A stretch of 64,000 bases of DNA from Planctomyces sp. SH-PL14 (GTDB lineage: Bacteria; Planctomycetota; Planctomycetia; Planctomycetales; Planctomycetaceae). The position numbers and the translations under genes are program-made. The notes beneath the pieces are model-generated. The model ran no database searches. It saw only the letters and a program-made list of their open reading frames with translations, and was not told the DNA's origin. The stretch is taken from NCBI RefSeq assembly GCF_001610835.1, contig NZ_CP011270.1:434001-498000 (forward strand). Direction: 5' to 3'. Shown piece by piece: positions 1 through 64,000 of the stretch. Numbering within the stretch: position 1 is the stretch's first letter; the number at the start of each line of letters is the position of its first letter.

Positions 1-2
1 CG

Positions 3-1580
3 GTCGGCTGCCGGGCGAACATCGACTGGATCCTCGACCGGGTGAAGGAAAACGCGACATCGAAGGGGATCGTCTGGCTGCCGTCGTTCGACGCCGTCAC
101 CCGCATCCACATCGACGCGGCGATCCTGCAGGCAGAGGGGAAACCCGAGACGCTGGCAATGCAGCTCGCCCTGTCGATCAGCGGTTTCGTTACCGGGTTC
201 CTGCCGGCCGAGGTCAAGGAGAAGACGCTCCCCGCCTGGAACGACGTCGCCATCGTCATCCCCTGCCACAACTACGGGCGGTTCCTGGCGGAGTGCATCG
301 AATCGGCGATCGCGGCCAACCCTGCCGAGATCATCGTGGTGGACGACGCCAGCGAGGACGAGACGGCCGAGGTGGCGGCCCGCTACCCCCGCGTCAAATA
401 CGTCCGGGTCGAACATCGAAACGTCCACGCCACCCGGGGGGCCGGATTCGCTCTGACCCGCGCGGCGAACGTCTGTTTCCTCGACGCCGACGACGTGCTC
501 ACCCCGGACTACCTCGCCGCGGCCTGCAAGATCCTCGACGAGGAGCCGAAAGTCGGGATCGTCTACAGCGACATGGAGCGGTTCGGCGAGGAGTCGGGAC
601 GGACGGACTTCCCCGAGTGGGTGGACCCGTTCTGGATCGACCGACAGAACCACCTGCATGCGGGATCGGTCGTCCGCCGGCAGGCACTCGAACTCGCTCA
701 GGTCTTCGACGAGCACCTCAAACCGTCTGCCCACGAAGACTGGTGGCTGTGGCGGCAGATCCTCCGCTACGGATGGCAGGCCCGGAAGTCCCCCGCCCTC
801 TACCGCTACCGCCGCCACCCGGACGGCTCGATGCTGACGAAGGTCCGGTGCAAGAGCTGGTACGAGCTCTCCTCCGCCTCGACGGAGACGATCACGATCC
901 TGATCCCCCTTGCCGGCCGCCTCTGGGCGTGGGAGCAGCTCTCCGCCTGGCTCGACCGCCAGACGTGGCCGCACGATCAGATCGAACTCCGGCTGCTCGA
1001 CTCCTCCCAGGACCCCGGCTTCTCCCGAGCGGTCGCGGAATGGATCGGTCGGAGCGACTACGCCGACGTCCGCCACATGCGGCAGGCTGTCGGCCCCCAG
1101 GGCGTCGCAGATGCCCCCCGCCGGCAGAACGGCCAAGAGGTCAACCTTGCCGTCGCTCGTGCCTGGGCGAAGCTCACCCGCGGCCTGACGACGCCGTGGA
1201 GCCTCTGCCTGGAGGACGACATCCTCCCGCCCGACGACGTGATTGAACGGCTGATGCGGCAGGTCGGCCCGGCCATCGACCTCGTGACGGCCGCCTACCG
1301 GACCCGCCACCACGATGATCGGCACTGGCACATTCAGCTCGAGCCCGGGGAGAACGTCCGGGACGGCGAGGAGGGGAAGGGCGTCGACGAGATCAACGGC
1401 AGCGGCTTCGGCTGCATGCTGATCCGGTCTCCGTACCTCTCGCAGCACCCGTTCGCGAACCATCGCGGGTCTGCATGGTACGACCCGAGTTTCTACGCCG
1501 CCTGGGGTGACGAACTCGGTTCGGTCGTCGACTGGTCGATCGTTTGCAAGCACTACAGCGGCCGGGAGGAGTGGGTATGA
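3..1580 (+). CDS. Tandem-domain family 2 glycosyltransferase, 5' end off window
   Basis: Two GT-A type glycosyltransferase modules lie in one chain. The first begins near nt 246 (VAIVIPCHNYGR) with the nucleotide-sugar/metal motifs VVDDAS and LDADD. The second begins near nt 888 (ITILIPLAGR) and has a LEDD motif near nt 1210. The reading frame is open from base 3 and reads smoothly into the coding part, so the GTG at 42 is probably internal and the true start lies upstream of the window. The stop is coupled to the next gene by an ATGA overlap and an SD-like gggagga, placing it in the same transcript as the tail genes. It probably decorates a phage or host surface structure; the sugar and acceptor cannot be told from sequence. 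Confidence 0.85.
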   Translation, partial: VGCRANIDWILDRVKENATSKGIVWLPSFDAVTRIHIDAAILQAEGKPETLAMQLALSISGFVTGFLPAEVKEKTLPAWNDVAIVIPCHNYGRFLAECIESAIAANPAEIIVVDDASEDETAEVAARYPRVKYVRVEHRNVHATRGAGFALTRAANVCFLDADDVLTPDYLAAACKILDEEPKVGIVYSDMERFGEESGRTDFPEWVDPFWIDRQNHLHAGSVVRRQALELAQVFDEHLKPSAHEDWWLWRQILRYGWQARKSPALYRYRRHPDGSMLTKVRCKSWYELSSASTETITILIPLAGRLWAWEQLSAWLDRQTWPHDQIELRLLDSSQDPGFSRAVAEWIGRSDYADVRHMRQAVGPQGVADAPRRQNGQEVNLAVARAWAKLTRGLTTPWSLCLEDDILPPDDVIERLMRQVGPAIDLVTAAYRTRHHDDRHWHIQLEPGENVRDGEEGKGVDEINGSGFGCMLIRSPYLSQHPFANHRGSAWYDPSFYAAWGDELGSVVDWSIVCKHYSGREEWV

Positions 1581-1954
1581 GTGAATACGACGAATACGCA
1601 AGCGAGCAGCTCGTGCAGCACCGCGAGGGACGGCTGCACCTGCAGGTATTCGAGGACGTGGCCCAGACGACCCCGGAGGACATCAGCGGCAAGACGTTCT
1701 CGGCGGTGATCTACAATCCGGAGAACCCGACCGAGGTCTACGCCAGAGCGGTCGGGTCGGAGCAGGTCGAAGTCACCGTCGAGACCTCGACCATCGTCCT
1801 GATCTTTCCCGCCAGCACCTTCGCGACCGCTACCTGGAAGGTCGCCGAGTACACGGTCGACGATATCACCGACCTCGCCAATCCCAAGCCGTTCCTGCCC
1901 CCGGATCAGATCCGGTTGAAGCAAGCGGCCTCCCCCTCGGTTCCGACGCCATGA
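1577..1954 (+). CDS. Small phage structural-type protein, unknown function
   Basis: This 125-residue protein starts at an ATG that overlaps the stop of the glycosyltransferase (ATGA), with gggagga about 8 bases upstream. I chose it over an upstream in-frame start at 1544 inside the previous gene. It is acidic and rich in predicted beta strands, with no cysteine or membrane segment. The stop overlaps the next ATG in another ATGA junction, so translation is probably coupled through the cassette. Size and place, just before collagen-like and fibre proteins, suggest a baseplate or tail accessory protein. I do not recognise a family. Confidence 0.7.
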   Translation: MSEYDEYASEQLVQHREGRLHLQVFEDVAQTTPEDISGKTFSAVIYNPENPTEVYARAVGSEQVEVTVETSTIVLIFPASTFATATWKVAEYTVDDITDLANPKPFLPPDQIRLKQAASPSVPTP

Positions 1955-2328
1955 CCCACGCTTCATCGGAACATCCGGTTGTCGTGATCCACCGCTCGGT
2001 CACCCGCGTGGCGGTCCGGGAGTCTTCGCGACGAGTGGCCACGAAGGCGCCGCCGCGGGCTGTGACGACGCACGTCCAGATCCCCCGCACAAAGGTGACG
2101 CACCGCGGCCCGCCGGGAACTCCGGGAGCCGCGTTCAGCGGATACGACCACGAACAAGCGAGCGCCGCGACGGTCTGGACGGTCAATCACAACCTCGGCT
2201 TTCGGCCGGACGTTGCAACCTACCGTCTGGGCGGAACCGAGATGAAGGGGGCGGTCCAACACCTGTCCCTCAACACGCTCAGCATCACGTTCAACTCCCC
2301 CGTCGCCGGCTACGCGCGGGTTTCCTGA
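1951..2328 (+). CDS. Phage tail-fibre-like protein with collagen-type linker and HNLG domain
   Basis: 125 residues in three parts: a basic N-terminal stretch of about 55 residues, a short Gly-Pro-Pro collagen-like linker (GPPGTPG), and a C-terminal beta-rich module from about residue 68. That module carries TVNHNLG followed by LNTLSITF, a pattern common in the C-terminal domains of phage tail and receptor-binding proteins. A related HNLG module ends the next gene product (2339-3130). The start is coupled to the upstream stop (ATGA). The likely role is in a tail tip or fibre complex, but which surface it binds is unknown. Confidence 0.72.
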   Translation: MTHASSEHPVVVIHRSVTRVAVRESSRRVATKAPPRAVTTHVQIPRTKVTHRGPPGTPGAAFSGYDHEQASAATVWTVNHNLGFRPDVATYRLGGTEMKGAVQHLSLNTLSITFNSPVAGYARVS

Positions 2329-2338
2329 AGGAGCCATC

Positions 2339-3130
2339 ATGGCATTCGAACAGCTCGTAAACGTCGACTTCGGCGGTGTCGCCAAGCCGGTCAACCTGCC
2401 TGATCCGACAAGCCCCCAGGACGCGGCGACGAAGGCCTACGCCGACTCGCTCATCGAGGGACTGAACTGGAAGGACAACGTCCGGCTCGCGACCACGGGG
2501 AACGTCAACCTGAGTTCTCCGGGGGGAACAATCGACGGCGTCACGCCGGCGACCGACGACCGGATCCTGGTGAAGAGCCAGACCGACGAGACGGAGAACG
2601 GGATCTACTTCTACACGGGCTCGTCCTCTGCGATGACCCGCTGCCCAGACGCCGACACCTTCGACAAGCTCGAAAATGCAGTCGTGACGGTCGACGAGGG
2701 GACCACGAACGCTCAGACCCGCTGGCGGCAGACCGAGGTCAACGGCACGCTCGACACCGATGACATCGTCTGGGACTCCTTCGATGCGGCGGTCCCGGAC
2801 GCCTCAACGACGGTCAAGGGAAAGGTCGAGCTCGCCACCCAGGGGGAGGTCGACGCGGGGACCGATCAGACGCGAGTCGTCACGCCCGAAACCCTCGCGG
2901 GCTGGGCGGGGCGAAAGTTCAAGTACACCTCGACCTTCGGCAACGGCTCGGACACGGTCTACACGATCACGCACAACCTCGGCACGAAGGAGCTCGTCGC
3001 GCAGGTCCGCCGGGCTTCGAACGACAACGTCGTCGGCTGCGACATCCAGATGACCAGCACGACGGCGGCAACCGTCACGCTAGCCGCCGCTCCCGGGTCG
3101 AACGCCCTCAAGATCGTCATTTTGGGGTAA
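2339..3130 (+). CDS. Phage tail fibre protein
   Basis: 263 residues starting at ATG 2339 behind an AAGGAG-type ribosome site. Near residue 30 it has the ATKAYAD motif, typical of the shaft start of phage tail fibres. Around residues 165-190 it carries a V-ELAT..EV..GTD..R.VTP..L segment, also a tail-fibre signature. The last 70 residues form a beta module with TITHNLG that resembles the C terminus of the upstream gene product. It is therefore a structural host-recognition protein of a tailed phage or tail-like particle. Only 3 bases separate its stop from the next gene. Confidence 0.82.
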   Translation: MAFEQLVNVDFGGVAKPVNLPDPTSPQDAATKAYADSLIEGLNWKDNVRLATTGNVNLSSPGGTIDGVTPATDDRILVKSQTDETENGIYFYTGSSSAMTRCPDADTFDKLENAVVTVDEGTTNAQTRWRQTEVNGTLDTDDIVWDSFDAAVPDASTTVKGKVELATQGEVDAGTDQTRVVTPETLAGWAGRKFKYTSTFGNGSDTVYTITHNLGTKELVAQVRRASNDNVVGCDIQMTSTTAATVTLAAAPGSNALKIVILG

Positions 3131-3133
3131 GGG

Positions 3134-4093
3134 ATGGAGTTCCTCTCGCAGATCGACCTGCCGTCCGGGCTTCCTATCGTGGAAGGGGGCACCGGTGCGA
3201 CCACGGCGGCCGGGGCACGGGACAACCTGGGGCTCGGAAACGCGGCCCTCGCCAACGCCTCCCCGTTCATGTGCGGCCGGCTGACCCTGGAGAGCGGGGT
3301 CGCTGTTTCGCTGACCGACCAGTCGGCGAAGTCGACGCTCTACCTGACGGCGGATGGCGGCAATGTGGTCTCAATCCACAACGGCTCGCTGTGGGTGCCG
3401 TATTCGTTTTCGCAGCCGAGCCTCACGCTTTCCGGACTGACGTCGGGGAAGAACTACGACGTCTTCACCTACGCCTCGGGTGGCTCGCCGGTCATTGATC
3501 TCGGCCAAGACTGGACGAATGACACGACCCGGGCGACGGCCGTTTCCCTGCTCAATGGGATCTATGTCAACACGTCTTCCTTCACGACGAAGATCGGCGG
3601 GGTGACGGTCGCGGCGAATCAGGGGACTCTGCTCGGGACGATCCGGGCGACCAGCTCTACGACGACCACGGACACCCTGACCCAGCGGTTTGTCTCGAAC
3701 CTGCATCGCCCCGCCCTTCGATGGCTCAGCCGGGCAGACTTCGCGAACAGCCACACGATGAGCAGCACAACGGTCCGTGGCTGGAACAACGCCAGCGCGG
3801 CTACCCTGGAGTGGGTGACGTGCATCGCGAGGCATGCCCCTCTGCTGTGGATGAACGGAGCGTTCGTCAGCAGCAACGCCGGCACCCAGGGGGCGCGGCT
3901 CGGGTTCGGTACCGCCACGACGGCCCATGCTATGTGGCTGGACCTGAACGGCCCTTATATCTCCGGGCTTGCGACTCCGCTGACTCCCGTTCCGGCGACC
4001 GGCTACAACATTTACTACGTCACGGAATCCGCGACGGGGTCCGGCAACTCGACGTTCTACTACTACACCTTCGGCGGGCTGGTGATGCTGTGA
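3134..4093 (+). CDS. Phage tail fibre / receptor-binding protein
   Basis: 319 residues. Near the N terminus is the GGTGATTAAGARDNLGL motif, a hallmark of the repeat that precedes variable tips in many tail-fibre proteins. The rest is a long Ser/Thr/Gly-rich beta region with many aromatic residues towards the end, as expected for a receptor-binding tip. The stop TGA shares bases with the next ATG (TGATG), so it is coupled to the following gene. It is the third successive fibre-type gene and probably the distal tip of the structure. Confidence 0.82.
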   Translation: MEFLSQIDLPSGLPIVEGGTGATTAAGARDNLGLGNAALANASPFMCGRLTLESGVAVSLTDQSAKSTLYLTADGGNVVSIHNGSLWVPYSFSQPSLTLSGLTSGKNYDVFTYASGGSPVIDLGQDWTNDTTRATAVSLLNGIYVNTSSFTTKIGGVTVAANQGTLLGTIRATSSTTTTDTLTQRFVSNLHRPALRWLSRADFANSHTMSSTTVRGWNNASAATLEWVTCIARHAPLLWMNGAFVSSNAGTQGARLGFGTATTAHAMWLDLNGPYISGLATPLTPVPATGYNIYYVTESATGSGNSTFYYYTFGGLVML

Positions 4094-4536
4094 TGACCAT
4101 TCAACAGATGCAGCAGTTTCGCGGCAGTTCGGAGGATCTCTCCCGCCGGCTGGTGCGAGCCGGCATCGCCTTCGAAACCATCGCCCGGGACCGGATCGAC
4201 TTCGCTGAAGGGGTCTCGCAGGAGCTGCAGGACCTGGGGAACAGCATCCTGGCGACGTGGGACTGGGAGGCACCGTTCTGTCCGGAGTCGGTCTACATGT
4301 TCCAGCTCCGGAAGGCGATGCGGGAGACGCTGATCGTTCCCGGCGCCCCGCAGTACGGTGACACGCTGTCCGCCCTAGAGGCCTACATCGAGGCTGCCGA
4401 GGACGCCGACTTGGCTGACGAGTTCGCCGCCGCCGAGGTCCGCCGTGACCACCAGACCGTCGAGGGTCTCGCGCTGATGTTCAACTGGACTGACGACAAC
4501 GTCGACGACCTGTTCCGCCTCGCCGCCACGAAGTAG
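4093..4536 (+). CDS. Small acidic phage protein, unknown function
   Basis: 147 residues, starting at the ATG that overlaps the previous stop. A much longer reading frame extends upstream to 3721, but that part is a shadow of the fibre gene. The protein is strongly acidic and mostly helical, with the acidic stretch EAAEDADLADEFAAAEV near the C terminus and no signal peptide or membrane segment. As the last gene of the fibre cassette it could be a fibre assembly chaperone, since small acidic helical proteins often follow fibre genes. This is inferred from position only. Confidence 0.65.
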   Translation: MTIQQMQQFRGSSEDLSRRLVRAGIAFETIARDRIDFAEGVSQELQDLGNSILATWDWEAPFCPESVYMFQLRKAMRETLIVPGAPQYGDTLSALEAYIEAAEDADLADEFAAAEVRRDHQTVEGLALMFNWTDDNVDDLFRLAATK

Positions 4537-4540
4537 CCCT

Positions 4541-5131
4541 CTACAGGTCCTGCTTGGCGGTCCCGCGGCGGTTGATCGCGTTCTGCTCCCCCGCCGTCTT
4601 GTCGGCAGCAACGAGCGTCTTATCGGTGATCGTCAGCGTCTGGGTGGAACTGCCGAGGCCCTCAAGCCGCATGTCTTCTAGGCTGGACTCCCAACGTGCA
4701 TAGCCCGAACCGACGCCTTCTGCGGGGCCATACTTGTCGTTCAGCGTGTCCTTGAAAAGCCTGTCATCGTCGGCCCGCACCTTGACCGTGAGGTGCATCA
4801 GCACGCCCTTCCGAAACGAACACTCCATCGACGTCACCGGCAGCGTTGCGACGGTGAACCCATCCGGGACCGTCACTGCATAGACGCCGTGTCCCATGTC
4901 ATCACCATCTAGGGTGGCGAGGGTGTATCGCTTCGAGAAGTCGGCGAAGGTCGTGACGCCTGGGGTGTCGCCCTTCAAGTAGAAGCGGCCAGCCAGCTCA
5001 GGAGCGGCCGGAGCGACATCCGGAAGCTCCGCGGCGGGCTTTGGACCTGGGAGCGGAGGCGGAGCAGCGACGGGAGCTGGAGAGCAGCCAGCGGCGGCGA
5101 CCAGCAACAAGGAGGCTATCAGCACTCGCAT
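4541..5131 (-). CDS. Predicted outer-surface lipoprotein (phage cargo candidate)
   Basis: 196 residues with a clear lipoprotein signal: MRVLIASLLLVAAAG followed by Cys at residue 16 (lipobox AAGC). A Pro/Ala-rich linker of about 30 residues then leads to a globular domain with no recognised family. It runs opposite to the phage structural genes and lies 12 bases downstream of the ribbon-helix-helix gene, so the two probably form an operon. A lipoprotein on the opposite strand within phage structural genes fits the known pattern of lysogenic-conversion or superinfection-exclusion cargo genes. That role is an inference. It is convergent with the gene ending at 4536, only 4 bases away. Confidence 0.72.
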   Translation of the reverse strand: MRVLIASLLLVAAAGCSPAPVAAPPPLPGPKPAAELPDVAPAAPELAGRFYLKGDTPGVTTFADFSKRYTLATLDGDDMGHGVYAVTVPDGFTVATLPVTSMECSFRKGVLMHLTVKVRADDDRLFKDTLNDKYGPAEGVGSGYARWESSLEDMRLEGLGSSTQTLTITDKTLVAADKTAGEQNAINRRGTAKQDL

Positions 5132-5143
5132 CGTTCGGCCCTC

Positions 5144-5398
5144 TCACTTTGAATCAAGGCGGGTATGTTCGGGGGGCGGCACCAGAACCTCGGTGACACG
5201 GACCGGCCCTTCAACCGCGAGTAGGCGCGCACGCTTCCGACCGATGGTTATCAACCATTGAATGATGTTGTCCGCCCCCTCAGTCTCGGCGGCGTCCTTG
5301 AACAGGTCGTAGTCCGCATCCGAAAAGCGGATCGACGTTTTTTGCCCGGGCCGTTGCTCGCTCATGGTCGCAAAGTCTGCCTTCGGTCCCTGGGACAT
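5144..5398 (-). CDS. Ribbon-helix-helix-like regulator
   Basis: 84 residues. Residues 18-45 read KTSIRFSDADYDLFKDAAE and onward, which fits the beta-strand/helix/helix start of Arc/CopG-type DNA-binding proteins. The ATG at 5398 is preceded at good spacing by gagagg; a second ATG at 5365 would remove 11 residues. Directly upstream are four copies of a 10-base motif in helical phase (5428-5477), as expected for an operator bound cooperatively by such dimers. It probably autoregulates itself and the downstream lipoprotein. No toxin partner is adjacent, so I do not call it an antitoxin. Confidence 0.62.
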   Translation of the reverse strand: MSQGPKADFATMSEQRPGQKTSIRFSDADYDLFKDAAETEGADNIIQWLITIGRKRARLLAVEGPVRVTEVLVPPPEHTRLDSK

Positions 5399-5427
5399 GG
5401 CAACCTCTCACGGTCGAACGGGTCCGT

Positions 5428-5477
5428 TTGACTGCACAAAATGGAATCCGACCGCACTTGACAGCATTTGACCGCAC
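5428..5477. promoter_or_regulatory. Phased 10-bp operator repeats upstream of the RHH gene
   Basis: The motif TTGACNGCAC (variants CGACCGCAC and TTGACAGCAT) occurs at 5428, 5448, 5458 and 5468. The spacing is 10 or 20 bases, so all copies face the same side of the helix. The array starts 30 bases upstream of the ATG at 5398. Ribbon-helix-helix proteins are known to bind such tandem half-sites and repress their own promoters. Confidence 0.55.
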
Positions 5478-5564
5478 GCGCAGAATCACGTTCGTCGAAC
5501 CTGATGGCCCGGGTGAGACGCAACAACCAGAACAACTCGGCGTCCCACGGGACCCGGTTTTTTC

Positions 5565-5612
5565 GAAACCACGCCAAGCGGAGGCCATGCCGCGAAGCGT
5601 GGTTTCTTTTTT
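5565..5612 (+). terminator. Strong two-tier hairpin with flanking T tracts
   Basis: GAAACCACGC (5565-5574) pairs perfectly with GCGTGGTTTC (5597-5606). A symmetric CAA/GAA internal loop separates this from an inner GCGG/CCGC stem. TTTTTT follows, as in an intrinsic terminator reading rightwards. A T tract also precedes the stem. No + strand gene ends here, so it may end an unannotated transcript from the 5399-5560 region. Confidence 0.5.
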
Positions 5613-5816
5613 CCCCGCACCGCGTAATCCGGCATCGCAACCGGACGGGGATCTCGGGTGCAACGCCCGACCAGAGCATTCGAGATGCTCGCCGCGCTCA
5701 GGATGACCGGCTGACCCGTACCGCATGATGCGGCCCTCTTGGCACTGATGGATCTGCCCCGACAAGCACTCGCCCGACCGCGGGCTAAGCGGTCCGCGCT
5801 ATCTCTCCGCGCATAG

Positions 5817-5848
5817 AAAAACCCCTGGCGACTGTGAATCGCCAGAGG
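5817..5848 (-). terminator. Terminator-like hairpin upstream of the five-gene phage operon
   Basis: CCCCTGGCGA (5822-5831) pairs with TCGCCAGAGG (5839-5848) around a 7-base loop, with one G-T pair. Read leftwards the stem is followed by five T residues (AAAAA at 5817-5821 on the + strand), so it would act as a terminator on the minus strand. It also lies in the leader of the gene at 5893. The remainder of 5399-5892 shows no gene. Confidence 0.5.
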
Positions 5849-5892
5849 CTTGAGAGTTCCCGCTTCCCCACGTCAATAAAGGACCCGAGAAC

Positions 5893-6450
5893 ATGATCGA
5901 GGTTATCGCTACCTCTGTGCCCGGTCAAGGACATGCTTCGCTCATTCGCACGCTCAGCTTGCCGAGGGAGCCCCTCCCGGAATGGCAACACTACCCGCCG
6001 TCCACCGTCCCCCTTGTGATCCGCACGCCCGTCGAGTGGTCGCCAACGGGGACCGAGAACATCCCGGGCACGCCCACGTTTGCGATGCCGAAGCGGGAAG
6101 CGGCGGTCCTCGCCATCTCCCTCAACCGGCGTCGGATGGCGCTGGAGAAGACGCGCGACAAGACCCAGCGGGACACGGTCTGGGCCCTTGTCGTTCTCCA
6201 CAAGAAGGGCTTTGCCGTCGTCCAGGTCAACGTCCTCGACTTCCATCCCTCCGACCCTTTCGAACTCCCGCCAGATGCGTGGCCTCTGACGACCGCGAAC
6301 GTCGTCGCCCGCTGCGCCCTGAAGGAGTTCAATCAACGGCAAATGGACGCCGCCGGATCACCGCGATACTGGTGCCTCGCCGTGAAACGGCTGACGCTGG
6401 CCGACCTCATGACCGACGAGGAGCTCGCGGAGGAAGGGGGTGCCCGGTGA
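5893..6450 (+). CDS. Hypothetical phage-region protein, first gene of a coupled operon
   Basis: 185 residues, ATG preceded by AAAGGA about 9 bases upstream. No membrane segment or known motif is visible. The middle is rich in Arg/Lys around residues 70-100 and the C terminus ends in an acidic EELAEEGGAR tail. Its stop overlaps a GTG start in a GTGA junction, so it is translationally coupled to the next gene. It leads a run of five co-directional small genes (5893-7831) that probably form one transcript ended by the hairpin at 7843-7912. Function not recognised. Confidence 0.7.
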   Translation: MIEVIATSVPGQGHASLIRTLSLPREPLPEWQHYPPSTVPLVIRTPVEWSPTGTENIPGTPTFAMPKREAAVLAISLNRRRMALEKTRDKTQRDTVWALVVLHKKGFAVVQVNVLDFHPSDPFELPPDAWPLTTANVVARCALKEFNQRQMDAAGSPRYWCLAVKRLTLADLMTDEELAEEGGAR

Positions 6451-6971
6451 GCTGGAATCCAAAACTCAACCAGTGGGAAGACGAGGACGGCCACCGGCAC
6501 CCACGAAAGGCGCAGCAACAGCTCAGCGATGCGTTTCCGCCGCTGTCGTGGCGGTCAGAGAGGTTCCCCATGCTCCGCGACGCCGCGTGGGGGTGCTGCA
6601 CGCCGGCACCACAAGAACTGCTGGACGCTCTCTCCGCTGACGATCGGGCTCAGGTCGACGCATTCCTGGAGCGGGAGAATGCCATGCTTCGGACGACAGA
6701 CGCGACCGGCAGTCCGCAGGTGATGTGGTGCCCTCGGCCGGTCGCCGCGGCCACGGCATCCTACCTCCGAACGGTGCGGCACCTGACGATCGACGAGCCG
6801 TTCATCCGCCGCGGGGACCGGGTTACGGTCTGCGTCGAGGTGGAGGACGGGGAGAGCGCGTGGCAGGTGTTCCGCGAGTGGTTCGCGGACGTCAGCCAGC
6901 TCGGCGTCGAGGACGAGGAAGGGGACATCCCCGCCACCGGGGTTCCGATGGGGATCGGAGGTGCCGCGTGA
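6447..6971 (+). CDS. Paralogue 1 of a three-protein phage family, unknown function
   Basis: 174 residues with a GTG start overlapping the previous stop (GTGA). Longer upstream frames are shadows. The C-terminal half reads as a beta strand (RVTVCVEV), a helix (SAWQVFREWFADV) and a short acidic tail. The next two gene products have the same plan with the consensus hydrophobic strand, A..M.R.W/F.ADV, then G. The N-terminal part also resembles the 7222 product in its spacing of Pro, Ala and His residues. This suggests gene triplication within the operon. The fold looks like a small alpha/beta domain; the function is unknown. Confidence 0.7.
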   Translation: MSWNPKLNQWEDEDGHRHPRKAQQQLSDAFPPLSWRSERFPMLRDAAWGCCTPAPQELLDALSADDRAQVDAFLERENAMLRTTDATGSPQVMWCPRPVAAATASYLRTVRHLTIDEPFIRRGDRVTVCVEVEDGESAWQVFREWFADVSQLGVEDEEGDIPATGVPMGIGGAA

Positions 6972-7225
6972 GGCGATCCAGAACCCCGCAGCCCCTGTTC
7001 AATGACCAGATTTCGCACTTCGCCTTCGCCGCGGCGGACAGTCACTCCTATGACTCTCCGATCCGGTTTGCGGCCGACGTTTCGCTTGTGGTCTACAACG
7101 CCCGGAATCGCGAGGAAGCCCTCTCGATGCTCCGGCAGTGGCTCGACGACGTGGCCGAATTCGGCCTCGACACCAATCCCGCGGCGGTCTCTCCGCCTGC
7201 CGTTCCCGAGGGGGTGCCATCTTGA
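6968..7225 (+). CDS. Paralogue 2 of a three-protein phage family, short form
   Basis: 85 residues, GTG start coupled to the upstream stop (GTGA). It is essentially the shared C-terminal module alone: IRFAADVSLVVYNARN followed by EALSMLRQWLDDVAEFGL and a Pro-rich tail. The ARNR.EA segment is nearly identical to that in the 7222 product, so this pair is the closest in the family. Its stop overlaps the next TTG start. Function unknown. Confidence 0.68.
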   Translation: MRRSRTPQPLFNDQISHFAFAAADSHSYDSPIRFAADVSLVVYNARNREEALSMLRQWLDDVAEFGLDTNPAAVSPPAVPEGVPS

Positions 7226-7590
7226 TCCAGGCAGCAACACGCTATCCGGTCCTGTTCGACACCGAGTGGGAGGCGGACCGGTACATCCCGCGGAAGACAT
7301 GGGAAGGCCTGACCGATGCGCATCGGGTGGAACTGCGAGCCCAGCTCGCGGAGATCGGCCGGGCCATCTTCGTCGGGGCGGAACACGTCATTCACATGCC
7401 CGCCCCGTACGTGACGCAGAAGGCCCGGGTCGCCCATGCGACGCAGCACGTTGTCGGAATCGACGATCGTCGGATCCGCCACAATGAGCAGATGTCGATC
7501 GTCGTCTCCGCCGCGAGGAACCGCACGGAAGCGATTCAGATGGTTCGTGAGTTCCTGGCCGACGTGATGTCGGTCGGCGGGCTCGAGTGA
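7222..7590 (+). CDS. Paralogue 3 of a three-protein phage family, unknown function
   Basis: 122 residues using a TTG start that overlaps the previous stop (TTGA), chosen because it continues the coupling pattern of the operon and fits the length. The N-terminal 80 residues are specific to this member. The C terminus carries the shared module: EQMSIVVSAARN then EAIQMVREFLADVMSVGG. No cysteine or membrane segment is seen. Three consecutive non-ATG coupled starts (GTG, GTG, TTG) suggest low or stoichiometric expression driven by coupling. Confidence 0.67.
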   Translation: MIQAATRYPVLFDTEWEADRYIPRKTWEGLTDAHRVELRAQLAEIGRAIFVGAEHVIHMPAPYVTQKARVAHATQHVVGIDDRRIRHNEQMSIVVSAARNRTEAIQMVREFLADVMSVGGLE

Positions 7591-7600
7591 GGTGGCGCCG

Positions 7601-7831
7601 ATGGCCACCCCCAAGAAGGACCGGCAGCGGCCGGCGCCCGTCGAGATCATTTGCCCGCAGTCCGGTTGGTTCCTCGACTGGCAGTGGGCGGAGGTCCTGG
7701 GACAGGAGGTCGAGAGGTTCCGCGAAACGGTGCGAGCCCGCGGTATCCATCACATCCCGTGGGGATACGCGATGCTCGTCCGGGCGGAGGACTTCTACGC
7801 CGCCGGCTCCACACCATCCGCGAAGAAGTAA
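7601..7831 (+). CDS. Small hypothetical phage protein
   Basis: 76 residues from ATG 7601, with gagtgagg about 8 bases upstream; a GTG at 7592 would add three residues. It begins with a basic stretch (KKDRQRPAP). Tryptophans are clustered (GWFLDWQWAEV) in a compact helical middle. It is the last gene before the strong hairpin at 7843-7912 and is probably co-transcribed with the four genes before it. No family recognised. Confidence 0.62.
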   Translation: MATPKKDRQRPAPVEIICPQSGWFLDWQWAEVLGQEVERFRETVRARGIHHIPWGYAMLVRAEDFYAAGSTPSAKK

Positions 7832-7842
7832 GAGGCGGAATT

Positions 7843-7912
7843 CGCCCGAGAGTGGTCGATCAGAGGGGCAGCGCTGGCACCTTCCCCTCCGCTCCCGCTC
7901 TCGGGCGTTTCT
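7843..7912 (+). terminator. Nested-stem terminator ending the five-gene phage operon
   Basis: CGCCCGAGAG (7843-7852) pairs perfectly with CTCTCGGGCG (7898-7907), and an inner GAGGGG/CCCCTC stem (7863-7868 with 7884-7889) sits inside. TTTCT follows. It starts 12 bases after the stop of the 76-residue gene. Confidence 0.7.
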
Positions 7913-8004
7913 ATCTCGGGCCCATGGCTATAATGCCCCCGGAGATCAGGGCTCCATCTGCATCAACAACCGTGAACTGGGGGGATCACGAATGGGGAAG
8001 AGCA

Positions 8005-8748
8005 ATGGAGTTCGACGCTACGACCGATCGCATGATCCGGCAACCGCAGGTTAGCCTCGAGGAGCAGTTTCGGCTCGGTGCCGAGTGTCAGGCGTGGCAA
8101 TCGAGGATTGCGCGCCTTCAGGAGCGGGCGAAGGGCGAGTCACCCAGCCGATACCTCCCGGCGGCCATCGCCATCGCAAAGCGTCGCGGGGCTGTTTCGC
8201 GGAACGCTATCGTCCTTTCCGTCATGCGATGGATCGCCAAGCGGGCCAAGGAGTGCCGCAGAAACCCGCACGGCATGACCTTCGAGGAGCTGGTATCCGT
8301 CGGGGCTCTGGGCGCCATGCGAGCCGCGGAGAAGTGGGACCCCTCCAGGGGGATTCACTTCCTGACCTTCGCCGATTATTCGATCCGGCGACTGATGTAT
8401 CGCCACGGCGGGTACGGGAAGTCACGGAAGCTGCGGCTTGAGGACACGAGTCTCAGTACGGACGTCCTCGCGGACATCGCCGCTGACCGGGGCCCGAATC
8501 ATATGGCCACCTTTCATGATGGAGCAGCGCTCCAGGAGGACATGGCGCTGGTCCACCGGCTTCTCCCGAAGCTCACAGCGAAGCAGCAGGAGGTCATCCG
8601 CCTTCGGTACCTCTGCGGACAATGGCGGACATTCCACGACGTGGCGGACGACCTCCAGACGACCCCGAAGGCTGTGCAGGATCTCGAGAGGCACGGGCTC
8701 GCGAAGTTGGCGGAGAACATTCGCTGGGAGACATCCGGCCGCCCCTGA
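8005..8748 (+). CDS. Phage-type sigma-70 family RNA polymerase sigma factor
   Basis: 247 residues from ATG 8005, preceded by ggggaag; an in-frame ATG at 7924 is possible but has no good ribosome site. Region 2 is clear around residues 92-135: FEELVSVGALGAMRAAEKWDPSRG, then a FLTFADYSIRRLMYRH segment matching the core-binding and -10 recognition helices. Region 4 near residues 188-235 has LTAKQQEVIRLRYLCG and a helix-turn-helix (FHDVADDLQTTPKAVQDLE). Region 1 is absent and region 3 is very short. It probably redirects host polymerase to phage late or accessory promoters. Confidence 0.88.
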   Translation: MEFDATTDRMIRQPQVSLEEQFRLGAECQAWQSRIARLQERAKGESPSRYLPAAIAIAKRRGAVSRNAIVLSVMRWIAKRAKECRRNPHGMTFEELVSVGALGAMRAAEKWDPSRGIHFLTFADYSIRRLMYRHGGYGKSRKLRLEDTSLSTDVLADIAADRGPNHMATFHDGAALQEDMALVHRLLPKLTAKQQEVIRLRYLCGQWRTFHDVADDLQTTPKAVQDLERHGLAKLAENIRWETSGRP

Positions 8749-8847
8749 TCTGCCGTCGCGGCCGTTCGGACTTTGACGGCAATTCGGTTGAACGGGTGCG
8801 GGCGTCCATCAGGAGATTCCCGCGAGCATGTCCGCCGATAGTTCTGT

Positions 8848-8917
8848 CGCCCGGGGGCGGTTGAGCGGTGGGTGTAGTGCTGGCCCGCCTCACTCACGTT
8901 CCTGCCCCTGGGCGTTT
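8848..8917 (+). terminator. Terminator-like hairpin 2 in the gene-less segment
   Basis: CGCCCGGGGGC (8848-8858) pairs with GCCCCTGGGCG (8904-8914) with one G-T wobble over 11 pairs, and an inner TGAGCGG/CCGCCTCA stem is also possible. Only TTT follows, so termination would be weak. The architecture matches the hairpins at 7843 and 9081. Confidence 0.45.
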
Positions 8918-8920
8918 CAC

Positions 8921-8986
8921 TGCGAGAAACTCGCATCATCTCCCGCGGTCCGTGACGTCGATGAAGTACGTCGCCCGGGGGCTGGT
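8921..8986 (+). repeat. Structured repeat, copy 1 (three consecutive hairpins)
   Basis: Three small hairpins follow each other: TGCGAG-AAA-CTCGCA (8921-8935), GACGT-ACGTC (8954-8972) and GCCC-GGGC (8973-8982). A similar string at 10456-10523 keeps all three. The rest of 8749-9458 (about 700 bases) holds no convincing gene, only further hairpins at 8848, 9052, 9081, 9174 and 9345. Confidence 0.4.
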
Positions 8987-9051
8987 GCGGGAGCGGGTGC
9001 AAGGGCCCGCTTCGCTCTCAATCCAGTCCTCTAGCATCATTCAAGGAAGGC

Positions 9052-9137
9052 GGCTGCCCAGGATGTCGGCAGCCGAAAAGCCCACGGACGGTTGAGCGGC
9101 CGCGAGCCCGAGGCCAGCTCCCGTCCTGGGCGTTTTC
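9052..9137 (+). terminator. Hairpin plus terminator 3 in the gene-less segment
   Basis: GGCTGCC/GGCAGCC (9052-9075) comes first. A larger stem follows, in which GCCCA-C-GGACGG (9081-9092) pairs with CCGTCC-TGGGC (9122-9132), with inner GAGC-GGCC/GGCC-A-GCTC. A TTTTCT tail follows. The second hairpin is a good intrinsic terminator; the first may belong to the preceding RNA. Confidence 0.55.
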
Positions 9138-9173
9138 TCTTGAATCGATCGGGGCGTGTTCGGAAGATTTGAC

Positions 9174-9236
9174 TGCCCGGTGCACGGTCGATTTTAGGCA
9201 GGTCGGCAACCGCTAGTTCGGTCGTGTCACCGGGCA
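9174..9236. repeat. Long-stem palindrome of unknown role
   Basis: TGCCCGGTG (9174-9182) pairs perfectly with CACCGGGCA (9228-9236), continued by CACG/CGTG with one bulged T. That gives about 13 pairs around a 36-base loop which can fold GGT/ACC. It could be an RNA hairpin, a binding site or a recombination site; nothing adjacent decides between these. Confidence 0.45.
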
Positions 9237-9344
9237 TCTTTCTTCCATCTTTGCCGGAACCGGCGGAAGCTGCGTGTGCGGCGCACGATGGGAGCGCTGC
9301 TCTTTTGCTACGGAGCCGTGCGGCGTTACAAGCTCGCCATCGCC

Positions 9345-9402
9345 CCCGGCCAACAGCTTGAGTCCCAGCCCCCCTGGACTCGTTGTTGCCGGGTTTTCTT
9401 TT
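9345..9402 (+). terminator. Strong intrinsic terminator before the small HTH gene
   Basis: The 5' arm CCCGGC-C-AACA...GAGTCC (9345-9364) pairs with GGACTC...TGTTGCCGGG (9375-9393), followed by TTTTCTTTT. It would end a transcript coming from 9138-9345, where I see no protein gene. Confidence 0.65.
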
Positions 9403-9458
9403 GGCGCGGACTCACGTTTTATTGAGCAGGCAGTGCGCGCTCACCTGGAGAGTCTCAC

Positions 9459-9761
9459 ATGGCTGCCCATGAGAAGCATGCTGTTGACCCAGATCTGTTG
9501 CCCAAGCTCACGTCCGCGCAGTGGCGGAAGATCCTATTCCGCTCGAGCCCCGAGAAGATTGGCTACATCTCGACGACGGAAATCTATGGACTCAGCGAGC
9601 TCCGGAAACGTCTCGGGGTGTCTTCACCGTGGCTTGCTGCCGCGCGGGCGAAGAAGCTTCCGTTTCTGAAGATCAACGGGAATGACACGGAGGTCATCAG
9701 CGGCGCGGACTTCCTGGCATTCCTCAAGGAGCATCCGAACTTGCTTCAGGAGGACGGCTGA
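9459..9761 (+). CDS. Small helix-turn-helix-like protein (excisionase-like)
   Basis: 100 residues from ATG 9459 with GGAG about 9 bases upstream. Residues 45-90 read GLSELRKRLGVS..W...ARAKKLPFLK followed by ADFLAFLKEHPNL. This is the layout of excisionase/MerR-like winged helix proteins: recognition helix, wing, then a helix ending the domain. It converges with and overlaps the minus-strand gene ending at 9724 by 38 bases. It is the first of four small HTH proteins in 3 kb, consistent with control genes of a mobile element. No integrase is in the window. Confidence 0.6.
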   Translation: MAAHEKHAVDPDLLPKLTSAQWRKILFRSSPEKIGYISTTEIYGLSELRKRLGVSSPWLAAARAKKLPFLKINGNDTEVISGADFLAFLKEHPNLLQEDG

Positions 9762-10014
9762 GAAACGCCTGAATGTCGGTAGATCGCCACCGAGACGAGT
9801 TTCCAAGCTTGATTGGCTTCGGAAACTCGTGCTTGCTGACGAGGGTGCTGATGTGGCGCTGCGATACTCGCAGCAGGAGGCTCACGGCCTTGATGTCAAG
9901 AAGCTCAAGGTCATGGCCCGACCTCGCGCTCAAGGTGGCACGGGCGGGTCGGTCCATTGCTCTGGGATCGGCGTCAACTGAGTGCAGAAGCGTCAGCGAG
10001 AGAGAGCCAGACAC
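9724..10014 (-). CDS. AlpA/excisionase-type HTH protein
   Basis: 97 residues if started at GTG 10014; the frame is open to an ATG at 10065. The C-terminal half has the HTH_17 layout: LLDIKAVSLLLRVSQRHISTLVSKHEFPKPIKLG, then RWRSTDIQAFL. This family comprises excisionases and AlpA regulators of phages and islands. The first 13 residues (VSGSLSLTLLHSV) are almost the same as in the HTH protein at 12133-12450, with differences mostly at third codon positions. The start was chosen where that similarity begins. Confidence 0.65.
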   Translation of the reverse strand: MSGSLSLTLLHSVDADPRAMDRPARATLSARSGHDLELLDIKAVSLLLRVSQRHISTLVSKHEFPKPIKLGNSSRWRSTDIQAFLSRPPEASSDAP

Positions 10015-10071
10015 GCAGGCGGCGCACGGAACACGGATCATTGGCTCACGTGATTCGATCATCAAAACGCC

Positions 10072-10317
10072 TCACCCACCACACAGCCGGCACGCCTTGC
10101 CCTCACCCGCTCCGCAGTACCGGCCAATCTTCGTGCTCCCGAAGTGCTTGCACTTCCGGTTGTGCCGCACGTTTGAGTCCGTGTTGAGCCAGAACTGTTT
10201 GTCGGCCGCTTTTTCCGCGGCGACGTCAGCGGGGATGAGCTCCGCGGCCGGGACCGCGGCGACGGTGAGCATGGCCAGCAGCGCGGCCACGAAGACACGA
10301 TGGATCGTCAGACGCAT
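10072..10317 (-). CDS. Secreted cysteine-rich mini-protein
   Basis: 81 residues. A clear signal peptide (MRLTIHRVFVAALLAMLTV then AAVPAAE) is followed by a short helical spacer. The C-terminal 40 residues carry the pattern FWLNT.SNVRHN..C, Y/C..GEGKAC..CGG. The four cysteines (about residues 56, 68, 76 and 79) and the histidines could form disulphides or bind a metal. The ATG at 10317 is taken as the start because the signal peptide begins there; the upstream frame is low-complexity. The compact VRHN...CGG module resembles small exported proteins of unknown function that I recall from other bacteria; this is a recollection, not a search. Confidence 0.65.
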   Translation of the reverse strand: MRLTIHRVFVAALLAMLTVAAVPAAELIPADVAAEKAADKQFWLNTDSNVRHNRKCKHFGSTKIGRYCGAGEGKACRLCGG

Positions 10318-10455
10318 GATTCGGCCCTGGGGTGACTGCCCATTCGAAACGCCCCACGTCCCTGCGGGGCCCGCAACCGGACGTCCTTGTCCTGTGCTAC
10401 ACCAGTCTGCGCTTCCGGCGGCGGCACGTAAAGCCGCCCGATGTCCCTGGCGGCG

Positions 10456-10523
10456 GATGCGAGAAACGCGCATCGCGTTCGGGCGAGCACGACGTCGAAC
10501 AGGTACGTCGCCCGAAGGGCTGG
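10456..10523 (+). repeat. Structured repeat, copy 2
   Basis: It shares with 8921-8986 the strings TGCGAGAAAC, GACGTCGA and GTACGTCGCCCG and the three-hairpin plan. GATGCG pairs with CGCATC, CGACGT with ACGTCG, and GCCC-GAA-GGGC closes a third hairpin. An alternative long stem TTCGGGCG/CGCCCGAA (10478-10516) encloses the second hairpin. It lies upstream of the minus-strand mini-protein gene. Confidence 0.4.
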
Positions 10524-10565
10524 AGATAGAGTGTCGTACCTGTCTGCTGCGGGGGGGCCTTGGTC

Positions 10566-11342
10566 TCAGAATTGAGGGCCGTCGAACCCAACCTGTACGT
10601 CTCGCACTTTCCACAGACGGGAGGTCGCAAACGCCACTGCCTCAAGATCAAAGAGAACGCAGTTTGTCCCGTCTGCAACGGAGCTCCGAAACACGAGCCC
10701 GTCATAGCCTTCCTGCTTGAAGAGTTCGGCGAGGATCTGAGTTGCCGCATACTCGGCTGTGTCGTCACTGCGTTTCAGAGGTACAGAGAAAGCGCGGTCG
10801 ATCGCCTTCCATGCGTCCGCTTCAAGCTCCTCAGCCGGTAGCATCGGCATGCCTTCCCACCAAAGCCGAGTGCCCTTGCGAGCCCTCTCTACATTGATGG
10901 TGCAGTCGACGCACCTGAGAGTCCGCTTAGCTTGAAACAGCGCGACCGTCACATACTCACCGACTCCCGGGCGCATCTCTGAACCCGCGGTCCGTGGATC
11001 AATCGCACCGTAAAAGACAGCAATGCCCTTTGGATTGGCCCTACCCTCAGGAGCTCTTCCCGTTCTAGGACGCATACGTTGCTCTCCAAACGGCTCTGGA
11101 TACTCGCCGACTTGGACGTCTTCCCCTGTGTCCGACACTGTCATGTAATCGGGAATCCACTCGCAGCCGAGTTGCGCACGAAAGATGGCTTCGCCTTCCT
11201 TTATCACGCAAACACGGCTCGCTGCTGTCGCTCTGACGGCATCGAGGAAGTGCAGAACCGGCCCATCAAGAAGGTGCCGTGGACCATTCCGAACGTCCTG
11301 TGCAAAATGAAGGTAGGAATGTGGTGTCGAGAACCCGGACAT
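10566..11342 (-). CDS. RES-domain protein (NAD-degrading toxin family)
   Basis: About 258 residues from ATG 11342; the frame is open to a TTG at 11501, which would overlap the upstream gene. The RES fold is recognised from several features. There is an IFRAQLG arginine motif, then RANPKGIAVFYGA.DPRTA..E.RPG.GEYVTVALF. Near the C terminus YDGLVFRSS ends with a Ser/Asn-containing loop (GTNCVLFD). Characterised RES proteins degrade NAD+ using conserved Arg, Tyr/Glu and Ser residues. The usual Xre/DUF2384 antitoxin is missing. The gene upstream encodes an HTH_17 protein instead, which may be its regulator. Confidence 0.75.
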   Translation of the reverse strand: MSGFSTPHSYLHFAQDVRNGPRHLLDGPVLHFLDAVRATAASRVCVIKEGEAIFRAQLGCEWIPDYMTVSDTGEDVQVGEYPEPFGEQRMRPRTGRAPEGRANPKGIAVFYGAIDPRTAGSEMRPGVGEYVTVALFQAKRTLRCVDCTINVERARKGTRLWWEGMPMLPAEELEADAWKAIDRAFSVPLKRSDDTAEYAATQILAELFKQEGYDGLVFRSSVADGTNCVLFDLEAVAFATSRLWKVRDVQVGFDGPQF

Positions 11343-11457
11343 TGTGGCTACCCGCGTCGCGAAAACTGGCAGGCCCCATTGGCGCCGTGTGTGAGGTAAA
11401 CTGTCAGACCTGATGCTCCAAAACCCAACGGGAGTTACGCGCGGACGGAAAGGAACA

Positions 11458-11700
11458 TCAAGCTGCACGACGTCCCAAGGCGACCAGCCGCTGTTGATCA
11501 AGGATCCATGCGCCTAAGTATCGCTCTATCGACTTACGGCCAAAGATCGCTCGGCCGCTGTACTTGTCGCGGATGATCTGCTTGTCTCGTGCGAGCTGAT
11601 AGACCGTCGTGTGGCTGACGCCCAAGAGTTCCTTGGCCTCCTGGAGCGTCACCCAAAAGGGCTTGAGGGCGCGGGGCATTTCGAAATGTTTGGCCGGCAT
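11458..11700 (-). CDS. Excisionase-type HTH protein next to the RES gene
   Basis: 80 residues from ATG 11700. WVTLQEAKELLGVSHTTVYQLARDKQIIRDKY followed by GRAIFGRKSIERYL is a complete HTH_17/excisionase DNA-binding unit of about 50 residues. The C terminus is basic. It lies just upstream of, and co-directional with, the RES-domain gene, so the two may be co-transcribed. It could be an antitoxin-like regulator or simply an element excisionase. Confidence 0.72.
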   Translation of the reverse strand: MPAKHFEMPRALKPFWVTLQEAKELLGVSHTTVYQLARDKQIIRDKYSGRAIFGRKSIERYLGAWILDQQRLVALGRRAA

Positions 11701-11870
11701 TCACACCTCGTTGGCTGGGACTAGTTGAGTGTCGTTCTGCTTCCCGATGCAGCCAAGAGGAGTGTGAAGAGACGCTGGAAAAAGCTGTGAACCTCGGCAA
11801 CGATCACCGGTCGAGAGGACGCTAAGTGAGATGCGTCTGATGCCCGAAGGGCTAGAACGGGAGCGGGACA

Positions 11871-12113
11871 GTGATCAACAACGTCGAACTTCGGAGCCAT
11901 GACAACACGCACCTTTTCGGCTCGTGCGAAGCGGGAAGGATAAAACTTTGGGGGCCGAACGACGTGCACTATTACGGATCAGTCGACGACGCGGGACGCG
12001 TGAAGCTCTGGGACGGAACGGCCGAGTTTGCAACCGGCACCCTCGATCAGGGGAAACTCGAGCTCCGAGACCGATCAGGCCTGAAGTACGAAGGGCGAGT
12101 CAAAGACGACTGA
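11871..12113 (+). CDS. Short tandem-repeat protein (about 20-residue units)
   Basis: 80 residues from GTG 11871 behind gggag. It consists of about four repeats of 18-21 residues, each with a G.V/L....G...L.D pattern: LFGSCEAGRIKLWG, YYGSVDDAGRVKLWD, FATGTLDQGKLELRD, YEGRVKDD. The units resemble MORN-like or beta-solenoid hairpins. There is no signal peptide. It stands alone on the + strand between minus-strand regulators. Function unknown; the regular repeat makes real coding likely. Confidence 0.6.
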   Translation: MINNVELRSHDNTHLFGSCEAGRIKLWGPNDVHYYGSVDDAGRVKLWDGTAEFATGTLDQGKLELRDRSGLKYEGRVKDD

Positions 12114-12132
12114 TGGCTAAATCGACCGTGCG

Positions 12133-12450
12133 TCAACGACGATGGTTGCGGTTTTGGGCCAGCACTGTGCTGCTGAACCTGCGGGAGTCGATCCACGCAT
12201 CAAGGTCCGACCGGAGGTAATAGACGAAGCGGGCAGGCTTGTAGAAGACCGGTCCTCTTCCGTCGCACCTCCAGCCCTGGAGCGTTTCCTTTCCGAGTCC
12301 CAGGTACCGGGCCGCTGCAGCTGTGGTCAGACGTTCTGGTCCTTCCGGCAGTGCAGGTGCCCCTCGCCGGCTCGCGGACAGCTGTGGGCAGGCACCAGAC
12401 CCGTGTCCCGGAACAGTGTGAAGAATGGTCAGCGAGAGGGATCCGGACAC
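12133..12450 (-). CDS. Excisionase-type HTH protein with conserved N-terminal peptide
   Basis: 105 residues from GTG 12450; ATG 12462 or 12498 are alternatives. Residues 55-100 read ERLTTAAAARYLGLGKETLQGW then YYLRSDLDAWI, an HTH_17 DNA-binding domain. The first 13 residues (VSGSLSLTILHTV) match those of the protein at 9724-10014, although the two differ widely afterwards. A GGAGG lies just upstream of the GTG. It probably regulates or assists recombination of a mobile element. Confidence 0.65.
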   Translation of the reverse strand: MSGSLSLTILHTVPGHGSGACPQLSASRRGAPALPEGPERLTTAAAARYLGLGKETLQGWRCDGRGPVFYKPARFVYYLRSDLDAWIDSRRFSSTVLAQNRNHRR

Positions 12451-12563
12451 GGCCTCCACCATTGGAACGCTGATCGACGGCGCGTGAGTTTCGATCATGG
12501 CATGAACCGGAATGAAGAAGGCTCCGTCCCGCCTGAATCAGCACATTGCCGGACGCGGTCCAC

Positions 12564-12806
12564 CTACGTCGTTTGGAAGTGGCGCTGCACTTCGAGAGGA
12601 AACTGGTTGTAGATCTCCGACGATATTCCAGACGGCAAATCGGTTGTGAAGCGGAGGATGTAAGCGAGCTCCCAGGCGGTCATGTCCTTCTTCGGAAAGA
12701 ACCCGTAATGGGGCTCGCGCTCCTCGCGATGCTCAACGAATCCTGGATGACGGTCGGCCACGAAAGTCTCCTTCGGATTTGAGTGTTGTGAAGCTGCGGG
12801 CGTCAT
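12564..12806 (-). CDS. Small hypothetical protein
   Basis: 80 residues from ATG 12806. The longer upstream frame to 13055 looks non-coding. The second half (WELAYILRFTTDLPSGISSEIYNQF) has ordinary globular composition, while the N terminus is rich in His, Arg and Glu. No motif recognised. The interval 12807-13088 holds no gene; it contains a perfect hairpin CCCGCCGC/GCGGCGGG at 12982-13003 without a T tail. Confidence 0.5.
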   Translation of the reverse strand: MTPAASQHSNPKETFVADRHPGFVEHREEREPHYGFFPKKDMTAWELAYILRFTTDLPSGISSEIYNQFPLEVQRHFQTT

Positions 12807-13088
12807 TGACGCCTGTTGCGAGAATCCTCGCCAATTTTCCCAATGTTTCGAGATGTTTTCCGGACGGCCGCCGAGCGTCGCCGCACACAACCTCGGGCCC
12901 TGTGTTTTTCCTAGCGGGGACGCGCCTTCAGGGTGCATTCCCTGACCGACTTCCTGTCCATGAGCGTCCTTAGTCGAACGTCCCGCCGCGCTCATGCGGC
13001 GGGCGTCGACACAACAACGGATGGTATCGGCCGCTTCCTGACGGACACAAGCCAATCCGCTGTTCCGGGCAGCTCAAATCGCGTTCTT

Positions 13089-13409
13089 GCCCGCACGACT
13101 CGTTCGCTCAAACCCAACGTGCGACGGCCGCTGGGGTCAAGGGGGCCTGTGTTGTTTTCTTGGCCCCCTTGCCGCCGGAGGCGCTTCCATGAGGAACCGT
13201 GGTACGCAACGGACGGCCCCTTTGTGGGACCGGCGTTGAGAACTCACGCCTCGCTTTGCATTCCCCGCGTGTTGGTGAGGGGGCATACGGCACCGTGTCC
13301 GCGTTTGGATGTTGCCTCCTTCAGACATCTCTCGACGGCCAAGCCTCCGGCGGGCAAGGGAGGCGTTGCCCCCCTTGCATCCCCCCACCAGGGTCCCCCT
13401 GGACCCGGT
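13089..13409 (+). repeat. Dispersed intergenic element, copy A
   Basis: About 320 bases with no gene. Landmarks from left are a CCGCAC...GCTCAAACCCA edge, a hairpin CAAGGGGGCC/GGCCCCCTTG with a 14-base T-rich loop, and the core arm TTGCCGCCGGAGGC. A middle of about 190 bases follows, then the complementary arm GCCTCCGGCGGGCAA and a right-end hairpin with CCAGGG/CCCTGG reading from the other strand. It lies between the 12564 gene and purL. Confidence 0.8.
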
Positions 13410-13509
13410 TGAAGAGGCTGGTTGAATTCACCTGCGCGGATTGCGACACTTCCCCCTCACAATGCGACCAACATCGCATGGAAAAACATTGATCGAGGAA
13501 CGTCCGCCC

Positions 13510-16443
13510 ATGCTGTGGGAAGTTGAAATCCACCCCATCCCGTCAGAAGTCGATCGCGAGGGGGCTCGCGTCCTGGCGGAAGCCCACGCCCTGGGGGCCA
13601 AATCGATCACCTCCGTCCGCGCCGCCCGCTCCTTCCTCGTCGAAGGCAACCTCACCGAAGACCAGGTCCGCGGCCCGGTCGCCCGCCTCCTCGGCGACGG
13701 CGTCGCCGAACGCTGCTTCGTCAGCCCCCTCCCCGCCGGCAACGGCTCCCCCGTTCCGGAAACGAACGGAAAAACCCTCCTCAACGTCCTGTTCAAGCCG
13801 GGCGTCACCGACAACGTCGGCCTCACCGCCCGCACCGCCCTGAACGACCAGGACCTCGCGGCCACCGTCGTCGCCACCTGCCGCAAATACTGGCTCAACC
13901 CGCAGGCCACGAAGGACGACGTCGACCGCCTCGCCCGCAAGGTCCTCTCGAACGACGCCATCGAACACGTCGTCGCCGGACCGCTCCCGCTCAAGTCGAT
14001 CGCCCTCGGGACCGAGTACCGCTTCAAACTCACGACCGTCCCGATCCGTGGAATGGACGACGCAGCCCTCGCCCGGCTCAGCAAAGAGGGACAGCTCTAC
14101 CTGAGCCTCGTCGAGATGCAGACGATCCGCGACTACTTCTCCAGCCTGGATCGTGATCCGACGGACATCGAGCTGGAAACCGTCGCCCAGACCTGGAGCG
14201 AGCACTGCTCCCACAAGACCCTCGCCGGCCGCATTCGCTATCGCGACGAGAACGGCGAGCGGCGGTTCGAGAACATGCTCAAGGAGACGGTCTTCGCCGC
14301 AACGCAGGAGCTCCGCAAGCGGGCCGGCGCGGACGACTGGTGTGTGAGCGTCTTCAAGGACAACGCCGGCGTCGTGAAGTTCAGCGACACCTACGACGTC
14401 TGCATGAAGGTCGAGACCCACAACCACCCCTCGGCCCTCGAACCCTACGGCGGGGCCAACACCGGCCTCGGCGGCGTCATCCGCGACCCGCTCGGCACCG
14501 GCCTCGGCGCGAAGCCGGTCTGCAGCACGGATGTCTTCTGCTTCGCCCCGCCGGACACGCCGTACGATTCGCTCCCGCCGGGCGTCCTGCACCCCAAGAC
14601 CGTGATGCGGGGGGTCGTCTCCGGCGTCCGGGACTACGGGAACCGGATGGGGATTCCCACCGTCAACGGGGCGGTCTACTTCGATGACCGTTACATCGGC
14701 AATCCGCTCGTCTACTGCGGAAACGTGGCCCTGATCCCGGTCGGGTTGTGGAAGAAGCACGTTGAAGTCGGCGACCACGTCGTCGCCGTCGGCGGCAAGA
14801 CCGGCCGCGACGGGATCCACGGCGCGACCTTCTCGTCGGCCGAGCTGACCGAGGAGAGCGAGACCCTGTCGGGCGGGGCGGTCCAGATCGGGAACGCGAT
14901 CACCGAAAAGATGCTGATGGACGTGATCCTGGAGGCTCGCGACCGCGGGCTGTACCACGCCATCACGGACTGCGGAGCCGGGGGCTTCAGCAGCGCTGTC
15001 GGGGAGATGGGCGAGGAGACCGGGGCCGAAGTGTGGCTCGACAAGTGCCCGCTGAAGTACAGCGGTCTGTCGTACACGGAAATCTGGATCAGCGAAGCCC
15101 AGGAGCGGATGATCCTCGCCGTTCCGCCCGGCAAGTGGGACGAGTTCCACGCCCTGTGTGCCTCCGAAGGGGTCGAGGCGACGATCATCGGCCGCTACAC
15201 CGGGACCGAGCGGCTCGTCCTCAAGTACCAGGGAGAAGAGGTCGGAAACCTCGCCATGGAATTCCTCCACGACGGCCGGCCGCCGGTCGTCCGCGAGGCG
15301 GTTTTCGAGGCCCAGTCGGAAACGAAGACCCTCACTCCCGCCGCGGGCACGAGCGGAAAACTGTCGCTCGGCGAGACGCTCACGAAGATCCTGGGGTCGC
15401 TGAATGTCTGCTCGAAGGAGTGGATCATCCGGCAGTACGACCACGAAGTGCAGGCGGGGAGCGTCGTGAAGCCGCTCGTCGGCGTCACCAACGACGGCCC
15501 GTCCGATGCCGCGGTCGTCCGGCCCGATCTGTCTTCCTCGAAGGGGCTCGCGATCTCCTGCGGGATGAACCCGCGGTTCGGCGACCTCGATCCCTACTGG
15601 ATGGCGGCGAGCGCCATTGATGAGGCGGTCCGGAACTGCATCGCTGTCGGGGCCGATCCGAGCCGCGTCGCGATCCTCGACAACTTCTGCTGGGGGAACA
15701 CGGAGCGGCCGGAGACGCTCGGTTCGCTCGTCCGGGCCGCCCTCGCCTGCCACGACGTGGCGATTGCCTACGGCACGCCGTTCGTCAGCGGCAAGGACTC
15801 GCTCAACAACGAGTTCAAGTACCAGGAGGGTGGCGAGAACAAAGTCATCACGATCCCCTCGTCGCTCCTCATCAGTGCTCTTGGCCAGCTCGACGACATC
15901 GAGCAGGCGGTCACGATGGACCTCAAGGGGGCGGGGAACGTCCTCCTCCTCGTCGGCGAAACCCGCGACGAGATGGGGGGGAGCCACTTCGCTCTCGTCC
16001 AGGGTCTCCAGGGAGGAACGGTCCCGCGGGTCGACTTGACGGGCGCGCCGAAGACCTTTGTCGCCCTCCACGCGGCGATCGGGACCGGCCACGTCCTGAG
16101 CTGCCACGACCTGAGTGAAGGGGGCCTCGCCGTCGCCCTCGCCGAGATGGCGTTCGCGGGAGGGCTCGGCGTCGAGGCGTCGCTGCAGGAGGCGCTCGGC
16201 GGACTCGCGCCGGAGACGCTCCTCTTCTCCGAGTCGAACACCCGTTTCCTGCTGGAGGTCCCGGCGTCCGAGGCGGCGAACCTGACGGCTCACTTCGCCA
16301 AGGCTGGCGTCGCGGCGGTCCGCATCGGTTCGGTGACGACGGAGCCGCGGATCAAGATTACGGGAGCACTCGGGGCCGCGCTGGTCAATGAGGCGAATGC
16401 CGACCTTAAGGAAGCCTGGCAGTCCCCCCTCCGCTGGGGCTGA
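13510..16443 (+). CDS. purL: Phosphoribosylformylglycinamidine synthase, large form without glutaminase domain
   Basis: 977 residues from ATG 13510. It converts FGAR, ATP and glutamine-derived ammonia to FGAM in step 4 of purine synthesis. An N-terminal PurS-like part (about 1-80) leads to the synthetase core with [10 protein letters not shown]. The [20 protein letters not shown] nucleotide site follows, and the second AIR-synthase-type half has [10 protein letters not shown] and CHDLSEGG. There is no C-terminal glutamine amidotransferase, so a separate PurQ must supply ammonia. An earlier in-frame TTG at 13441 is less likely. A small hairpin ATGCGA/TCGCAT (13462-13479) lies in the leader. 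Confidence 0.95.
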
Positions 16444-16460
16444 GTCCTCAGCTCAGGCCT

Positions 16461-16548
16461 TCTCTTATCTGTGTGCATCTGTGTTTATCTGTGGCTTGAA
16501 ACAATTCTCTTAGCCACAGATGGACACAGATAAACACGGATAGAAGAG
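16461..16548. repeat. Inverted repeat of the ATCTGTGTTNATCTGTGG type
   Basis: The arm 16461-16496 (TCTCTTATCTGTGT...CTGTGGCT) is the imperfect reverse complement of 16512-16547 (AGCCACAGATGG...GGATAGAAGA). The same word family recurs at 54431-54524. It lies between convergent purL and the helicase gene and could act as a bidirectional terminator. Confidence 0.8.
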
Positions 16549-16566
16549 ACGTCGCACGGTCGAGGT

Positions 16567-18549
16567 TCAGTACTCGACCGTCTCCGCTTCGACCCGCTCG
16601 GTGAGATCGTTCACGTTCCGCTTCATCTCAAAGAGGAAGCGGGACGGGATCGCCTTGTGGACCTTGCCCCACTTCTTGCGGCCGGCACACCGGGTCAGCG
16701 TCAGCTGCTCCTGAGCCCGCGTGATCCCAACGTAGCATAGCCGCCGCTCTTCGGCGATATCGGACTCCGCCCCCTCAACCGACCGCTTGTGCGGCAGGAT
16801 CCCCTCCTCCATCCCGACCATGTAGACCCGCGGGAACTCCAGCCCCTTGGCGCTGTGGAGGGTCATCATCTTGATGGCGTCTTCGTTCGCCTGCTTCTCC
16901 TTGTCCGGCTCCTCCTGAATCCCGTCGAGAGCGAGGCTCGAGATGAATTCGTTGAGGTGCGGATCCCCCCCGCGGGCCACGAACTGCGTGAGCTGGCTGA
17001 CGAGATCGTCGATGACCGTCGCCCGCGCCATCTGCATGTTGGGGTCTTTGTACTGCTTCTCGATCTCCGCCTCGTAGCCGATGTCGTTGATCAGGTCCCG
17101 CAGGTGGGCATCCATCTGCCGCGGCCGCTCGTCGAACCGTTGGCGGTAGTCTTCGAGGAGGGTGTGGAACTCCTCGAGCGCCTTCTGCGTCCGGGGGTTC
17201 ACGTCGCCTTCCGCGACCGCCTCGGGGATCACCTCCCAGAAGCCGCGGCCGCTCTTCACGGCCCGGGTCATGATCTTCTCGACCGTCGCGTCGCCGATCC
17301 CGCGGACGGGCGTATTGATGATCCGCAACAGCGACTGCTCGTCCCGCGGCCTGGAGAGGACTTTCAGGTAGGCGAGGAGGTCCTTCGTCTCCTTGCGGTC
17401 GAAGAACGACTGGCTTCCGACGAGGACGTACCGCAGGCCCACCCGCCGCAACTCCGCTTCGAACAGGCGCGGCTGCTCGTTCGTCCGGAACAGGATCGCG
17501 AAATCCTTCTGCGGGATCTCCTTGTGGTGCGTGTAGAACTTGAGTTCACGGACCACCATCTCCGCTTCAGTCTGCTCGTCCGGGTACTCCATGAACCGCA
17601 CATCGAGCTTGGCCGGTTTGTTGGCCCGCAGCACCTTCTTGTGCCGGTCCCGGTTGTGGGCGACCAGGTTGTTGGCGAGCTCGAGGATCTTGTCGGTGCA
17701 GCGGTAGTTCTCTTCGAGGCGGATGATCTTCGCCCCGGGGAAGTGCCGGCCGAAGCTCAGGATGTGCTTGACCTCGGCCCCGCGGAAGCCGTAGATCGAC
17801 TGGTCGTCGTCCCCCACCACGAGCAGGTTCTTGTGCTTGCGGACGAGGGCCTCCACGAGCTCGAACTGGATGCCGTTCGTGTCCTGATACTCGTCGATCT
17901 GGACGTGGCTGAAGCGGTGCTGGTGACGGTCGAGGACGTCCGGAAACTCCTCGAACAGCTTGCCCGTAAGGAGCAGGATGTCGTCGAAGTCGACCGAGCC
18001 GGTGGACCGCAGCCGGTCCTGGTACTTGCGGTAGCCGATCGAGCCGAGGAACTCTTTGTCGTCGCGGGCGGCATCGCCGGCTTTGGCGGGGACGATTCCG
18101 GAGGACTTCCAGCGGCCGATGCAGGAGATGAGGTCCCCCGGCTTCATCTGCTTCTCGGTGACGCGGATGTCCCGCATCACCTGCCGGGCGATCGCCTCCT
18201 GGTCTCCGCGGTCGAGAATCGCGAACTGCTTCGGGTAGCCGAGGTTCGTGATGTCCTTCCGCAGGATGTCGATACACAGGGCGTGGAACGTCGAGATCCA
18301 CGGCCGCTTGCGGAGGTTCCCGCCGAGGACGTGGCGGGTCCGCTCCAGCATCTCCTTGGCCGCCTTGTTCGTGAAGGTGACCGAGAGGATGCGGTCCGCC
18401 GGAACGCCGGATTCGACGAGCCGCGCGATGCGGTAGGTGATGACCCGCGTCTTGCCGGTTCCCGCTCCCGCCAGGACCAGGACCGGACCTCCGAGGGTCT
18501 GGACGGCGTCCCGCTGGGCGGCATTGAGCAGGCTGAGATCGAGCGGCAT
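16567..18549 (-). CDS. UvrD/Rep-family superfamily 1 DNA helicase
   Basis: 660 residues from ATG 18549; a TTG at 18624 would add a low-complexity Pro/Arg leader. The motifs in order are: Q motif LNAAQRDAV, Walker A GAGTGKT (about 28-34), motif Ia FTNKAAKEM, motif II DEYQDTN, motif III GDDDQSIYGFRGA, motif IV RLEENYR, motif V TLHSAKGLEFPRVY and motif VI YVGITRAQ. This is a 3'-5' helicase of the PcrA/UvrD/Rep group acting in repair and replication restart. The C-terminal tail is short, so I do not choose between PcrA and Rep. Confidence 0.92.
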   Translation of the reverse strand: MPLDLSLLNAAQRDAVQTLGGPVLVLAGAGTGKTRVITYRIARLVESGVPADRILSVTFTNKAAKEMLERTRHVLGGNLRKRPWISTFHALCIDILRKDITNLGYPKQFAILDRGDQEAIARQVMRDIRVTEKQMKPGDLISCIGRWKSSGIVPAKAGDAARDDKEFLGSIGYRKYQDRLRSTGSVDFDDILLLTGKLFEEFPDVLDRHQHRFSHVQIDEYQDTNGIQFELVEALVRKHKNLLVVGDDDQSIYGFRGAEVKHILSFGRHFPGAKIIRLEENYRCTDKILELANNLVAHNRDRHKKVLRANKPAKLDVRFMEYPDEQTEAEMVVRELKFYTHHKEIPQKDFAILFRTNEQPRLFEAELRRVGLRYVLVGSQSFFDRKETKDLLAYLKVLSRPRDEQSLLRIINTPVRGIGDATVEKIMTRAVKSGRGFWEVIPEAVAEGDVNPRTQKALEEFHTLLEDYRQRFDERPRQMDAHLRDLINDIGYEAEIEKQYKDPNMQMARATVIDDLVSQLTQFVARGGDPHLNEFISSLALDGIQEEPDKEKQANEDAIKMMTLHSAKGLEFPRVYMVGMEEGILPHKRSVEGAESDIAEERRLCYVGITRAQEQLTLTRCAGRKKWGKVHKAIPSRFLFEMKRNVNDLTERVEAETVEY

Positions 18550-18767
18550 CAGGAGTTCAGGCGGGACAGAGGGGACGAGCCGGGTCAGGGCCGGAGGGGG
18601 CCGGGGCCGGTCGTGGGGGGCCAAGTTTTACGCCGGTCGCTTCGCGTTGAGAAGCGTTCGGTCCCGTATGACGAAAGCCTGTTGCGTTCTCGACCGATGG
18701 AGGGACGCCGCGATCCCTCAAGCCCCGTGCGGGCGAGGAGTTGTGGCGGTTCCCCGAGAGCGGGCGG

Positions 18768-19262
18768 TCACGTCTTGCGCGTCGAGATCGCCGGAGCGAA
18801 CCGGATTCCGCCATCGAGAATCGAATGCAGGGCATCGGCGACAGCACTGCGGGGAGGGACGTCAAAGCCGACGCTGCGCAGGACCTGGAACTTCTCTTCC
18901 CAGAGCTGGTTCTGGAGCACAACAAGATCCTTCTGGATCCGCTCGCAGAACGCCGCCGCTTCCTCGTTTGTCAGGTCGCGCCGTTCGAGCGTCGTCGCCG
19001 CGTCGGTCCGGACCCGCGTCAGCTCCGCCATCGTCGTCCCCTGCGAGCGGTACAGCTTGCCATCGACAAACGCCCGCCGCAGGGAACCGTCCGGCTCGAA
19101 CTGAAAGACCGGCTCATCGCCGAAGTAGAACGACCACGCCCCCGTCGCCCGGCAGCCGACGACGATCGGCTCCGGACAGCCGGCGACCAGGAACTCCGCT
19201 CGATGGATCAGCGCGACCGCATCTGCGATCAGGTCTTCACGATCCGCTTCGTGACGGGCCAT
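18768..19262 (-). CDS. Conserved-looking hypothetical protein
   Basis: 164 residues. The N-terminal half has several beta strands with aromatic residues (WSFYFGDEPVFQFEPDG). The C-terminal half is helical and charged (ERRDLTNEEAAAFCERIQKDLVVLQNQLWEEKF). No signal peptide, membrane segment or known motif is seen. It lies 9 bases downstream of the MFS transporter on the same strand and is probably co-transcribed with it. A smooth composition and ATG start make it likely real; function unknown. Confidence 0.7.
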   Translation of the reverse strand: MARHEADREDLIADAVALIHRAEFLVAGCPEPIVVGCRATGAWSFYFGDEPVFQFEPDGSLRRAFVDGKLYRSQGTTMAELTRVRTDAATTLERRDLTNEEAAAFCERIQKDLVVLQNQLWEEKFQVLRSVGFDVPPRSAVADALHSILDGGIRFAPAISTRKT

Positions 19263-19271
19263 GGTTCTCGT

Positions 19272-20672
19272 TCACTCGGGCAGGGGTTTGTCCTTCGTCT
19301 CGGGCGCGAAAGGAAGGACCAGCAGGCCAATGACGAACACCGAGCACATGAGCATCGCCGCCGGACGCATCGGCTCCGGAGAACTGGCAAAGACATCACT
19401 CCGCAACCGCCCGAGAAGAGTTGGTCCCACGGCCGCGACGACACGCCCGACATTGTAGCAGAACGACGTTCCGGTGCTGCGCAGCCGGGTGGGAAAGAGC
19501 TCCGGGAAGTAGATCGCGTACCCGCCAAAGAGCGCCAGCTGGCAGAAACCCATCAGGGGGAGCATCCAGAAAATGTCGCTCGTACTGCGGAGGCTCGAGA
19601 AGACGAGAAGCGTGCTTCCGAGCGCCGCGAGAAAGGCGATGGCGAACGCCGGACGGCGGCCCAGCCGCTGGGTCAGAAGGGCGAAGCCGTAGATCCCGAA
19701 GAACGCCCCGAGGTTGACCATCACGGAGGCGATCCCCTTCCAGCGGGTGATCTGGCCGTTGACGACCTGGATCTGCTCCTGCGTCATGTCCGGCTTGATC
19801 ATCTCCTTGCGGAAGACCGAGTCGATCAGGTCCGGGAAGAAGAAGCCGATCCCCCACAGGCCGATGACCCCCGCAGAGGCGAGAACGAGGCCGATGAGAG
19901 CGTTTTTCCGCCACCGCGGGTCGCCGAACAGCTCGGCGTAGGAGCCCGGCTTGTACTTCGGCTTGTCGTCGGTCGTCGCGGCGGCGGTCCACCGCTCGGG
20001 TTCTTTGAGCCGCCAGCGGATCAGGATCGCCAGGAACGCGGGGAGGATCCCGATGACGAACATCAGCCGCCAGGCCTTCATCTGGATCCCGCCGATCGAC
20101 AGGTCATTGAAGGCCCCGCCCGCTTCCAGGTGCCCCATCGCCATGCTGATGAGGGCGGCCGAAATGTTTCCGACGGCGGACAGCGCCTGGAGCAATCCGA
20201 GCGCATAGGGACGGGCTCGGGCAGGCATGACTTCGGCGACGAGGGCGACGCCGACGGCGAATTCCCCGCCGACTCCCAACCCCGTCAGGAACCGGTAGAA
20301 CGCAAAGTCCCACACGTTGGTGGCGAAGGCGCTGAGACCGGTGAAGAGCGAGTACATGAGGATCGTCAGCATCATCGTCTTCGCCCGGCCGATCTTGTCG
20401 CCGAGGACGCCGAAGAAGATCCCCCCGATCGCCCACCCCAGAAGGAAGACGGTGGTCGCGTATCCGCCGTACTCGCCGATCAGGCTCTGGATCGTCTTCC
20501 CTTCCGGGGGAACGACGTTGCCCAGAAGCTCCCGCATCGCGTCGACGCGGGCGAGGACGAAGAGCTGCTGGTCCATCGTGTCGAACAGCCAGCCCAGCGC
20601 GGCCACCGTCAGCACGAACCAGTGATAGCTGTTCAGCTCCCGATACCACTTGCCGTTGTACGGCTCGGTCAT
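19272..20672 (-). CDS. Major facilitator superfamily transporter
   Basis: 466 residues from ATG 20672; an ATG at 20708 would add 12 residues. Twelve hydrophobic segments are visible in two blocks. The N-terminal block starts HWFVLTVAALGWLFDTMDQQLF, a sugar/organic-acid transporter-like helix 1 with an acidic residue. The cytoplasmic loop 2-3 has GDKIGRAKTM, the MFS signature. A charged loop of about 60 residues precedes the second half, which contains RLGRRPAF. Substrate cannot be named. The gene is followed on the same strand by the hypothetical gene at 18768. Confidence 0.88.
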   Translation of the reverse strand: MTEPYNGKWYRELNSYHWFVLTVAALGWLFDTMDQQLFVLARVDAMRELLGNVVPPEGKTIQSLIGEYGGYATTVFLLGWAIGGIFFGVLGDKIGRAKTMMLTILMYSLFTGLSAFATNVWDFAFYRFLTGLGVGGEFAVGVALVAEVMPARARPYALGLLQALSAVGNISAALISMAMGHLEAGGAFNDLSIGGIQMKAWRLMFVIGILPAFLAILIRWRLKEPERWTAAATTDDKPKYKPGSYAELFGDPRWRKNALIGLVLASAGVIGLWGIGFFFPDLIDSVFRKEMIKPDMTQEQIQVVNGQITRWKGIASVMVNLGAFFGIYGFALLTQRLGRRPAFAIAFLAALGSTLLVFSSLRSTSDIFWMLPLMGFCQLALFGGYAIYFPELFPTRLRSTGTSFCYNVGRVVAAVGPTLLGRLRSDVFASSPEPMRPAAMLMCSVFVIGLLVLPFAPETKDKPLPE

Positions 20673-20845
20673 CGGAGAGTCACCGGTGTCGGGAAGGGGC
20701 ATGTGCATGAGACGACCGCTCGCAAACCAAAAGACGCTTCAGAACGCCAGAGAAAGGGCGATGATAGTCCGCTCCGGGCCTCTGACAACCAATGCCGGCC
20801 GTTTATGCGATGAATGCCCGTCCGCGGCCCGCCCGGCAGCGCAAA

Positions 20846-20877
20846 GAAAAAGACCGCCCTGTTCAGGACGGTCTTTC
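20846..20877 (-). terminator. Intrinsic terminator after the desaturase gene
   Basis: On the minus strand AAGACCGTCCT pairs with AGGGCGGTCTT around a short loop, followed by a TTTTC tail. It starts about 25 bases after the desaturase stop and separates it from the MFS gene. Confidence 0.8.
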
Positions 20878-20902
20878 GTTGGACGCGATCAGCAGGCTGG
20901 GC

Positions 20903-21901
20903 TCAGGCGGCCTGATGCCGAGTGTTCTGAACCTCGCCCGGGAGGCGGTCATCGACATCGTAGGCCAGTCCGCAGAACTGGAGGGCGCGGATCGCCATGA
21001 AGGTCGGGTCAACTTCCCACCACTTGTGCCCGGCGCGGGCCAGGTGCTGGTGGGCGTGATGGTTGTTGTGCCACCCTTCGCCGTAGGCCAGGATCGCCAC
21101 CCACCACAGGTTGCGGGACTGATCGGTCGTCTCGTAGTTGCGGTAGCCCCACAGGTGGGTCGCCGAGTTGACGAACCACGTGCTGTGGTAGGCCATCACC
21201 ATCCGCAGGCAGAGTCCCCACAGGAGCCACGGGAGGCCGCCCGCCATGTACAGGGCGATGCCGGTCACGACGAGGATCGAGAAGTAGGTCCGCTCGAAGA
21301 ACATCAGCATCCGGTCCTTCGCGAGGTCCGGTGCGTAGTGGCGGAACAGCATCTCGCGGACTTTGAAGTCGTGCTTGACGAACAGCCACATGATGTGGGA
21401 CCACCAGGCGCCTTCGAGCGGCGAGTGCGGGTCGCCGTCCTGGTCGGACTTGTGGTGGTGCATCCGGTGGGTCGCGGCCCACGTCAGGGGGGAGCCTTCG
21501 CCGGAGATGGCCCCGATCAGCAGGGTCATAAACCGGGCGGGAGTCCGCAGTTTGAACGAGCGGTGCGAAAGATACCGGTGGTAGCCGAGGCAGATCCCGA
21601 TGCTGCAGGTGAGCCAGTGCAGCAGGAGCGTGACTCCCAGGGCGGACCAGGTGAAGTAGAAGGGAGCGGCAAGCGCCCCGGCGTGCATGGCGACCATCCA
21701 CGTCAGGACGATCCAGTCCACGTTGCTCCACTTCAGAGCGGTCGGGTCAAAGGCTTCGTTGAGCTGTCCCCGTTCGATCGACCGGACCGACTGCGGAACC
21801 GTCGCCCCCGGCTGGGAATCGTCGATTTCCAGCGTGGCGGGCGAGGCAGGCAGCGTGGCCGGCGTTTCGAGAGCCGGAGCATCGAGAATTTGTGGATTCA
21901 T
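20903..21901 (-). CDS. Acyl-lipid / acyl-CoA delta-9-type fatty acid desaturase
   Basis: 332 residues from ATG 21901. The three histidine boxes of membrane di-iron desaturases are all present: HRYLSH, HRMHHHKSD and HNNHHA. Two pairs of hydrophobic segments surround them (VDWIVLTWMVAMHAGALAA onward, and FSILVVTGIALYMAGGLPW). The N-terminal 60 residues are a Pro/Ala-rich extension. It introduces a double bond in membrane acyl chains using electrons from a ferredoxin or cytochrome partner not seen here. An intrinsic terminator follows. Confidence 0.92.
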   Translation of the reverse strand: MNPQILDAPALETPATLPASPATLEIDDSQPGATVPQSVRSIERGQLNEAFDPTALKWSNVDWIVLTWMVAMHAGALAAPFYFTWSALGVTLLLHWLTCSIGICLGYHRYLSHRSFKLRTPARFMTLLIGAISGEGSPLTWAATHRMHHHKSDQDGDPHSPLEGAWWSHIMWLFVKHDFKVREMLFRHYAPDLAKDRMLMFFERTYFSILVVTGIALYMAGGLPWLLWGLCLRMVMAYHSTWFVNSATHLWGYRNYETTDQSRNLWWVAILAYGEGWHNNHHAHQHLARAGHKWWEVDPTFMAIRALQFCGLAYDVDDRLPGEVQNTRHQAA

Positions 21902-22210
21902 GGAACGACGTTTCTCGGGTGGCAATGTCCGGAGCGACGCGGGTCGGACCGGGTCGCCGCGAGTGGGGTCGTGACGACTGCGAGAACCATATCAAGAAGG
22001 TCGGCTTCCGGCTGTCAGCCTGATTTCACACTTCGGTCAAACTCCCGTCATGAATTGTCACAGCACTGTCACTGCGCATTTCGTGTTGCGGCGAAAGATT
22101 TTGCGTAGACCGGCGCCGAGGAATGAGTATCCTCATCGGCGGAGAGACGCCCTGTCGTGAGGGTACAAACAGGCGTCCGTATCGAAAATTTCTCTCAAGG
22201 CTTAGGTTCC

Positions 22211-22669
22211 ATGCGCAACATCCGTTGGTGCCTGTTGGGCGGAGTCATGTTTGGTTTGGGCTGGCTGGCGGGTGGAGCGAATCCCCTCGGACAGTCGGTT
22301 TCCGGTCAGGACACCAAGGTGGAAACGGCCGCCGACAAGGTGGTCCACGCGTCCCGGGCCATCAAGGACGCGGCCGATGCACTGGCGGCGGAATCGAAGT
22401 ACGAGACCGTCACCGAAGGGGTGAACTCCTTCCTGGTTCTGGCGGGGGGAGGGAACGGAACGGCGGACCTCGACGCCGGCGTCGTCGACCCGGAAACCTT
22501 TGCGGCCCTCTATGCGGGCGCCGTGAAGAAAGAGGTCAAGGACCAGCTGCAGAAGGACGCGGACGGCCGGCTGACCTACAACGGCAACGTGATCCGGATG
22601 TACTCCAAGTCGCGGCTTGAGAAAATCTTCGCCGAGCGGTCCAAGTCTCCCGTTCAGAAGCCGGAATAA
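22211..22669 (+). CDS. Exported hypothetical protein
   Basis: 152 residues from ATG 22211. The first 30 residues (MRNIRWCLLGGVMFGLGWLAGGA) form a signal peptide or membrane anchor. The rest is helical and charged. It includes KVVHASRAIKDAADALAAESKYETVTEGVNSF and a basic C-terminal tail, with no known motif. It may be a periplasmic or surface protein. The gap 22670-23071 after it holds no gene, only the hairpin at 22994-23036. Confidence 0.65.
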   Translation: MRNIRWCLLGGVMFGLGWLAGGANPLGQSVSGQDTKVETAADKVVHASRAIKDAADALAAESKYETVTEGVNSFLVLAGGGNGTADLDAGVVDPETFAALYAGAVKKEVKDQLQKDADGRLTYNGNVIRMYSKSRLEKIFAERSKSPVQKPE

Positions 22670-22993
22670 TCCGAGTCGTCTGGCCCGCCCGAGTCGTTCC
22701 TGCGACCGCGGGCGGAGACCGGCGGCCCGCTGGAGGGGAGCGATCCTCTCGCGGACCGCTTCCTGGTGCGCGAACGAGAGTGCTGAGGCCTGCGGCCCAC
22801 GCGACGGTGCGCCGGCTGCCTCTCCGTCCCGCCCCGCCCGCCGGCCTCCCGACCTCCGGCAGAGGGTCGTGACGAATGTGCCGGGGGAGGCAGGCCGCCC
22901 GTTGCCATCCCGCGATCCATGGCGATCGGGGCCCCTTTTTCGCCGGATTTTGCTTCTAGCGGGGTCGAAACACCCTGTAAATTGAGGTCGGCT

Positions 22994-23036
22994 GGAGTCG
23001 TTGCGCTCTGTGACGTCGTAGAGCGCGTCCGACTCC
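22994..23036 (+). promoter_or_regulatory. Perfect two-segment hairpin in the leader of the VWA gene
   Basis: GGAGTCG (22994-23000) pairs with CGACTCC (23030-23036), and GCGCTCT (23003-23009) with AGAGCGC (23020-23026), separated by a small TT/GTC internal loop. It ends 35 bases before the ATG at 23072. No T tail follows, so it is a leader structure rather than a terminator. The preceding 22670-22990 shows nothing else recognisable. Confidence 0.55.
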
Positions 23037-23071
23037 GGTTGAACTTGCTGGTCATCCTCTGGGAGTTGTCC

Positions 23072-25573
23072 ATGCCTCGGACTTCGCAACGCGCGTCTCG
23101 ATGGGTCCTGTCGCTCGCCATGCTCGGCGGCGGTGCAGCGTCCGCTGAACAGGGAACCTCGTCGGCGGTCGTGCGCGGCTTCGAAGCGGTCGACGGCCAC
23201 AGCTATTACGCCGTTTCGCTGGCGGCCGACGGTCTCGCGGAAAAACGCGGACCGCAGGACATCGTCGTCCTGATCGACACCTCGGCCAGCCAGGTCGGCG
23301 AGCATCGCCAGCAGAGCCTCGCGGTTCTCGAGGCGTTCCTCACCTCGATTCCGGCTTCCGACTCGGTTCAGGTCGTGGCGGTCGACGTCGCCTCGACCCC
23401 GCTGACGAGCGGCTTTGCCGGCGGCAAGGCGGCCCTGCAAGAAGCCCTCCCGAAGCTCAAGTCCCGCTTCCCGGCCGGCTCCACGAACCTCGGTGCGGCG
23501 GTCTCCTCCGCGGCGAAGATGGTCGAAGGCCGATCCTCGGCGGCGATCGTCTACATCGGTGACGGCCTGAGCACCGCCGCCCTGGTCCAGCCGGCGGAAC
23601 TGACCGGCCTGACCGACTCCCTCCGGTCGAAGAAGGTTCCCGTTCATAGCGTCGCCATCGGCTCGCGAGTCGATCTGCAGCTCCTCGGCATCCTTGCCGA
23701 ACGGACCGGCGGCGTCGTCGTCCGCGACCACGGCCAGACCGCCCCGGCCGACATGGCCGGCCAGCTCGCGAAGGCGACCGAAGCTGCCGTCGTCTATCCG
23801 GAGTCGCTCCAGGTCGACTGGAAGTCGGGCGAACTCTCGCCGGCCGTCGCCCTGCCGCTGCGGTCCGATCGTTCCACCGTTTACCTCGCCCGCGGAACGA
23901 ACCCCGCCGCCGCCAAGGTCCAGCTCGGCAATCGAACCTGGTCCCTGGCCGACACGAAGATCGCCTCCGGCTACGAGTTCCTGGCCCCGATGTGGCAGCA
24001 GGCCCGGCAGACGAACGGCGTCAGCGTAAGCCTGGCGGGTGAAGACCTCCTCGCCGCGGCCCAGGACGAGTTCGTCACCGAGATCGAGCGGCTCGAAGCC
24101 CGCGGAGATCGCGCCCTCGCCGCCGGCGACCGGAAGACCGCCGAGCAGGTGGGCCTGACGATCCGCCAGATGGCCCCGAACAACATCCACGCCGGCCGGC
24201 TCATCAACGGCCAGACGATCACTCTCGCCCAGGCCGAAACGCCGGCTCCTCCGGTGGCCGAGCCTCCGGTCGTCGACCCGCTGCAGAACCGGCAGTTCCC
24301 GTCGGGCCGGTCGGCGATTCAGGACGTCGAGAACTCCCGCCGTGCCCGCGCGCAGAAGCTCGCCGCCGAAGTGCAGGCGGGAATCGAACAGGCCATGGCG
24401 ATCGGCGAAAACGATCCGTCGGGCGCGATCAACTACCTCGAACAGCTCTTCGCGACCGTCAAGGCGTCCACCGACATCGACAAGGGGGAATACGACCGGT
24501 TCGTCAGCCGCGTCCAGTCGGCTCTCCTCGACGCCCGCAACCGCAAGGAAGTCCGCGATCAGGCGGCCCAGGCGATCAGCCGGCGGGAGATCGAGTTCGA
24601 ACGGCAGCGGAACATCGCCCAGCAGGCGGCCCTCGCCGACCGCGAAACGGAGCGGCTCGTTGACCGGATCCGGGCCTTGATGGCGGAAGGCTACTCGGGG
24701 AACGCCGCGGCGTTCGGCGAGGCGGAAGTCATTGCCCGGCAGATTGCCAGTGAACGGCCCGGCAGCGCTCTCGGTTCGGCTCTCGTCTTCACGACCGAGG
24801 CGGCTGGCCAGCTCGACCAGGCGGAACGGCTCCGCCAGACCCGCTACGACCGGTTCCTCGATACCCTCTACCAGGCCGAACTGGCCCACATCCCGTTCCC
24901 GGATGAGCCGCCGGTCCGGTATCCCCCCGCGGAAGTCTGGCAGGCCCTCACGCAGCGGCGTGCCAAGTGGAAGTCGGTCGACCTGCACCGCAACAGCCCG
25001 AACGAAGAGCGGATCTACAACGCTCTGGCGGCGCAGACCGAGCTCGAGTTCCCGGACAACACGCTGAAAGAGGTGATGGACTACCTCTCGCAGATCCACA
25101 ACATCCCCATCAAGTTCGACCCGGCCGTCACCGAGGCGGGCGTGAATCCGGAAGAGGCGAAGGTCTCGCTGACCCTCTCCGGGATCACCCTCCGCAGCGC
25201 TCTCAAGATCATGCTTGAGAACGTCGAAGGGACGGAGCTGACCTACATCATCGAAGACGAGATCATGAAGATCACGACGATCGATGCCGCCAATGAAAAG
25301 CGGTCGACCCGCGTGTATCCGGTCGCCGACCTCGTCATCCTCCTGATGCCGCTGGGTGGCGGATTCGGGGGCGGTGCCCTCGGCGGTGGCCAGGGTCAGC
25401 AGGGTGGTGGCTTCGGCAACCAGGGCGGTGGTGGTGGGGGCGGCTTTGGCGGCGGCGGCGGTGGATTCGGCGGCGGCGGCCAGGGTGGTGGCGGTGGATT
25501 CTTCAGCGTTCCGGCTGAAGAGGTCCGTGCCCTTCCCGGCGTCGTCAAAAAAAAACCTGCCGGCCTGAACTGA
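23072..25573 (+). CDS. Exported VWA-domain protein with STN/secretin-like domain and Gly-rich tail
   Basis: 833 residues from ATG 23072, with GGGAG 6 bases upstream. A signal peptide (residues 1-25) precedes a VWA domain with the MIDAS start DTSAS near residue 68, TNLGAA near 140 and YIGDG near 160. A long helical region rich in Arg/Glu (about 340-620) follows. Next comes a secretin/TonB short N-terminal (STN)-like segment (FPDNTLKEVMDYLSQIHNI then ITLRSALKIML). The tail has about 50 residues of Gly/Phe/Gln. It probably works at the cell surface or periplasm. The stop follows an A9 run that could shift into the next frame. Confidence 0.82.
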   Translation: MPRTSQRASRWVLSLAMLGGGAASAEQGTSSAVVRGFEAVDGHSYYAVSLAADGLAEKRGPQDIVVLIDTSASQVGEHRQQSLAVLEAFLTSIPASDSVQVVAVDVASTPLTSGFAGGKAALQEALPKLKSRFPAGSTNLGAAVSSAAKMVEGRSSAAIVYIGDGLSTAALVQPAELTGLTDSLRSKKVPVHSVAIGSRVDLQLLGILAERTGGVVVRDHGQTAPADMAGQLAKATEAAVVYPESLQVDWKSGELSPAVALPLRSDRSTVYLARGTNPAAAKVQLGNRTWSLADTKIASGYEFLAPMWQQARQTNGVSVSLAGEDLLAAAQDEFVTEIERLEARGDRALAAGDRKTAEQVGLTIRQMAPNNIHAGRLINGQTITLAQAETPAPPVAEPPVVDPLQNRQFPSGRSAIQDVENSRRARAQKLAAEVQAGIEQAMAIGENDPSGAINYLEQLFATVKASTDIDKGEYDRFVSRVQSALLDARNRKEVRDQAAQAISRREIEFERQRNIAQQAALADRETERLVDRIRALMAEGYSGNAAAFGEAEVIARQIASERPGSALGSALVFTTEAAGQLDQAERLRQTRYDRFLDTLYQAELAHIPFPDEPPVRYPPAEVWQALTQRRAKWKSVDLHRNSPNEERIYNALAAQTELEFPDNTLKEVMDYLSQIHNIPIKFDPAVTEAGVNPEEAKVSLTLSGITLRSALKIMLENVEGTELTYIIEDEIMKITTIDAANEKRSTRVYPVADLVILLMPLGGGFGGGALGGGQGQQGGGFGNQGGGGGGGFGGGGGGFGGGGQGGGGGFFSVPAEEVRALPGVVKKKPAGLN
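25547..25555 (+). other. A9 homopolymer at the end of the VWA gene, possible frameshift site
   Basis: Nine adenines read as three in-frame AAA codons six codons before the stop. A -1 shift here enters the frame of the next gene. That frame has no stop between 25555 and its first GTG at 25615 and runs on to 27126. The combined product would be about 1,350 residues. Confidence 0.5.
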
Positions 25574-25614
25574 ACGGCCGTGCCGCGGTCCGCTGGACAG
25601 CCTCCAGCAAGACC

Positions 25615-27126
25615 GTGTGCCAGAACGAACTTCCAAAACAGCGGGTTTCGAACAACCGTTCGGAGCCCGCTGTTTCTGCGCGCCCGGCCTCCCAGGTCGC
25701 ACAGGCCCCCAGCGCCGACGCCCCCCCCGCCCCCGCGGACACGACCCCTGCCGCGGCGTCGCGCTTCCCGGAGTTCAAGGGGAAGGATCCGGCGGCGGTC
25801 TGGCCGGCCTACTTCGAGAAGAACCACCCGCCCCTGTATGAGGTCCGCAAGCTCGTCACCCGGCTGCACCTGGCGAAGGAGTACGAGCACGTCATCGGCG
25901 TGATCCAGAGCGCCATTCTGAACGGCCAGGCCCAGCCCTGGATGTACGAGATCCTGGCGATGGAGATGGAGGTCCAGAAGCGTCCCAAGGAGGAGATCGA
26001 GCGGGTCGCGCTCTCGCTGACCGACTTCGGTTCGGCGGACTATGGGGCGATGATGTACTCGGGGGCGTATCTGGCGGGCTTCGGCCGGCGGGACGCCGCG
26101 CTGCGGCTGTTCCGGCAGGCGTCGAGTATGGCTCCCGAGCAGCCGGAGCCCTACATCATGGCGCTGCCGCACCTGAAGGAGGCGACCCGTTTCGAGGATC
26201 AGCTCTGGGGTATTCCGGGGGCCATCGAGCACGTCTGGACGAGGGATTATTCCACGACGCAACAGAGCGGGCGGGACGTCGGCAAGGACGTCGCCCGCAA
26301 GCTGGAAGCGGCCGGGAAGAAGGAGCAGGCGGCGGAACTCTCGCAGGCGATCCGGGAAGCGAACCGTCGCGACCTGCGGGTTGTCGCCCGCTGGAGCGGC
26401 GACGCCGACCTCGACCTGCGGATCGAAGAGCCGGGCGGAGGAGTCTGCTCCTTTGAGCAGCGATACTCGACCGGCGGAGGGATCTTCCTGCACGACGGCT
26501 TCGGCAAGGAGGCGAAGAACGCCTTCGAAGAGTACGTCTGCCCCAAGGGGATCAGCGGGACGTACCGGATCTCGGTCCGGCTGCGGAGCGGGCAGGTCAC
26601 CGGCAACCGGGTCGAACTGGAAGTGACGACGCACGAGGGTGCCGGTGAGGCGGCGGGCGAAAAGAAGGTGAACAAGTTCCTCGCGCTGGAAGGGGGACAG
26701 GCGACGTGGACCGTCAAGCTCGAGAAGGGGCGGCGGACGGACCTCCGTACGGTTCCGGCGGGGGCGATGTCGCTGCTCGGTCCCGCCCCCGCCCCCGCAC
26801 GCGGAGCCGCCAAGCCGCGCGTCGCTGCGGCGGGAGGTCGGAAGGACGGGTTGGTCGTGGCGGCGGGCCAGGGGGGCGTGCTGCGTCAGGTCCCGTTCGT
26901 TGGCGGAGGGAATGTGGTCCCCGCGGGGGGCGTCGTGGGCTTCCAGCCGGTCATCCAGATCGTTCCGGAGGGGACGCAGCTCTACGCCCGGGCAGCGATT
27001 TCACCGGACCGGCGCTATGTGCGGATCGCGGTGAATCCGGTCTTTTCGACGATCACGAGCGTGTTCAACTTCACGTTTGCCGGTGGCGCGGGGTCGGTTC
27101 AGCAGCCCGCTCAGGCGGGGCGCTGA
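25615..27126 (+). CDS. Repeat/beta-domain protein, stand-alone or C-terminal part of the VWA protein
   Basis: 503 residues if started at GTG 25615. There is no signal peptide, which is odd for a protein next to an exported one. After a Pro/Ala linker, residues 50-250 are helical and TPR-like (paired helices with FGRRDAALRLFRQASSMAPEQPEPY). Residues 255-350 form a beta domain with VVARWSGDADLDLRI, resembling the YfaP/DUF2135 type. The C terminus is Gly/Val-rich. The missing signal peptide, the open frame back to the A9 run and the absence of an ATG all suggest it is made as an extension of the 23072 product. Confidence 0.7.
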   Translation: MCQNELPKQRVSNNRSEPAVSARPASQVAQAPSADAPPAPADTTPAAASRFPEFKGKDPAAVWPAYFEKNHPPLYEVRKLVTRLHLAKEYEHVIGVIQSAILNGQAQPWMYEILAMEMEVQKRPKEEIERVALSLTDFGSADYGAMMYSGAYLAGFGRRDAALRLFRQASSMAPEQPEPYIMALPHLKEATRFEDQLWGIPGAIEHVWTRDYSTTQQSGRDVGKDVARKLEAAGKKEQAAELSQAIREANRRDLRVVARWSGDADLDLRIEEPGGGVCSFEQRYSTGGGIFLHDGFGKEAKNAFEEYVCPKGISGTYRISVRLRSGQVTGNRVELEVTTHEGAGEAAGEKKVNKFLALEGGQATWTVKLEKGRRTDLRTVPAGAMSLLGPAPAPARGAAKPRVAAAGGRKDGLVVAAGQGGVLRQVPFVGGGNVVPAGGVVGFQPVIQIVPEGTQLYARAAISPDRRYVRIAVNPVFSTITSVFNFTFAGGAGSVQQPAQAGR

Positions 27127-27157
27127 CGGTGCATCCGCAGCCCAACATCGCCACTTG

Positions 27158-27480
27158 ACCGGGTCCAGGGGGTACCCCCTGGTGGGGAGTGCAGAGGGGC
27201 AACGCCCCTTTGCCCGCCGGAGGCCCTCTCGTCGAGAGATGTCTGAAGGAGCACGTGTCCAAGCGCGGACACCGTGTCGTATGCCCCCATCAACAACCCG
27301 CGGGGATTGCAAAGCGAGCGGTGCGGGTTGAGGGAGTCCTCACAGCTGGTTCCACAAAGCGGTCACGCGTTGTGTCCCACGGTTCCTCACCAGAGTGCCT
27401 CCGGCGGCAAGGGGGTGAGACCCCCTTGACCCCAGCGGCCGTCGCACGTTGGGTTTGAGCGAGCAAAGCTGTGCCCGCGA
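27158..27480 (-). repeat. Dispersed intergenic element, copy B
   Basis: Opposite orientation to copy A. The left end has the perfect palindrome CCAGGGGG-TA-CCCCCTGG, then AGGGGC-AAC-GCCCCT and the arm TTTGCCCGCCGGAGGC. The complementary arm GCCTCCGGCGGCAAGG lies near 27405, followed by GGGTTTGAGC and GTGCCCGC at the edge. It fills most of the space between the 25615 gene and ald. Confidence 0.8.
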
Positions 27481-27558
27481 GGACGGTGTCCGGTCGCCTT
27501 TTTCCGCACGCCCCGCCACAATCTCGCGGCAGACGGAACACACGGAAATGAGGCCCCC

Positions 27559-28662
27559 ATGATCGTCGGCGTCCCGTGCGAAGTGAAACAGGATGAATAC
27601 CGCGTCGCCATGCTCCCCGTCGGCGTCGAGGAACTGACCCGCGCCGGACACCGCGTCCTCCTCCAGACCGGCGCCGGCGTCGGCAGCGGCATCCCCGACG
27701 AGCAGTACGCCGAAAACGGCGCGGAAATCCTCTCGTCGGCCAAAGACCTCTTCGCCCAGGCCGACCTGATCGTGAAGGTCAAAGAGCCGCAGCCCGCGGA
27801 GTGGCCCCTGCTCCGCCCCGGCCAGATCCTGTTCACCTACCTCCACTTCGCGGCCGACGAACATCTCACCCGCAGCGTCCTCGCGACCGGCGTCACCGCC
27901 GTCGCCTACGAAACGCTCCGCGGCCGCGGAGGAGACCTCCCGCTCCTCACTCCGATGAGCGAAGTCGCCGGCCGGATGAGCATCCAGGAAGGGGCCAAGT
28001 TCCTCGAACGCCCCCAGGAAGGGCGCGGAATCCTGCTCGGCGGCGTCCCCGGCGTCCCCCCCGCGCACATCGCCATCCTTGGCGGGGGTGTTGTCGGAAA
28101 GAACGCGGCGCAGGTCGCCGCTGGGTTCGGCGCGGATGTCTTCATCATGGATATCAACGTCGACCGGCTGCGGTATCTCGAAGACATTATGCCGCCCAAC
28201 GTCAACACCCTCTTCAGCGACCGCCACAACATCCGGGACCAACTGCGGCAGGCGGACCTCGTCATCGGCGGCGTCCTGATCCCGGGCGCCCGGGCTCCGA
28301 ACCTCGTCACCCGCGACGATCTCAAGCTGATGAAACAGGGGGCGGTCATTATCGACGTCTGCATCGATCAGGGGGGCTGCACGGAGACAAGCCGGCCGAC
28401 CACCCACTCCGAGCCGACCTACCTCGTCGACGGCATCGTCCACTACTGCGTGACGAACATGCCGGGCGCCGTCGGCCGGACGAGCACCTACGCCCTGTGC
28501 AACGTCACGTTCCCCTATGTCCTCCAGATCGCCAACCTCGGCCTCTCCGCTGCCTGCGGAAAGTTCCCCGGCCTGAAAGACGCGGTCAACATGCACGCGG
28601 GGAAAGTGACCTACAAGCCGGTCGCGGACACGTTCCAGCTGCCTTGCAGCGAGTATCCCTGA
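27559..28662 (+). CDS. ald: Alanine dehydrogenase
   Basis: 367 residues from ATG 27559, with GAGG 5 bases upstream; full family length. It catalyses NAD-dependent interconversion of L-alanine and pyruvate plus ammonia. The N-terminal substrate domain has MIVGVPCEVKQDEYRVAMLP with the catalytic-site Arg, then IVKVKEPQ (Lys) and YLHFA (His). The Rossmann fold has GGGVVGKNAA (about 175-184) and MDINVDRL. A DDLKLMKQGAVIIDVCIDQGG loop and the NMPGAVGRTST segment complete the match. It stands alone between intergenic element B and a gene-less stretch (28663-29007) in which I see nothing identifiable. Confidence 0.95.
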   Translation: MIVGVPCEVKQDEYRVAMLPVGVEELTRAGHRVLLQTGAGVGSGIPDEQYAENGAEILSSAKDLFAQADLIVKVKEPQPAEWPLLRPGQILFTYLHFAADEHLTRSVLATGVTAVAYETLRGRGGDLPLLTPMSEVAGRMSIQEGAKFLERPQEGRGILLGGVPGVPPAHIAILGGGVVGKNAAQVAAGFGADVFIMDINVDRLRYLEDIMPPNVNTLFSDRHNIRDQLRQADLVIGGVLIPGARAPNLVTRDDLKLMKQGAVIIDVCIDQGGCTETSRPTTHSEPTYLVDGIVHYCVTNMPGAVGRTSTYALCNVTFPYVLQIANLGLSAACGKFPGLKDAVNMHAGKVTYKPVADTFQLPCSEYP

Positions 28663-29007
28663 AGCTTGAGAGGCGTCTCGGTTAACCGGGGACGATCAGG
28701 CCATCCGGAGCGCCGGAATCGACCGTCTTTAGGGCGGATGCGGTCCCCGGGGAGGCGCTCGGATAGTCAAAGGCTGATGGGGCCCCCGGGGCGGACCGGT
28801 TCTCACGGAGAGAATGGGCGCGCCGGTCGGGCGCTTTCCGGGGGGCGTCCTGATAAGATCTTTCGCTCGTTTTCCTGATCCGATCTCCCGCGAATTCCGT
28901 TTCGCTGGAGTTCCGCCGGGTGAGGCCCATGCCTGCCTCGGTCGACTGAACCGCTTCCGCCTCTTCGGTTTTCGTTTCCGGCGGGAGCGGTGTTTGAAAG
29001 TGGCGAT

Positions 29008-31023
29008 ATGACAGAGCAAGCCCAGAGGCCCAATCCACTGCGCGGGATCCTCGTCCCGATGATCTTCTTCCTGCTGTGGATGTGGCTGGCGCCGAAGCTC
29101 TTCCCCGGCCTGCAGAACCAGCCCGCCCCTCCGCCCCCGCAGGCAGGCGATTTCAAGGAAGAGGTCAAGCCGATCCCCGAGGCGGAGCTCCCGCCGCTCG
29201 ACACCAAGACCTTCCCGCGCAAGACGTGGGTCCTCGGTACCGACAAGACCGGCACAGGGGTTTTCCAGAAGGTCACCCTGACGACGCGCGGCGCGGCGAT
29301 TGAGTCGGCTGAGCTGAACGACCCGCACTTCACCACCCTCGACCGCAAGTCCCCGATCAAGGTCGTCGGCAACAACCTGACCGGACCGGACGAGGCGGCC
29401 CCCCGCACGCTCGCCCTGAACCTGGCGGCGATCGACGCCTTCCTCGCCCGCGACAAGACCTCGCTCGCCGAGGTCGACTGGGAACTCGTCGAGGCGGAGA
29501 GCGACGACTCCAAAGTGGTCTTCCGTTATCCGTCGCCGGACGGCTCGCTCGCGGTCCGCAAGGAGTTCCGCGTCAACGCCGGGAAAGACAACGAGCGCGA
29601 GACCGATCCGACCGGCTACCTGCTCGACACCAAGATCACGATCGAGAACCTGACCGACCAGCCGAAGACGGTCCGCTACACGCTCCAGGGGCCCGCCGGC
29701 CTGCCGATGGAGAACCTCGAGAACACCCGGATCTACACCGAGGTGAAGGTCGGAACGCTGGCCAACCCGGCGGCGCCGACGCGAGTCTCCTCCGTGGCGG
29801 TCACCGCCGCCAAGGTCGTGGACGAGTACGCCGCGGCGAAGGCCGCGAACGACCCGGGCAAGGTCGACACCTGGCGCGATCCGCTCAAGTACGCGGGGGT
29901 CGACAACCAGTTCTTCACGGCGCTGCTCCTGTTTACGAACCAGCTCAGCGACACGAACAACGACGGCAAGCCCGACCCGTACTTCGCCACGACCCGCCCG
30001 ACGATCCTTGAGAACAACCTCAAGCACAAGGAGTACAGCGACGTCAGCCTGGAGCTGACCTCGCTGCCGCTCGAGATCGAGCCGAAGGGGAGCGTGACGC
30101 ACTCGTTCCAGACCTACTTCGGCCCCAAGCGGATGGGACTCCTCCGTCCGCTCGGCGCGGAAGGGGCTCTCAACTACGGCTGGACCTCGCCGGTCGCCAT
30201 GGTGATGCTCGCCATCCTGGGGACGTTCCACCACGTCTTCATGGCGCCGTACTTCCTGGCGATCGTGCTGCTGACGGTCGTCGTCCGCGGACTGATGTTC
30301 CCGATCTCCCGCAAGCAGGCGATCGGGGCGGCGATCATGAAGGAGCTCTCGCCGAAGCTGACCGAGCTCAAGAAGAAGTACGAGAAGGAGCCGGAGAAGT
30401 TCATCAAGGCTCAGCAGGACCTTTTCCGCAAGTACAACTACAACCCGTTCGCGGGCTGCCTGCCGCTCGTCCTGCAGCTGCCGATCTTCATCGGTCTCTA
30501 TGACGCGCTGCAGTATTCGATCGACCTGCGGCTGGCGAAGTTCATCTGGGTCGACAACTTGGCGGCCCCGGACGCGCTCTTCCGGCTCCCCTTCACGGTC
30601 CCGTTTCTGGGCTGGACGGAGTTCAACCTCCTGCCGTTCGTGACGCTGGCCTTGTTCATCGTCCAGCAGAAGATGTTCATGCCTCCGCCGACGAGCGACG
30701 AGCAGGCGATGCAGTACAAGATGATGAACTTCATGATGATCTTCATGGGGGTCATGTTCTACCGCGTGCCGGCCGGCCTGTGCCTGTACTTCATCGCCTC
30801 CAGCCTGTGGGGGATCGCGGAGCGGAAGTTTCTGGCCAAGGTGAAGATGCCGACGGCCGAGGAGCTGGAGCGCCGCGCCGCGGAGCAGGCCAAGAAGCCC
30901 AGGAAGGCGGGTTTCATGGAGAAGCTGCTGGCGGCGGCCGACTCCGCCCGCGAGCAGGCCAACGCTCAGAAGAAGCTTTCCGACTCGAGCTCGGAGTCGG
31001 GAGACAACGGCAAACGCCGTTAG
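29008..31023 (+). CDS. yidC: Membrane protein insertase YidC (Oxa1 family)
   Basis: 671 residues from ATG 29008; a GTG at 28990 is the alternative. One N-terminal membrane segment (ILVPMIFFLLWMWLAPKLF) is followed by a large periplasmic beta domain (about 60-385), as in Gram-negative YidC. The Oxa1 core then begins with the MAPYFLAIVLLTVVVRGLMFPISRKQ helix, whose Arg lies in the hydrophilic groove. It contains NPFAGCLPLVLQLPIFIGLYDAL and ends with a charged Lys/Arg tail. It inserts and folds inner-membrane proteins with or without SecYEG. The usual rpmH-rnpA neighbours are absent. Confidence 0.95.
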   Translation: MTEQAQRPNPLRGILVPMIFFLLWMWLAPKLFPGLQNQPAPPPPQAGDFKEEVKPIPEAELPPLDTKTFPRKTWVLGTDKTGTGVFQKVTLTTRGAAIESAELNDPHFTTLDRKSPIKVVGNNLTGPDEAAPRTLALNLAAIDAFLARDKTSLAEVDWELVEAESDDSKVVFRYPSPDGSLAVRKEFRVNAGKDNERETDPTGYLLDTKITIENLTDQPKTVRYTLQGPAGLPMENLENTRIYTEVKVGTLANPAAPTRVSSVAVTAAKVVDEYAAAKAANDPGKVDTWRDPLKYAGVDNQFFTALLLFTNQLSDTNNDGKPDPYFATTRPTILENNLKHKEYSDVSLELTSLPLEIEPKGSVTHSFQTYFGPKRMGLLRPLGAEGALNYGWTSPVAMVMLAILGTFHHVFMAPYFLAIVLLTVVVRGLMFPISRKQAIGAAIMKELSPKLTELKKKYEKEPEKFIKAQQDLFRKYNYNPFAGCLPLVLQLPIFIGLYDALQYSIDLRLAKFIWVDNLAAPDALFRLPFTVPFLGWTEFNLLPFVTLALFIVQQKMFMPPPTSDEQAMQYKMMNFMMIFMGVMFYRVPAGLCLYFIASSLWGIAERKFLAKVKMPTAEELERRAAEQAKKPRKAGFMEKLLAAADSAREQANAQKKLSDSSSESGDNGKRR

Positions 31024-31260
31024 GCTGTGTCGGACGTTCGAGAAACGAGAACCGCGCGGCCCCCTCGTCCATCGCCGAGCGTGGACCGAGGCGCGGGTGC
31101 AATTGCCGTCCTCCTGGCGGGTTGGCGGCCCGCGGGGCTAACGGCCGCAGGTGCTGTCGTCAAAAGGGGATTCCTCGGCGTCCGCGGACACGCCATTGCC
31201 GCAGGGCAACCTGCGGCCGTATCCTTGTCCTTGTCGGCGAACAAGGGAGGACTGTCTGAC

Positions 31261-32304
31261 ATGCTCCGATCGTTTCTGGGTTTCCTGGCGTGCGGCGCGA
31301 TCGTCTTCGGCCAGGGAATGGTCTTCCCGGCGGCGGCCGCCGAACGGAATCCGAAGTACGAGGCGGCGGTCGGACGGGGGCTCGAATACCTGGTCCGCGA
31401 GCAGCGCGGACAGGGGTATTGGGAGGCGAACGGGGGGCAGTACCGCGTCGCCATGACGGCGCTTTCGGGGATCGCGCTGCTGTGCGAAGGCTCGACCCCC
31501 ACGCGGGGGAAGTATGCCCGCCCGATCGCCAAGGCGGTCGATTTCCTGCTCGATTCCGCCCAGCCGAACGGCCTCATCGGCTATCTGGACGACTACCACT
31601 ACACCTACGGCCACGGCTTCTCGATGCTCTTCCTCTCCCAGGTCTACGGGGAGGAGGAGGAAGAGGGGCGGCGGATGCAGATCAAGAAGGTGCTGGAGAA
31701 CGCGGTCAAGTTCAGCGCCGCCGCCCAGACCTCCAAGGGGGGCTGGGGCTACGTCTCGGCGAAAGACGGGAACGACTTCGACGAGGGGTCGACCTGCATC
31801 ACGCAGGTTCAGGGACTTCGCGCGTGTCGCAACGCCGGGATCGTCGTCCCGGCCGAGATCATCGAGCGGGCGAAGAAGTACATCGAGGACAGCACGGACA
31901 AGCCGAGCGGCGGGGTCCAGTACAGCAGCCGGGGGGGCGGGGCGCGTCCGCCGATCACGGCCGCGGCGGTCGCCGCGATGTACAGCGCGGGGGACTATGA
32001 CGCCTCCGATCATGTGAAGAACATGCTCAACTACTGCAAGAAGAACGTCTGGCCCGGCAGCGGGGACGGGGTGGCCCAGAGTTTTGGCCACTGGCATTAC
32101 ATGCACTATTACTACTCTCAGGTCATGTACCGCAGTCCGCAGGAGTGGGATAAATACATTGCGGATGTCGGGGGCGAGATCCTGAACACGCAGGCGGCGA
32201 ACGGTTCCTGGAGTGAGGGGAACGTCGGTCCTGTCTATGTCACGGCGATCAACTGCACGATCCTGCAGCTCGAGAAAGATTTTCTCGAGATCTATCAGCG
32301 CTAG
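31261..32304 (+). CDS. Exported prenyltransferase/squalene-cyclase-fold protein
   Basis: 347 residues from ATG 31261; the upstream frame to 31027 is not needed. The signal peptide MLRSFLGFLACGAIVFGQGMVFPAAAA is followed by repeated alpha-hairpin units: GLEYLVREQRGQGYW, AVDFLLDSAQPNGLIGY, AVKFSAAAQTSKGGWGY, AKKYIEDSTDKPSGGVQY. This is the QW-like (alpha/alpha)6 toroid of terpene cyclases and prenyltransferases. The acidic catalytic motif of the cyclases (DXDD) is not seen, so an enzymatic role is doubtful. It is probably a periplasmic or surface protein. Repeat element C follows. Confidence 0.75.
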   Translation: MLRSFLGFLACGAIVFGQGMVFPAAAAERNPKYEAAVGRGLEYLVREQRGQGYWEANGGQYRVAMTALSGIALLCEGSTPTRGKYARPIAKAVDFLLDSAQPNGLIGYLDDYHYTYGHGFSMLFLSQVYGEEEEEGRRMQIKKVLENAVKFSAAAQTSKGGWGYVSAKDGNDFDEGSTCITQVQGLRACRNAGIVVPAEIIERAKKYIEDSTDKPSGGVQYSSRGGGARPPITAAAVAAMYSAGDYDASDHVKNMLNYCKKNVWPGSGDGVAQSFGHWHYMHYYYSQVMYRSPQEWDKYIADVGGEILNTQAANGSWSEGNVGPVYVTAINCTILQLEKDFLEIYQR

Positions 32305-32324
32305 CAGCGGCACGCCTCTCCCCA

Positions 32325-32668
32325 ACCGGGTCCAGGAGCACCCTGGTGGGGAGTGCAGAGGGGCCTGTGTTGTTTTTCTGGCCCTTTGCCCGCCGGAGGC
32401 CGTCTCGTCGAGCGATGTCTGAAGGAGCGAGTGTCCAAGCGCGGACACCGTGCCGTATGCCCCCTCACCAACGCGCGGGGATTGCAAAGCCAGCGGTGTG
32501 ATGTGAGGGAGTCCTCAGCGCCGGTCCCACAAAAGGGACATCCGTTGCTGACCACGGTTCCCCATCGAAAGTGCCTCCGGCGGCAAGGGGGCCCGTGTTG
32601 TTTCTAGGCCCCTTGACCCCAGGCTGCCGTGGCACATTGGGTTTGAGCGATGGAAGCTGCCCCGGCAC
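32325..32668 (-). repeat. Dispersed intergenic element, copy C
   Basis: Same orientation as B and the longest copy. Both end hairpins carry the T-rich loop type: GGGGCC-TGTGTTGTTTTTCT-GGCCC on the left and GGGGGCCC-GTGTTGTTTCTA-GGCCCC on the right. The CCAGG/CCTGG hairpin and the two complementary GCCGGAGGC arms are present. It fills the gap between 32304 and the aldehyde dehydrogenase; 32669-32866 shows nothing else. Confidence 0.8.
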
Positions 32669-32866
32669 GGACGCGGTTCGACGGGACGACTGGATTTTGC
32701 CTGCGCATCCGTTCGCCTATCATAAAGTGTCGCGCGAAGCACTACCGCCGCCGCGCCTCACTTCCCACCGTTCGCGAGAACGAATGGTCCGCATCCCGAT
32801 CGCTCGCCCAGACGGTCGATGTCGCCCGATCATCCCTCTCGCCCCGCCTGTGACAGGACTCTCCCG

Positions 32867-34303
32867 ATGCTCGATATCCCCGTGATCCGCTGGGGCAAAC
32901 CCTACGAGTCAATCGATAAGACCCCCATCGTCCACTTCGAGACCGGGGAAACGCTGGCCACGATGAGTCAGGCCAACGGCGGGATTATCAAGCTCGACAT
33001 GCGGAAGCAGGCCAAGGCCCGCGAAGTACTCCGGAAGTTCTCGATCGACCAGCTCTGTGACATGTGCGTCCAGGCGGCCGATCTCTACATGAACGCCACG
33101 CTCCCGCTCGGCAACGGGACGCAAACCCCCGAAGAGTTCTGCCGGATCCAGTCCGCCACCACCGGCCTTCCCGAAGCCATGTGCGCCGCGAACATGCGGA
33201 AGAACGCGTACATGCTCCGCAACATGCGGCAGGTCCTCGAAGCCCTGACCCGCGGGTTGCCGTTTGACATTCTCTCCCGCGGCTACGGGATGGAGTCCCG
33301 CGGCGTCATGATGAGCTACCAGTGCCAGAGCCCGGTCATGGGGATGGTGCTGCCGTCGAACTCCCCTGGCGTCCACACCCTCTGGATGCCGGTGATCCCG
33401 CTCCAGGTCGGCCTCGTCATCAAGCCCGGCTCGTCCGAGCCCTGGACCCCGTACCGCGTCGTCGAAGCGTTCGCCCAGGCGGGAGTCCCCCGCGAAGCGA
33501 TGTCGCTCTACCCCGGCGGCCACGACTGCGGCCCGGCGGTCATGGAGTCGTGCGCCAGGTCGATGATCTTCGGCGGACAGGCGACGATCGACAAATACCA
33601 CGGCGATCCGAAGGTCCAGGCCCACGGCCCGGGCTACAGCAAGATCCTCCTCGGCGACGACGTCGTCGATGACTGGGAGAAGTACGTCGACCTGATGGTC
33701 GACAGCATCTTCCTCAACGGCGGCCGCTCCTGCATCAACGCTTCGGGCGTGTGGGCCAGCCGGCACACCGCCGAGATTGCGGACGCGATCGCCAAGCGGC
33801 TCGGACCGGTCGCTCCGCTGCCGATGACCGATCCCAAGGCGAGCCTCGCCGCCTTCACGACTCCGGGAGCCGCCGACGCGATCAACGCCCAGATCGAAGA
33901 GAAGCTCAAGGAGCCCGGCGTCAGCGACGTGGCCGAGAAGTACCGCGGCGGGCCACGGCTCGTGAAGCACGAGCGGTGCGACTACCTCCGCCCGACGGTC
34001 TTCCACTCGACCAACCCCGACGCCTTCCTGACGAATACCGAGTACATGTTCCCGTGTGCGACGGTCGTGGAGTGCCCCCAGGACGAGATGATCAAGCGGA
34101 TCGGCCAGACGCTCGTCTGCACCGCAATCACGAAGAACGAAGCGTGGTCGCAGCAGCTCGTCGACGCCGTCAACATCGACCGGCTGAACATCGGCGAAGT
34201 CAAGACGATGCAGCTCCACTGGATGCAGCCGCACGAAGGGAACCTCATCGACTTCCTGTTCCGGGCCCGCGCGTTCCAGAACAGCCCGCCGCCGGCCCAC
34301 TGA
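32867..34303 (+). CDS. Aldehyde dehydrogenase superfamily protein
   Basis: 478 residues from ATG 32867, with AGGA 8 bases upstream. The coenzyme domain has MGMVLPSNSPGVHTLW, then LVIKPGSSEPWTPYR with the NAD-binding Lys, and MIFGGQAT at the position of the second glycine motif. The catalytic cysteine is in GGRSCINASGVW. It is therefore an NAD(P)-dependent aldehyde oxidising enzyme of a CoA-acylating or general type. The substrate cannot be stated. A strong terminator follows at 34328. Confidence 0.85.
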   Translation: MLDIPVIRWGKPYESIDKTPIVHFETGETLATMSQANGGIIKLDMRKQAKAREVLRKFSIDQLCDMCVQAADLYMNATLPLGNGTQTPEEFCRIQSATTGLPEAMCAANMRKNAYMLRNMRQVLEALTRGLPFDILSRGYGMESRGVMMSYQCQSPVMGMVLPSNSPGVHTLWMPVIPLQVGLVIKPGSSEPWTPYRVVEAFAQAGVPREAMSLYPGGHDCGPAVMESCARSMIFGGQATIDKYHGDPKVQAHGPGYSKILLGDDVVDDWEKYVDLMVDSIFLNGGRSCINASGVWASRHTAEIADAIAKRLGPVAPLPMTDPKASLAAFTTPGAADAINAQIEEKLKEPGVSDVAEKYRGGPRLVKHERCDYLRPTVFHSTNPDAFLTNTEYMFPCATVVECPQDEMIKRIGQTLVCTAITKNEAWSQQLVDAVNIDRLNIGEVKTMQLHWMQPHEGNLIDFLFRARAFQNSPPPAH

Positions 34304-34327
34304 GCGGACGGCATCCCTGGTCCCTGA

Positions 34328-34356
34328 AAGGCCGGCTGTCTCAGCCGGCCTTTTTC
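34328..34356 (+). terminator. Intrinsic terminator after the aldehyde dehydrogenase gene
   Basis: AAGGCCGGCT and AGCCGGCC (34328-34350) form a strong GC stem around GTCTC, followed by TTTTTCC. Confidence 0.9.
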
Positions 34357-34426
34357 CTGCCCTGCTGGACTGCAGGTACCGCAACCGCATTCCGCATCGT
34401 CCCGGTCTTCCTGAGAACGCCCGCCC

Positions 34427-35266
34427 GTGTCCCGTTCCCCCCACTTCTCGCTCACCGGATGCCGGGCCGTCATTACCGGCGCGTCGGCGGGGCTGGGTGC
34501 GGAATTCGCGCGACAGCTCGCGCCGCGGGCGAACGCCGTGCTATTGGTCGCGCGGCGGCGGGACGCACTCGAATCGCTGCGGAGCGAGTTGCTCTCCGTC
34601 TCCCCGGCACTGCGGATCGAGCTGTGCGTCGCCGACCTCGTGACGCCGGACGGAATCCCGAACATCCTCGGACGGCTCGACGAGACCGGCCTGTGCCCGA
34701 ACCTCCTCATCAACAACGCCGGGCGAGGGGACTACGGCTCCGTCGCGACGGCCGATCCTGACCGGCTCCGCGCCCAGATCGATCTCAACATCACGGGCCT
34801 CGTCCTCCTGACGCGGGCCCTCCTGCCGGCTCTGTGCTCCCACCCGGCCTCGGCGATCCTCAACGTCAGCTCGCTGGCGGGAACGCTCCCGTTACCCGAC
34901 GCGGCGGTCTATGCCGCGACCAAGAGCTTTGTCACCAGCTTTTCGGAAGCGCTGCGGATCGAAGTCGCCGAGAAGAACGTCGGCGTCACGGCGGTCTGCC
35001 CCGGACCGACGCCGACGAATTTTCGAAATGTCGCCCGCCGCGAGGGGGGCGCCGATACCGATCGCAGCGGCGACGGTTTCCTCGCGCTCCCTCCCGACGA
35101 GGTCGTCCGGCAGGCGCTCCGGGGACTCGAGGCGGGCCGGGCCGTCGTCTATCCCGGCTGGGGACCGACTCTTGCCGCATGGCTTTTTCGTTATGCCCCC
35201 CGGCGGTTACTCCGCTGGTACCTGGCCCGGCGGCATGCCCGCTCCGGCGTCAACCCCGCTCGTTAA
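34427..35266 (+). CDS. Short-chain dehydrogenase/reductase
   Basis: 279 residues from GTG 34427. Classical SDR motifs are present: cofactor site TGASAGLG (about 17-24) with ARRR after strand 2, favouring NADP. NNAG follows (about 95), then a catalytic Ser in SSLA and YAATK with catalytic Tyr/Lys near residue 165. PGPTPTNF comes at the usual place. The C terminus has a longer, basic helical tail that may touch the membrane. The substrate is unknown. Confidence 0.88.
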   Translation: MSRSPHFSLTGCRAVITGASAGLGAEFARQLAPRANAVLLVARRRDALESLRSELLSVSPALRIELCVADLVTPDGIPNILGRLDETGLCPNLLINNAGRGDYGSVATADPDRLRAQIDLNITGLVLLTRALLPALCSHPASAILNVSSLAGTLPLPDAAVYAATKSFVTSFSEALRIEVAEKNVGVTAVCPGPTPTNFRNVARREGGADTDRSGDGFLALPPDEVVRQALRGLEAGRAVVYPGWGPTLAAWLFRYAPRRLLRWYLARRHARSGVNPAR

Positions 35267-35359
35267 ACCCGACTCAGGGCGAGGAGAATTCCTGTCGCGA
35301 TTGCGGCGCGCCGGAATACAATGTTCGCGGTCGTACGTCTTTCGCCCCGGAGCACAATG

Positions 35360-35851
35360 ATGTCGAACGGAGATCTGGTTTCGCCCTACGCCGAAGAGCC
35401 GCAGCCGCAGACCGATGCGGAGCCGCAGGCGGCGAGCGGCGCCCGCGTGGTGTCTCGCGCGGTCTACGGCCTCCTGGCAGTTCTGACTCTCGGAGCGGCC
35501 GGCGTCTATGGAGCGGTCACGGTCCGGCCGGAACTCGCCGAGTACGTGTCGTTCCTCCCGGGAATGAAATCCGACGTCCCCGCCTGCGGCGCGCGTCTGT
35601 CCTCCGGTTGCGGGTCGGCCTCTTCCTGCAGCGCGGTCGCCAGTTGCCCGTCGGCCTGCTCGGCGATCTCCCGGGCCACGGCCGCAGTTGCCGAGACCTG
35701 CCCGATGATTGAAGAACAGCGCCAGGCCATCGTCCTGAGCGATTCCGTCTTCGCGGAGCCCGCAGCGGAGCAGGCCTCCGAGCCGGCGGCTTCGGAGAAC
35801 GCGGAACCGGCCGCGCCGGCTAAGACCGAATCGGCTGAGCCCACGACCTGA
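35360..35851 (+). CDS. Single-pass membrane protein with Cys-rich and acidic Ala-rich segments
   Basis: 163 residues from ATG 35360, chosen because CGGAG lies 7 bases upstream; ATG 35357 is adjacent. An N-terminal acidic part leads to one transmembrane segment (AVYGLLAVLTLGAAGVYGAV, about 35-54). After that comes a stretch with seven cysteines (CGARLSSGCGSASSCSAVASC onward). The C terminus is an Ala/Glu/Pro-rich tail of about 45 residues. The cysteine cluster could bind metal or form disulphides. No family recognised. A terminator follows. Confidence 0.6.
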   Translation: MSNGDLVSPYAEEPQPQTDAEPQAASGARVVSRAVYGLLAVLTLGAAGVYGAVTVRPELAEYVSFLPGMKSDVPACGARLSSGCGSASSCSAVASCPSACSAISRATAAVAETCPMIEEQRQAIVLSDSVFAEPAAEQASEPAASENAEPAAPAKTESAEPTT

Positions 35852-35877
35852 ACGATCCAAGACCGTGAAAGCGTCGA

Positions 35878-35912
35878 AGGACGACGGGCGCCCCCCGTCG
35901 TCCTTTTCTTTT
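35878..35912 (+). terminator. Intrinsic terminator between convergent genes
   Basis: AGGACGACGGG (35878-35888) pairs with CCCGTCGTCCT (35894-35904) with loop CGCCC, followed by TTTCTTTT. It ends the 35360 transcript; the next gene arrives from the other side. Confidence 0.85.
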
Positions 35913-35933
35913 CACCCGACGGAAGCGGCCAGG

Positions 35934-37172
35934 CTACTTCGCTTTCGCGCGGACGGTCCGCAGCGCCCGGCGGCAGATCCGGACGGTGGCCGGCGTCGAG
36001 GAGTTCGCCAGCCAGTCGCGGCAGACTTCGTCGACCCAGTCGGGCCGCGACTTCGACGCGTCGTTGAGCCAGTTGGCGACGGAGTCCTGGACGTACTTGG
36101 CCGGGTCGGAGTGGAGAGGATCAAGAATCCCCCGCCCCGCATCGGGGTTTGACTTGAGCTCGCTCAGGTGCGCGCACCACACACCGCAGGGCCGCGTGAT
36201 CTCGCTGGCGTACCGCCGCATATTCGCCGAGGCATGAGACGTCCACGGCCGCAGCCGGGAGAGCGCGGTCGGCAGGTCGCGCGCGACATTCGGACGGATG
36301 GCAATCCAGGCCCATTCGCGGACACCGGAATGAGGGTCGTCGGCGAGCGGCCGGATCCGGTCGAGCTTCTTCGCCAGGGGCAGTCCCGATGCCCCGAGCA
36401 TGTAGGCCGCCCATCCGCGGACGGTGTCGGAGGAATGCCCGGCGAAATGATCCCAGTGATCGAGCCCGAACTCGGAGTGCAGCCACGCGGCCGCCGCCGC
36501 CATCCGCCGGGTGACGCCGGTCTCGGCAAAGAGCGTTGCCTCGGGGGGGAGTTTCCGGCGCGCCGGGAGGGCATGTCCGAGGAGCGTGTAAAAATTGACC
36601 GCCAGCCCCTCCGCCAGGGTCCGGGTCTCCAGGGTGCCGGCGTTGAGTTGTTCGAGGACCTCGGCGGGGATGTCGGCCATCCGCCGGGCCCCTTTGCGTT
36701 CGCTGGATGGCGTCATGGTTTTGAGGAGGTCACGAAGGAGGAGGCGGACCGACTGAGAGATCCCGGGTGCCGTGCTTTCCCGCGGACCGGCGACGTTGAG
36801 GACGCGGACGCGCTGACTCCGGATCCAGGAATGGATCGTTGCCGTGGCCCCGCCGTCCGTCTCCGCGAGGTTGACGATCAGCAGCGGCTTGCCGGTCTCG
36901 TCGGCGATACGACGGGTCAGTTCGGTCCCGCTCCCCAGCCGCCCGAAGTGGAGGATCAGTGTGCCGTCACTGTCGCGGATGTTCCACCGCGTCCGCCCGG
37001 CATAGTGCGGAGTCGGCGTCTCCTGGAGCGGGTACTCCGGCGGGATCGTCCCATCCTCGGCCCGTCGTCCCGCGGGACACCAGCCGCCGCACGCGATCCC
37101 GATCTCGAGCGCGGCATCAAGCGCCCCGCGATCAACGCCCGTCTGCCCGCCGGAAACGATGCGTTCGATCAT
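35934..37172 (-). CDS. SLOG/molybdenum-carrier-like domain fused to AlkD-like HEAT domain
   Basis: 412 residues from ATG 37172. Residues 1-152 match the putative molybdenum carrier/SLOG Rossmann type: SGGQTGVDRGALDAAL, GGWCPAGRRAEDG, HYAGRTRWNIRDSDGTLIL, GKPLLIV, LNVAGPRES. After a basic linker with internal Met codons (about 153 and 165), residues 165-412 match AlkD-type DNA alkylation-repair HEAT repeats: LNAGTLETRTLAEGLAVNFYTLL, GVTRRMAAAAAWL, WAYM-like helices and DSVANWLNDA. No stop separates the parts, so one polypeptide is predicted unless internal initiation splits it. prmC lies 77 bases upstream on the same strand. Confidence 0.8.
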   Translation of the reverse strand: MIERIVSGGQTGVDRGALDAALEIGIACGGWCPAGRRAEDGTIPPEYPLQETPTPHYAGRTRWNIRDSDGTLILHFGRLGSGTELTRRIADETGKPLLIVNLAETDGGATATIHSWIRSQRVRVLNVAGPRESTAPGISQSVRLLLRDLLKTMTPSSERKGARRMADIPAEVLEQLNAGTLETRTLAEGLAVNFYTLLGHALPARRKLPPEATLFAETGVTRRMAAAAAWLHSEFGLDHWDHFAGHSSDTVRGWAAYMLGASGLPLAKKLDRIRPLADDPHSGVREWAWIAIRPNVARDLPTALSRLRPWTSHASANMRRYASEITRPCGVWCAHLSELKSNPDAGRGILDPLHSDPAKYVQDSVANWLNDASKSRPDWVDEVCRDWLANSSTPATVRICRRALRTVRAKAK

Positions 37173-37249
37173 GGTGATCTGGCCGCGAGGAAACGGACTT
37201 CTCGATCCACCGAGGACGGACGACGAATCTCTCCACCGCACGCCAGAAA

Positions 37250-38173
37250 TCAGATCTTCTGAACCCGGATGACGCGCGCGGCCCCGGTGAGGTCGTTGTG
37301 CACGACGCCGGGACGGTAGGTCTCCGGCATTCCCGCAAAGAGCTCGAGCGCCGCCGGAGCCTGTTCCGGGCTGAGTTCGAACAGGAAGTATCCCCCGGAC
37401 TTCAGGTGCTTCGGGACTTCCCGGGCCAGCGTCCGGATCACGTCCAGTCCGTCCGCTCCTCCGGCGAGCGCCAGGCGGGGCTCGTGCCGGGAGACTTCGG
37501 GCTCGAGCGTCGGGATCTCGCCGTCGGGGATGTAGGGGGGATTGCTGACGATGAAATCGAACGGCTCGCCTGCCCCGACGGGCTCGAAGAGATTCCCCTG
37601 CCGAAAGTCGATCCGATCCCGGACCTTGTGCTTCTCCGCGTTCCGCTGGGCGGTCGCGAACGGGACATCGTCGAGCTCGACCGCCGTCAGCTGGCTCTTC
37701 GGAAGATTCACCGCCAGCGCGACCGAGATGCAGCCGGATCCCGTACACAACTCCAGAATCCGCGGCGACTCCATCCCCTTCGCCAGCCCGATCGTCTCCA
37801 TGACGAGCGTCTCCGTGTCGGGCCGCGGGATGAAGACCCCCGGGCCGACTTCAAACGAGAGGCTGAAGAACTCCCGGTGCCCAACGAGATAAGCGACCGG
37901 TTCCCGGTTCGCCCGCCGTTTCACGAAGTCCCGCATCTGGGCCCGGACCGGCTCGGTCAGGACTTCGTCGAAATCGGTATAGAGCTTGATCCGCGGACAC
38001 TTTCGCGCGTGGGCCAGCAGGATCTCCGCTTCGAGCCGCGGCGATTCGCTTCCGTGCTGCTTCAGATAATCCGTCGTCCACTCCAGGATCCGGCGGACAG
38101 TCCACGGCTCTGAAGCGGCCACCTGCGGCTTGGAAGGAGCACCCGACACCAGACCTCCCTGCTGCGACACCAT
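37250..38173 (-). CDS. prmC: Peptide chain release factor N5-glutamine methyltransferase
   Basis: 307 residues from ATG 38173. It methylates the glutamine of the GGQ motif in release factors RF1/RF2 using S-adenosylmethionine. The helical N-terminal domain (about 25-110) includes [11 protein letters not shown]. The linker has FIPRPDTE (about 114-121). The SAM site is [14 protein letters not shown] (141-154) and the catalytic motif is NPPYIP (211-216). The usual neighbour prfA is not adjacent. The SLOG-AlkD gene follows on the same strand. Confidence 0.92.
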
Positions 38174-38376
38174 GCAATCCTGTGGGAAAACTCTCCGCTC
38201 CGGAGAGGGGATGAATTGTTGGGAAGACTGTTCAAAAGTTCAATTCCGCTTTCGCCCCTTTCCCGGATTCGAGCCCCCGATTGGCCTGAATGAGAGACGC
38301 CGGAGAGTCCATTGCCTCCCCGGCCCCGGACCGTACGATTCCCACCTTCAAGGGCGGCTCGCCGCTCCAGCAGGAC

Positions 38377-38430
38377 GTGAGGACGACCTCACCTCTCCCA
38401 CTCATCGGGGACGGCCCCAAACGGGAGAGG
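38377..38430 (+). promoter_or_regulatory. Guanidine-II (mini-ykkC) riboswitch
   Basis: Two hairpins with the diagnostic ACGR loops: GTGAGG-ACGA-CCTCAC (38377-38392) and GGGG-ACGG-CCCC (38407-38418). The 14-base linker contains CTCTCCC (38393-38399), which is exactly complementary to the ribosome-binding site GGGAGAG (38423-38429). This gives a translation-control switch in which guanidine-stabilised hairpins would free the ribosome site. The gene behind it is a guanidinium exporter-type SMR protein, the expected target. Confidence 0.93.
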
Positions 38431-38435
38431 AAGAT

Positions 38436-38762
38436 ATGCCCTGGCTTATCCTGACGGTTGCGGGACTCTTTGAAATCGGCTGGGCGGTGGGCCTGAAGTA
38501 CACCGAAGGCTTCACCCGCGTCGGCCCGACGGTCGGCACCCTGATCGCGCTCGTCCTCAGCATGACGCTCCTCGGCATCGCCGTCCGGAGCCTGCCGCTG
38601 GGGACCGCCTATGCCGTGTGGACCGGGATCGGCGCCGTCGGCACCGTGATCCTGGGGATCGTCCTCTTCGGCGAGGCAGCGACGGCCGGACGCCTCGTGT
38701 GCGTCGGCCTGATCCTCGCGGGGATCATCGGCCTTAAGGTCCTGACGCCTGCCGCTCCGTAG
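38436..38762 (+). CDS. gdx: Guanidinium exporter, small multidrug resistance family
   Basis: 108 residues from ATG 38436 (Gdx, formerly SugE). Four membrane helices span the chain. Helix 1 has the essential glutamate in [16 protein letters not shown]. The other family signatures are [18 protein letters not shown] and GEAAT..R. Gdx proteins export guanidinium in exchange for protons as dual-topology dimers. A guanidine-II riboswitch lies immediately upstream, supporting Gdx rather than a polyaromatic-cation exporter such as EmrE. It is convergent with the CvpA-type gene ending at 38773. Confidence 0.94.
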
Positions 38763-38772
38763 CGGGGACTCT

Positions 38773-40215
38773 TTACCGGAGATCGCCGGGAAGCTCGCTG
38801 CTGAGGCGGAACGAGTTCAGCCGCTGCTGGACTTCGCGGCTCAGGCGATTCTCCGGAACCCCCGCCTTCTGAAGCTGGCGGAGGAGGCGCGTCTCGATCG
38901 GCGTCGTCGCGTCGGTCTGCGGATCGGGGTCGCGCTCGCGATAGAGGTCCGCTTTCCAGTCGGTCAGCACTGCGGCCGCCACCGGCTCCGGCACGCCGCC
39001 GAGAAGCCCGTTGATCTGGTCGCGGAGCTTCTGCTGGAACGGGGCGAAGGGGGACTGGGCGGTAACGATGTCGGTCAGCAGCTTTTCACTACCCGACGCC
39101 GGGGCGCTGTTGGCCGGCGGATTGCCGTAGCTCGGCTGGGTCTGGGGCTGCGCTCCGTAGGAGGGCTGGTTAAACGGCTGCGGGTTCGATGCTGGCTGGG
39201 AGTAGGAGGGCTGCGAATAGGACGGCTGGCTGTAATTCGGCTGCGAGGCCGGCCGGGTCGGCGTCGAAGGCGCGTTCCCGCCGAACTGCTGAGAGAACCA
39301 GCTGCCGACGAGATCGACCGCGCCCTGGCGGCCGCTTTCGATGATCCGGTTCTGCATGTCACCCCACTGGTCGGGCGGGGTGTTGCGGATCGCATTCAGG
39401 ATGTCGTCCTGAATCTTCTGGCGGGTCTGCGGATCGGCGTTCTGCCAGGCGCTGGCGATCTGCCGCTGCGCTTCCGCGCTCATCCGCGACTGCACCTCGG
39501 CCCAGAAGTCCTGCGCGGTCGCCTGCGATCCCTGCGGGTTGGGCCGCGTCGATCCGCCCGGAACCGTCGAGCCGGTCGGCGACGTCGTTCCCGGCCAGGG
39601 CTCGTTGCCGCCGGGGAACGGCTGGTTCATGAACCGGATGTCGTCGCCGACGACCGGCGTCCCCGGAACGGGATCGAACGGGTTCGCTGGATCGCCGGCT
39701 CCCGGCTCGATCCACTCCGGATGGTCGAGCTGCGTCAGGAACTTGTCGATCGTGGCGTGCAGCCGCTCGGGCATGAGGGGCTGGATCCGGTTCAGGAGCC
39801 GGGCGGCATAGGGGGCGGTCTTGGAGCTCTTGAGCGAGTCCCGCGCCGTGGGGGAGAAGGTCACGACCATGTAGGTCAGGACGAGGCACAGCACGACCCC
39901 TTTGACGACGCCAAAGAGGAACCCGAGGTGCCGGTTCAGTTCGCCGAGGTGCGCCTTCTCCGTCCAGGAGTTGAGTCCGCGGGCGAAGGAGAAAGCGACG
40001 AAGGTGCAGACGAGATACGTCCCGAACAGGACGATCCACTGGTTGAAGGGGGGCTGCACGTTGATGTGCGGCCCGACGAGCTTGGCGCTCGTCCCCGCGC
40101 AGGCGAGGCACAGGCCGATGCCGGCGATGCTCGCCAGCTGGAAGATGACCCCTTTGACGGCTCCGCGAAGCCCGAAGAACGCCAGGACGACCAAGACGAC
40201 AACGTCAAACCACAC
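38773..40215 (-). CDS. CvpA-family membrane protein with long Pro/Gln/Ser tail
   Basis: 480 residues from GTG 40215, with GGAGGA 7 bases upstream. The N-terminal 160 residues match the CvpA (colicin V production) family. Four membrane segments are seen, with FFGLRGAVKGVIFQLAS at the start and HLGFLFGVVKGVVLCLVLTYMVV at helix 4. The rest is soluble, with a helical part rich in Gln and a low-complexity region of tandem Ser-Gln-Pro-Ser-Tyr units (about 365-425). The C terminus is again globular. The tail may be cell-envelope or periplasmic. A second CvpA-like gene lies upstream. Confidence 0.78.
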   Translation of the reverse strand: MWFDVVVLVVLAFFGLRGAVKGVIFQLASIAGIGLCLACAGTSAKLVGPHINVQPPFNQWIVLFGTYLVCTFVAFSFARGLNSWTEKAHLGELNRHLGFLFGVVKGVVLCLVLTYMVVTFSPTARDSLKSSKTAPYAARLLNRIQPLMPERLHATIDKFLTQLDHPEWIEPGAGDPANPFDPVPGTPVVGDDIRFMNQPFPGGNEPWPGTTSPTGSTVPGGSTRPNPQGSQATAQDFWAEVQSRMSAEAQRQIASAWQNADPQTRQKIQDDILNAIRNTPPDQWGDMQNRIIESGRQGAVDLVGSWFSQQFGGNAPSTPTRPASQPNYSQPSYSQPSYSQPASNPQPFNQPSYGAQPQTQPSYGNPPANSAPASGSEKLLTDIVTAQSPFAPFQQKLRDQINGLLGGVPEPVAAAVLTDWKADLYRERDPDPQTDATTPIETRLLRQLQKAGVPENRLSREVQQRLNSFRLSSELPGDLR

Positions 40216-40401
40216 GGCGCGTCCTCCATGTCCGCGGGGGAAAAACGTCCCCAACCGTACCGGAGAGCGCAGGGATTCGCCTGTCCAAACCGGCCGGTTC
40301 AGTCTAGTTCGTCTGGGGAAACCGGGGAAAGACGAGTTTCTCCGCCGCGACGGCCCTGCCCTCTCCGGCAAGCCCGACCCCGGAAATGAGAGTCCGTCCG
40401 A

Positions 40402-41161
40402 TCAGAATCCGCCCGCCTTAGGACGCGAATTCCCGGGGTTTGGCGAGGGAGACGCAGGTCCGGGGCTCGGCGACGGGCCGGGAGCCGCAGGGGCGGCCGG
40501 AGCCGCCGCGGGAGCCGGCCCGGCCGCGGGCGCGGCGCCGCCGGGGGTCAGCGGGCCGTAGCTCGTGTACGCCTCGCGGCGGTGCGCGTAACGGATCGGG
40601 AACGAGGCGAACTGCCAGCCCGGAGGGGTCCCGGCCATGGTCTCGTCGGCGTAGTCGAAGATCTGCCCGGTTCCGCTCGCGAACGACTTCTCGGAAAGAT
40701 ACTGCATGAAACCCAGCCACATCCGGTCCGGGGCCGTGTTGAGGAAGTTGCCGCGCTCGGGAGTAAACCCGGCGAACTCGCGGCTCAAGGGGGCCAGGTG
40801 GAGCGACGTCAGGAGGATCGCGACCATCGCGTACCCGGTCGCCGCGCCGAGCGCCCAACGGCCGACATCCCACAGGAGGGGCTGGACTTCGACGTAGGTC
40901 GGCATGAGGTGGTCCGTCCCCAGCCGCATCAGATAGACGAGGAGCGAGAAAATCCCCAGGAAGGCGATGATGTCGACCCGGGCCTGCCATTCGTAGCCCA
41001 TCGCCCCCCCCCATCTTCTCGGCCAGCGGCTCGAAGAAGTTGGTGGCAATGATCCCGGAGAGGATCACGCTGAAGAGCGTGAACGCGGCGCCCCACGGGC
41101 CTTCGTTGGCGACGAAGTACGTCACCCCGGCGAGGATCGCGATGAGAACGATATCGATCAT
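40402..41161 (-). pseudogene. CvpA-like membrane protein interrupted by a frameshift in a G9 run
   Basis: The frame from ATG 41161 gives MIDIVLIAILAGVTYFV, FTLFSVILSGIIATNFFEPLAEKMGG and then turns to low-complexity coding. The neighbouring frame continues sensibly as YEWQARVDIIAFLGIFSLLVYLM, a further membrane segment and a Pro/Ala tail ending at 40402. The join falls in nine cytosines on the + strand (41004-41012). With one base fewer the two halves make one protein of about 250 residues with a CvpA-like membrane part. It may be phase-variable, truly broken or a consensus error. It sits 65 bases downstream of the pilB-like gene. Confidence 0.7.
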
Positions 41162-41226
41162 GTCCTGTGCACTTTCCGTCTACGTTTCGTTCCGGCCTGG
41201 CGTCTTCGGTCCTGGCATTCAGCCCG

Positions 41227-43113
41227 TCACTTCACCACGCGGGCCACTTCGTCGATCGACGTGACGCCGCGGACGACGAGGCGGATCCCTTCTTCGCTCA
41301 TCGACAGCATCCCGTTCTTGCGGGCCTCGGCCTTGATGGCCGTCATGGGGGCCTTCTCGCGGATCAGGTCCCGCAGCCGGTCGTTGATGACCAGCAGTTC
41401 AAACACCCCGATGCGTCCCCGGTATCCCATGCCGTTGCAGTGCGTGCACTTCTCGCCCTTCCCCTCGGTGGGCGGCTTGTAGAACTCCTTGACCTTCTCG
41501 GCCGAGAGTCCCACCTGCTTGAGGACTTCCGGATTCGGCTTGTAGGCGACGCGACAGTGCGGGCAGAGGCGGCGGGCCAGCCGCTGGCCGAGGATCCCCG
41601 ACACGGCGGTCGAGAGCATGAACGGCTCGACCCCCAGGTCGATGATCCGGAAGAGGGCGGTGATCGTGTCGTTGGCGTGGACGGTCGAGAAGACCATGTG
41701 GCCGGTATTCGCCGCCTGGCAGCAGATCTTGGCGGTCTCCTCGTCGCGGATTTCCCCGATCATCACGATGTCGGGGTCCTGACGGAGGATGCTTCGCAAC
41801 GAGCCGGCGAAGGTCTGGCCGGCCTTCTGGTTGATCTCGATCTGCGTCACGTTCTCCATCTTGTATTCGACCGGGTCCTCCACCGTGATGATGTTGTTTT
41901 CGTTCGAATCGATCGAGGACAGCGCAGCATAGAGCGTCGTCGACTTACCGGCCCCGGTCGGACCGCAGCTCATGAACAGGCCGTGCGGCTCGTTGATGAT
42001 TTTGTCGATCTGCTCGACGAGCTGCTTCCGCATCCCGAGCTGTTCGAGCGACTTGACCGAGTTCGACTGGTCGAGAATACGCATGCTCATCTTTTCGCCG
42101 AACCGCGTCCCCTGCGTCGCAACGCGGAAGTCGATCTCGCGGTCTTCGAGGATGGCGCTGAACGAGCCGTCCTGCGGCTTGCGCTTCTCCGTGATGTCCA
42201 TGGCGCTCAACACCTTGAAGATGTTGATGAGCGCGTCCCCGATGCCGCGGTCGAACGGCTCGGTCGGATACATGACGCCGTCGATACGGAGCCGGGCTCC
42301 CAGCTCGTCTTCCTTGGGTTCCAGATGGATGTCGGTCGCCCGCCGCATGATGGCGTCGTAGACCACCTCCTTGGCGGCCAGGAACCCCTTCGAGTTCTCG
42401 ACCGACCGGGTCCGGGCGTCGTCCCGCTGGCCGGTCTTGGACTTCCCGACGAACGAGATTGGCGGCCCGGCGACGCTCTCCATCGCCCGTCCCGCGCCGA
42501 AGTTGATCCCGATCCGCGCGAGCTGCCGCTTCGTCCACTTCTTGATGTGGGCCGGGGTCATGACCTTGGCGGCGTCCGGAACGCGCTGGTTCCGCTCATT
42601 GATGTAGAGCCCCAGCGGAAGCCCCCCGGCCAGCGCCGCCGCGATCAGGCCGAAGGCGAACGCCGGCATGACGAGGAACAGCGCCATCGCCGCGACGCCG
42701 CCGCCAAGCATGGCGGAGTTCCACAGGAGCGGGCGGACCTTCAGCGACCCGCTGTCGTCGAAGACCCAGGTCGAATAGTGCACCCAGCCGAAGAAGAACC
42801 CGATGAGGAGAACCAGCTTGAAGAGGCTGAAATAGAACCCGACGACCCCGGAGTTCCCCCGCAGGAAATCGGTCGGGAGGTGCGCGTACCGGATGACCGG
42901 GGGAAGAGGGGTCGTGTTGTTGAGGACAACGCCGCTTCCCAGGGTGGGCACACCGGGCATGGCGGGACCGGCCGCCGGCGGGAAGCCGGCTGGCGCCGCC
43001 GCGGTCGGGTCGGGAGGCGCCTGCCCGAAGGCGACGCCGCCGCCGAGCAGGACCGCGAGGCAGATCCCGCACGCCATCCACTGTCGCCATGCCGAAGGCT
43101 GTGAGCCACGCAT
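41227..43113 (-). CDS. GspE/PilB-family secretion ATPase with membrane-anchored N terminus
   Basis: 628 residues from ATG 43113. The ATPase core has Walker A GPTGAGKST (384-392), the Asp box VEDPVEY (411-417), Walker B-type RQDPDIVMIGEIRD (444-457) and His box HANDTITAL. It has a zinc tetracysteine pair, CPHC (517-520) and CTHC (556-559), typical of GspE/PilB. The N terminus is unusual: a signal-like hydrophobic stretch (13-30), a Pro/Ala linker and two further hydrophobic blocks (90-110 and 134-171) where the normal N1 domain would be. It probably powers pilus or pseudopilus assembly; pilT lies upstream. Confidence 0.9.
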   Translation of the reverse strand: MRGSQPSAWRQWMACGICLAVLLGGGVAFGQAPPDPTAAAPAGFPPAAGPAMPGVPTLGSGVVLNNTTPLPPVIRYAHLPTDFLRGNSGVVGFYFSLFKLVLLIGFFFGWVHYSTWVFDDSGSLKVRPLLWNSAMLGGGVAAMALFLVMPAFAFGLIAAALAGGLPLGLYINERNQRVPDAAKVMTPAHIKKWTKRQLARIGINFGAGRAMESVAGPPISFVGKSKTGQRDDARTRSVENSKGFLAAKEVVYDAIMRRATDIHLEPKEDELGARLRIDGVMYPTEPFDRGIGDALINIFKVLSAMDITEKRKPQDGSFSAILEDREIDFRVATQGTRFGEKMSMRILDQSNSVKSLEQLGMRKQLVEQIDKIINEPHGLFMSCGPTGAGKSTTLYAALSSIDSNENNIITVEDPVEYKMENVTQIEINQKAGQTFAGSLRSILRQDPDIVMIGEIRDEETAKICCQAANTGHMVFSTVHANDTITALFRIIDLGVEPFMLSTAVSGILGQRLARRLCPHCRVAYKPNPEVLKQVGLSAEKVKEFYKPPTEGKGEKCTHCNGMGYRGRIGVFELLVINDRLRDLIREKAPMTAIKAEARKNGMLSMSEEGIRLVVRGVTSIDEVARVVK

Positions 43114-43304
43114 CCCGATGCCAATCGTTCATCGGCCCCGGGGCCACCGGAGCCACGCCAGAAGTTCTTGGGGCGCTGGCCGCGCCCCACGCGGGAGCCT
43201 CTTCGATGCTCCCTCTCGGTCATCCGTTCCCGGTTTGTCAGGCGGCTCTCTTCCGAATCGGCCGGCAGGACAAACGATCCCACGAGGAAAGGGACAGCGG
43301 CCGG

Positions 43305-44480
43305 CTACAGGATCGCGGGCCCCTTCACGTCGATTCCCTTGATCATCATCTTCAGCTCTTCGACGTTCGGAGAGACTTCGAACGCCGTCGGCCGGTCCAG
43401 GAACTCACCCTTCAGGAAGAAGTACAGCGAGTCGTTGAAGACCTGCATCCCTTCGTCCTTTCCGAGCCGGATCGCGGCGGAGAGCTTCTCGTCCTGCCCT
43501 TCCAGGATCAGCTTTCGGACGATCGCGTTGAAGATCATGATCTCGACGATCGGGACGCGCTTCGGCTTGTCCATGACGGTCGGGAGCAGCTTCTGGCCGA
43601 CGATCGCCTTCATGTTGAACGCCATCGAGGAGCGGATGGCGTTGTGCATGTCCTGCGGGAAGAGGTCCAGAATACGGCCGATCGTCGACGGGGCGGACGA
43701 CGCGTGGATCGTTCCGAACACAAGGTGTCCCGTTTCCGCCGCGTGAATCGCGGTTTCGAAAGTTTCCTTATCTCGCAATTCCCCCACCAGCATGATGTCC
43801 GGGTCCTGACGCACGGCCCCTTTCATCGCGATGTGGAAGTCGCTGACGTCCATCCCGATCTCGCGCTGGTTGATCAGCGCCTTGTCCTGCTCGTACACGA
43901 ATTCGATCGGGTCCTCGATCGTCAGGATGTGGACCCGCTCGCGATGGTTGATCCAGTTCAGCATCGACGCGATCGTCGTCGACTTGCCTGACCCGGTCAC
44001 CCCGGCCAGCAGCACCATCCCCTGGTCGTACTTGCAGAGCTCCTCCATGACCGGCGGGAGGTACAGCCCTTCGAAGTTCGGGATGTTGATTTCGACTTTA
44101 CGGGCGACAAGTCCCGGCTTGCCGAGCTGCTTGAGGAGGTTGACGCGGAACCGCCAGTTCTTCCCCTCGTAGAGGACCATGTGGGAGAAGTCGGCGTTGC
44201 CGGTGGCCGCCATCAGCTCCTTGTTCCGGTCGTCCATCACCTCTAGAAACATCCGCCACATCGTGTCTTCGTCGATGGGGGGCATGTCGAGTTCCCGCAG
44301 CGTCCCCTTGATGCGGAGGATCGGCGGCTTCCCGACCTTGAGGTGTAAGTCGGACCCTTCGAACTTGATCTGGAGCTTGAAGAGCTTATTGATTTCCGGC
44401 TCGGGCCCGTTCCGCTTGGCCAGGTTCGGACCGAGCGTGTGACCGAGGTTGCGGGCGGGAGCCGCGGGCGAAGAACTCAT
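43305..44480 (-). CDS. pilT: Type IV pilus retraction ATPase
   Basis: 391 residues from ATG 44480. The N-terminal PAS-like part includes GSDLHLKVGKPPILRIKG, the PilT signature. It is followed by RFRVNLLKQ, Walker A GVTGSGKST (160-168), the Asp box IEDPIEFVY, GMDVSDFHIAMKGAVRQDPDIMLVGELRD and His box HASSAPSTI. Zinc cysteines are absent, as expected for PilT and unlike PilB. It powers depolymerisation of type IV pili or acts in a related machine. It is probably in one transcript with the pilB-like gene and the CvpA-type genes. Confidence 0.92.
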   Translation of the reverse strand: MSSSPAAPARNLGHTLGPNLAKRNGPEPEINKLFKLQIKFEGSDLHLKVGKPPILRIKGTLRELDMPPIDEDTMWRMFLEVMDDRNKELMAATGNADFSHMVLYEGKNWRFRVNLLKQLGKPGLVARKVEINIPNFEGLYLPPVMEELCKYDQGMVLLAGVTGSGKSTTIASMLNWINHRERVHILTIEDPIEFVYEQDKALINQREIGMDVSDFHIAMKGAVRQDPDIMLVGELRDKETFETAIHAAETGHLVFGTIHASSAPSTIGRILDLFPQDMHNAIRSSMAFNMKAIVGQKLLPTVMDKPKRVPIVEIMIFNAIVRKLILEGQDEKLSAAIRLGKDEGMQVFNDSLYFFLKGEFLDRPTAFEVSPNVEELKMMIKGIDVKGPAIL

Positions 44481-44556
44481 GGGGGACTCCTGCGGAAGGC
44501 GGAGCGCAAACGGAGGACGGGATTACTCTTTAGTTTACGGCATTTCCGGGCCGTTG

Positions 44557-45927
44557 TCATTGGACGTCCGGCACGAAGGTCAGCTCGAAGCGGAGCGTCC
44601 GGGGCTTGGCCGCCCCCCGAATCTTCTCGTCCTCGGCCTCGACCCGCTTCATCAGGGCGGCCAGCTCCGTCTTCAGGTTCTCGGGAGCGTCCTTGGCGTG
44701 GGCCCGCTGGGAGAGCGCCCGCCACTGCCCGACCAGGCCTTCCTTCGCCCCGACGGCGGCCAGAATCGCCTGCCCCTGGGCCACGATCGGATTGGCCGCG
44801 GCCCCCGCCGGCCGTGCCGTCGGTCCATAGGCGAGGGCCGCCACGTTGACGCCCGCGGCCCATTCTTTGTCTGTCCGGGGATCGCCGACCGCCACTCCGC
44901 CGATGGCGAGCTGGTGCCGCCCCGCCTTGAGGCCGGTGACCGCCAGCGTGTAGTCGCTCAGCGCGGCAATCGTCGGATCGAGCGCCATGACGACGTTCGT
45001 GTCGGCCGGAATCGGAAACGGAACCGACTCATCGAGCCGATCGAACGTTAGCGTCTTCCCATCCCCCTTGGCATTCTCGATCGTGCAGCCCTTGGCTTCG
45101 GCGATCTTGCCGGAGGCATCGACCACCGCCCGGCTGACGAACGCCTCGGCCCCCAGCTCCTTGAGCAGCGCCGCCGCCATCATGACCTGTCCGGGAGCCC
45201 CCGGATGAACCGGGTCCCCCTGCATGGAAACCGGCTTCTTCGGCAGAGCGTCCTGGGCCGCCACGAACGTTTTCAATCCCTCCGCCCCCGCCACCGCCGG
45301 GTCCAGTGAGAGCTTCCGGAGCATCGGCATCGCGTTCGCCAGGCTCTCGGCCGGCTTGTTCTTCCCCCACACGTCGATCAGGAGATGGAACTGGTCGGCG
45401 AACGGGACTTTTTCGCTCGCGCTGAAGCTCTTGAGAGACACCGCGTAGTCGTGGAGCCGCTGGTTCTGCCCCAGGCTGGCCATCGTGTCGCCGCTGTTGA
45501 CCGGGCTCGCGGTGAGCATCACCGGACGGGCGTCGATCCCGCGGATCTGCTTCACCATTGTCGTCATATTGGCGATGTACTCCTCGGGGGTGAACCGCCC
45601 CTTGTCGTTCATCCCCAGCTCGACCGACACGACCGTCGGCTTCCAGGCGGCGATGTCGTAGTCGAACCGGGCCAGCGTCGTCGGGATCGTGTGGCCGCCG
45701 ACACCGGAGTTCCGGAAGGCGAACTTGAGCTTCGGATACCGGGCGAAGCAGAACGCCTCGAAGTAGTTCGAGTGGAGATGCTGGGCGGTGATGCTGTCCC
45801 CCGCCATGACCCAGATGTCACCGTCTTTGAGCGGAAATTCCCCGCCGCCGCTGACACCGGGAGAGAGCGTGGCCGCGAACGAGAACGCAATCGCCAGAGA
45901 GACCGAGAGGAGCCGCAGGACGTGCAT
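44557..45927 (-). CDS. Exported SGNH/GDSL-family hydrolase
   Basis: 456 residues from ATG 45927. A signal peptide (about 1-25) precedes the SGNH hydrolase fold. Block I has the nucleophile Ser in GDSIT (43-47), Block II Gly in NSGVGGHTI, Block III Asn in ELGMNDKG and Block V Asp-His in DPVHPGAPG. A C-terminal extension of about 180 residues has a beta segment and a helical end. It should hydrolyse an ester or acetyl group, perhaps on a polysaccharide. The substrate is not known. Confidence 0.85.
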   Translation of the reverse strand: MHVLRLLSVSLAIAFSFAATLSPGVSGGGEFPLKDGDIWVMAGDSITAQHLHSNYFEAFCFARYPKLKFAFRNSGVGGHTIPTTLARFDYDIAAWKPTVVSVELGMNDKGRFTPEEYIANMTTMVKQIRGIDARPVMLTASPVNSGDTMASLGQNQRLHDYAVSLKSFSASEKVPFADQFHLLIDVWGKNKPAESLANAMPMLRKLSLDPAVAGAEGLKTFVAAQDALPKKPVSMQGDPVHPGAPGQVMMAAALLKELGAEAFVSRAVVDASGKIAEAKGCTIENAKGDGKTLTFDRLDESVPFPIPADTNVVMALDPTIAALSDYTLAVTGLKAGRHQLAIGGVAVGDPRTDKEWAAGVNVAALAYGPTARPAGAAANPIVAQGQAILAAVGAKEGLVGQWRALSQRAHAKDAPENLKTELAALMKRVEAEDEKIRGAAKPRTLRFELTFVPDVQ

Positions 45928-46047
45928 GGGATTCCCTTGAGCCGCGAAAGTCTCCGGCGCAGCCGCACGCCCGCCGGCCGTCGCAGTGTCGACCTGCCCT
46001 CACCGCAGGTCAACCCTCAGAGCGGTGCCGCAGATGGGGGGCGTTCA

Positions 46048-46149
46048 TTAAACACCAAGACACTAAGGAGGCACCAAGAGCACCAAGGGGGAACAGTTGA
46101 ATGAGTTCCTTGGTGCTCTTGGTGAAGTCTTTGTGTCTTGGTGTTTAAC
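46048..46149. repeat. Inverted repeat of the ACACCAAGAC / GTCTTGGTGT type
   Basis: The arms 46048-46090 (TTAAACACCAAGACAC...) and 46105-46149 (...GTGTCTTGGTGTTTAA) are imperfect reverse complements, making a long potential hairpin. This word type is a widespread non-coding repeat in several bacterial phyla. It lies between minus-strand genes. Confidence 0.8.
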
Positions 46150-46176
46150 TCTTCCTGATCCAACCGCGGCAAGACA

Positions 46177-49050
46177 TCAGAAGGTGACTTCGACTTCACA
46201 GATCTCGTGCGGAGCGATGTGGACCACGACGGCGTCGCCGTCGACCTGCAGCGTCTGGACGGTGTGGCCGCGGAAGTCCCGCTGGCGAGCCGAGGTCGGC
46301 GCCCGGAAGAGGCGGAGTTTGAAGACCTTGCTTCGTCCCTCGGTCTCCAGCAGGCGGAGCGCGAAGCCGCTCCCCGTCGCGAGGGCCTCACCCCCTTCGC
46401 CGCGGATCGGATGGAGGCCGGTCAAGACGACGTTGCGGGTTCCAATATGGACGAGCCACCCGGTCTCGCCGACGGACGGCGGCCCCTTCTCAACCGGCAG
46501 GACGATCGGCGGCGTCATGGCGTCGAGCGCCGCCTGCATCGGGTACTGGTCGTCGATGGCGATGGAGAAGTGGAACGTCCGGGCCGTTTCGCCTTCGGTG
46601 ACGAAGATCGTGTCGACCATCCGGTCGCCGGTCTGGCGATGGAACGTCAGGCCGCGTCCGAGGATCGTCGTTCGCCACGATTCATCCGCGATCTCGACAT
46701 AGTGTGGGGACTCGATCCGCTCCTGCTCGCCGACCGGATGGGCTCCCATCTGGACCGCGCGGGTCAGGGCGGCGGTCGAATCCTTCCAGGCGAACCGTGC
46801 GCAGTAGTAGTTCGACCACGGGTCTCCTTCGGCCTTCTTCTGGACGTCGAGTTCGACCGTGACGTCGATCGTCGACCGTCCCCGCGCCAGGCGGACCTCC
46901 TGCCGATATCCCGCGAGCGTCTGGCCGGTCTGCTGATCGATGAGGACGCCCGTCGTCTCGATCGCTCCGACCGCGGGACCGGTCGCCAGGACGCGGCTGC
47001 CGGTCATCTGCATTTCGGAGTAGTAGGTCTTGTAGCTCTGGGCCTCGTCCCCTTCGCCGACGTTGATCGTCCGCTCGCGGGAGAAACGGAAGGCGAGTTG
47101 CTGGCTGACGCGGTTGGGGCTGCGGTGATAGGTCCGGACCTGGCTGATCCCGCCCGTCACGTCGCTGAGGACCACTTCGAACAGCTCGTTGCGAACGGTC
47201 AGCCCCTCGGCCAGCGGCGGCGGAGCTTTGCCTCCCTTGGCGGAGGGGCTCGGCTGTGAAGTTCCGGCCGGGGCGGCGGGGATCCAGATGAACCCGCAGG
47301 GGGGAATCTCGACAACTGCCGTCGAGCCCTTTCCTTCGGCCTGGGCGGCGAGGACGCGTGTTCCGTCGACCGCCGCCTCGCCTGAGTCAGTGGAAATGAC
47401 CGCCTTCCGGGCGAAGGAAAGCGGATTGAAAGCGATCCACCCGGGCCGTCCGGATGTCGTCCCGTGCTGGAAGACCGCGGTCATCGCGGACTTCCCTTCG
47501 GAGAGGAGCGAGCCGGTTGCCTTCCGCGATGCGTCAACGACTTCCAGCGCCGCTTCCGGATCGGCGGCGGAGAAAGCCGCCTCGGTCGGAGCGACCAGCG
47601 CCGGCCAGTCCCGGCCCCAGAGCATCGCCGCCATGGTGCGGAGCCAGGCGGCCGACTGGAACGCCGTCTGCCGGTTCCACCACTCGACATAGCGCGTCCC
47701 GGGAGCGGCTTCCTGCTTCGCGACCGCCTGGACGAAGAACGGCGAGAGGTAGCCTTCGGCCTTGAACTCCGTCGGCCGGCCGGAGTGCTCGGTTCGGGTG
47801 AAGAACTCGCCGAACGTCGTGAACTTTCCGAGGATCGGGGCGTATCGCTCAGCCCGCCGCAGGTCTTCGAGCCACGGCGTCCGCAGCTCCGGCCAGCGGG
47901 CGATGCAGACGCCGGCAACGTGGTCGTGGTCCATCGATTCCGAGACGCGGACCGGCAGCCGGAGGTAGCTCGATGCGCTGTCGCCGGCGAGCGGGATCCG
48001 GCTGAAGGAATCGAGGGTCGAGTTGTCGCACCCTTCCCAGCGGAGCTTCGACTGCTCCTCGTCCGGGTAGATCCCGTCGTCCATCACAAAGTGGAGTCCC
48101 GATGTGAACCCGGAGCGTCCCAGGACCTGGGGCATCTGCCGGCTGACGCCGTACCGCCGGCGGCCCCAGACGACCGGGCTCGTCCCCAGCAGCCGCTCAT
48201 AGACTTCCCGCCCCGCCGTGAGTTGCCGGACGGTGGTGTCGAGGTCGAGAAGCGGCGTGCAGAGATCGCGATGCTCCCCGCCGATCAGCTCAACACGTTT
48301 CGCCTGGATCCCCTCCTTGAGGAGCCGGATCGTCTCGGGATAGGTCGTTGCGATCTCCTCCAGATCGGCGCCGGTGACCATCAGGTTCAGCGGCGTCTCG
48401 GACCGCAGAAGCTGCTGGAGCTTTTCTCCTGCCAGCCGCGGGATCACGAGGCACAGGTCGAGCAGAAAACAGTCGACCGGGTAGTACCGCTCGCGGCACT
48501 CCAGGAGCATCTCGTAGCAGTGCCGCAGGTGCTTGCGGGCCCCTTCGCCATCCTGCGTGCAGGCCGCCTTGGCCGCCGCGACGATCTCCCGCTCGAGATG
48601 CGGTTCGTCGAGATGGCTGAAGTTCCGCATGTGGCGGGTCAGCAGCTCGGACTGGATGTAGAGATGACCGAACGCCAGGAAGTCCGCCGTCAGGTCGGGA
48701 TCGACCGCCGGCTTCTGGTCGAGCGGCGCGAGGACCGCATCGATGAGGGCCTGCCGCTCCGTGATCCCGGTGACGACGTGCATCCCTTCCCGGCGGGCCC
48801 GTTCGATCCAGGATTCGGGAACCGATTCCGCGCACTTCGTGGGGATCATCACCAGCCGGTTCGGCTGGACGGGGATGTTCTCGTCGGCCCGTTGCCAGCG
48901 GGGAAGACGCTGGGCGTTGGCGATGAGCACGGGGTGCCACGCCACGATGAACGGATTGAGGAGCCCTTCGGCCTGCTTCTCCCCCAGCTCCGTCGGAAAA
49001 TCCTCGAGGCTGTGACTCGGGATCAGAATCAGGAGGTCGTCGTAAGTCAT
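46177..49050 (-). CDS. Large glycosidase-like protein, GH38-type fold suspected
   Basis: 957 residues from ATG 49050, no signal peptide. The N-terminal 550 residues are mixed alpha/beta with acidic and His-rich spots (MDHDHVAGVCIARWPELRT). The C-terminal 400 residues read as beta-sandwiches, with GWIAFNPLSFARKAVI and NELFEVVLSDVTGGISQV resembling the C-terminal domains of alpha-mannosidases (GH38). The canonical N-terminal zinc motif of GH38 is not clear, so the activity is unproven. Family assignment is moderate only. Confidence 0.55.
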   Translation of the reverse strand: MTYDDLLILIPSHSLEDFPTELGEKQAEGLLNPFIVAWHPVLIANAQRLPRWQRADENIPVQPNRLVMIPTKCAESVPESWIERARREGMHVVTGITERQALIDAVLAPLDQKPAVDPDLTADFLAFGHLYIQSELLTRHMRNFSHLDEPHLEREIVAAAKAACTQDGEGARKHLRHCYEMLLECRERYYPVDCFLLDLCLVIPRLAGEKLQQLLRSETPLNLMVTGADLEEIATTYPETIRLLKEGIQAKRVELIGGEHRDLCTPLLDLDTTVRQLTAGREVYERLLGTSPVVWGRRRYGVSRQMPQVLGRSGFTSGLHFVMDDGIYPDEEQSKLRWEGCDNSTLDSFSRIPLAGDSASSYLRLPVRVSESMDHDHVAGVCIARWPELRTPWLEDLRRAERYAPILGKFTTFGEFFTRTEHSGRPTEFKAEGYLSPFFVQAVAKQEAAPGTRYVEWWNRQTAFQSAAWLRTMAAMLWGRDWPALVAPTEAAFSAADPEAALEVVDASRKATGSLLSEGKSAMTAVFQHGTTSGRPGWIAFNPLSFARKAVISTDSGEAAVDGTRVLAAQAEGKGSTAVVEIPPCGFIWIPAAPAGTSQPSPSAKGGKAPPPLAEGLTVRNELFEVVLSDVTGGISQVRTYHRSPNRVSQQLAFRFSRERTINVGEGDEAQSYKTYYSEMQMTGSRVLATGPAVGAIETTGVLIDQQTGQTLAGYRQEVRLARGRSTIDVTVELDVQKKAEGDPWSNYYCARFAWKDSTAALTRAVQMGAHPVGEQERIESPHYVEIADESWRTTILGRGLTFHRQTGDRMVDTIFVTEGETARTFHFSIAIDDQYPMQAALDAMTPPIVLPVEKGPPSVGETGWLVHIGTRNVVLTGLHPIRGEGGEALATGSGFALRLLETEGRSKVFKLRLFRAPTSARQRDFRGHTVQTLQVDGDAVVVHIAPHEICEVEVTF

Positions 49051-49203
49051 GGGGAGGGACGCGGTGGCGAGAGAGTGCGGACTCCGGGACGTGCGGGCTC
49101 CGCAGCGTCGGGTAGACGCGGCCTGAGATCAAGCGGACGGTGCGTCGGAAGGGCTGCGGCCGCTCGACAGCGGGAAGAACTCGCGGTCCGCGGCGGGTCC
49201 CGT

Positions 49204-50229
49204 TCAGGCAGGCGTCAGCTCGTGGAAGGGGTTCTCGGCGAGGGTCAGCCCGCAGAGAAGGATCCCCAGCTCGTACAGGCCGATCAGCGGGAACATCATC
49301 AGCAGCATGCTGATCGGCTCGGCCGGGGTCAGGAACACCGAGAGGGTCGCGATGACGAAGATCGCGATCCGCCGCTTCTCGCGGTAGATCGAGACGTTGA
49401 AGATGTTGATCTTGTTCAGGAACACCATCACGAGCGGCAGTTCCCAGCTGATGCCGAACATCAGCGGAAGCATCACGGCGAAGGAGATGTACTCCGACAG
49501 CCGGTTCATCAGCTCCAGATCCATCGCCGTGTTGAAGCCGAGGAGGAACTTCAACACGAGCGGCATCACGAGGTAGAAGCAGAAGACCGCCCCCCCCAGG
49601 AACAGCAGCAGGCTCAGGGCTCCGTAGCGGTAAACGTACTTCTGCTCATGCGGGTACAGACCCGCCGCGACGAACTGCCAGAGCTGGAAGAAGATCCACG
49701 GAGAGGCGATGACCGTCCCGGCGACCATCGAGACCCGCATGTAGGTCAGGAACGCCTCCTGGGCGTTCGTCGTCACGATCTTCGGCTTGAGGACCCGCTC
49801 CTGGAGCTGTTTCAGCTCGGGCGAGTAAACCGCCATTGCCAGCGGCTTCTCCGGGAGGCCGTCGACAGACTCGGGAATCTGCGTCGGGGCTGCCTGATGA
49901 AGAGTCTGGACGAGATCCTTTGCGGCGATCTGGATCGTCAGCCACCCCAGCCGGGCGACGTCGATCTCTCCCGGTTCGAGGTGGGCATCCTCGTGCTTGG
50001 GGTTGCCGGTTTTCCCAGTGAGCTGCTGCTCCTCGATCATCTGGAAGATCGCCTGATCGATCGGCTGGCGGATCAGCATCACCAGGGACTCGCCCCAGTA
50101 GAATGCCAGGATCACCGCCACGCCCCAGCCGATCAGCGCGCGAATCACGTAGAACCGGAGAACTTCGAGGTGTTCTCCGAACGTCATCGTGGATTCGTCA
50201 AACAAATCCTTCGACGAAGGCTTGGCCAT
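49204..50229 (-). CDS. tatC: Sec-independent translocase TatC with enlarged first periplasmic loop
   Basis: 341 residues from ATG 50229, compared with about 250 in typical TatC. The N-terminal MTFGEHLEVLR (15-25) is the signal-peptide contact motif. Helix 1 is ALIGWGVAVILAFYWG. An insertion of about 75-80 residues (about 70-150) precedes the conserved QEAFLTYMRV at residue 157. The remaining five helices follow, including FGISWELPLVMVFL. TatC recognises twin-arginine signal peptides and exports folded proteins. tatA/B are not in the window. Confidence 0.93.
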   Translation of the reverse strand: MAKPSSKDLFDESTMTFGEHLEVLRFYVIRALIGWGVAVILAFYWGESLVMLIRQPIDQAIFQMIEEQQLTGKTGNPKHEDAHLEPGEIDVARLGWLTIQIAAKDLVQTLHQAAPTQIPESVDGLPEKPLAMAVYSPELKQLQERVLKPKIVTTNAQEAFLTYMRVSMVAGTVIASPWIFFQLWQFVAAGLYPHEQKYVYRYGALSLLLFLGGAVFCFYLVMPLVLKFLLGFNTAMDLELMNRLSEYISFAVMLPLMFGISWELPLVMVFLNKINIFNVSIYREKRRIAIFVIATLSVFLTPAEPISMLLMMFPLIGLYELGILLCGLTLAENPFHELTPA

Positions 50230-50454
50230 GGCTCAGACGCTCCCGGGAACGGAGTGGACGGAGTCGATCGCACGTGTGCGACCTGGTGCCCACTCAAAAC
50301 GCCCCGCGGAGAACAGGGAGGAGAGCGGAATTTCTGCTGTCGACTCAAGTTTAGCACCGCCGGGAACCGGAGTGTAGCCAGGAAAATCGCCTTCAAACCG
50401 GGAAGCGGACCGCCGAAGATGAGGGAGTCACCACCTCGACAACCGGCAAAGTCC

Positions 50455-51231
50455 ATGTCTCCATCGACCTACCAGGTCCGTCCCGCGGAGCCGGGAATCC
50501 TGACGGAAATCTTCCTCGCGAAGCGGGCGGAGTTTCAGAGCGGGCTCTACCAGACCCTCACAGCGGGGCTGCGGCGGGACCACCTCCGCAGCCACTTCCT
50601 CGAAGCCGATCCCCGGAAGCGGGACCGCATTCGAAAATTCCTCGACAGCGGCTGGACCGTCCGCAATCCCGGCTACACCGATGAGGAGATCCGCGAGTTC
50701 CCCCGACTCTTCTTCGGGTATTCCCTGTACGAGGTGGACGGCGTGTTCCTCAAGCGGCGGGCCGGACTGGCGACCGCGGACGACCGGGATGAGGAGTACC
50801 GGCTCGAAGAGGAGCGGGCCCAGGTCATCCGGATGATCTTTCGGTACGACTCCGCGCACCTGCCGACCAAGGTGATCGAGTTCTGCCGGGCAGCGTTACG
50901 GGATCCCCTGTCGGAGATCGGAACGCTCGGCGAAAACTACCCCGATCTGGGGTCGCGGATGGATCCTGAAGTGACCGCGGAGCTGGAACGGCTCGACCGC
51001 TGGATCCGGTATGCCGGGCTGTTCCTGTTCGGCTATTTGATCTTCGAGATCTGCGAGACGATCATCGGCTGCGAGACCGTGCGGTACGGCCAGCGGGACG
51101 TGATCGACCTGCGGCAGGACGAGGTCTGGGTGACGTCGCTCTGGAACCTGAACATGAACGTCGTGCGGTGGACCGACGCCGTGGACGGTCGGGACGCTCC
51201 GCCAACGGGATCCGCCGGGAAAGTCGAGTAG
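50455..51231 (+). CDS. Hypothetical protein preceding the DUF455 gene
   Basis: 258 residues from ATG 50455; an ATG at 50419 adds 12 residues. It is helical and charged, without a signal peptide. There is one weakly hydrophobic block near residue 185 (YAGLFLFGYLIFEICETIIG). The early part RAEFQSGLYQTLTAGLRRDHLRSHFLEADPRKRDRI is strongly amphipathic. The stop lies 7 bases before the GTG of the DUF455-type gene, so the pair is probably one operon with linked function. No family recognised. Confidence 0.75.
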   Translation: MSPSTYQVRPAEPGILTEIFLAKRAEFQSGLYQTLTAGLRRDHLRSHFLEADPRKRDRIRKFLDSGWTVRNPGYTDEEIREFPRLFFGYSLYEVDGVFLKRRAGLATADDRDEEYRLEEERAQVIRMIFRYDSAHLPTKVIEFCRAALRDPLSEIGTLGENYPDLGSRMDPEVTAELERLDRWIRYAGLFLFGYLIFEICETIIGCETVRYGQRDVIDLRQDEVWVTSLWNLNMNVVRWTDAVDGRDAPPTGSAGKVE

Positions 51232-51238
51232 CTGCCAA

Positions 51239-52021
51239 GTGGAACTGCGAGCGTTTGCCGAACAGGTCGTTCTCTCTCCCGAGATCGCGGAGAAGCTGCG
51301 GCCGGCGGGGGACCTGACTGACGGCGATCCGGGAGCGGCGCTGCGTCCCGACCCGCCGGCCCGGCCAGCGAATCTCGAGTTCGCACCGCGCCGGACCGCG
51401 CCGCCGATGCCAGGACCGGAGGCGCTGCAGGATCCGCGGAAGCGGGGGATCGCGCATCACATCATGGCGAACCATGAGCTGCAGGCCCTGGAGGTGATGG
51501 GCTGGACGCTACTGGCGTTTCCGGAGGCTCCGGCGGAGTTCCGGCTGGGGATCGCACGGGTCATGGCGGACGAGCAGAAGCACACGCGGATGCACATTGA
51601 GCGGGCGCGGAAGCTGGGAGTCGAGTTCGGGTCGCTTCCGGTCAACTGCTACATCTGGCGGAAGGCGATGGCGCTGCAGTCGGTGCTGGAGTACGTTGCC
51701 TGTTTGCCGCTGGTCTTCGAGGGGGGAAACCTGGACCACTCTCTTGAGCTGGCCGAGGCGTTCGACGCCGCCGGGGATGCGCGGAGTGCGCAGCTCATGC
51801 GGATCATTCATCACGACGAGATCGAGCACGTCCGGTTTGGCCTGGAGTGGCTGCGTCGTTTGAAGCCGGCCGATGCCACGGACTGGGAGGCGTTCCAGCA
51901 GGCACTGCATTATCCGCTGCGGCCGTCGAAGTCCCGCGGACGGGTCTTTCAGCGTCAGGCGCGTCTGGACGCGGGGATGGATGCGGACTTCGTGGACCGC
52001 CTCGAAGCGTCAGCGGAGTGA
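51239..52021 (+). CDS. Ferritin-like DUF455-family protein
   Basis: 260 residues from GTG 51239. The four-helix ferritin-like core carries carboxylate/His pairs typical of di-metal sites: HHIMANHELQALE (about 75-87), ADEQKHTRMHIERA (about 105-120) and HHDEIEHVRFGLEWL (about 180-195). This matches the DUF455 family. A di-iron or di-manganese role in oxidation or tRNA modification-type chemistry is possible but not shown. It follows the hypothetical gene at 50455 closely. Confidence 0.82.
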   Translation: MELRAFAEQVVLSPEIAEKLRPAGDLTDGDPGAALRPDPPARPANLEFAPRRTAPPMPGPEALQDPRKRGIAHHIMANHELQALEVMGWTLLAFPEAPAEFRLGIARVMADEQKHTRMHIERARKLGVEFGSLPVNCYIWRKAMALQSVLEYVACLPLVFEGGNLDHSLELAEAFDAAGDARSAQLMRIIHHDEIEHVRFGLEWLRRLKPADATDWEAFQQALHYPLRPSKSRGRVFQRQARLDAGMDADFVDRLEASAE

Positions 52022-52050
52022 ATGGCGCCGCCAAGCTCAAACACATCCTC

Positions 52051-52358
52051 GCCGGCACGACTGTGGCACCTCAAACCCGTCGTGCCACGGCCGCTGGGGT
52101 CAAGGGGGCCACGCCCCCTTGCCGCCGGAGGCACTTCCATGAGGAACCGTGGCACACAACGGATGTCCCCTTTGTGGTACCGGCGATGAGGACTCACCGC
52201 TCGCCCTGGAATCCCCGGGGGTTGGTGAGGGGGCATACGAGACGGTGTCCGCGCTTGGACACGTGCTCCTTCAGACAGCCCGCGACTGCCAGGCCTCCGG
52301 CGGGCAAAGGGCATTCTGCCCCCTGCACCCCCTGACCAGGGTGCCCCTGGACCCGGTG
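52051..52358 (+). repeat. Dispersed intergenic element, copy D
   Basis: Same orientation as A. The left edge GCCGGCACGACT...CTCAAACCC is followed by the hairpin CAAGGGGG-CCACG-CCCCCTTG and the arm GCCGCCGGAGGC. The right arm is GCCTCCGGCGGGCAAAGG, then GGGCATTCTGCCC and CCAGGGTGCCCCTGG. It fills the space between the DUF455 gene and hisF. Confidence 0.82.
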
Positions 52359-52375
52359 AGGTGGCGCGCTGGACT

Positions 52376-53158
52376 TCAGGATGCCGACGAGAGAACCCGC
52401 ACCGGAACGCCGCGCTCCGCCAGATACGCCTTCGTCTCCCCGATCGTGTACTCGCCGTAATGGAAGATGCTGGCCGCCAGCGCCGCACTCGCCTTTCCCT
52501 CCGTCACCGCCTCATACAAATGATGCGGCGAACCGGCACCACCACTGGCAACAACCGGAATCTCCACCGCTTCCGCCACCGCCCGGGTAATCTCCAGGTC
52601 GTAACCGTCCTTCGTCCCGTCAGCATCCATGCAGGTCAAAACGATCTCGCCCGCCCCCAGACGCTCCACCTCCTGAGCCCAAGAAACCGCCTCCAGCCCC
52701 GTCGGCTTCCGCCCGCCATTGATGTGGACGTCCCACACCTCCCGCCCGTCCCGCTGGATCCGCTTGGGATCAATGTTCACCACGATGCACTGGCTGCCAA
52801 ACTTCAGCGCTGCCGCCCGCACAAACTCCGGATCCTTCACCGCGGCACTGTTGATCGAAACCTTGTCGCACCCGGCCTGCAGCAGACGCCGAATGTCCTC
52901 CAGCGTCCGGATCCCGCCGCCAACGGTCAGCGGCATGAAGACGACCTCGCTCGTCCGACGGACAACGTCGAGAATGATGTCCCGCTCTTCGTGACTGGCG
53001 GTGATGTCGAGGAAGACCAGCTCGTCCGCCCCCTCGGCTTCATACCGGGACGCGATGTCGACCGGATCCCCCGCGTCACGGAGGTTGAGGAAGTTGACCC
53101 CCTTGACCACCCGCCCCGCATGAACGTCGAGGCAGGGAATAATTCTCTTCGACAGCAT
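52376..53158 (-). CDS. hisF: Imidazole glycerol phosphate synthase cyclase subunit
   Basis: 260 residues from ATG 53158; the frame to 53218 is not needed. HisF cyclises PRFAR with ammonia from HisH to imidazole glycerol phosphate and AICAR in histidine synthesis. The (beta/alpha)8 barrel has [15 protein letters not shown] with catalytic Asp11, then [25 protein letters not shown] with the second catalytic Asp near 130, and the phosphate-binding ASGGAG. hisH is not adjacent. It is followed upstream by ftsY on the same strand. Confidence 0.95.
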
Positions 53159-53263
53159 GGTGGCAACGTACCGGATTGACTGCTGACCAGAACCGTCAGC
53201 GGAATACGCCTTGGACATCCGAGGCCGGCAGCGGTTCGCTTTGCCCCGCTAGCCGTCAACGGG

Positions 53264-54208
53264 CTAGTTATCCCCGAACAGCGCGTCGACGAACATGTCC
53301 GGCACGAAGACATCGAGGTCGTCGATCTTCTCGCCGAGACCGACGTACTTGACCGGAATCCCCATCTGCTGCCGGATCGAGATCACGACGCCCCCCTTGG
53401 CGGTCCCGTCCAGCTTGGCCAGGATGATCCCGGTGCAACCGGCCGCCTCGGAGAACTTAGTCGCCTGGCTCAGGCCGTTCTGACCGGTCGTCGCGTCGAG
53501 AACCAGAAGGCTCTCATGCGGAGCGCCGGGAAGCCGCTTGCCGATGACGCGGTGAATCTTCCCCAGTTCCTGCATCAGGTTCGAGTGCGTCTGGAGCCGG
53601 CCGGCGGTGTCGATGATCACGACATCCGCCCCCGAGTTCGCGCCGCGGTCGCACCCTTCAAAGGCAACCGCCGCCGGATCGGTCCCGGCGGGCTTCGTGA
53701 CGATCTCGCACCCCAGCCGCTGGGACCACATCGTGAGCTGCTCCACCGCCGCCGCCCGGAAGGTGTCGCCTGCAGCCAGGACAACTTTCTTGCCCGCCTT
53801 CTGGAGCTTGGCGGCGAGCTTGGCGATCGAGGTCGTCTTTCCGACACCGTTGACGCCGCAAACCAGGATGACCGTCGGCTTGGACGGAGCGAGCTTGAGT
53901 GGCGAGAGCGGATCGCTCTCCTTCCAGGCGATGTCGCCGCCCCCCTTGAGGATCTCCTTCAGCTTGGCGCGGACAACGTTCCAGATCTCGTTGGGCTGGA
54001 CCGTCCGGCCGCCGAACTGGTTCTTGAGCTCGGCGACGATCTGCCCGGCGGCCGTGACCCCCATGTCGGTGTGGATCAGCCCCCGGTTGAACTCCTCCAG
54101 CTTCTCGTCGTCGAGAATGACCCCGGTCTTGAAGAGGTCGCGGACGTCGGTCCGCAGGACGTCCTTCGTCTTGACGAGGGCGGACTTGAGTTTGTCGAAC
54201 AGGCCCAT
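53264..54208 (-). CDS. ftsY: Signal recognition particle receptor FtsY
   Basis: 314 residues from ATG 54208. It lacks the long acidic N-terminal A domain of enteric FtsY; the N domain starts at once (MGLFDKLKSALVKTKDVLR). GTPase motifs of the NG domain are present: G1 GVNGVGKTT (118-126), insertion box DTFRAAAVEQL, G3 DTAGR (200-204), G4 AKLDGTAKGG (264-273) and the closing GEKIDDLDVFVPDMFVDALFG. It docks ribosome-bound SRP to the membrane. It lies about 105 bases upstream of hisF. Confidence 0.95.
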   Translation of the reverse strand: MGLFDKLKSALVKTKDVLRTDVRDLFKTGVILDDEKLEEFNRGLIHTDMGVTAAGQIVAELKNQFGGRTVQPNEIWNVVRAKLKEILKGGGDIAWKESDPLSPLKLAPSKPTVILVCGVNGVGKTTSIAKLAAKLQKAGKKVVLAAGDTFRAAAVEQLTMWSQRLGCEIVTKPAGTDPAAVAFEGCDRGANSGADVVIIDTAGRLQTHSNLMQELGKIHRVIGKRLPGAPHESLLVLDATTGQNGLSQATKFSEAAGCTGIILAKLDGTAKGGVVISIRQQMGIPVKYVGLGEKIDDLDVFVPDMFVDALFGDN

Positions 54209-54430
54209 GGGGTCGGGACTCGATAAGGCGAATCGGGCGAGGCAGGCAGGAGCCGGAAATAGTACTCAAATTGAACGCGGTCGGAACCTTACGCGCGGGC
54301 GGCGCGACGTAAAACCGAAATCCGGAACGGGAAAATCGCGTTCGCATCGAAGGCGCCCATTGTCCGGAGCGGTGCTGACGACCGGATTCGTCGGCGACGG
54401 AGCCGCAGAGGAGTGGGACCGGGTGCCATA

Positions 54431-54524
54431 GACGAACACAGATAGACACAGATCAGGACCGGCCGGGGCTGTGAAGTCCGCGTTCTCGGCCTTTATCTGT
54501 GTTGATCTGTGTTCATCTGTGGCC
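54431..54524. repeat. Second inverted repeat of the CACAGAT/ATCTGTG type
   Basis: GACGAACACAGATAGACACAG (in 54431-54453) and the arm at 54492-54523 (TTATCTGTGTTGATCTGTGTTC...) are imperfect inverted repeats and belong to the word family of 16461-16548. The flanking 54209-54430 and 54525-54670 hold no gene. Confidence 0.75.
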
Positions 54525-54673
54525 CCATTCTCTGCCTGCTCCGGCGCTTCCCGGCTTCAAGGCCGATCCCGAATCCCCGGAATTTCGCTGTTTCCCTGAA
54601 TTCCTCCTTTCGAAGGCGCCCCGCCGCGCGTAGACTTCGCGTCCCAATGTGATTGGAGAGGCTTCCGATCCGG

Positions 54674-54803
54674 ACAGACCCCGCGTCGCTCCTTAAATAA
54701 GGCGACGCACGCTTCGCGAAAGGCCGTGTTTCCCTCGGGAAACCCAGCCGCCGCAGGCGACAAGCGAGCAGAAGGCTCGCAGCAGGGCTGATTCCGGGTC
54801 TGT
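54674..54803 (+). ncRNA. Predicted multibranched structured RNA upstream of the DEAD-box helicase gene
   Basis: A closing stem ACAGACCC/GGGTCTGT (54674-54681 with 54796-54803) encloses four local hairpins. These are GCGTCG-CCTT/AAGG-CGACGC (54683-54708), GTTTCCC/GGGAAAC (54728-54743), CGCC/GGCG (54749-54759) and GCGAGC/GCTCGC (54764-54780). It ends about 165 bases before the helicase start. It could be a leader riboregulator or a separate small RNA; it matches no riboswitch class I can recognise. Confidence 0.42.
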
Positions 54804-54967
54804 TTGCGGTGGTTCGGTCATTCCGCTTGTGCAGCCTGCTCCATAGGACTCCCTGCCTGGTTGACCCGTTGCGCCGCTCGGTTTGTTCCGGCTAATCGCC
54901 GTTCCGAGCGCCCTTCCTCCCCGCCGACGCAGTTTTCAAGCCTCCCTTTTGGATTGGTTCTGTCTGA

Positions 54968-56818
54968 ATGTCTGAAGTGACTCTGCCGAAGTCCGAGGTC
55001 GCGTTTGCGGACCTGGGCCTCAACCCGCTCCTGCTCCGCGCTGTCGAAGCGTATCCCTTTGCCACGCCGATCCAGGCCGAAGCGATCCCGCCGATCCTGG
55101 AAGGCCGGGACATCGTCGGCCAGGCTCAGACCGGCACCGGGAAGACAGCGGCCTTTGCCATCCCGATGCTCCAGCGGATCGACCTCAACCGGGCGACGCC
55201 GCAGGTCCTTGTTCTGGCGCCGACCCGCGAGCTGGCAATCCAAGTCGCGGAATCGTTTGAAAAGTACGGGGCTCACCTCCCCGGCCTCCGCGTGACGTCG
55301 ATCTACGGCGGCCAGGACTATCAGGTCCAGTTCCGCCAGCTCGACCGCGGCGTCCACGTCGTCGTCGGAACGCCGGGCCGCGTCATGGACCACCTCCGCC
55401 GTGGTTCGCTCCGGCTCGACGGCATGCACGCCTTCGTCCTCGACGAGGCGGACGAGATGCTCAAGATGGGCTTCGCCGAAGACGTCGAGTGGATCCTCAC
55501 GCAGGCTCCGCAGGAGCGGCAGATCGCGCTGTTCTCGGCCACGATGCCCCCCGCGATCCGCCGGATTGCCGAGCAGCACCTCCGCTCTCCTGCCGAGATC
55601 ACGATCCGGCAGGTCTCCGCCACGGCCGATACGGTCCGCCAGCGGTTCATCGTCGCCCCGCCGCGAGTCAAGTTCGACGTCCTGGCCCGGGTCCTCGAAG
55701 CGGAAGAGACCGACGGCGTCATCATCTTCGTCCGGACGCGGAGCACGACGGAGCCGCTGGCCGACTTCCTGAATGGGATCGGCTACCGGACCGGCGCGCT
55801 GAGCAGCGATGTGGCCCAGAAGCAGCGCGAGAAAATCGTCGACGCGCTCCGCTCGGGGAAGCTCGACATCGTGATCGCGACCGACGTCGCCGCCCGCGGT
55901 CTCGACGTGCAGCGGATCAGCCACGTCATCAACTACGACCTCCCCCGCGACAGCGAGAGCTACGTTCACCGCATCGGCCGGACGGGCCGCGCCGGCCGGA
56001 CCGGGAACGCGATCCTGTTCCTGCATCCGAAGGAGCGACCCCTGCTGCGGCGGCTGGAGAACGCCACGCGGCGTGAGATCGAGCCGATGGAGGTCCCGAC
56101 GAAGCGGGAGATCAACCGCCGCCGCGTTTCGAAGTTCCATGAGCGGATTACCGCCGCGCTGGCTCATCCCGAACTCGGGACGATCCAGTCGCTGATCGAG
56201 CAGTACCGCCGCGAGCATCCCGAGACGACCGTTGAGCAGATCGCGGCCGCTCTCGGAGCGATTTCGACCGGGGAAGGGCCGCTGCTTCTGACCGAGGAGT
56301 TGCCGCCGATCGGCGGGTTCGCCGAACGCCGGGATGCCCGGTTCGATGACCAGGGTCCGCGCCGCTTTGAGCGGGGCGACCGTGGGGATCGGATGGAACG
56401 CGGAGGCGAGCGGTTTGGCGATCGCCGCAATGACGAGCGGTTTGCCCGCGAGCGTCCGCCGCGTCGGAACGATGAGATGGAGACGTTCCGCGTGGAAGTC
56501 GGCCGGCAGCACGATGTGAAGCCGGGCAACCTGGTGGGTGCGATTGCTAACGAGACCGGGCTGCAGAGCTCGCTGATCGGCCGGATTGAGATCTTCGATG
56601 ATTTCAGCACCGTCGACCTGCTGGCGGGGATGCCGGACGATATTTTCGACTCGTTGAAGCGGGTGTGGGTGGCCGGACGGCAGCTCAACATTTCCCGTGT
56701 CGGTTCGGAGCAGCGGCGTCCGCGGCGGGAGTTTTCGCCCGAAGGTGCCGGCCCGCGTGGTCGGGCCCGGCGTCCTGCCCGTCGAGATGGTTTCGCGCCC
56801 GAGGCTGCTTCGCGGTAA
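54968..56818 (+). CDS. DEAD-box RNA helicase, CsdA/DeaD type
   Basis: 616 residues from ATG 54968. The helicase core has Q motif FATPIQAEAIP, Walker A AQTGTGKT (53-60), PTRELA, TPGR, DEAD (159-162), SAT, ARGLDV and HRIGRTGRAGR. A DbpA-like RNA-binding domain comes late (about 500-575: METFRVEVGRQHDVKPGNLVGAIANETGL). Arg/Gly/Asp-rich linkers flank it, and the C terminus is Arg-rich. Such proteins unwind RNA in ribosome assembly and cold adaptation. The leader of over 300 bases with the structured RNA suggests post-transcriptional control. Confidence 0.93.
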   Translation: MSEVTLPKSEVAFADLGLNPLLLRAVEAYPFATPIQAEAIPPILEGRDIVGQAQTGTGKTAAFAIPMLQRIDLNRATPQVLVLAPTRELAIQVAESFEKYGAHLPGLRVTSIYGGQDYQVQFRQLDRGVHVVVGTPGRVMDHLRRGSLRLDGMHAFVLDEADEMLKMGFAEDVEWILTQAPQERQIALFSATMPPAIRRIAEQHLRSPAEITIRQVSATADTVRQRFIVAPPRVKFDVLARVLEAEETDGVIIFVRTRSTTEPLADFLNGIGYRTGALSSDVAQKQREKIVDALRSGKLDIVIATDVAARGLDVQRISHVINYDLPRDSESYVHRIGRTGRAGRTGNAILFLHPKERPLLRRLENATRREIEPMEVPTKREINRRRVSKFHERITAALAHPELGTIQSLIEQYRREHPETTVEQIAAALGAISTGEGPLLLTEELPPIGGFAERRDARFDDQGPRRFERGDRGDRMERGGERFGDRRNDERFARERPPRRNDEMETFRVEVGRQHDVKPGNLVGAIANETGLQSSLIGRIEIFDDFSTVDLLAGMPDDIFDSLKRVWVAGRQLNISRVGSEQRRPRREFSPEGAGPRGRARRPARRDGFAPEAASR

Positions 56819-56834
56819 CTCGAACCGCGCGCCC

Positions 56835-57143
56835 GCCGGCACAGCTCCGATAGCTCAAACCCATTGTTCCACGGCCGCTGGGGTCAAGGGGGCCACGCCC
56901 CCTTGCCGCCGGAGGCATTCCTATGAGGAACCGTGGGGAACAACGGGTTTGCGTTTTGTGGTGCCGGCGTCGCGGACTCACCGCTCGCTTTGGAATCCCC
57001 GCAGGTCGGTGAGAGGGCATACCACACCGTGTCCGCGCCTGGATATGCACTCCTTCCGACAGTGGCCGATGAGAGGGCCTCCGGCGGGCAAGGGGCATTC
57101 TGCCCCCTGCACCCCCTGACCAGGGTGCCCCTGGACCCGGTGA
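56835..57143 (+). repeat. Dispersed intergenic element, copy E
   Basis: Orientation as A and D. GCCGGCACAGCT...GCTCAAACCC marks the left edge. The hairpin CAAGGGGG-CCACG-CCCCCTTG and arm GCCGCCGGAGGC follow, and the right arm is GCCTCCGGCGGGCAAGGGG with GGGCATTCTGCCC after it. It begins 16 bases after the helicase stop. Confidence 0.82.
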
Positions 57144-57247
57144 AGTTGAATCTGATTCACGACCGAGCAGTTTTGCGCCCGATCGGATATCGTCAGCCTC
57201 CCGCCGGACTCCTTTGACCTGCGCACTGTGCTGGTGACGACATCCCC

Positions 57248-58297
57248 ATGACTCCGGCGTCCTCCACCGCTTCCTCCCGGGCCCTCTGGAAGCGGCGACT
57301 CTTCCAACTCGTCCGCTGGGGCGTCACGCTCGGCGTCGGAGGTTGGCTTCTCCAAAAGATCGACCTCGCCTCCCTCGGCAACGCGCTCGCCCGAACCCAG
57401 CTCCTCTGGACGGCCGCAGCAGTCGCCTCCATCGCCCTCGGCCACCTCCTCTACTCCGAAGCAGCCGGCCTCCTCCTCCGGACAACGGGCGCCAATGTCC
57501 CCCGACCGCGCCTGATCGCCAATCACTTCCTCGGCCTGTTTTTCTCCCTCTTCCTCCCCTCCGGCGTCGGCGGCGACGTCGTCCGCGTTATCGACCTGGG
57601 AAAGTCGTCGGCCGACGTCTCCATCCCCGCAGCCGGCTCGATGATCCTGATCCAGCGGATCCTGGCCCTCATCGCCGCCCTGGAACTGATCGTCATCGCG
57701 ATGCCGCTCGCCGCGCCCCCGGTCGCGATGTCGGCCGCCTGGATCTGTGGAGGCATCCTGGCGGCGTTCCTCCTTGGAGCGCTTGCCCTCGCGATCGGCC
57801 CCCGAAACCGCAGCGGCGAACCGATTCCCGGAACACAGAAGCCCCTCGGACGGGCCCTCGGATACACACGCAACCTGCTGCAGTCGCCGGACGGTCGAAG
57901 GTCACTCCTCCTGGCGTCAGTCCTGGTCCTGCTCTCGCAGTCGCTCCTTGTCATCGGCCCCTACTTCGTCGGACGCAGCCTGGGACTGGCGACCGCCCCG
58001 CTCCATTACTTCTACATCGCGCCGCTGGCGGCCATCGCCGTCACCGCGCCGGTCTCGATCAACGGCATCGGCATCCGCGAGGCCATCTACATTCACTACC
58101 TCGGCCTCGTCGGCGTCTCCAACGCGGACGCCGCGGCGGTCGGGATCGAGCTGTTCCTCCTCAACACGCTGTTCGCGGCCCTCGGCGGACTGGCGTGGCT
58201 CTTCCCCGCGGCGGGGCCAACCGCTGACGCGGTCTCGCCGACAACCGGGCCGGCTGTCGCTCCGGTCGTGTCGGACGAACTGGTCGGGGTCAAGTAA
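57248..58297 (+). CDS. Flippase-like integral membrane protein (LPG synthase N-domain family)
   Basis: 349 residues from ATG 57248. About eight hydrophobic segments are seen, with the family signatures [19 protein letters not shown] (about 95-113) and a late [19 protein letters not shown]. This matches the YbhN/UPF0104 and lysylphosphatidylglycerol-synthase membrane domain group, without the C-terminal transferase domain. It may move a lipid or modified lipid across the membrane. The following ABC exporter genes lie 31 bases downstream and are probably co-transcribed. Confidence 0.82.
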
Positions 58298-58328
58298 CGG
58301 CGATCGTTCCGGAAAGGTGGTTCCCCTC

Positions 58329-59081
58329 GTGATCCAGCTACGCGAGCTCTGCCGAACCTTCCCGAGCGAGTCGGGCGAGGTCGTCGCCGTCGACCGGGTT
58401 TCGCTGGCGGTCGCGCCGGGCGAAGTCTACGGCCTGCTCGGTGCCAACGGGGCCGGAAAGACCACCACGCTGCGGATGATCCTCGGCCTCCTCGCCCCGA
58501 CGAGCGGCGACGTCGAAATTCTCGGGTTCCGCGTCTCCGACCGGCCGCTGGAAGTGAAGCGGCGGATCGGCCTCGTCTCGGCGAGCGCGGGACTCTACCA
58601 GTGGCTCACGCCGCTCGAGATCCTCCAGTACTTCGCCTCGGCGTTTGCCATCCCGGACGATATCGCGGCGCACCGCATCGATGACCTGACCCGGCTGATG
58701 GACCTCTCCCGCTTCCTTCATCGCCGGACGGCGACCCTCAGCACCGGACAGAAGCAGCGGGTCAACCTGGCGCGGGCCCTCGTCCACGATCCCCCGGTCG
58801 TCCTGCTCGACGAGCCGACCCGCGGACTCGACGTCGTCGGCTCGCAGGTCGTGTTCGACTTCGTCGACCAGCTCCGCGCCCGCGGCAAGGCGGTAATCGT
58901 CTCGACGCACCAGCTCGACGAGGCGGAACGGCTGTGCGACCGCTTCGGCCTCCTGCACCGCGGACAACTGCGGCATGAAGGAACGCTCGAGCAGCTTCGC
59001 GATCAGACCGACAAGAACTCACTGGTGGAAATGTTCCTGGACCTGATGGCTTCGGACCGCAAGGTCGAGGTGGTGGCGTGA
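58329..59081 (+). CDS. ABC transporter ATP-binding protein, NatA-like
   Basis: 250 residues from GTG 58329, with GGAAAGG about 12 bases upstream; a GTG at 58317 is possible. Walker A is [10 protein letters not shown] (38-47), the signature LSTGQKQR (about 141) and Walker [13 protein letters not shown] (about 161). The switch is His in [11 protein letters not shown]. This is the ATPase half of an ABC-2 type exporter. Its stop overlaps the start of the permease gene (GTGA). Confidence 0.92.
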
Positions 59082-61279
59082 CCGACTCCCGGCCGAGCTC
59101 GACCAATCCTCCACCGGCGTCCCTGAGCGCTCCGCGACAGGAAGCGGTCTTCATCCGCAAGGAGCTCCGCGAGACGCTCCGCGACCGACGGACGCTCGTG
59201 ACGCTGCTGGCGATGCCGCTGCTGCTCTATCCGCTCCTGGGGATGGTCTTCCGGTTCCTGGCGATCCAGCAGGCGGGCCCCGAGAAGGTGCTCCACCGGA
59301 TCGCCGTGTCGACGGACCAGGAGGCGACCTGGCTGGCCAACGCCCTCAAGGAGGGGGACCGGGCCTACAACCAGATGCGGCTGGCCGCGGGCGAAAGCAC
59401 GAAGCCACCTGGCGAGGCGCCGAAGCCGGGCACCGAAGTCGAGCTGCGACTCTTCGTGCCACAGAACGACGGCGGGGTCGACCTCCGGAGCCTGATCGCG
59501 GGAGGCGGAGCGGACGTCGGAGTCCGCGCGAAACTTCCGGAGCCCGGAGACACGAAGCTGTTTCAACAGGCAGATCTGCAGCTGATCCGGGCCGAAGGCT
59601 CCGTCACCAGCCGCAACGCGACGCTCTATGTCCAGGAGCGGCTGCGGGCCCTTAACATCGCCGTCGCCCAGCACTGGGCCGAACAGGCGGAACGGGATTT
59701 TCAGCTGCCGATCCGCGAGCGGGTCGACATGGTCGCTCCCAAGGGGCAGGGCAACGTCATTCTGGGGGTTCTGCCTCTTGTCCTGCTGCTCATGACGGTG
59801 ACGGGAGGGGTCTATCCCGCCATCGACCTCACGGCCGGGGAGCGCGAACGCGACACGCTCGAAACACTGATGTCCCTGCCGGTCTCGCGGGCGCGGCTCC
59901 TGTTTGCGAAGTACGTCGCCGTCGTCACCGTGACCTTGCTCACGGGGCTGGTCAACCTGATCGTCATGGCCCTGACGGTCTATTCGCTCCAGCTCGACCG
60001 GACGCTGTTCGGCGACGCGGGGCTCACGCTGGGACTGGCCGTTCGGCTGCTCGCGGTACTGCTGGTCTTCTCACTCTTCTACTCGGCCGTGCTCCTGCTC
60101 CTGACCAGTTCCGCCCGGAGCTTCAAGGAGGCCCAGGCCTACCTGATTCCCCTGATGCTCCTCTCGATCACGCCCGGCCTCGTCACGCTGATGCCGGGCT
60201 GGCGGCTCTCGACGATGACGATGGCCCTGCCGCTGATGAACATGCTCCTCCTGGCAAAGGAGCTCCTGGAGGGGACGGCGACGCTCTTTCCGGCCCTCGT
60301 GGCGGTCGTGACCACCTTGGTCTACGCCGGCGCCTCGCTGCTCATCGCCGCGCGGATCTTCGGAACGGACGCCGTCATGACCGGGAGCCGCGGCGCCTGG
60401 ACCGACCTGTTCGACCGGCCCAAGACATTCACCCCCCGGCCGACGATGGGACAGGTCTTCACGACGCTCGCCCTCACTTACCCGGCTTACTTCTTCGTCT
60501 CTGGGATCCTGGGCCGTTTTGGCGACATGCCGATCGCCGTGCGTCTCGCGGTCTCGGGCCTGTTCACGATCCTGCTCTTCGCCGGCCTCCCGGTGGTGGC
60601 CCTCCTCTGGCAACGGGTCGCGCTCCCGTCCGGCCTGCGTTTGCACGACGCCCCGCCGCTCGTCTGGCCGGCGGCGGTCGTCCTCGGCCTGTCGACGTGG
60701 CCCTGGGTCTATGAGATTGTCCTCCTCATGCAGTCCGCCGGACTGCAGGCCCTGGGGGCGGACAAGATTGCGCAGGTCGAAACGTTGCTTGCCCAGTGGC
60801 GGTCCGTCCCGGTGGCGGTCACGGTCATTGCCCTGGGAGTGATCCCCGGCATCTGCGAAGAGCTGTTTTTCCGCGGGTTCTTCCTGGCGGGGCTGCGGCC
60901 GCGGCTCGGCGTGTGGCCCGCCATCCTGGTGGCGGCGGTGACGTTCGGCCTGTTCCACGTCGTCCTGGCCGGCGGGGCGGCGCCGGAGCGGCTGGTCCCG
61001 AGCACGTTGATGGGGGTTCTTCTCGGCTGGGTCGCCTGCCGGACCGGAAGCGTCCTGCCATCGATGCTGCTGCACGTCATCCACAACTCGACGCTGCTGA
61101 CGATGGCCTCGTTCCGCGATGAGCTGCTAAAGCTCAACATCGGGACGGTCGATCAGACGCATCTCCCGGCGGCGTGGCTGGGGCTTTCCGCCGGGGGGCT
61201 TCTCCTCGGCGTCCTCACGGTTTCGTGGGCGACGCGGCCTAGCCCCAAGCCAGCGGAACTCGCGACGGTCCCCCTGTAG
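59078..61279 (+). CDS. ABC-2 permease fused to a CPBP (CAAX-type) intramembrane protease domain
   Basis: 733 residues from GTG 59078, overlapping the previous stop. Residues 20-430 form the NatB-like permease: one N-terminal helix ([19 protein letters not shown]), a large extracellular loop and a five-helix block with [17 protein letters not shown]. Residues 450-715 form further helices ending in the CPBP glutamic protease motifs EELFFRGF (about 594-601), FGLFHV and HVIHNS. The fusion suggests processing or export of a peptide or protein substrate. Substrate unknown. Confidence 0.9.
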
Positions 61280-61430
61280 AGTCCGTCCCCGGCGGTTTTC
61301 CGCTCCGGGCCGTCGTTTTTCCATTGGCAAACCCGAGCGCATCGGGTCGACTGATGAAGGGACCGGCTCCGGTCCTCTTCCTATTCCCGATCCCATCGAC
61401 TTCCGGCCCGCGCTCTCCTGGAATCCCTTC

Positions 61431-61808
61431 ATGCCGACCGTTTTCCCCCGCAATGTCCTGGGCGGCCCGCTCCAGACGTGCTCCCGCAAGCCCCTCACGG
61501 GCTTCCTTCGCGACGGCTGCTGCAGTTCGGCCCCCGGCGATCGCGGGCTGCATCTGGTCTGCGTCGAGGTGACCGCGGAATTCCTGGAGTTCTCCGTCGA
61601 GCAGGGGAACGACCTCGTGACGCCGGTCCCGGAGTATGCTTTTCCCGGACTGACGCCGGGCGACCGGTGGTGTCTGTGTGTCGAGCGGTGGAAGGAAGCG
61701 TGGGAGGCGGGTGTGGCCCCCAAGGTCGATCTGGACGCGACGCACATCTCGACGCTCGAGTTTGTCGACCTTGAGGTCCTCAAAAGCTTTGACGTCGAGG
61801 CGACCTAG
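61431..61808 (+). CDS. DUF2237 family protein
   Basis: 125 residues from ATG 61431. It matches the DUF2237 pattern along its length: NVLGGPLQTCSRKPLTGFLRDGCC near the start, GLHLVCVEVTAEFLEFS, GNDLVTPVPEYAFPGLTPGDRWCLCVERW and ISTLEFVDLEVL at the end. Cysteines cluster near residues 17 and 29-30. It is cytoplasmic and its biochemical role is not known. Confidence 0.88.
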   Translation: MPTVFPRNVLGGPLQTCSRKPLTGFLRDGCCSSAPGDRGLHLVCVEVTAEFLEFSVEQGNDLVTPVPEYAFPGLTPGDRWCLCVERWKEAWEAGVAPKVDLDATHISTLEFVDLEVLKSFDVEAT

Positions 61809-62063
61809 TTGCCGGCAGCCGCCTCCGCATTTCTCCGGAGGGGGAGCGGGCCGGCCGGGCCATCGCAAAAAATTCCCATCAAGATTCTGCGATTTGCCGA
61901 TGCCAAGTTCGTTGTCACATGGCTAAGATGCGGTCGCTCCTCATTCACTGGGAATGCTGGGCGTATTGGCCGTCTCGCTGATGCAGCGGCCTCAGAGTGT
62001 TTCGTCCAGCGTCCGTTCCTTCGGATCCGGCCCCGCGCGACGACAACCTAAGGAACGTATTGA

Positions 62064-62441
62064 ATGGGTACGAAACTGTACGTGGGAAATCTTTCCTACA
62101 ACACCACCAGCCAGTCGCTGCAGCAGGTGTTCGGCGAGCACGGCGAAGTCCGTTCGGCCGAAGTGGTCATGGATCGTGAAACGGGCCGTTCGAAGGGCTT
62201 CGGCTTTGTCGAAATGGGCACGGATCAGGACGCTCAGGCCGCGATCTCCGCTCTGAACGGCGCTGAAGTCGATGGCCGGTCGCTGACCGTCAACGAAGCT
62301 CGTCCGCGTGAAAGCCGCGGCGGCGGCGGCGGTGGATACGGCGGCGGCGGAGGCGGCGGCCGTGGTGGATACGGCGGCGGCGGAGGCGGCGGCCGTGGTG
62401 GATACGGCGGCGGCGGTGGAGGCCGCGGCGGCCGTTACTAA
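62064..62441 (+). CDS. RRM-type RNA-binding protein with Gly/Tyr/Arg tail
   Basis: 125 residues from ATG 62064, with AAGGA upstream. A single RRM has RNP2 LYVGNL (5-10) and RNP1 KGFGFVEM (44-51). It is followed by a low-complexity RGG/YGG tail (83-125) of near-perfect units. The protein resembles the small bacterial glycine-rich RNA-binding proteins induced by cold. A terminator follows at once. The leader from 61809 to 62063 is gene-less and holds nothing I can name. Confidence 0.94.
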   Translation: MGTKLYVGNLSYNTTSQSLQQVFGEHGEVRSAEVVMDRETGRSKGFGFVEMGTDQDAQAAISALNGAEVDGRSLTVNEARPRESRGGGGGGYGGGGGGGRGGYGGGGGGGRGGYGGGGGGRGGRY

Positions 62442-62481
62442 GCTGCTTGCGAGTCCGATTCGCCAGGAATCGAATAATCAG

Positions 62482-62525
62482 CGCGGCCGAGGGACGAAAG
62501 TTCCTCGGCCGCGTTTTCGTTTTCG
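62482..62525 (+). terminator. Intrinsic terminator after the RRM gene
   Basis: CGCGGCCGAGG (62482-62492) pairs perfectly with CCTCGGCCGCG (62503-62513), followed by TTTTCGTTTTC. Confidence 0.92.
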
Positions 62526-62537
62526 GCCAGCGCCCAT

Positions 62538-62858
62538 TCACCGGGGTCCAGGGGCACCCTGGTGGGGAGTGCAGAGGGGCAACGCCCCTTTGCCCGCCGG
62601 AGGCCGTCTCGCCGGAAACCATCTGAAGGAGCACGTGTCCAAGCGCGGACAACGTGCCGTATGGCCCTCACCAACCCGCGGGGATTGCAAAGCGAGCGGT
62701 GCGATGTGAAGGAGTCCTCAACGCTGGTACCACAAAGGGGACATCCGTTGTGTACCACGGTTCCTCACAGGAAGTGCCTCCGGCGGCAAGGGGGCGTGGC
62801 CCCCTTGACCCCAGGCGGCCGTCGCACGTTGGGCTTGAGGCAGCAGTGTCGTGCCGGC
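62538..62858 (-). repeat. Dispersed intergenic element, copy F
   Basis: Orientation as B and C. CCAGGGGCACCCTGG and GGGGC-AAC-GCCCC hairpins sit at the left end, then TTTGCCCGCCGGAGGC. The right end has GCCTCCGGCGGCAAGGGGG-CGTGG-CCCCCTTG and GGGCTTGAGG, with GTGCCGGC at the edge. It lies between the RRM terminator and the SDR gene. Confidence 0.82.
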
Positions 62859-62877
62859 AAGGCCGCGCTTTCGCCCT

Positions 62878-63645
62878 TCAATAATCGAGACTGGCGCCCC
62901 CTTCGACTTCAATCCCCTGCCCCGTCACGAAACTCGAATCCTCCGTCGCCAGAAACAAACACACCCGCCCGATCTCCTCCGGCGACGCCATCCGCCCAAA
63001 GACCTGCATCTGCGAGACCCGCTCCAGAGCCGACTCGGGATCATCCAGCGTCGCCGCCCACTCCCGCATCAGCGGCGTATCGACGTTGCTCGGCAGCACC
63101 GCATTCACCCGGATCCCGTCCCGCCCCAACTCAAGCGCGAGCGCCTTCGTCAGACTCAGCTGCGCCCCCTTGGAGGCGGAGTAAGCAGCCGACTTCTCCT
63201 GCCCAAGCACCGCCGTCATCGACGACATGTTGACGATCGTCCCCTTCGTCTTCCGCAGATGCGGCGCGGCAAACTTCGCCCCCGCGAACGAACTCAGGAA
63301 GTTGATCCGCATCAGCCGCTCCACCGACTCCAGGCTCGTCTCGTCGATCGACATCGCCGGCGGATGAATCCCCGCGTTGTTGATCAGACAGTCGAGCCGC
63401 CCGAAGTCCCGCACGACCGCCTCGATCGCCCCGGCGAGCGCCCCCCCGTCCGACACGTCGCACCCGTAACACCGGACCCGCCCCGGAGACAACGCGGACA
63501 GTTCGTCCGCCAGCCGCCCTCCGGCCCCCTCGTCGAGATCGAGGATCGCCACGGAACCTCCCTCGGCCGCGAAGACCCGCACGCATCCCGCGCCGATCCC
63601 CTTGCTTCCCCCGGTGACGATGACGACGCGATTCTGGAACCGCAT
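62878..63645 (-). CDS. Short-chain dehydrogenase/reductase
   Basis: 255 residues from ATG 63645; a longer frame to 63720 has no support. Cofactor motif TGGSKGIG (about 11-18), with Asp-Leu-Asp after strand 2, favours NAD. NNAG follows (about 86), then catalytic Ser in MSSMTAVLG and YSASKGA with Tyr/Lys near 155. VLPSNVDTPL and the C-terminal FVTGQGIEVEGGASLDY complete a classical SDR. Substrate unknown. It is not co-directional with any neighbour in the window. Confidence 0.9.
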   Translation of the reverse strand: MRFQNRVVIVTGGSKGIGAGCVRVFAAEGGSVAILDLDEGAGGRLADELSALSPGRVRCYGCDVSDGGALAGAIEAVVRDFGRLDCLINNAGIHPPAMSIDETSLESVERLMRINFLSSFAGAKFAAPHLRKTKGTIVNMSSMTAVLGQEKSAAYSASKGAQLSLTKALALELGRDGIRVNAVLPSNVDTPLMREWAATLDDPESALERVSQMQVFGRMASPEEIGRVCLFLATEDSSFVTGQGIEVEGGASLDY

Positions 63646-63798
63646 ATGACGGTTGCTCCGACTGTACCGTGCTTGATGAACAGGGCCGTCCGATGCGGGC
63701 TTGATGCAATTTGACCACATCGGAAGCGCGACCTAGTTTTTCGATGTCGGCTTGCGCAATCAATCCCGGTCCGCTTCCGCCTCTCGTCGGTGACGCAC

Positions 63799-64000
63799 GT
63801 GTCCAGCTCCAAGCTCTCTCCGTCGGAATTCCTGAAGCAGCTCAAGGCCGGCCAGGAAACGCTCGCGACCGCAGCCCCTCCCGCCGCCGGCACCGCGCCG
63901 CCCCCTGCTGTTCCCCCAGCCCCGCGGGGGACCGACACCGAGGAAACCCGCCCCGAGACGCTCGACGCTTTCGTCGGCGCTCCGCCGCCGGCCGAATCCG
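63799..64000 (+). CDS. Start of an unidentified gene, 3' end off window
   Basis: An open frame from GTG 63799 runs to the window end (67 residues). It starts SSSKLSPSEFLKQLKAGQETLATAAPP, a short helix followed by a Pro/Ala/Glu-rich linker, which looks like the N terminus of a modular protein. The ribosome site is weak. A different frame from ATG 63743 is Arg-rich and less protein-like. No function can be given. Confidence 0.45.
   Translation, partial: MSSSKLSPSEFLKQLKAGQETLATAAPPAAGTAPPPAVPPAPRGTDTEETRPETLDAFVGAPPPAES

Follow-up and report, generated by a model that had tools for sequence, protein, structure and literature searches.

In the leader-peptide attenuators of pyrBI and trp, formation of a terminator hairpin depends on the position of the ribosome. 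Few stable bacterial genes are known to have conserved transcriptional slippage; dnaX and some secretion genes are examples. The dnaX gene of Thermus thermophilus carries an A9 run with proven transcriptional slippage (PMC1088944), the tssM1 gene of Citrobacter rodentium has an A11 run with transcriptional slippage that was described in C. rodentium and Y. pseudotuberculosis (PMC4256274), and an A9 run in the IS1447 transposase was measured to slip in both directions, by + and - 1 (PMC6211511).

The locus described here lies in a window of 64,000 nucleotides from Planctomyces sp. SH-PL14 (contig NZ_CP011270.1, positions 434,001 to 498,000), to which all positions below refer unless otherwise given. 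Judging from the sequence of this locus and its relatives, it is highly probable that programmed transcriptional slippage at an A9 run lets one gene give rise to two exported proteins. Gene callers see two genes at this place, and the second would need a false start.

The A9 junction in SH-PL14

ORF1, the VWA/STN gene, occupies positions 23072..25573 and has a predicted short product of 833 aa; this and all other features of the junction lie on the forward (+) strand. The A9 run (25547..25555) is read in ORF1 in the phase AAA AAA AAA, after which the frame continues CCT GCC GGC CTG AAC TGA, that is, five sense codons and the stop codon at 25571..25573. In relatives the stop is found 3-30 nt past the run, with a median of 15. 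The -1 frame, ORF2 (25555..27126), runs from ACC at 25555 onward and is open to the TGA at 27124-27126, and as the C-terminal extension of a long product it would contribute 523 codons to a predicted joined protein of 828 + 523 = 1,351 residues. An earlier note on this DNA had claimed that the VWA-STN gene ends six codons past the run (stop counted), that the -1 frame is open from there into the following frame, that the latter has neither an ATG start nor a signal peptide, and that the joined protein would have about 1,350 residues, and the sequence agrees on each point. The earliest start-type codon of the ORF2 frame is the GTG at 25615, and its first ATG, at 25942, is already within a folded domain.

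The layout of ORF1 consists of a signal peptide, a VWA domain (a VWA_3 match in Pfam, E 5e-15), long helices, an STN-like domain at 655-744, a Gly-rich disordered tail, KKK and the stop. A DTSAS metal site at residues 69-73 is present in the window and in most relatives examined, the STN domain was found weakly in 3/26 relatives, and residues 746-833 are disordered in the AlphaFold model (mba60bf1db7aa). ORF2, numbered from the GTG at 25615, comprises a disordered linker, a TPR-like alpha solenoid (59-250), a beta-sandwich (252-370) and a disordered tail with a terminal beta hairpin; a fold search with it returned only generic TPR-like proteins and no named match for the beta-sandwich. As the junction falls between predicted disordered parts, both forms should fold. 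The likely product is a protein of the envelope or surface in which a ligand-binding VWA unit would either carry a protein-interaction tail or lack it, with slippage determining the proportions.

A search of the SH-PL14 genome (a single 8.44-Mb contig) for slippage sites by the A9 pattern yielded nine distinct runs of at least nine A, both strands combined, and in relatives no other A-run of this gene exceeds A8, a length reached twice in 324 kb of its coding strand. This rarity in the genome and in the gene, set against the presence of A8-A10 at all 150 junctions compared below, excludes a chance origin of the run.

Several other A-runs of this genome were inspected as well. The dnaX gene of SH-PL14 has an A10 (G000:C1:535626-535635, L041) with stops 16-33 nt off in the slipped frames, and dnaX of most relatives checked has A9-A10 and early stops in the slipped frames; by analogy, a slippage site of the Thermus type appears to be conserved in the class. 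A further run (G000:C1:8085369-8085377, L049) lies where an SBP (PhnD-like) gene meets a PQQ-propeller frame, and A8-A10 is found at this junction in several families of the class (relatives L324-L330). This pair, which is mostly in the -1 relation, apparently +1 with A10 in G023, and has no strong hairpin in SH-PL14, represents a second candidate slippage fusion. The A9 runs L043, L045 and L048 are located within SH-PL14 coding frames and not at frame transitions, one of them directly after the start (MAKKK), and slippage there would possibly lead into short dead ends.

Run length and frame relation within the order

The junction was collected from 150 genomes of 54 genera in the same order as SH-PL14, which as sampled consists of one family; these genomes share kinship, and their number is not a count of independent events. 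A run of A8-A10 is present in 150/150, being A9 in 144, A10 in 3 and A8 in 3. ORF2 stands in the -1 relation to ORF1 in 143 genomes and in the +1 relation in 5; the other 2 have it in frame. The combination of A9 with the -1 relation is seen, among others, in Thalassoglobus neptunius KOR42 (L204), Gimesia (L209, L210, L212) and Alienimonas chondri (L245). Odd frames of the automatic table were inspected by eye, locus by locus. By this inspection L093, L102 and L162 are genuine +1 cases and L088 is in frame; the odd frames of L160, with a run of N, and of L108, with an indel in the Gly-rich tract, were rejected, both loci being truly -1. The +1 relation occurs with A9 in all three members of genus g4 (G003, G085, G086) as well as in G045 and G096, and the in-frame cases are G155 (A10, fused) and G098, whose upstream assembly is unclear. 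Both singleton +1 cases and both in-frame cases could be assembly errors.

The earlier note had proposed three options for the junction, namely programmed frameshifting, transcriptional slippage or a consensus error. The last of these is excluded by the conservation of the same junction in 150 assemblies, from which comparison the A9 junction is taken to be real and no sequencing error; an error or a decayed gene has a negligible probability, as the junction recurs in 54 genera and the reading frame beyond it is undamaged and conserved. It is also extremely improbable that the locus is phase-variable, with replication slippage in the DNA toggling the long form. A-runs are mutable, and G155 combines A10 with an in-frame fusion, but a locus that switches would be expected to vary in run length, and the run is exactly A9 in 144 of the genomes.

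The remaining two options can both account for the junctions in the -1 relation. Programmed -1 ribosomal frameshifting at A_AAA_AAA, which would make the long protein from unaltered mRNA, is consistent with an in-frame heptamer A_AAA_AAA or A_AAA_AAG of the X_XXY_YYZ type and with the strong structure of certain linkers. However, it requires the relation to be always -1, and it cannot serve the +1 genus or the two singleton +1 cases. The length of the run is held at 9 though 7 would suffice for A_AAA_AAA, and upstream SD-like sequence is not enriched (3/46 vs 3.75/46 in controls). We consider ribosomal frameshifting unlikely. Slippage gains and loses A and can serve the +1 genus, and the use of the same A9 in both the -1 and +1 relations favours it over the ribosomal shift; both shift directions appear to be usable at the run. 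Of the features expected of a slippage gene, a run of 8-9 or more A or T at a frame transition is present, and the run and the alternative frame are conserved in relatives.

Codon usage points to selection on the nucleotides. The lysine codons that overlap the run number AAA 330 : AAG 9, compared with 39% AAA elsewhere in ORF1, and at 43 loci where AAA makes up only 13% of the lysine codons elsewhere, the run codons are AAA 116 : AAG 5. It is this excess of AAA in the run, despite an AAG-preferring background, that argues for selection at the nucleotide level.

Fused and split relatives

In other families of the class, nearly all copies consist of one uninterrupted ORF of about 1,200-1,630 aa, and the fused outgroup genes inspected at the junction are without a run. 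An exception is a fused Pirellulales MAG copy (L242) with an in-frame A9 near the junction, at which slippage would shorten the product. ORF1 paralogues without ORF2 lack the run in 16/16 cases. As to whether orthologues always consist of two genes with independent starts, a point on which the earlier note had invited comparison, they do not: in the outgroups the gene is undivided, and in the order itself ORF2 is usually without a usable start.

The gene is truly split in G280 and G335 (L354, L355; family f16), with no A-run at the split. In these genomes a stop closes ORF1 after a Gly-rich tail (GAGF), and ORF2 opens with a signal-peptide-like stretch, which shows that the halves are able to work as separate genes. 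Where the split is true, the second half has gained an export signal of its own, whereas none was gained where the A9 is present. An order-wide A9 beside one-frame relatives and one cleanly split family makes the case testable.

A true fission into two genes, with ORF2 translated from its own start, would have its counterpart in family f16, and the hairpin described below would then end the first gene. Such a fission leaves the A9 run unexplained, however, and in the order ORF2 has no signal peptide. In addition, the linker from the run to the domain is stop-free in the ORF2 frame at 97/97 loci, whereas each remaining frame is stop-free at 1/97; ATG is absent from the linker in 96/103 loci and ATG, GTG and TTG are all absent in 34/103, so that a usable start is missing in at least a third of the loci. 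Fission is very improbable on these grounds.

The hairpin beyond the first stop and the proposed slippage

The ORF2 frame contains, 62 nt beyond the ORF1 stop, a terminator-like hairpin (25636..25675) with an 18-bp stem and a 4-nt loop, followed by CTGCGC, in a region with a z of -4.84; the earlier note does not mention it. A strong hairpin is present in 84/150 genomes and 37/54 genera, and by one scoring rule it passes in 71/122 loci, compared with 4/119 and 2/119 for control windows in the same genes. Hairpin sequences differ between genera, which indicates that the structure and not the letters is kept. The stimulatory structures of -1 frameshifting are usually located 5-9 nt downstream; here the median distance to the start of the hairpin is 64 nt from the run and 49 nt from the ORF1 stop, far outside the spacing of a stimulator, which further argues against ribosomal frameshifting. 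Stem-loops immediately upstream of the run, the arrangement of IS1447, are not enriched either, the mean being -6.9 vs -8.5 and -7.9 kcal/mol in controls.

The stem-loop is stable and GC-rich, as is expected of an intrinsic terminator. Around the stem end, from some two bases upstream of it to six downstream, T is enriched to 0.3-0.5 per position (32 genera), and T after the stem amounts to 5.1 of 12 vs 2.4 expected; the tract of the window itself is short (TTTCTGCG), and the window hairpin was not picked up by a strict terminator scan. No match was found in Rfam. A similar hairpin follows the stop in 8/16 of the paralogues that end with ORF1, it is rare at gene ends after ORF2 (10/78), and the fused-outgroup linkers tested contain no hairpin passing the same rule. 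We read the hairpin as a putative intrinsic terminator for the short transcript, which slipped transcripts would have to pass.

According to the proposed slippage, RNA polymerase would copy the A9 faithfully in most transcripts, and ribosomes on the unslipped mRNA would halt a few codons on, producing the 833-aa protein with the VWA domain, helices, STN-like domain and Gly-rich tail. In a minority of transcripts one A would be gained or two lost, placing the downstream half in frame, and the slipped mRNA would be translated into the 1,351-aa protein with the added alpha-solenoid and beta-sandwich. As the hairpin is situated just beyond the short stop, a transcript whose ribosomes halt at that codon would probably end ahead of the second half.

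The position of the hairpin within ORF2 hints that slippage and termination are linked. A tentative extension, possible but rather doubtful at present, is that a polymerase slip at the A9 decides, via the following ribosome, whether transcription passes a terminator approximately 100 nt later. On unslipped RNA the ribosome would leave at the first stop, the hairpin would form and the RNA would end, and on slipped RNA the ribosome would follow through the linker and hold the hairpin open. If transcription is gated in this manner, slipped copies should be over-represented among the RNAs that reach ORF2. Among planctomycetes, Planctopirus limnophila is a species for which genetic tools are available (PMC4910669).

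Slippage at A9 is already known, and it is the VWA/STN gene and its embedded hairpin that appear to be undescribed. In the open-licence literature we found no description of the VWA/STN-ORF2 gene or of planctomycete slippage genes, and no terminator-like hairpin placed to meet unslipped transcripts.

The locus shares with Thermus dnaX an A9 in a chromosomal housekeeping gene and, on the proposed reading, a slipped mRNA that yields a second length of protein. In Thermus, however, the unslipped product is long and the slipped one short, whereas here it is the long form that slippage would produce, with a terminator-like hairpin further on. The resemblance to tssM1 lies in an A-run just ahead of a stop, in the restoration of a C-terminal half by slippage and in two length variants, both of them proposed for the present locus; tssM1 belongs to a T6SS, in contrast to the VWA/TPR protein family considered here, whose A-run is conserved across an order. 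The two-way slippage at the A9 of IS1447 is what the mixed frame relations here require, although IS1447, a mobile element, has a stem-loop ahead of its run and the present case is a stable gene whose strong hairpin comes after it. As in the pyrBI and trp attenuators, ribosome position would decide whether the hairpin forms; unlike in those systems, the deciding event is proposed to be polymerase slippage within the coding sequence of the long product.
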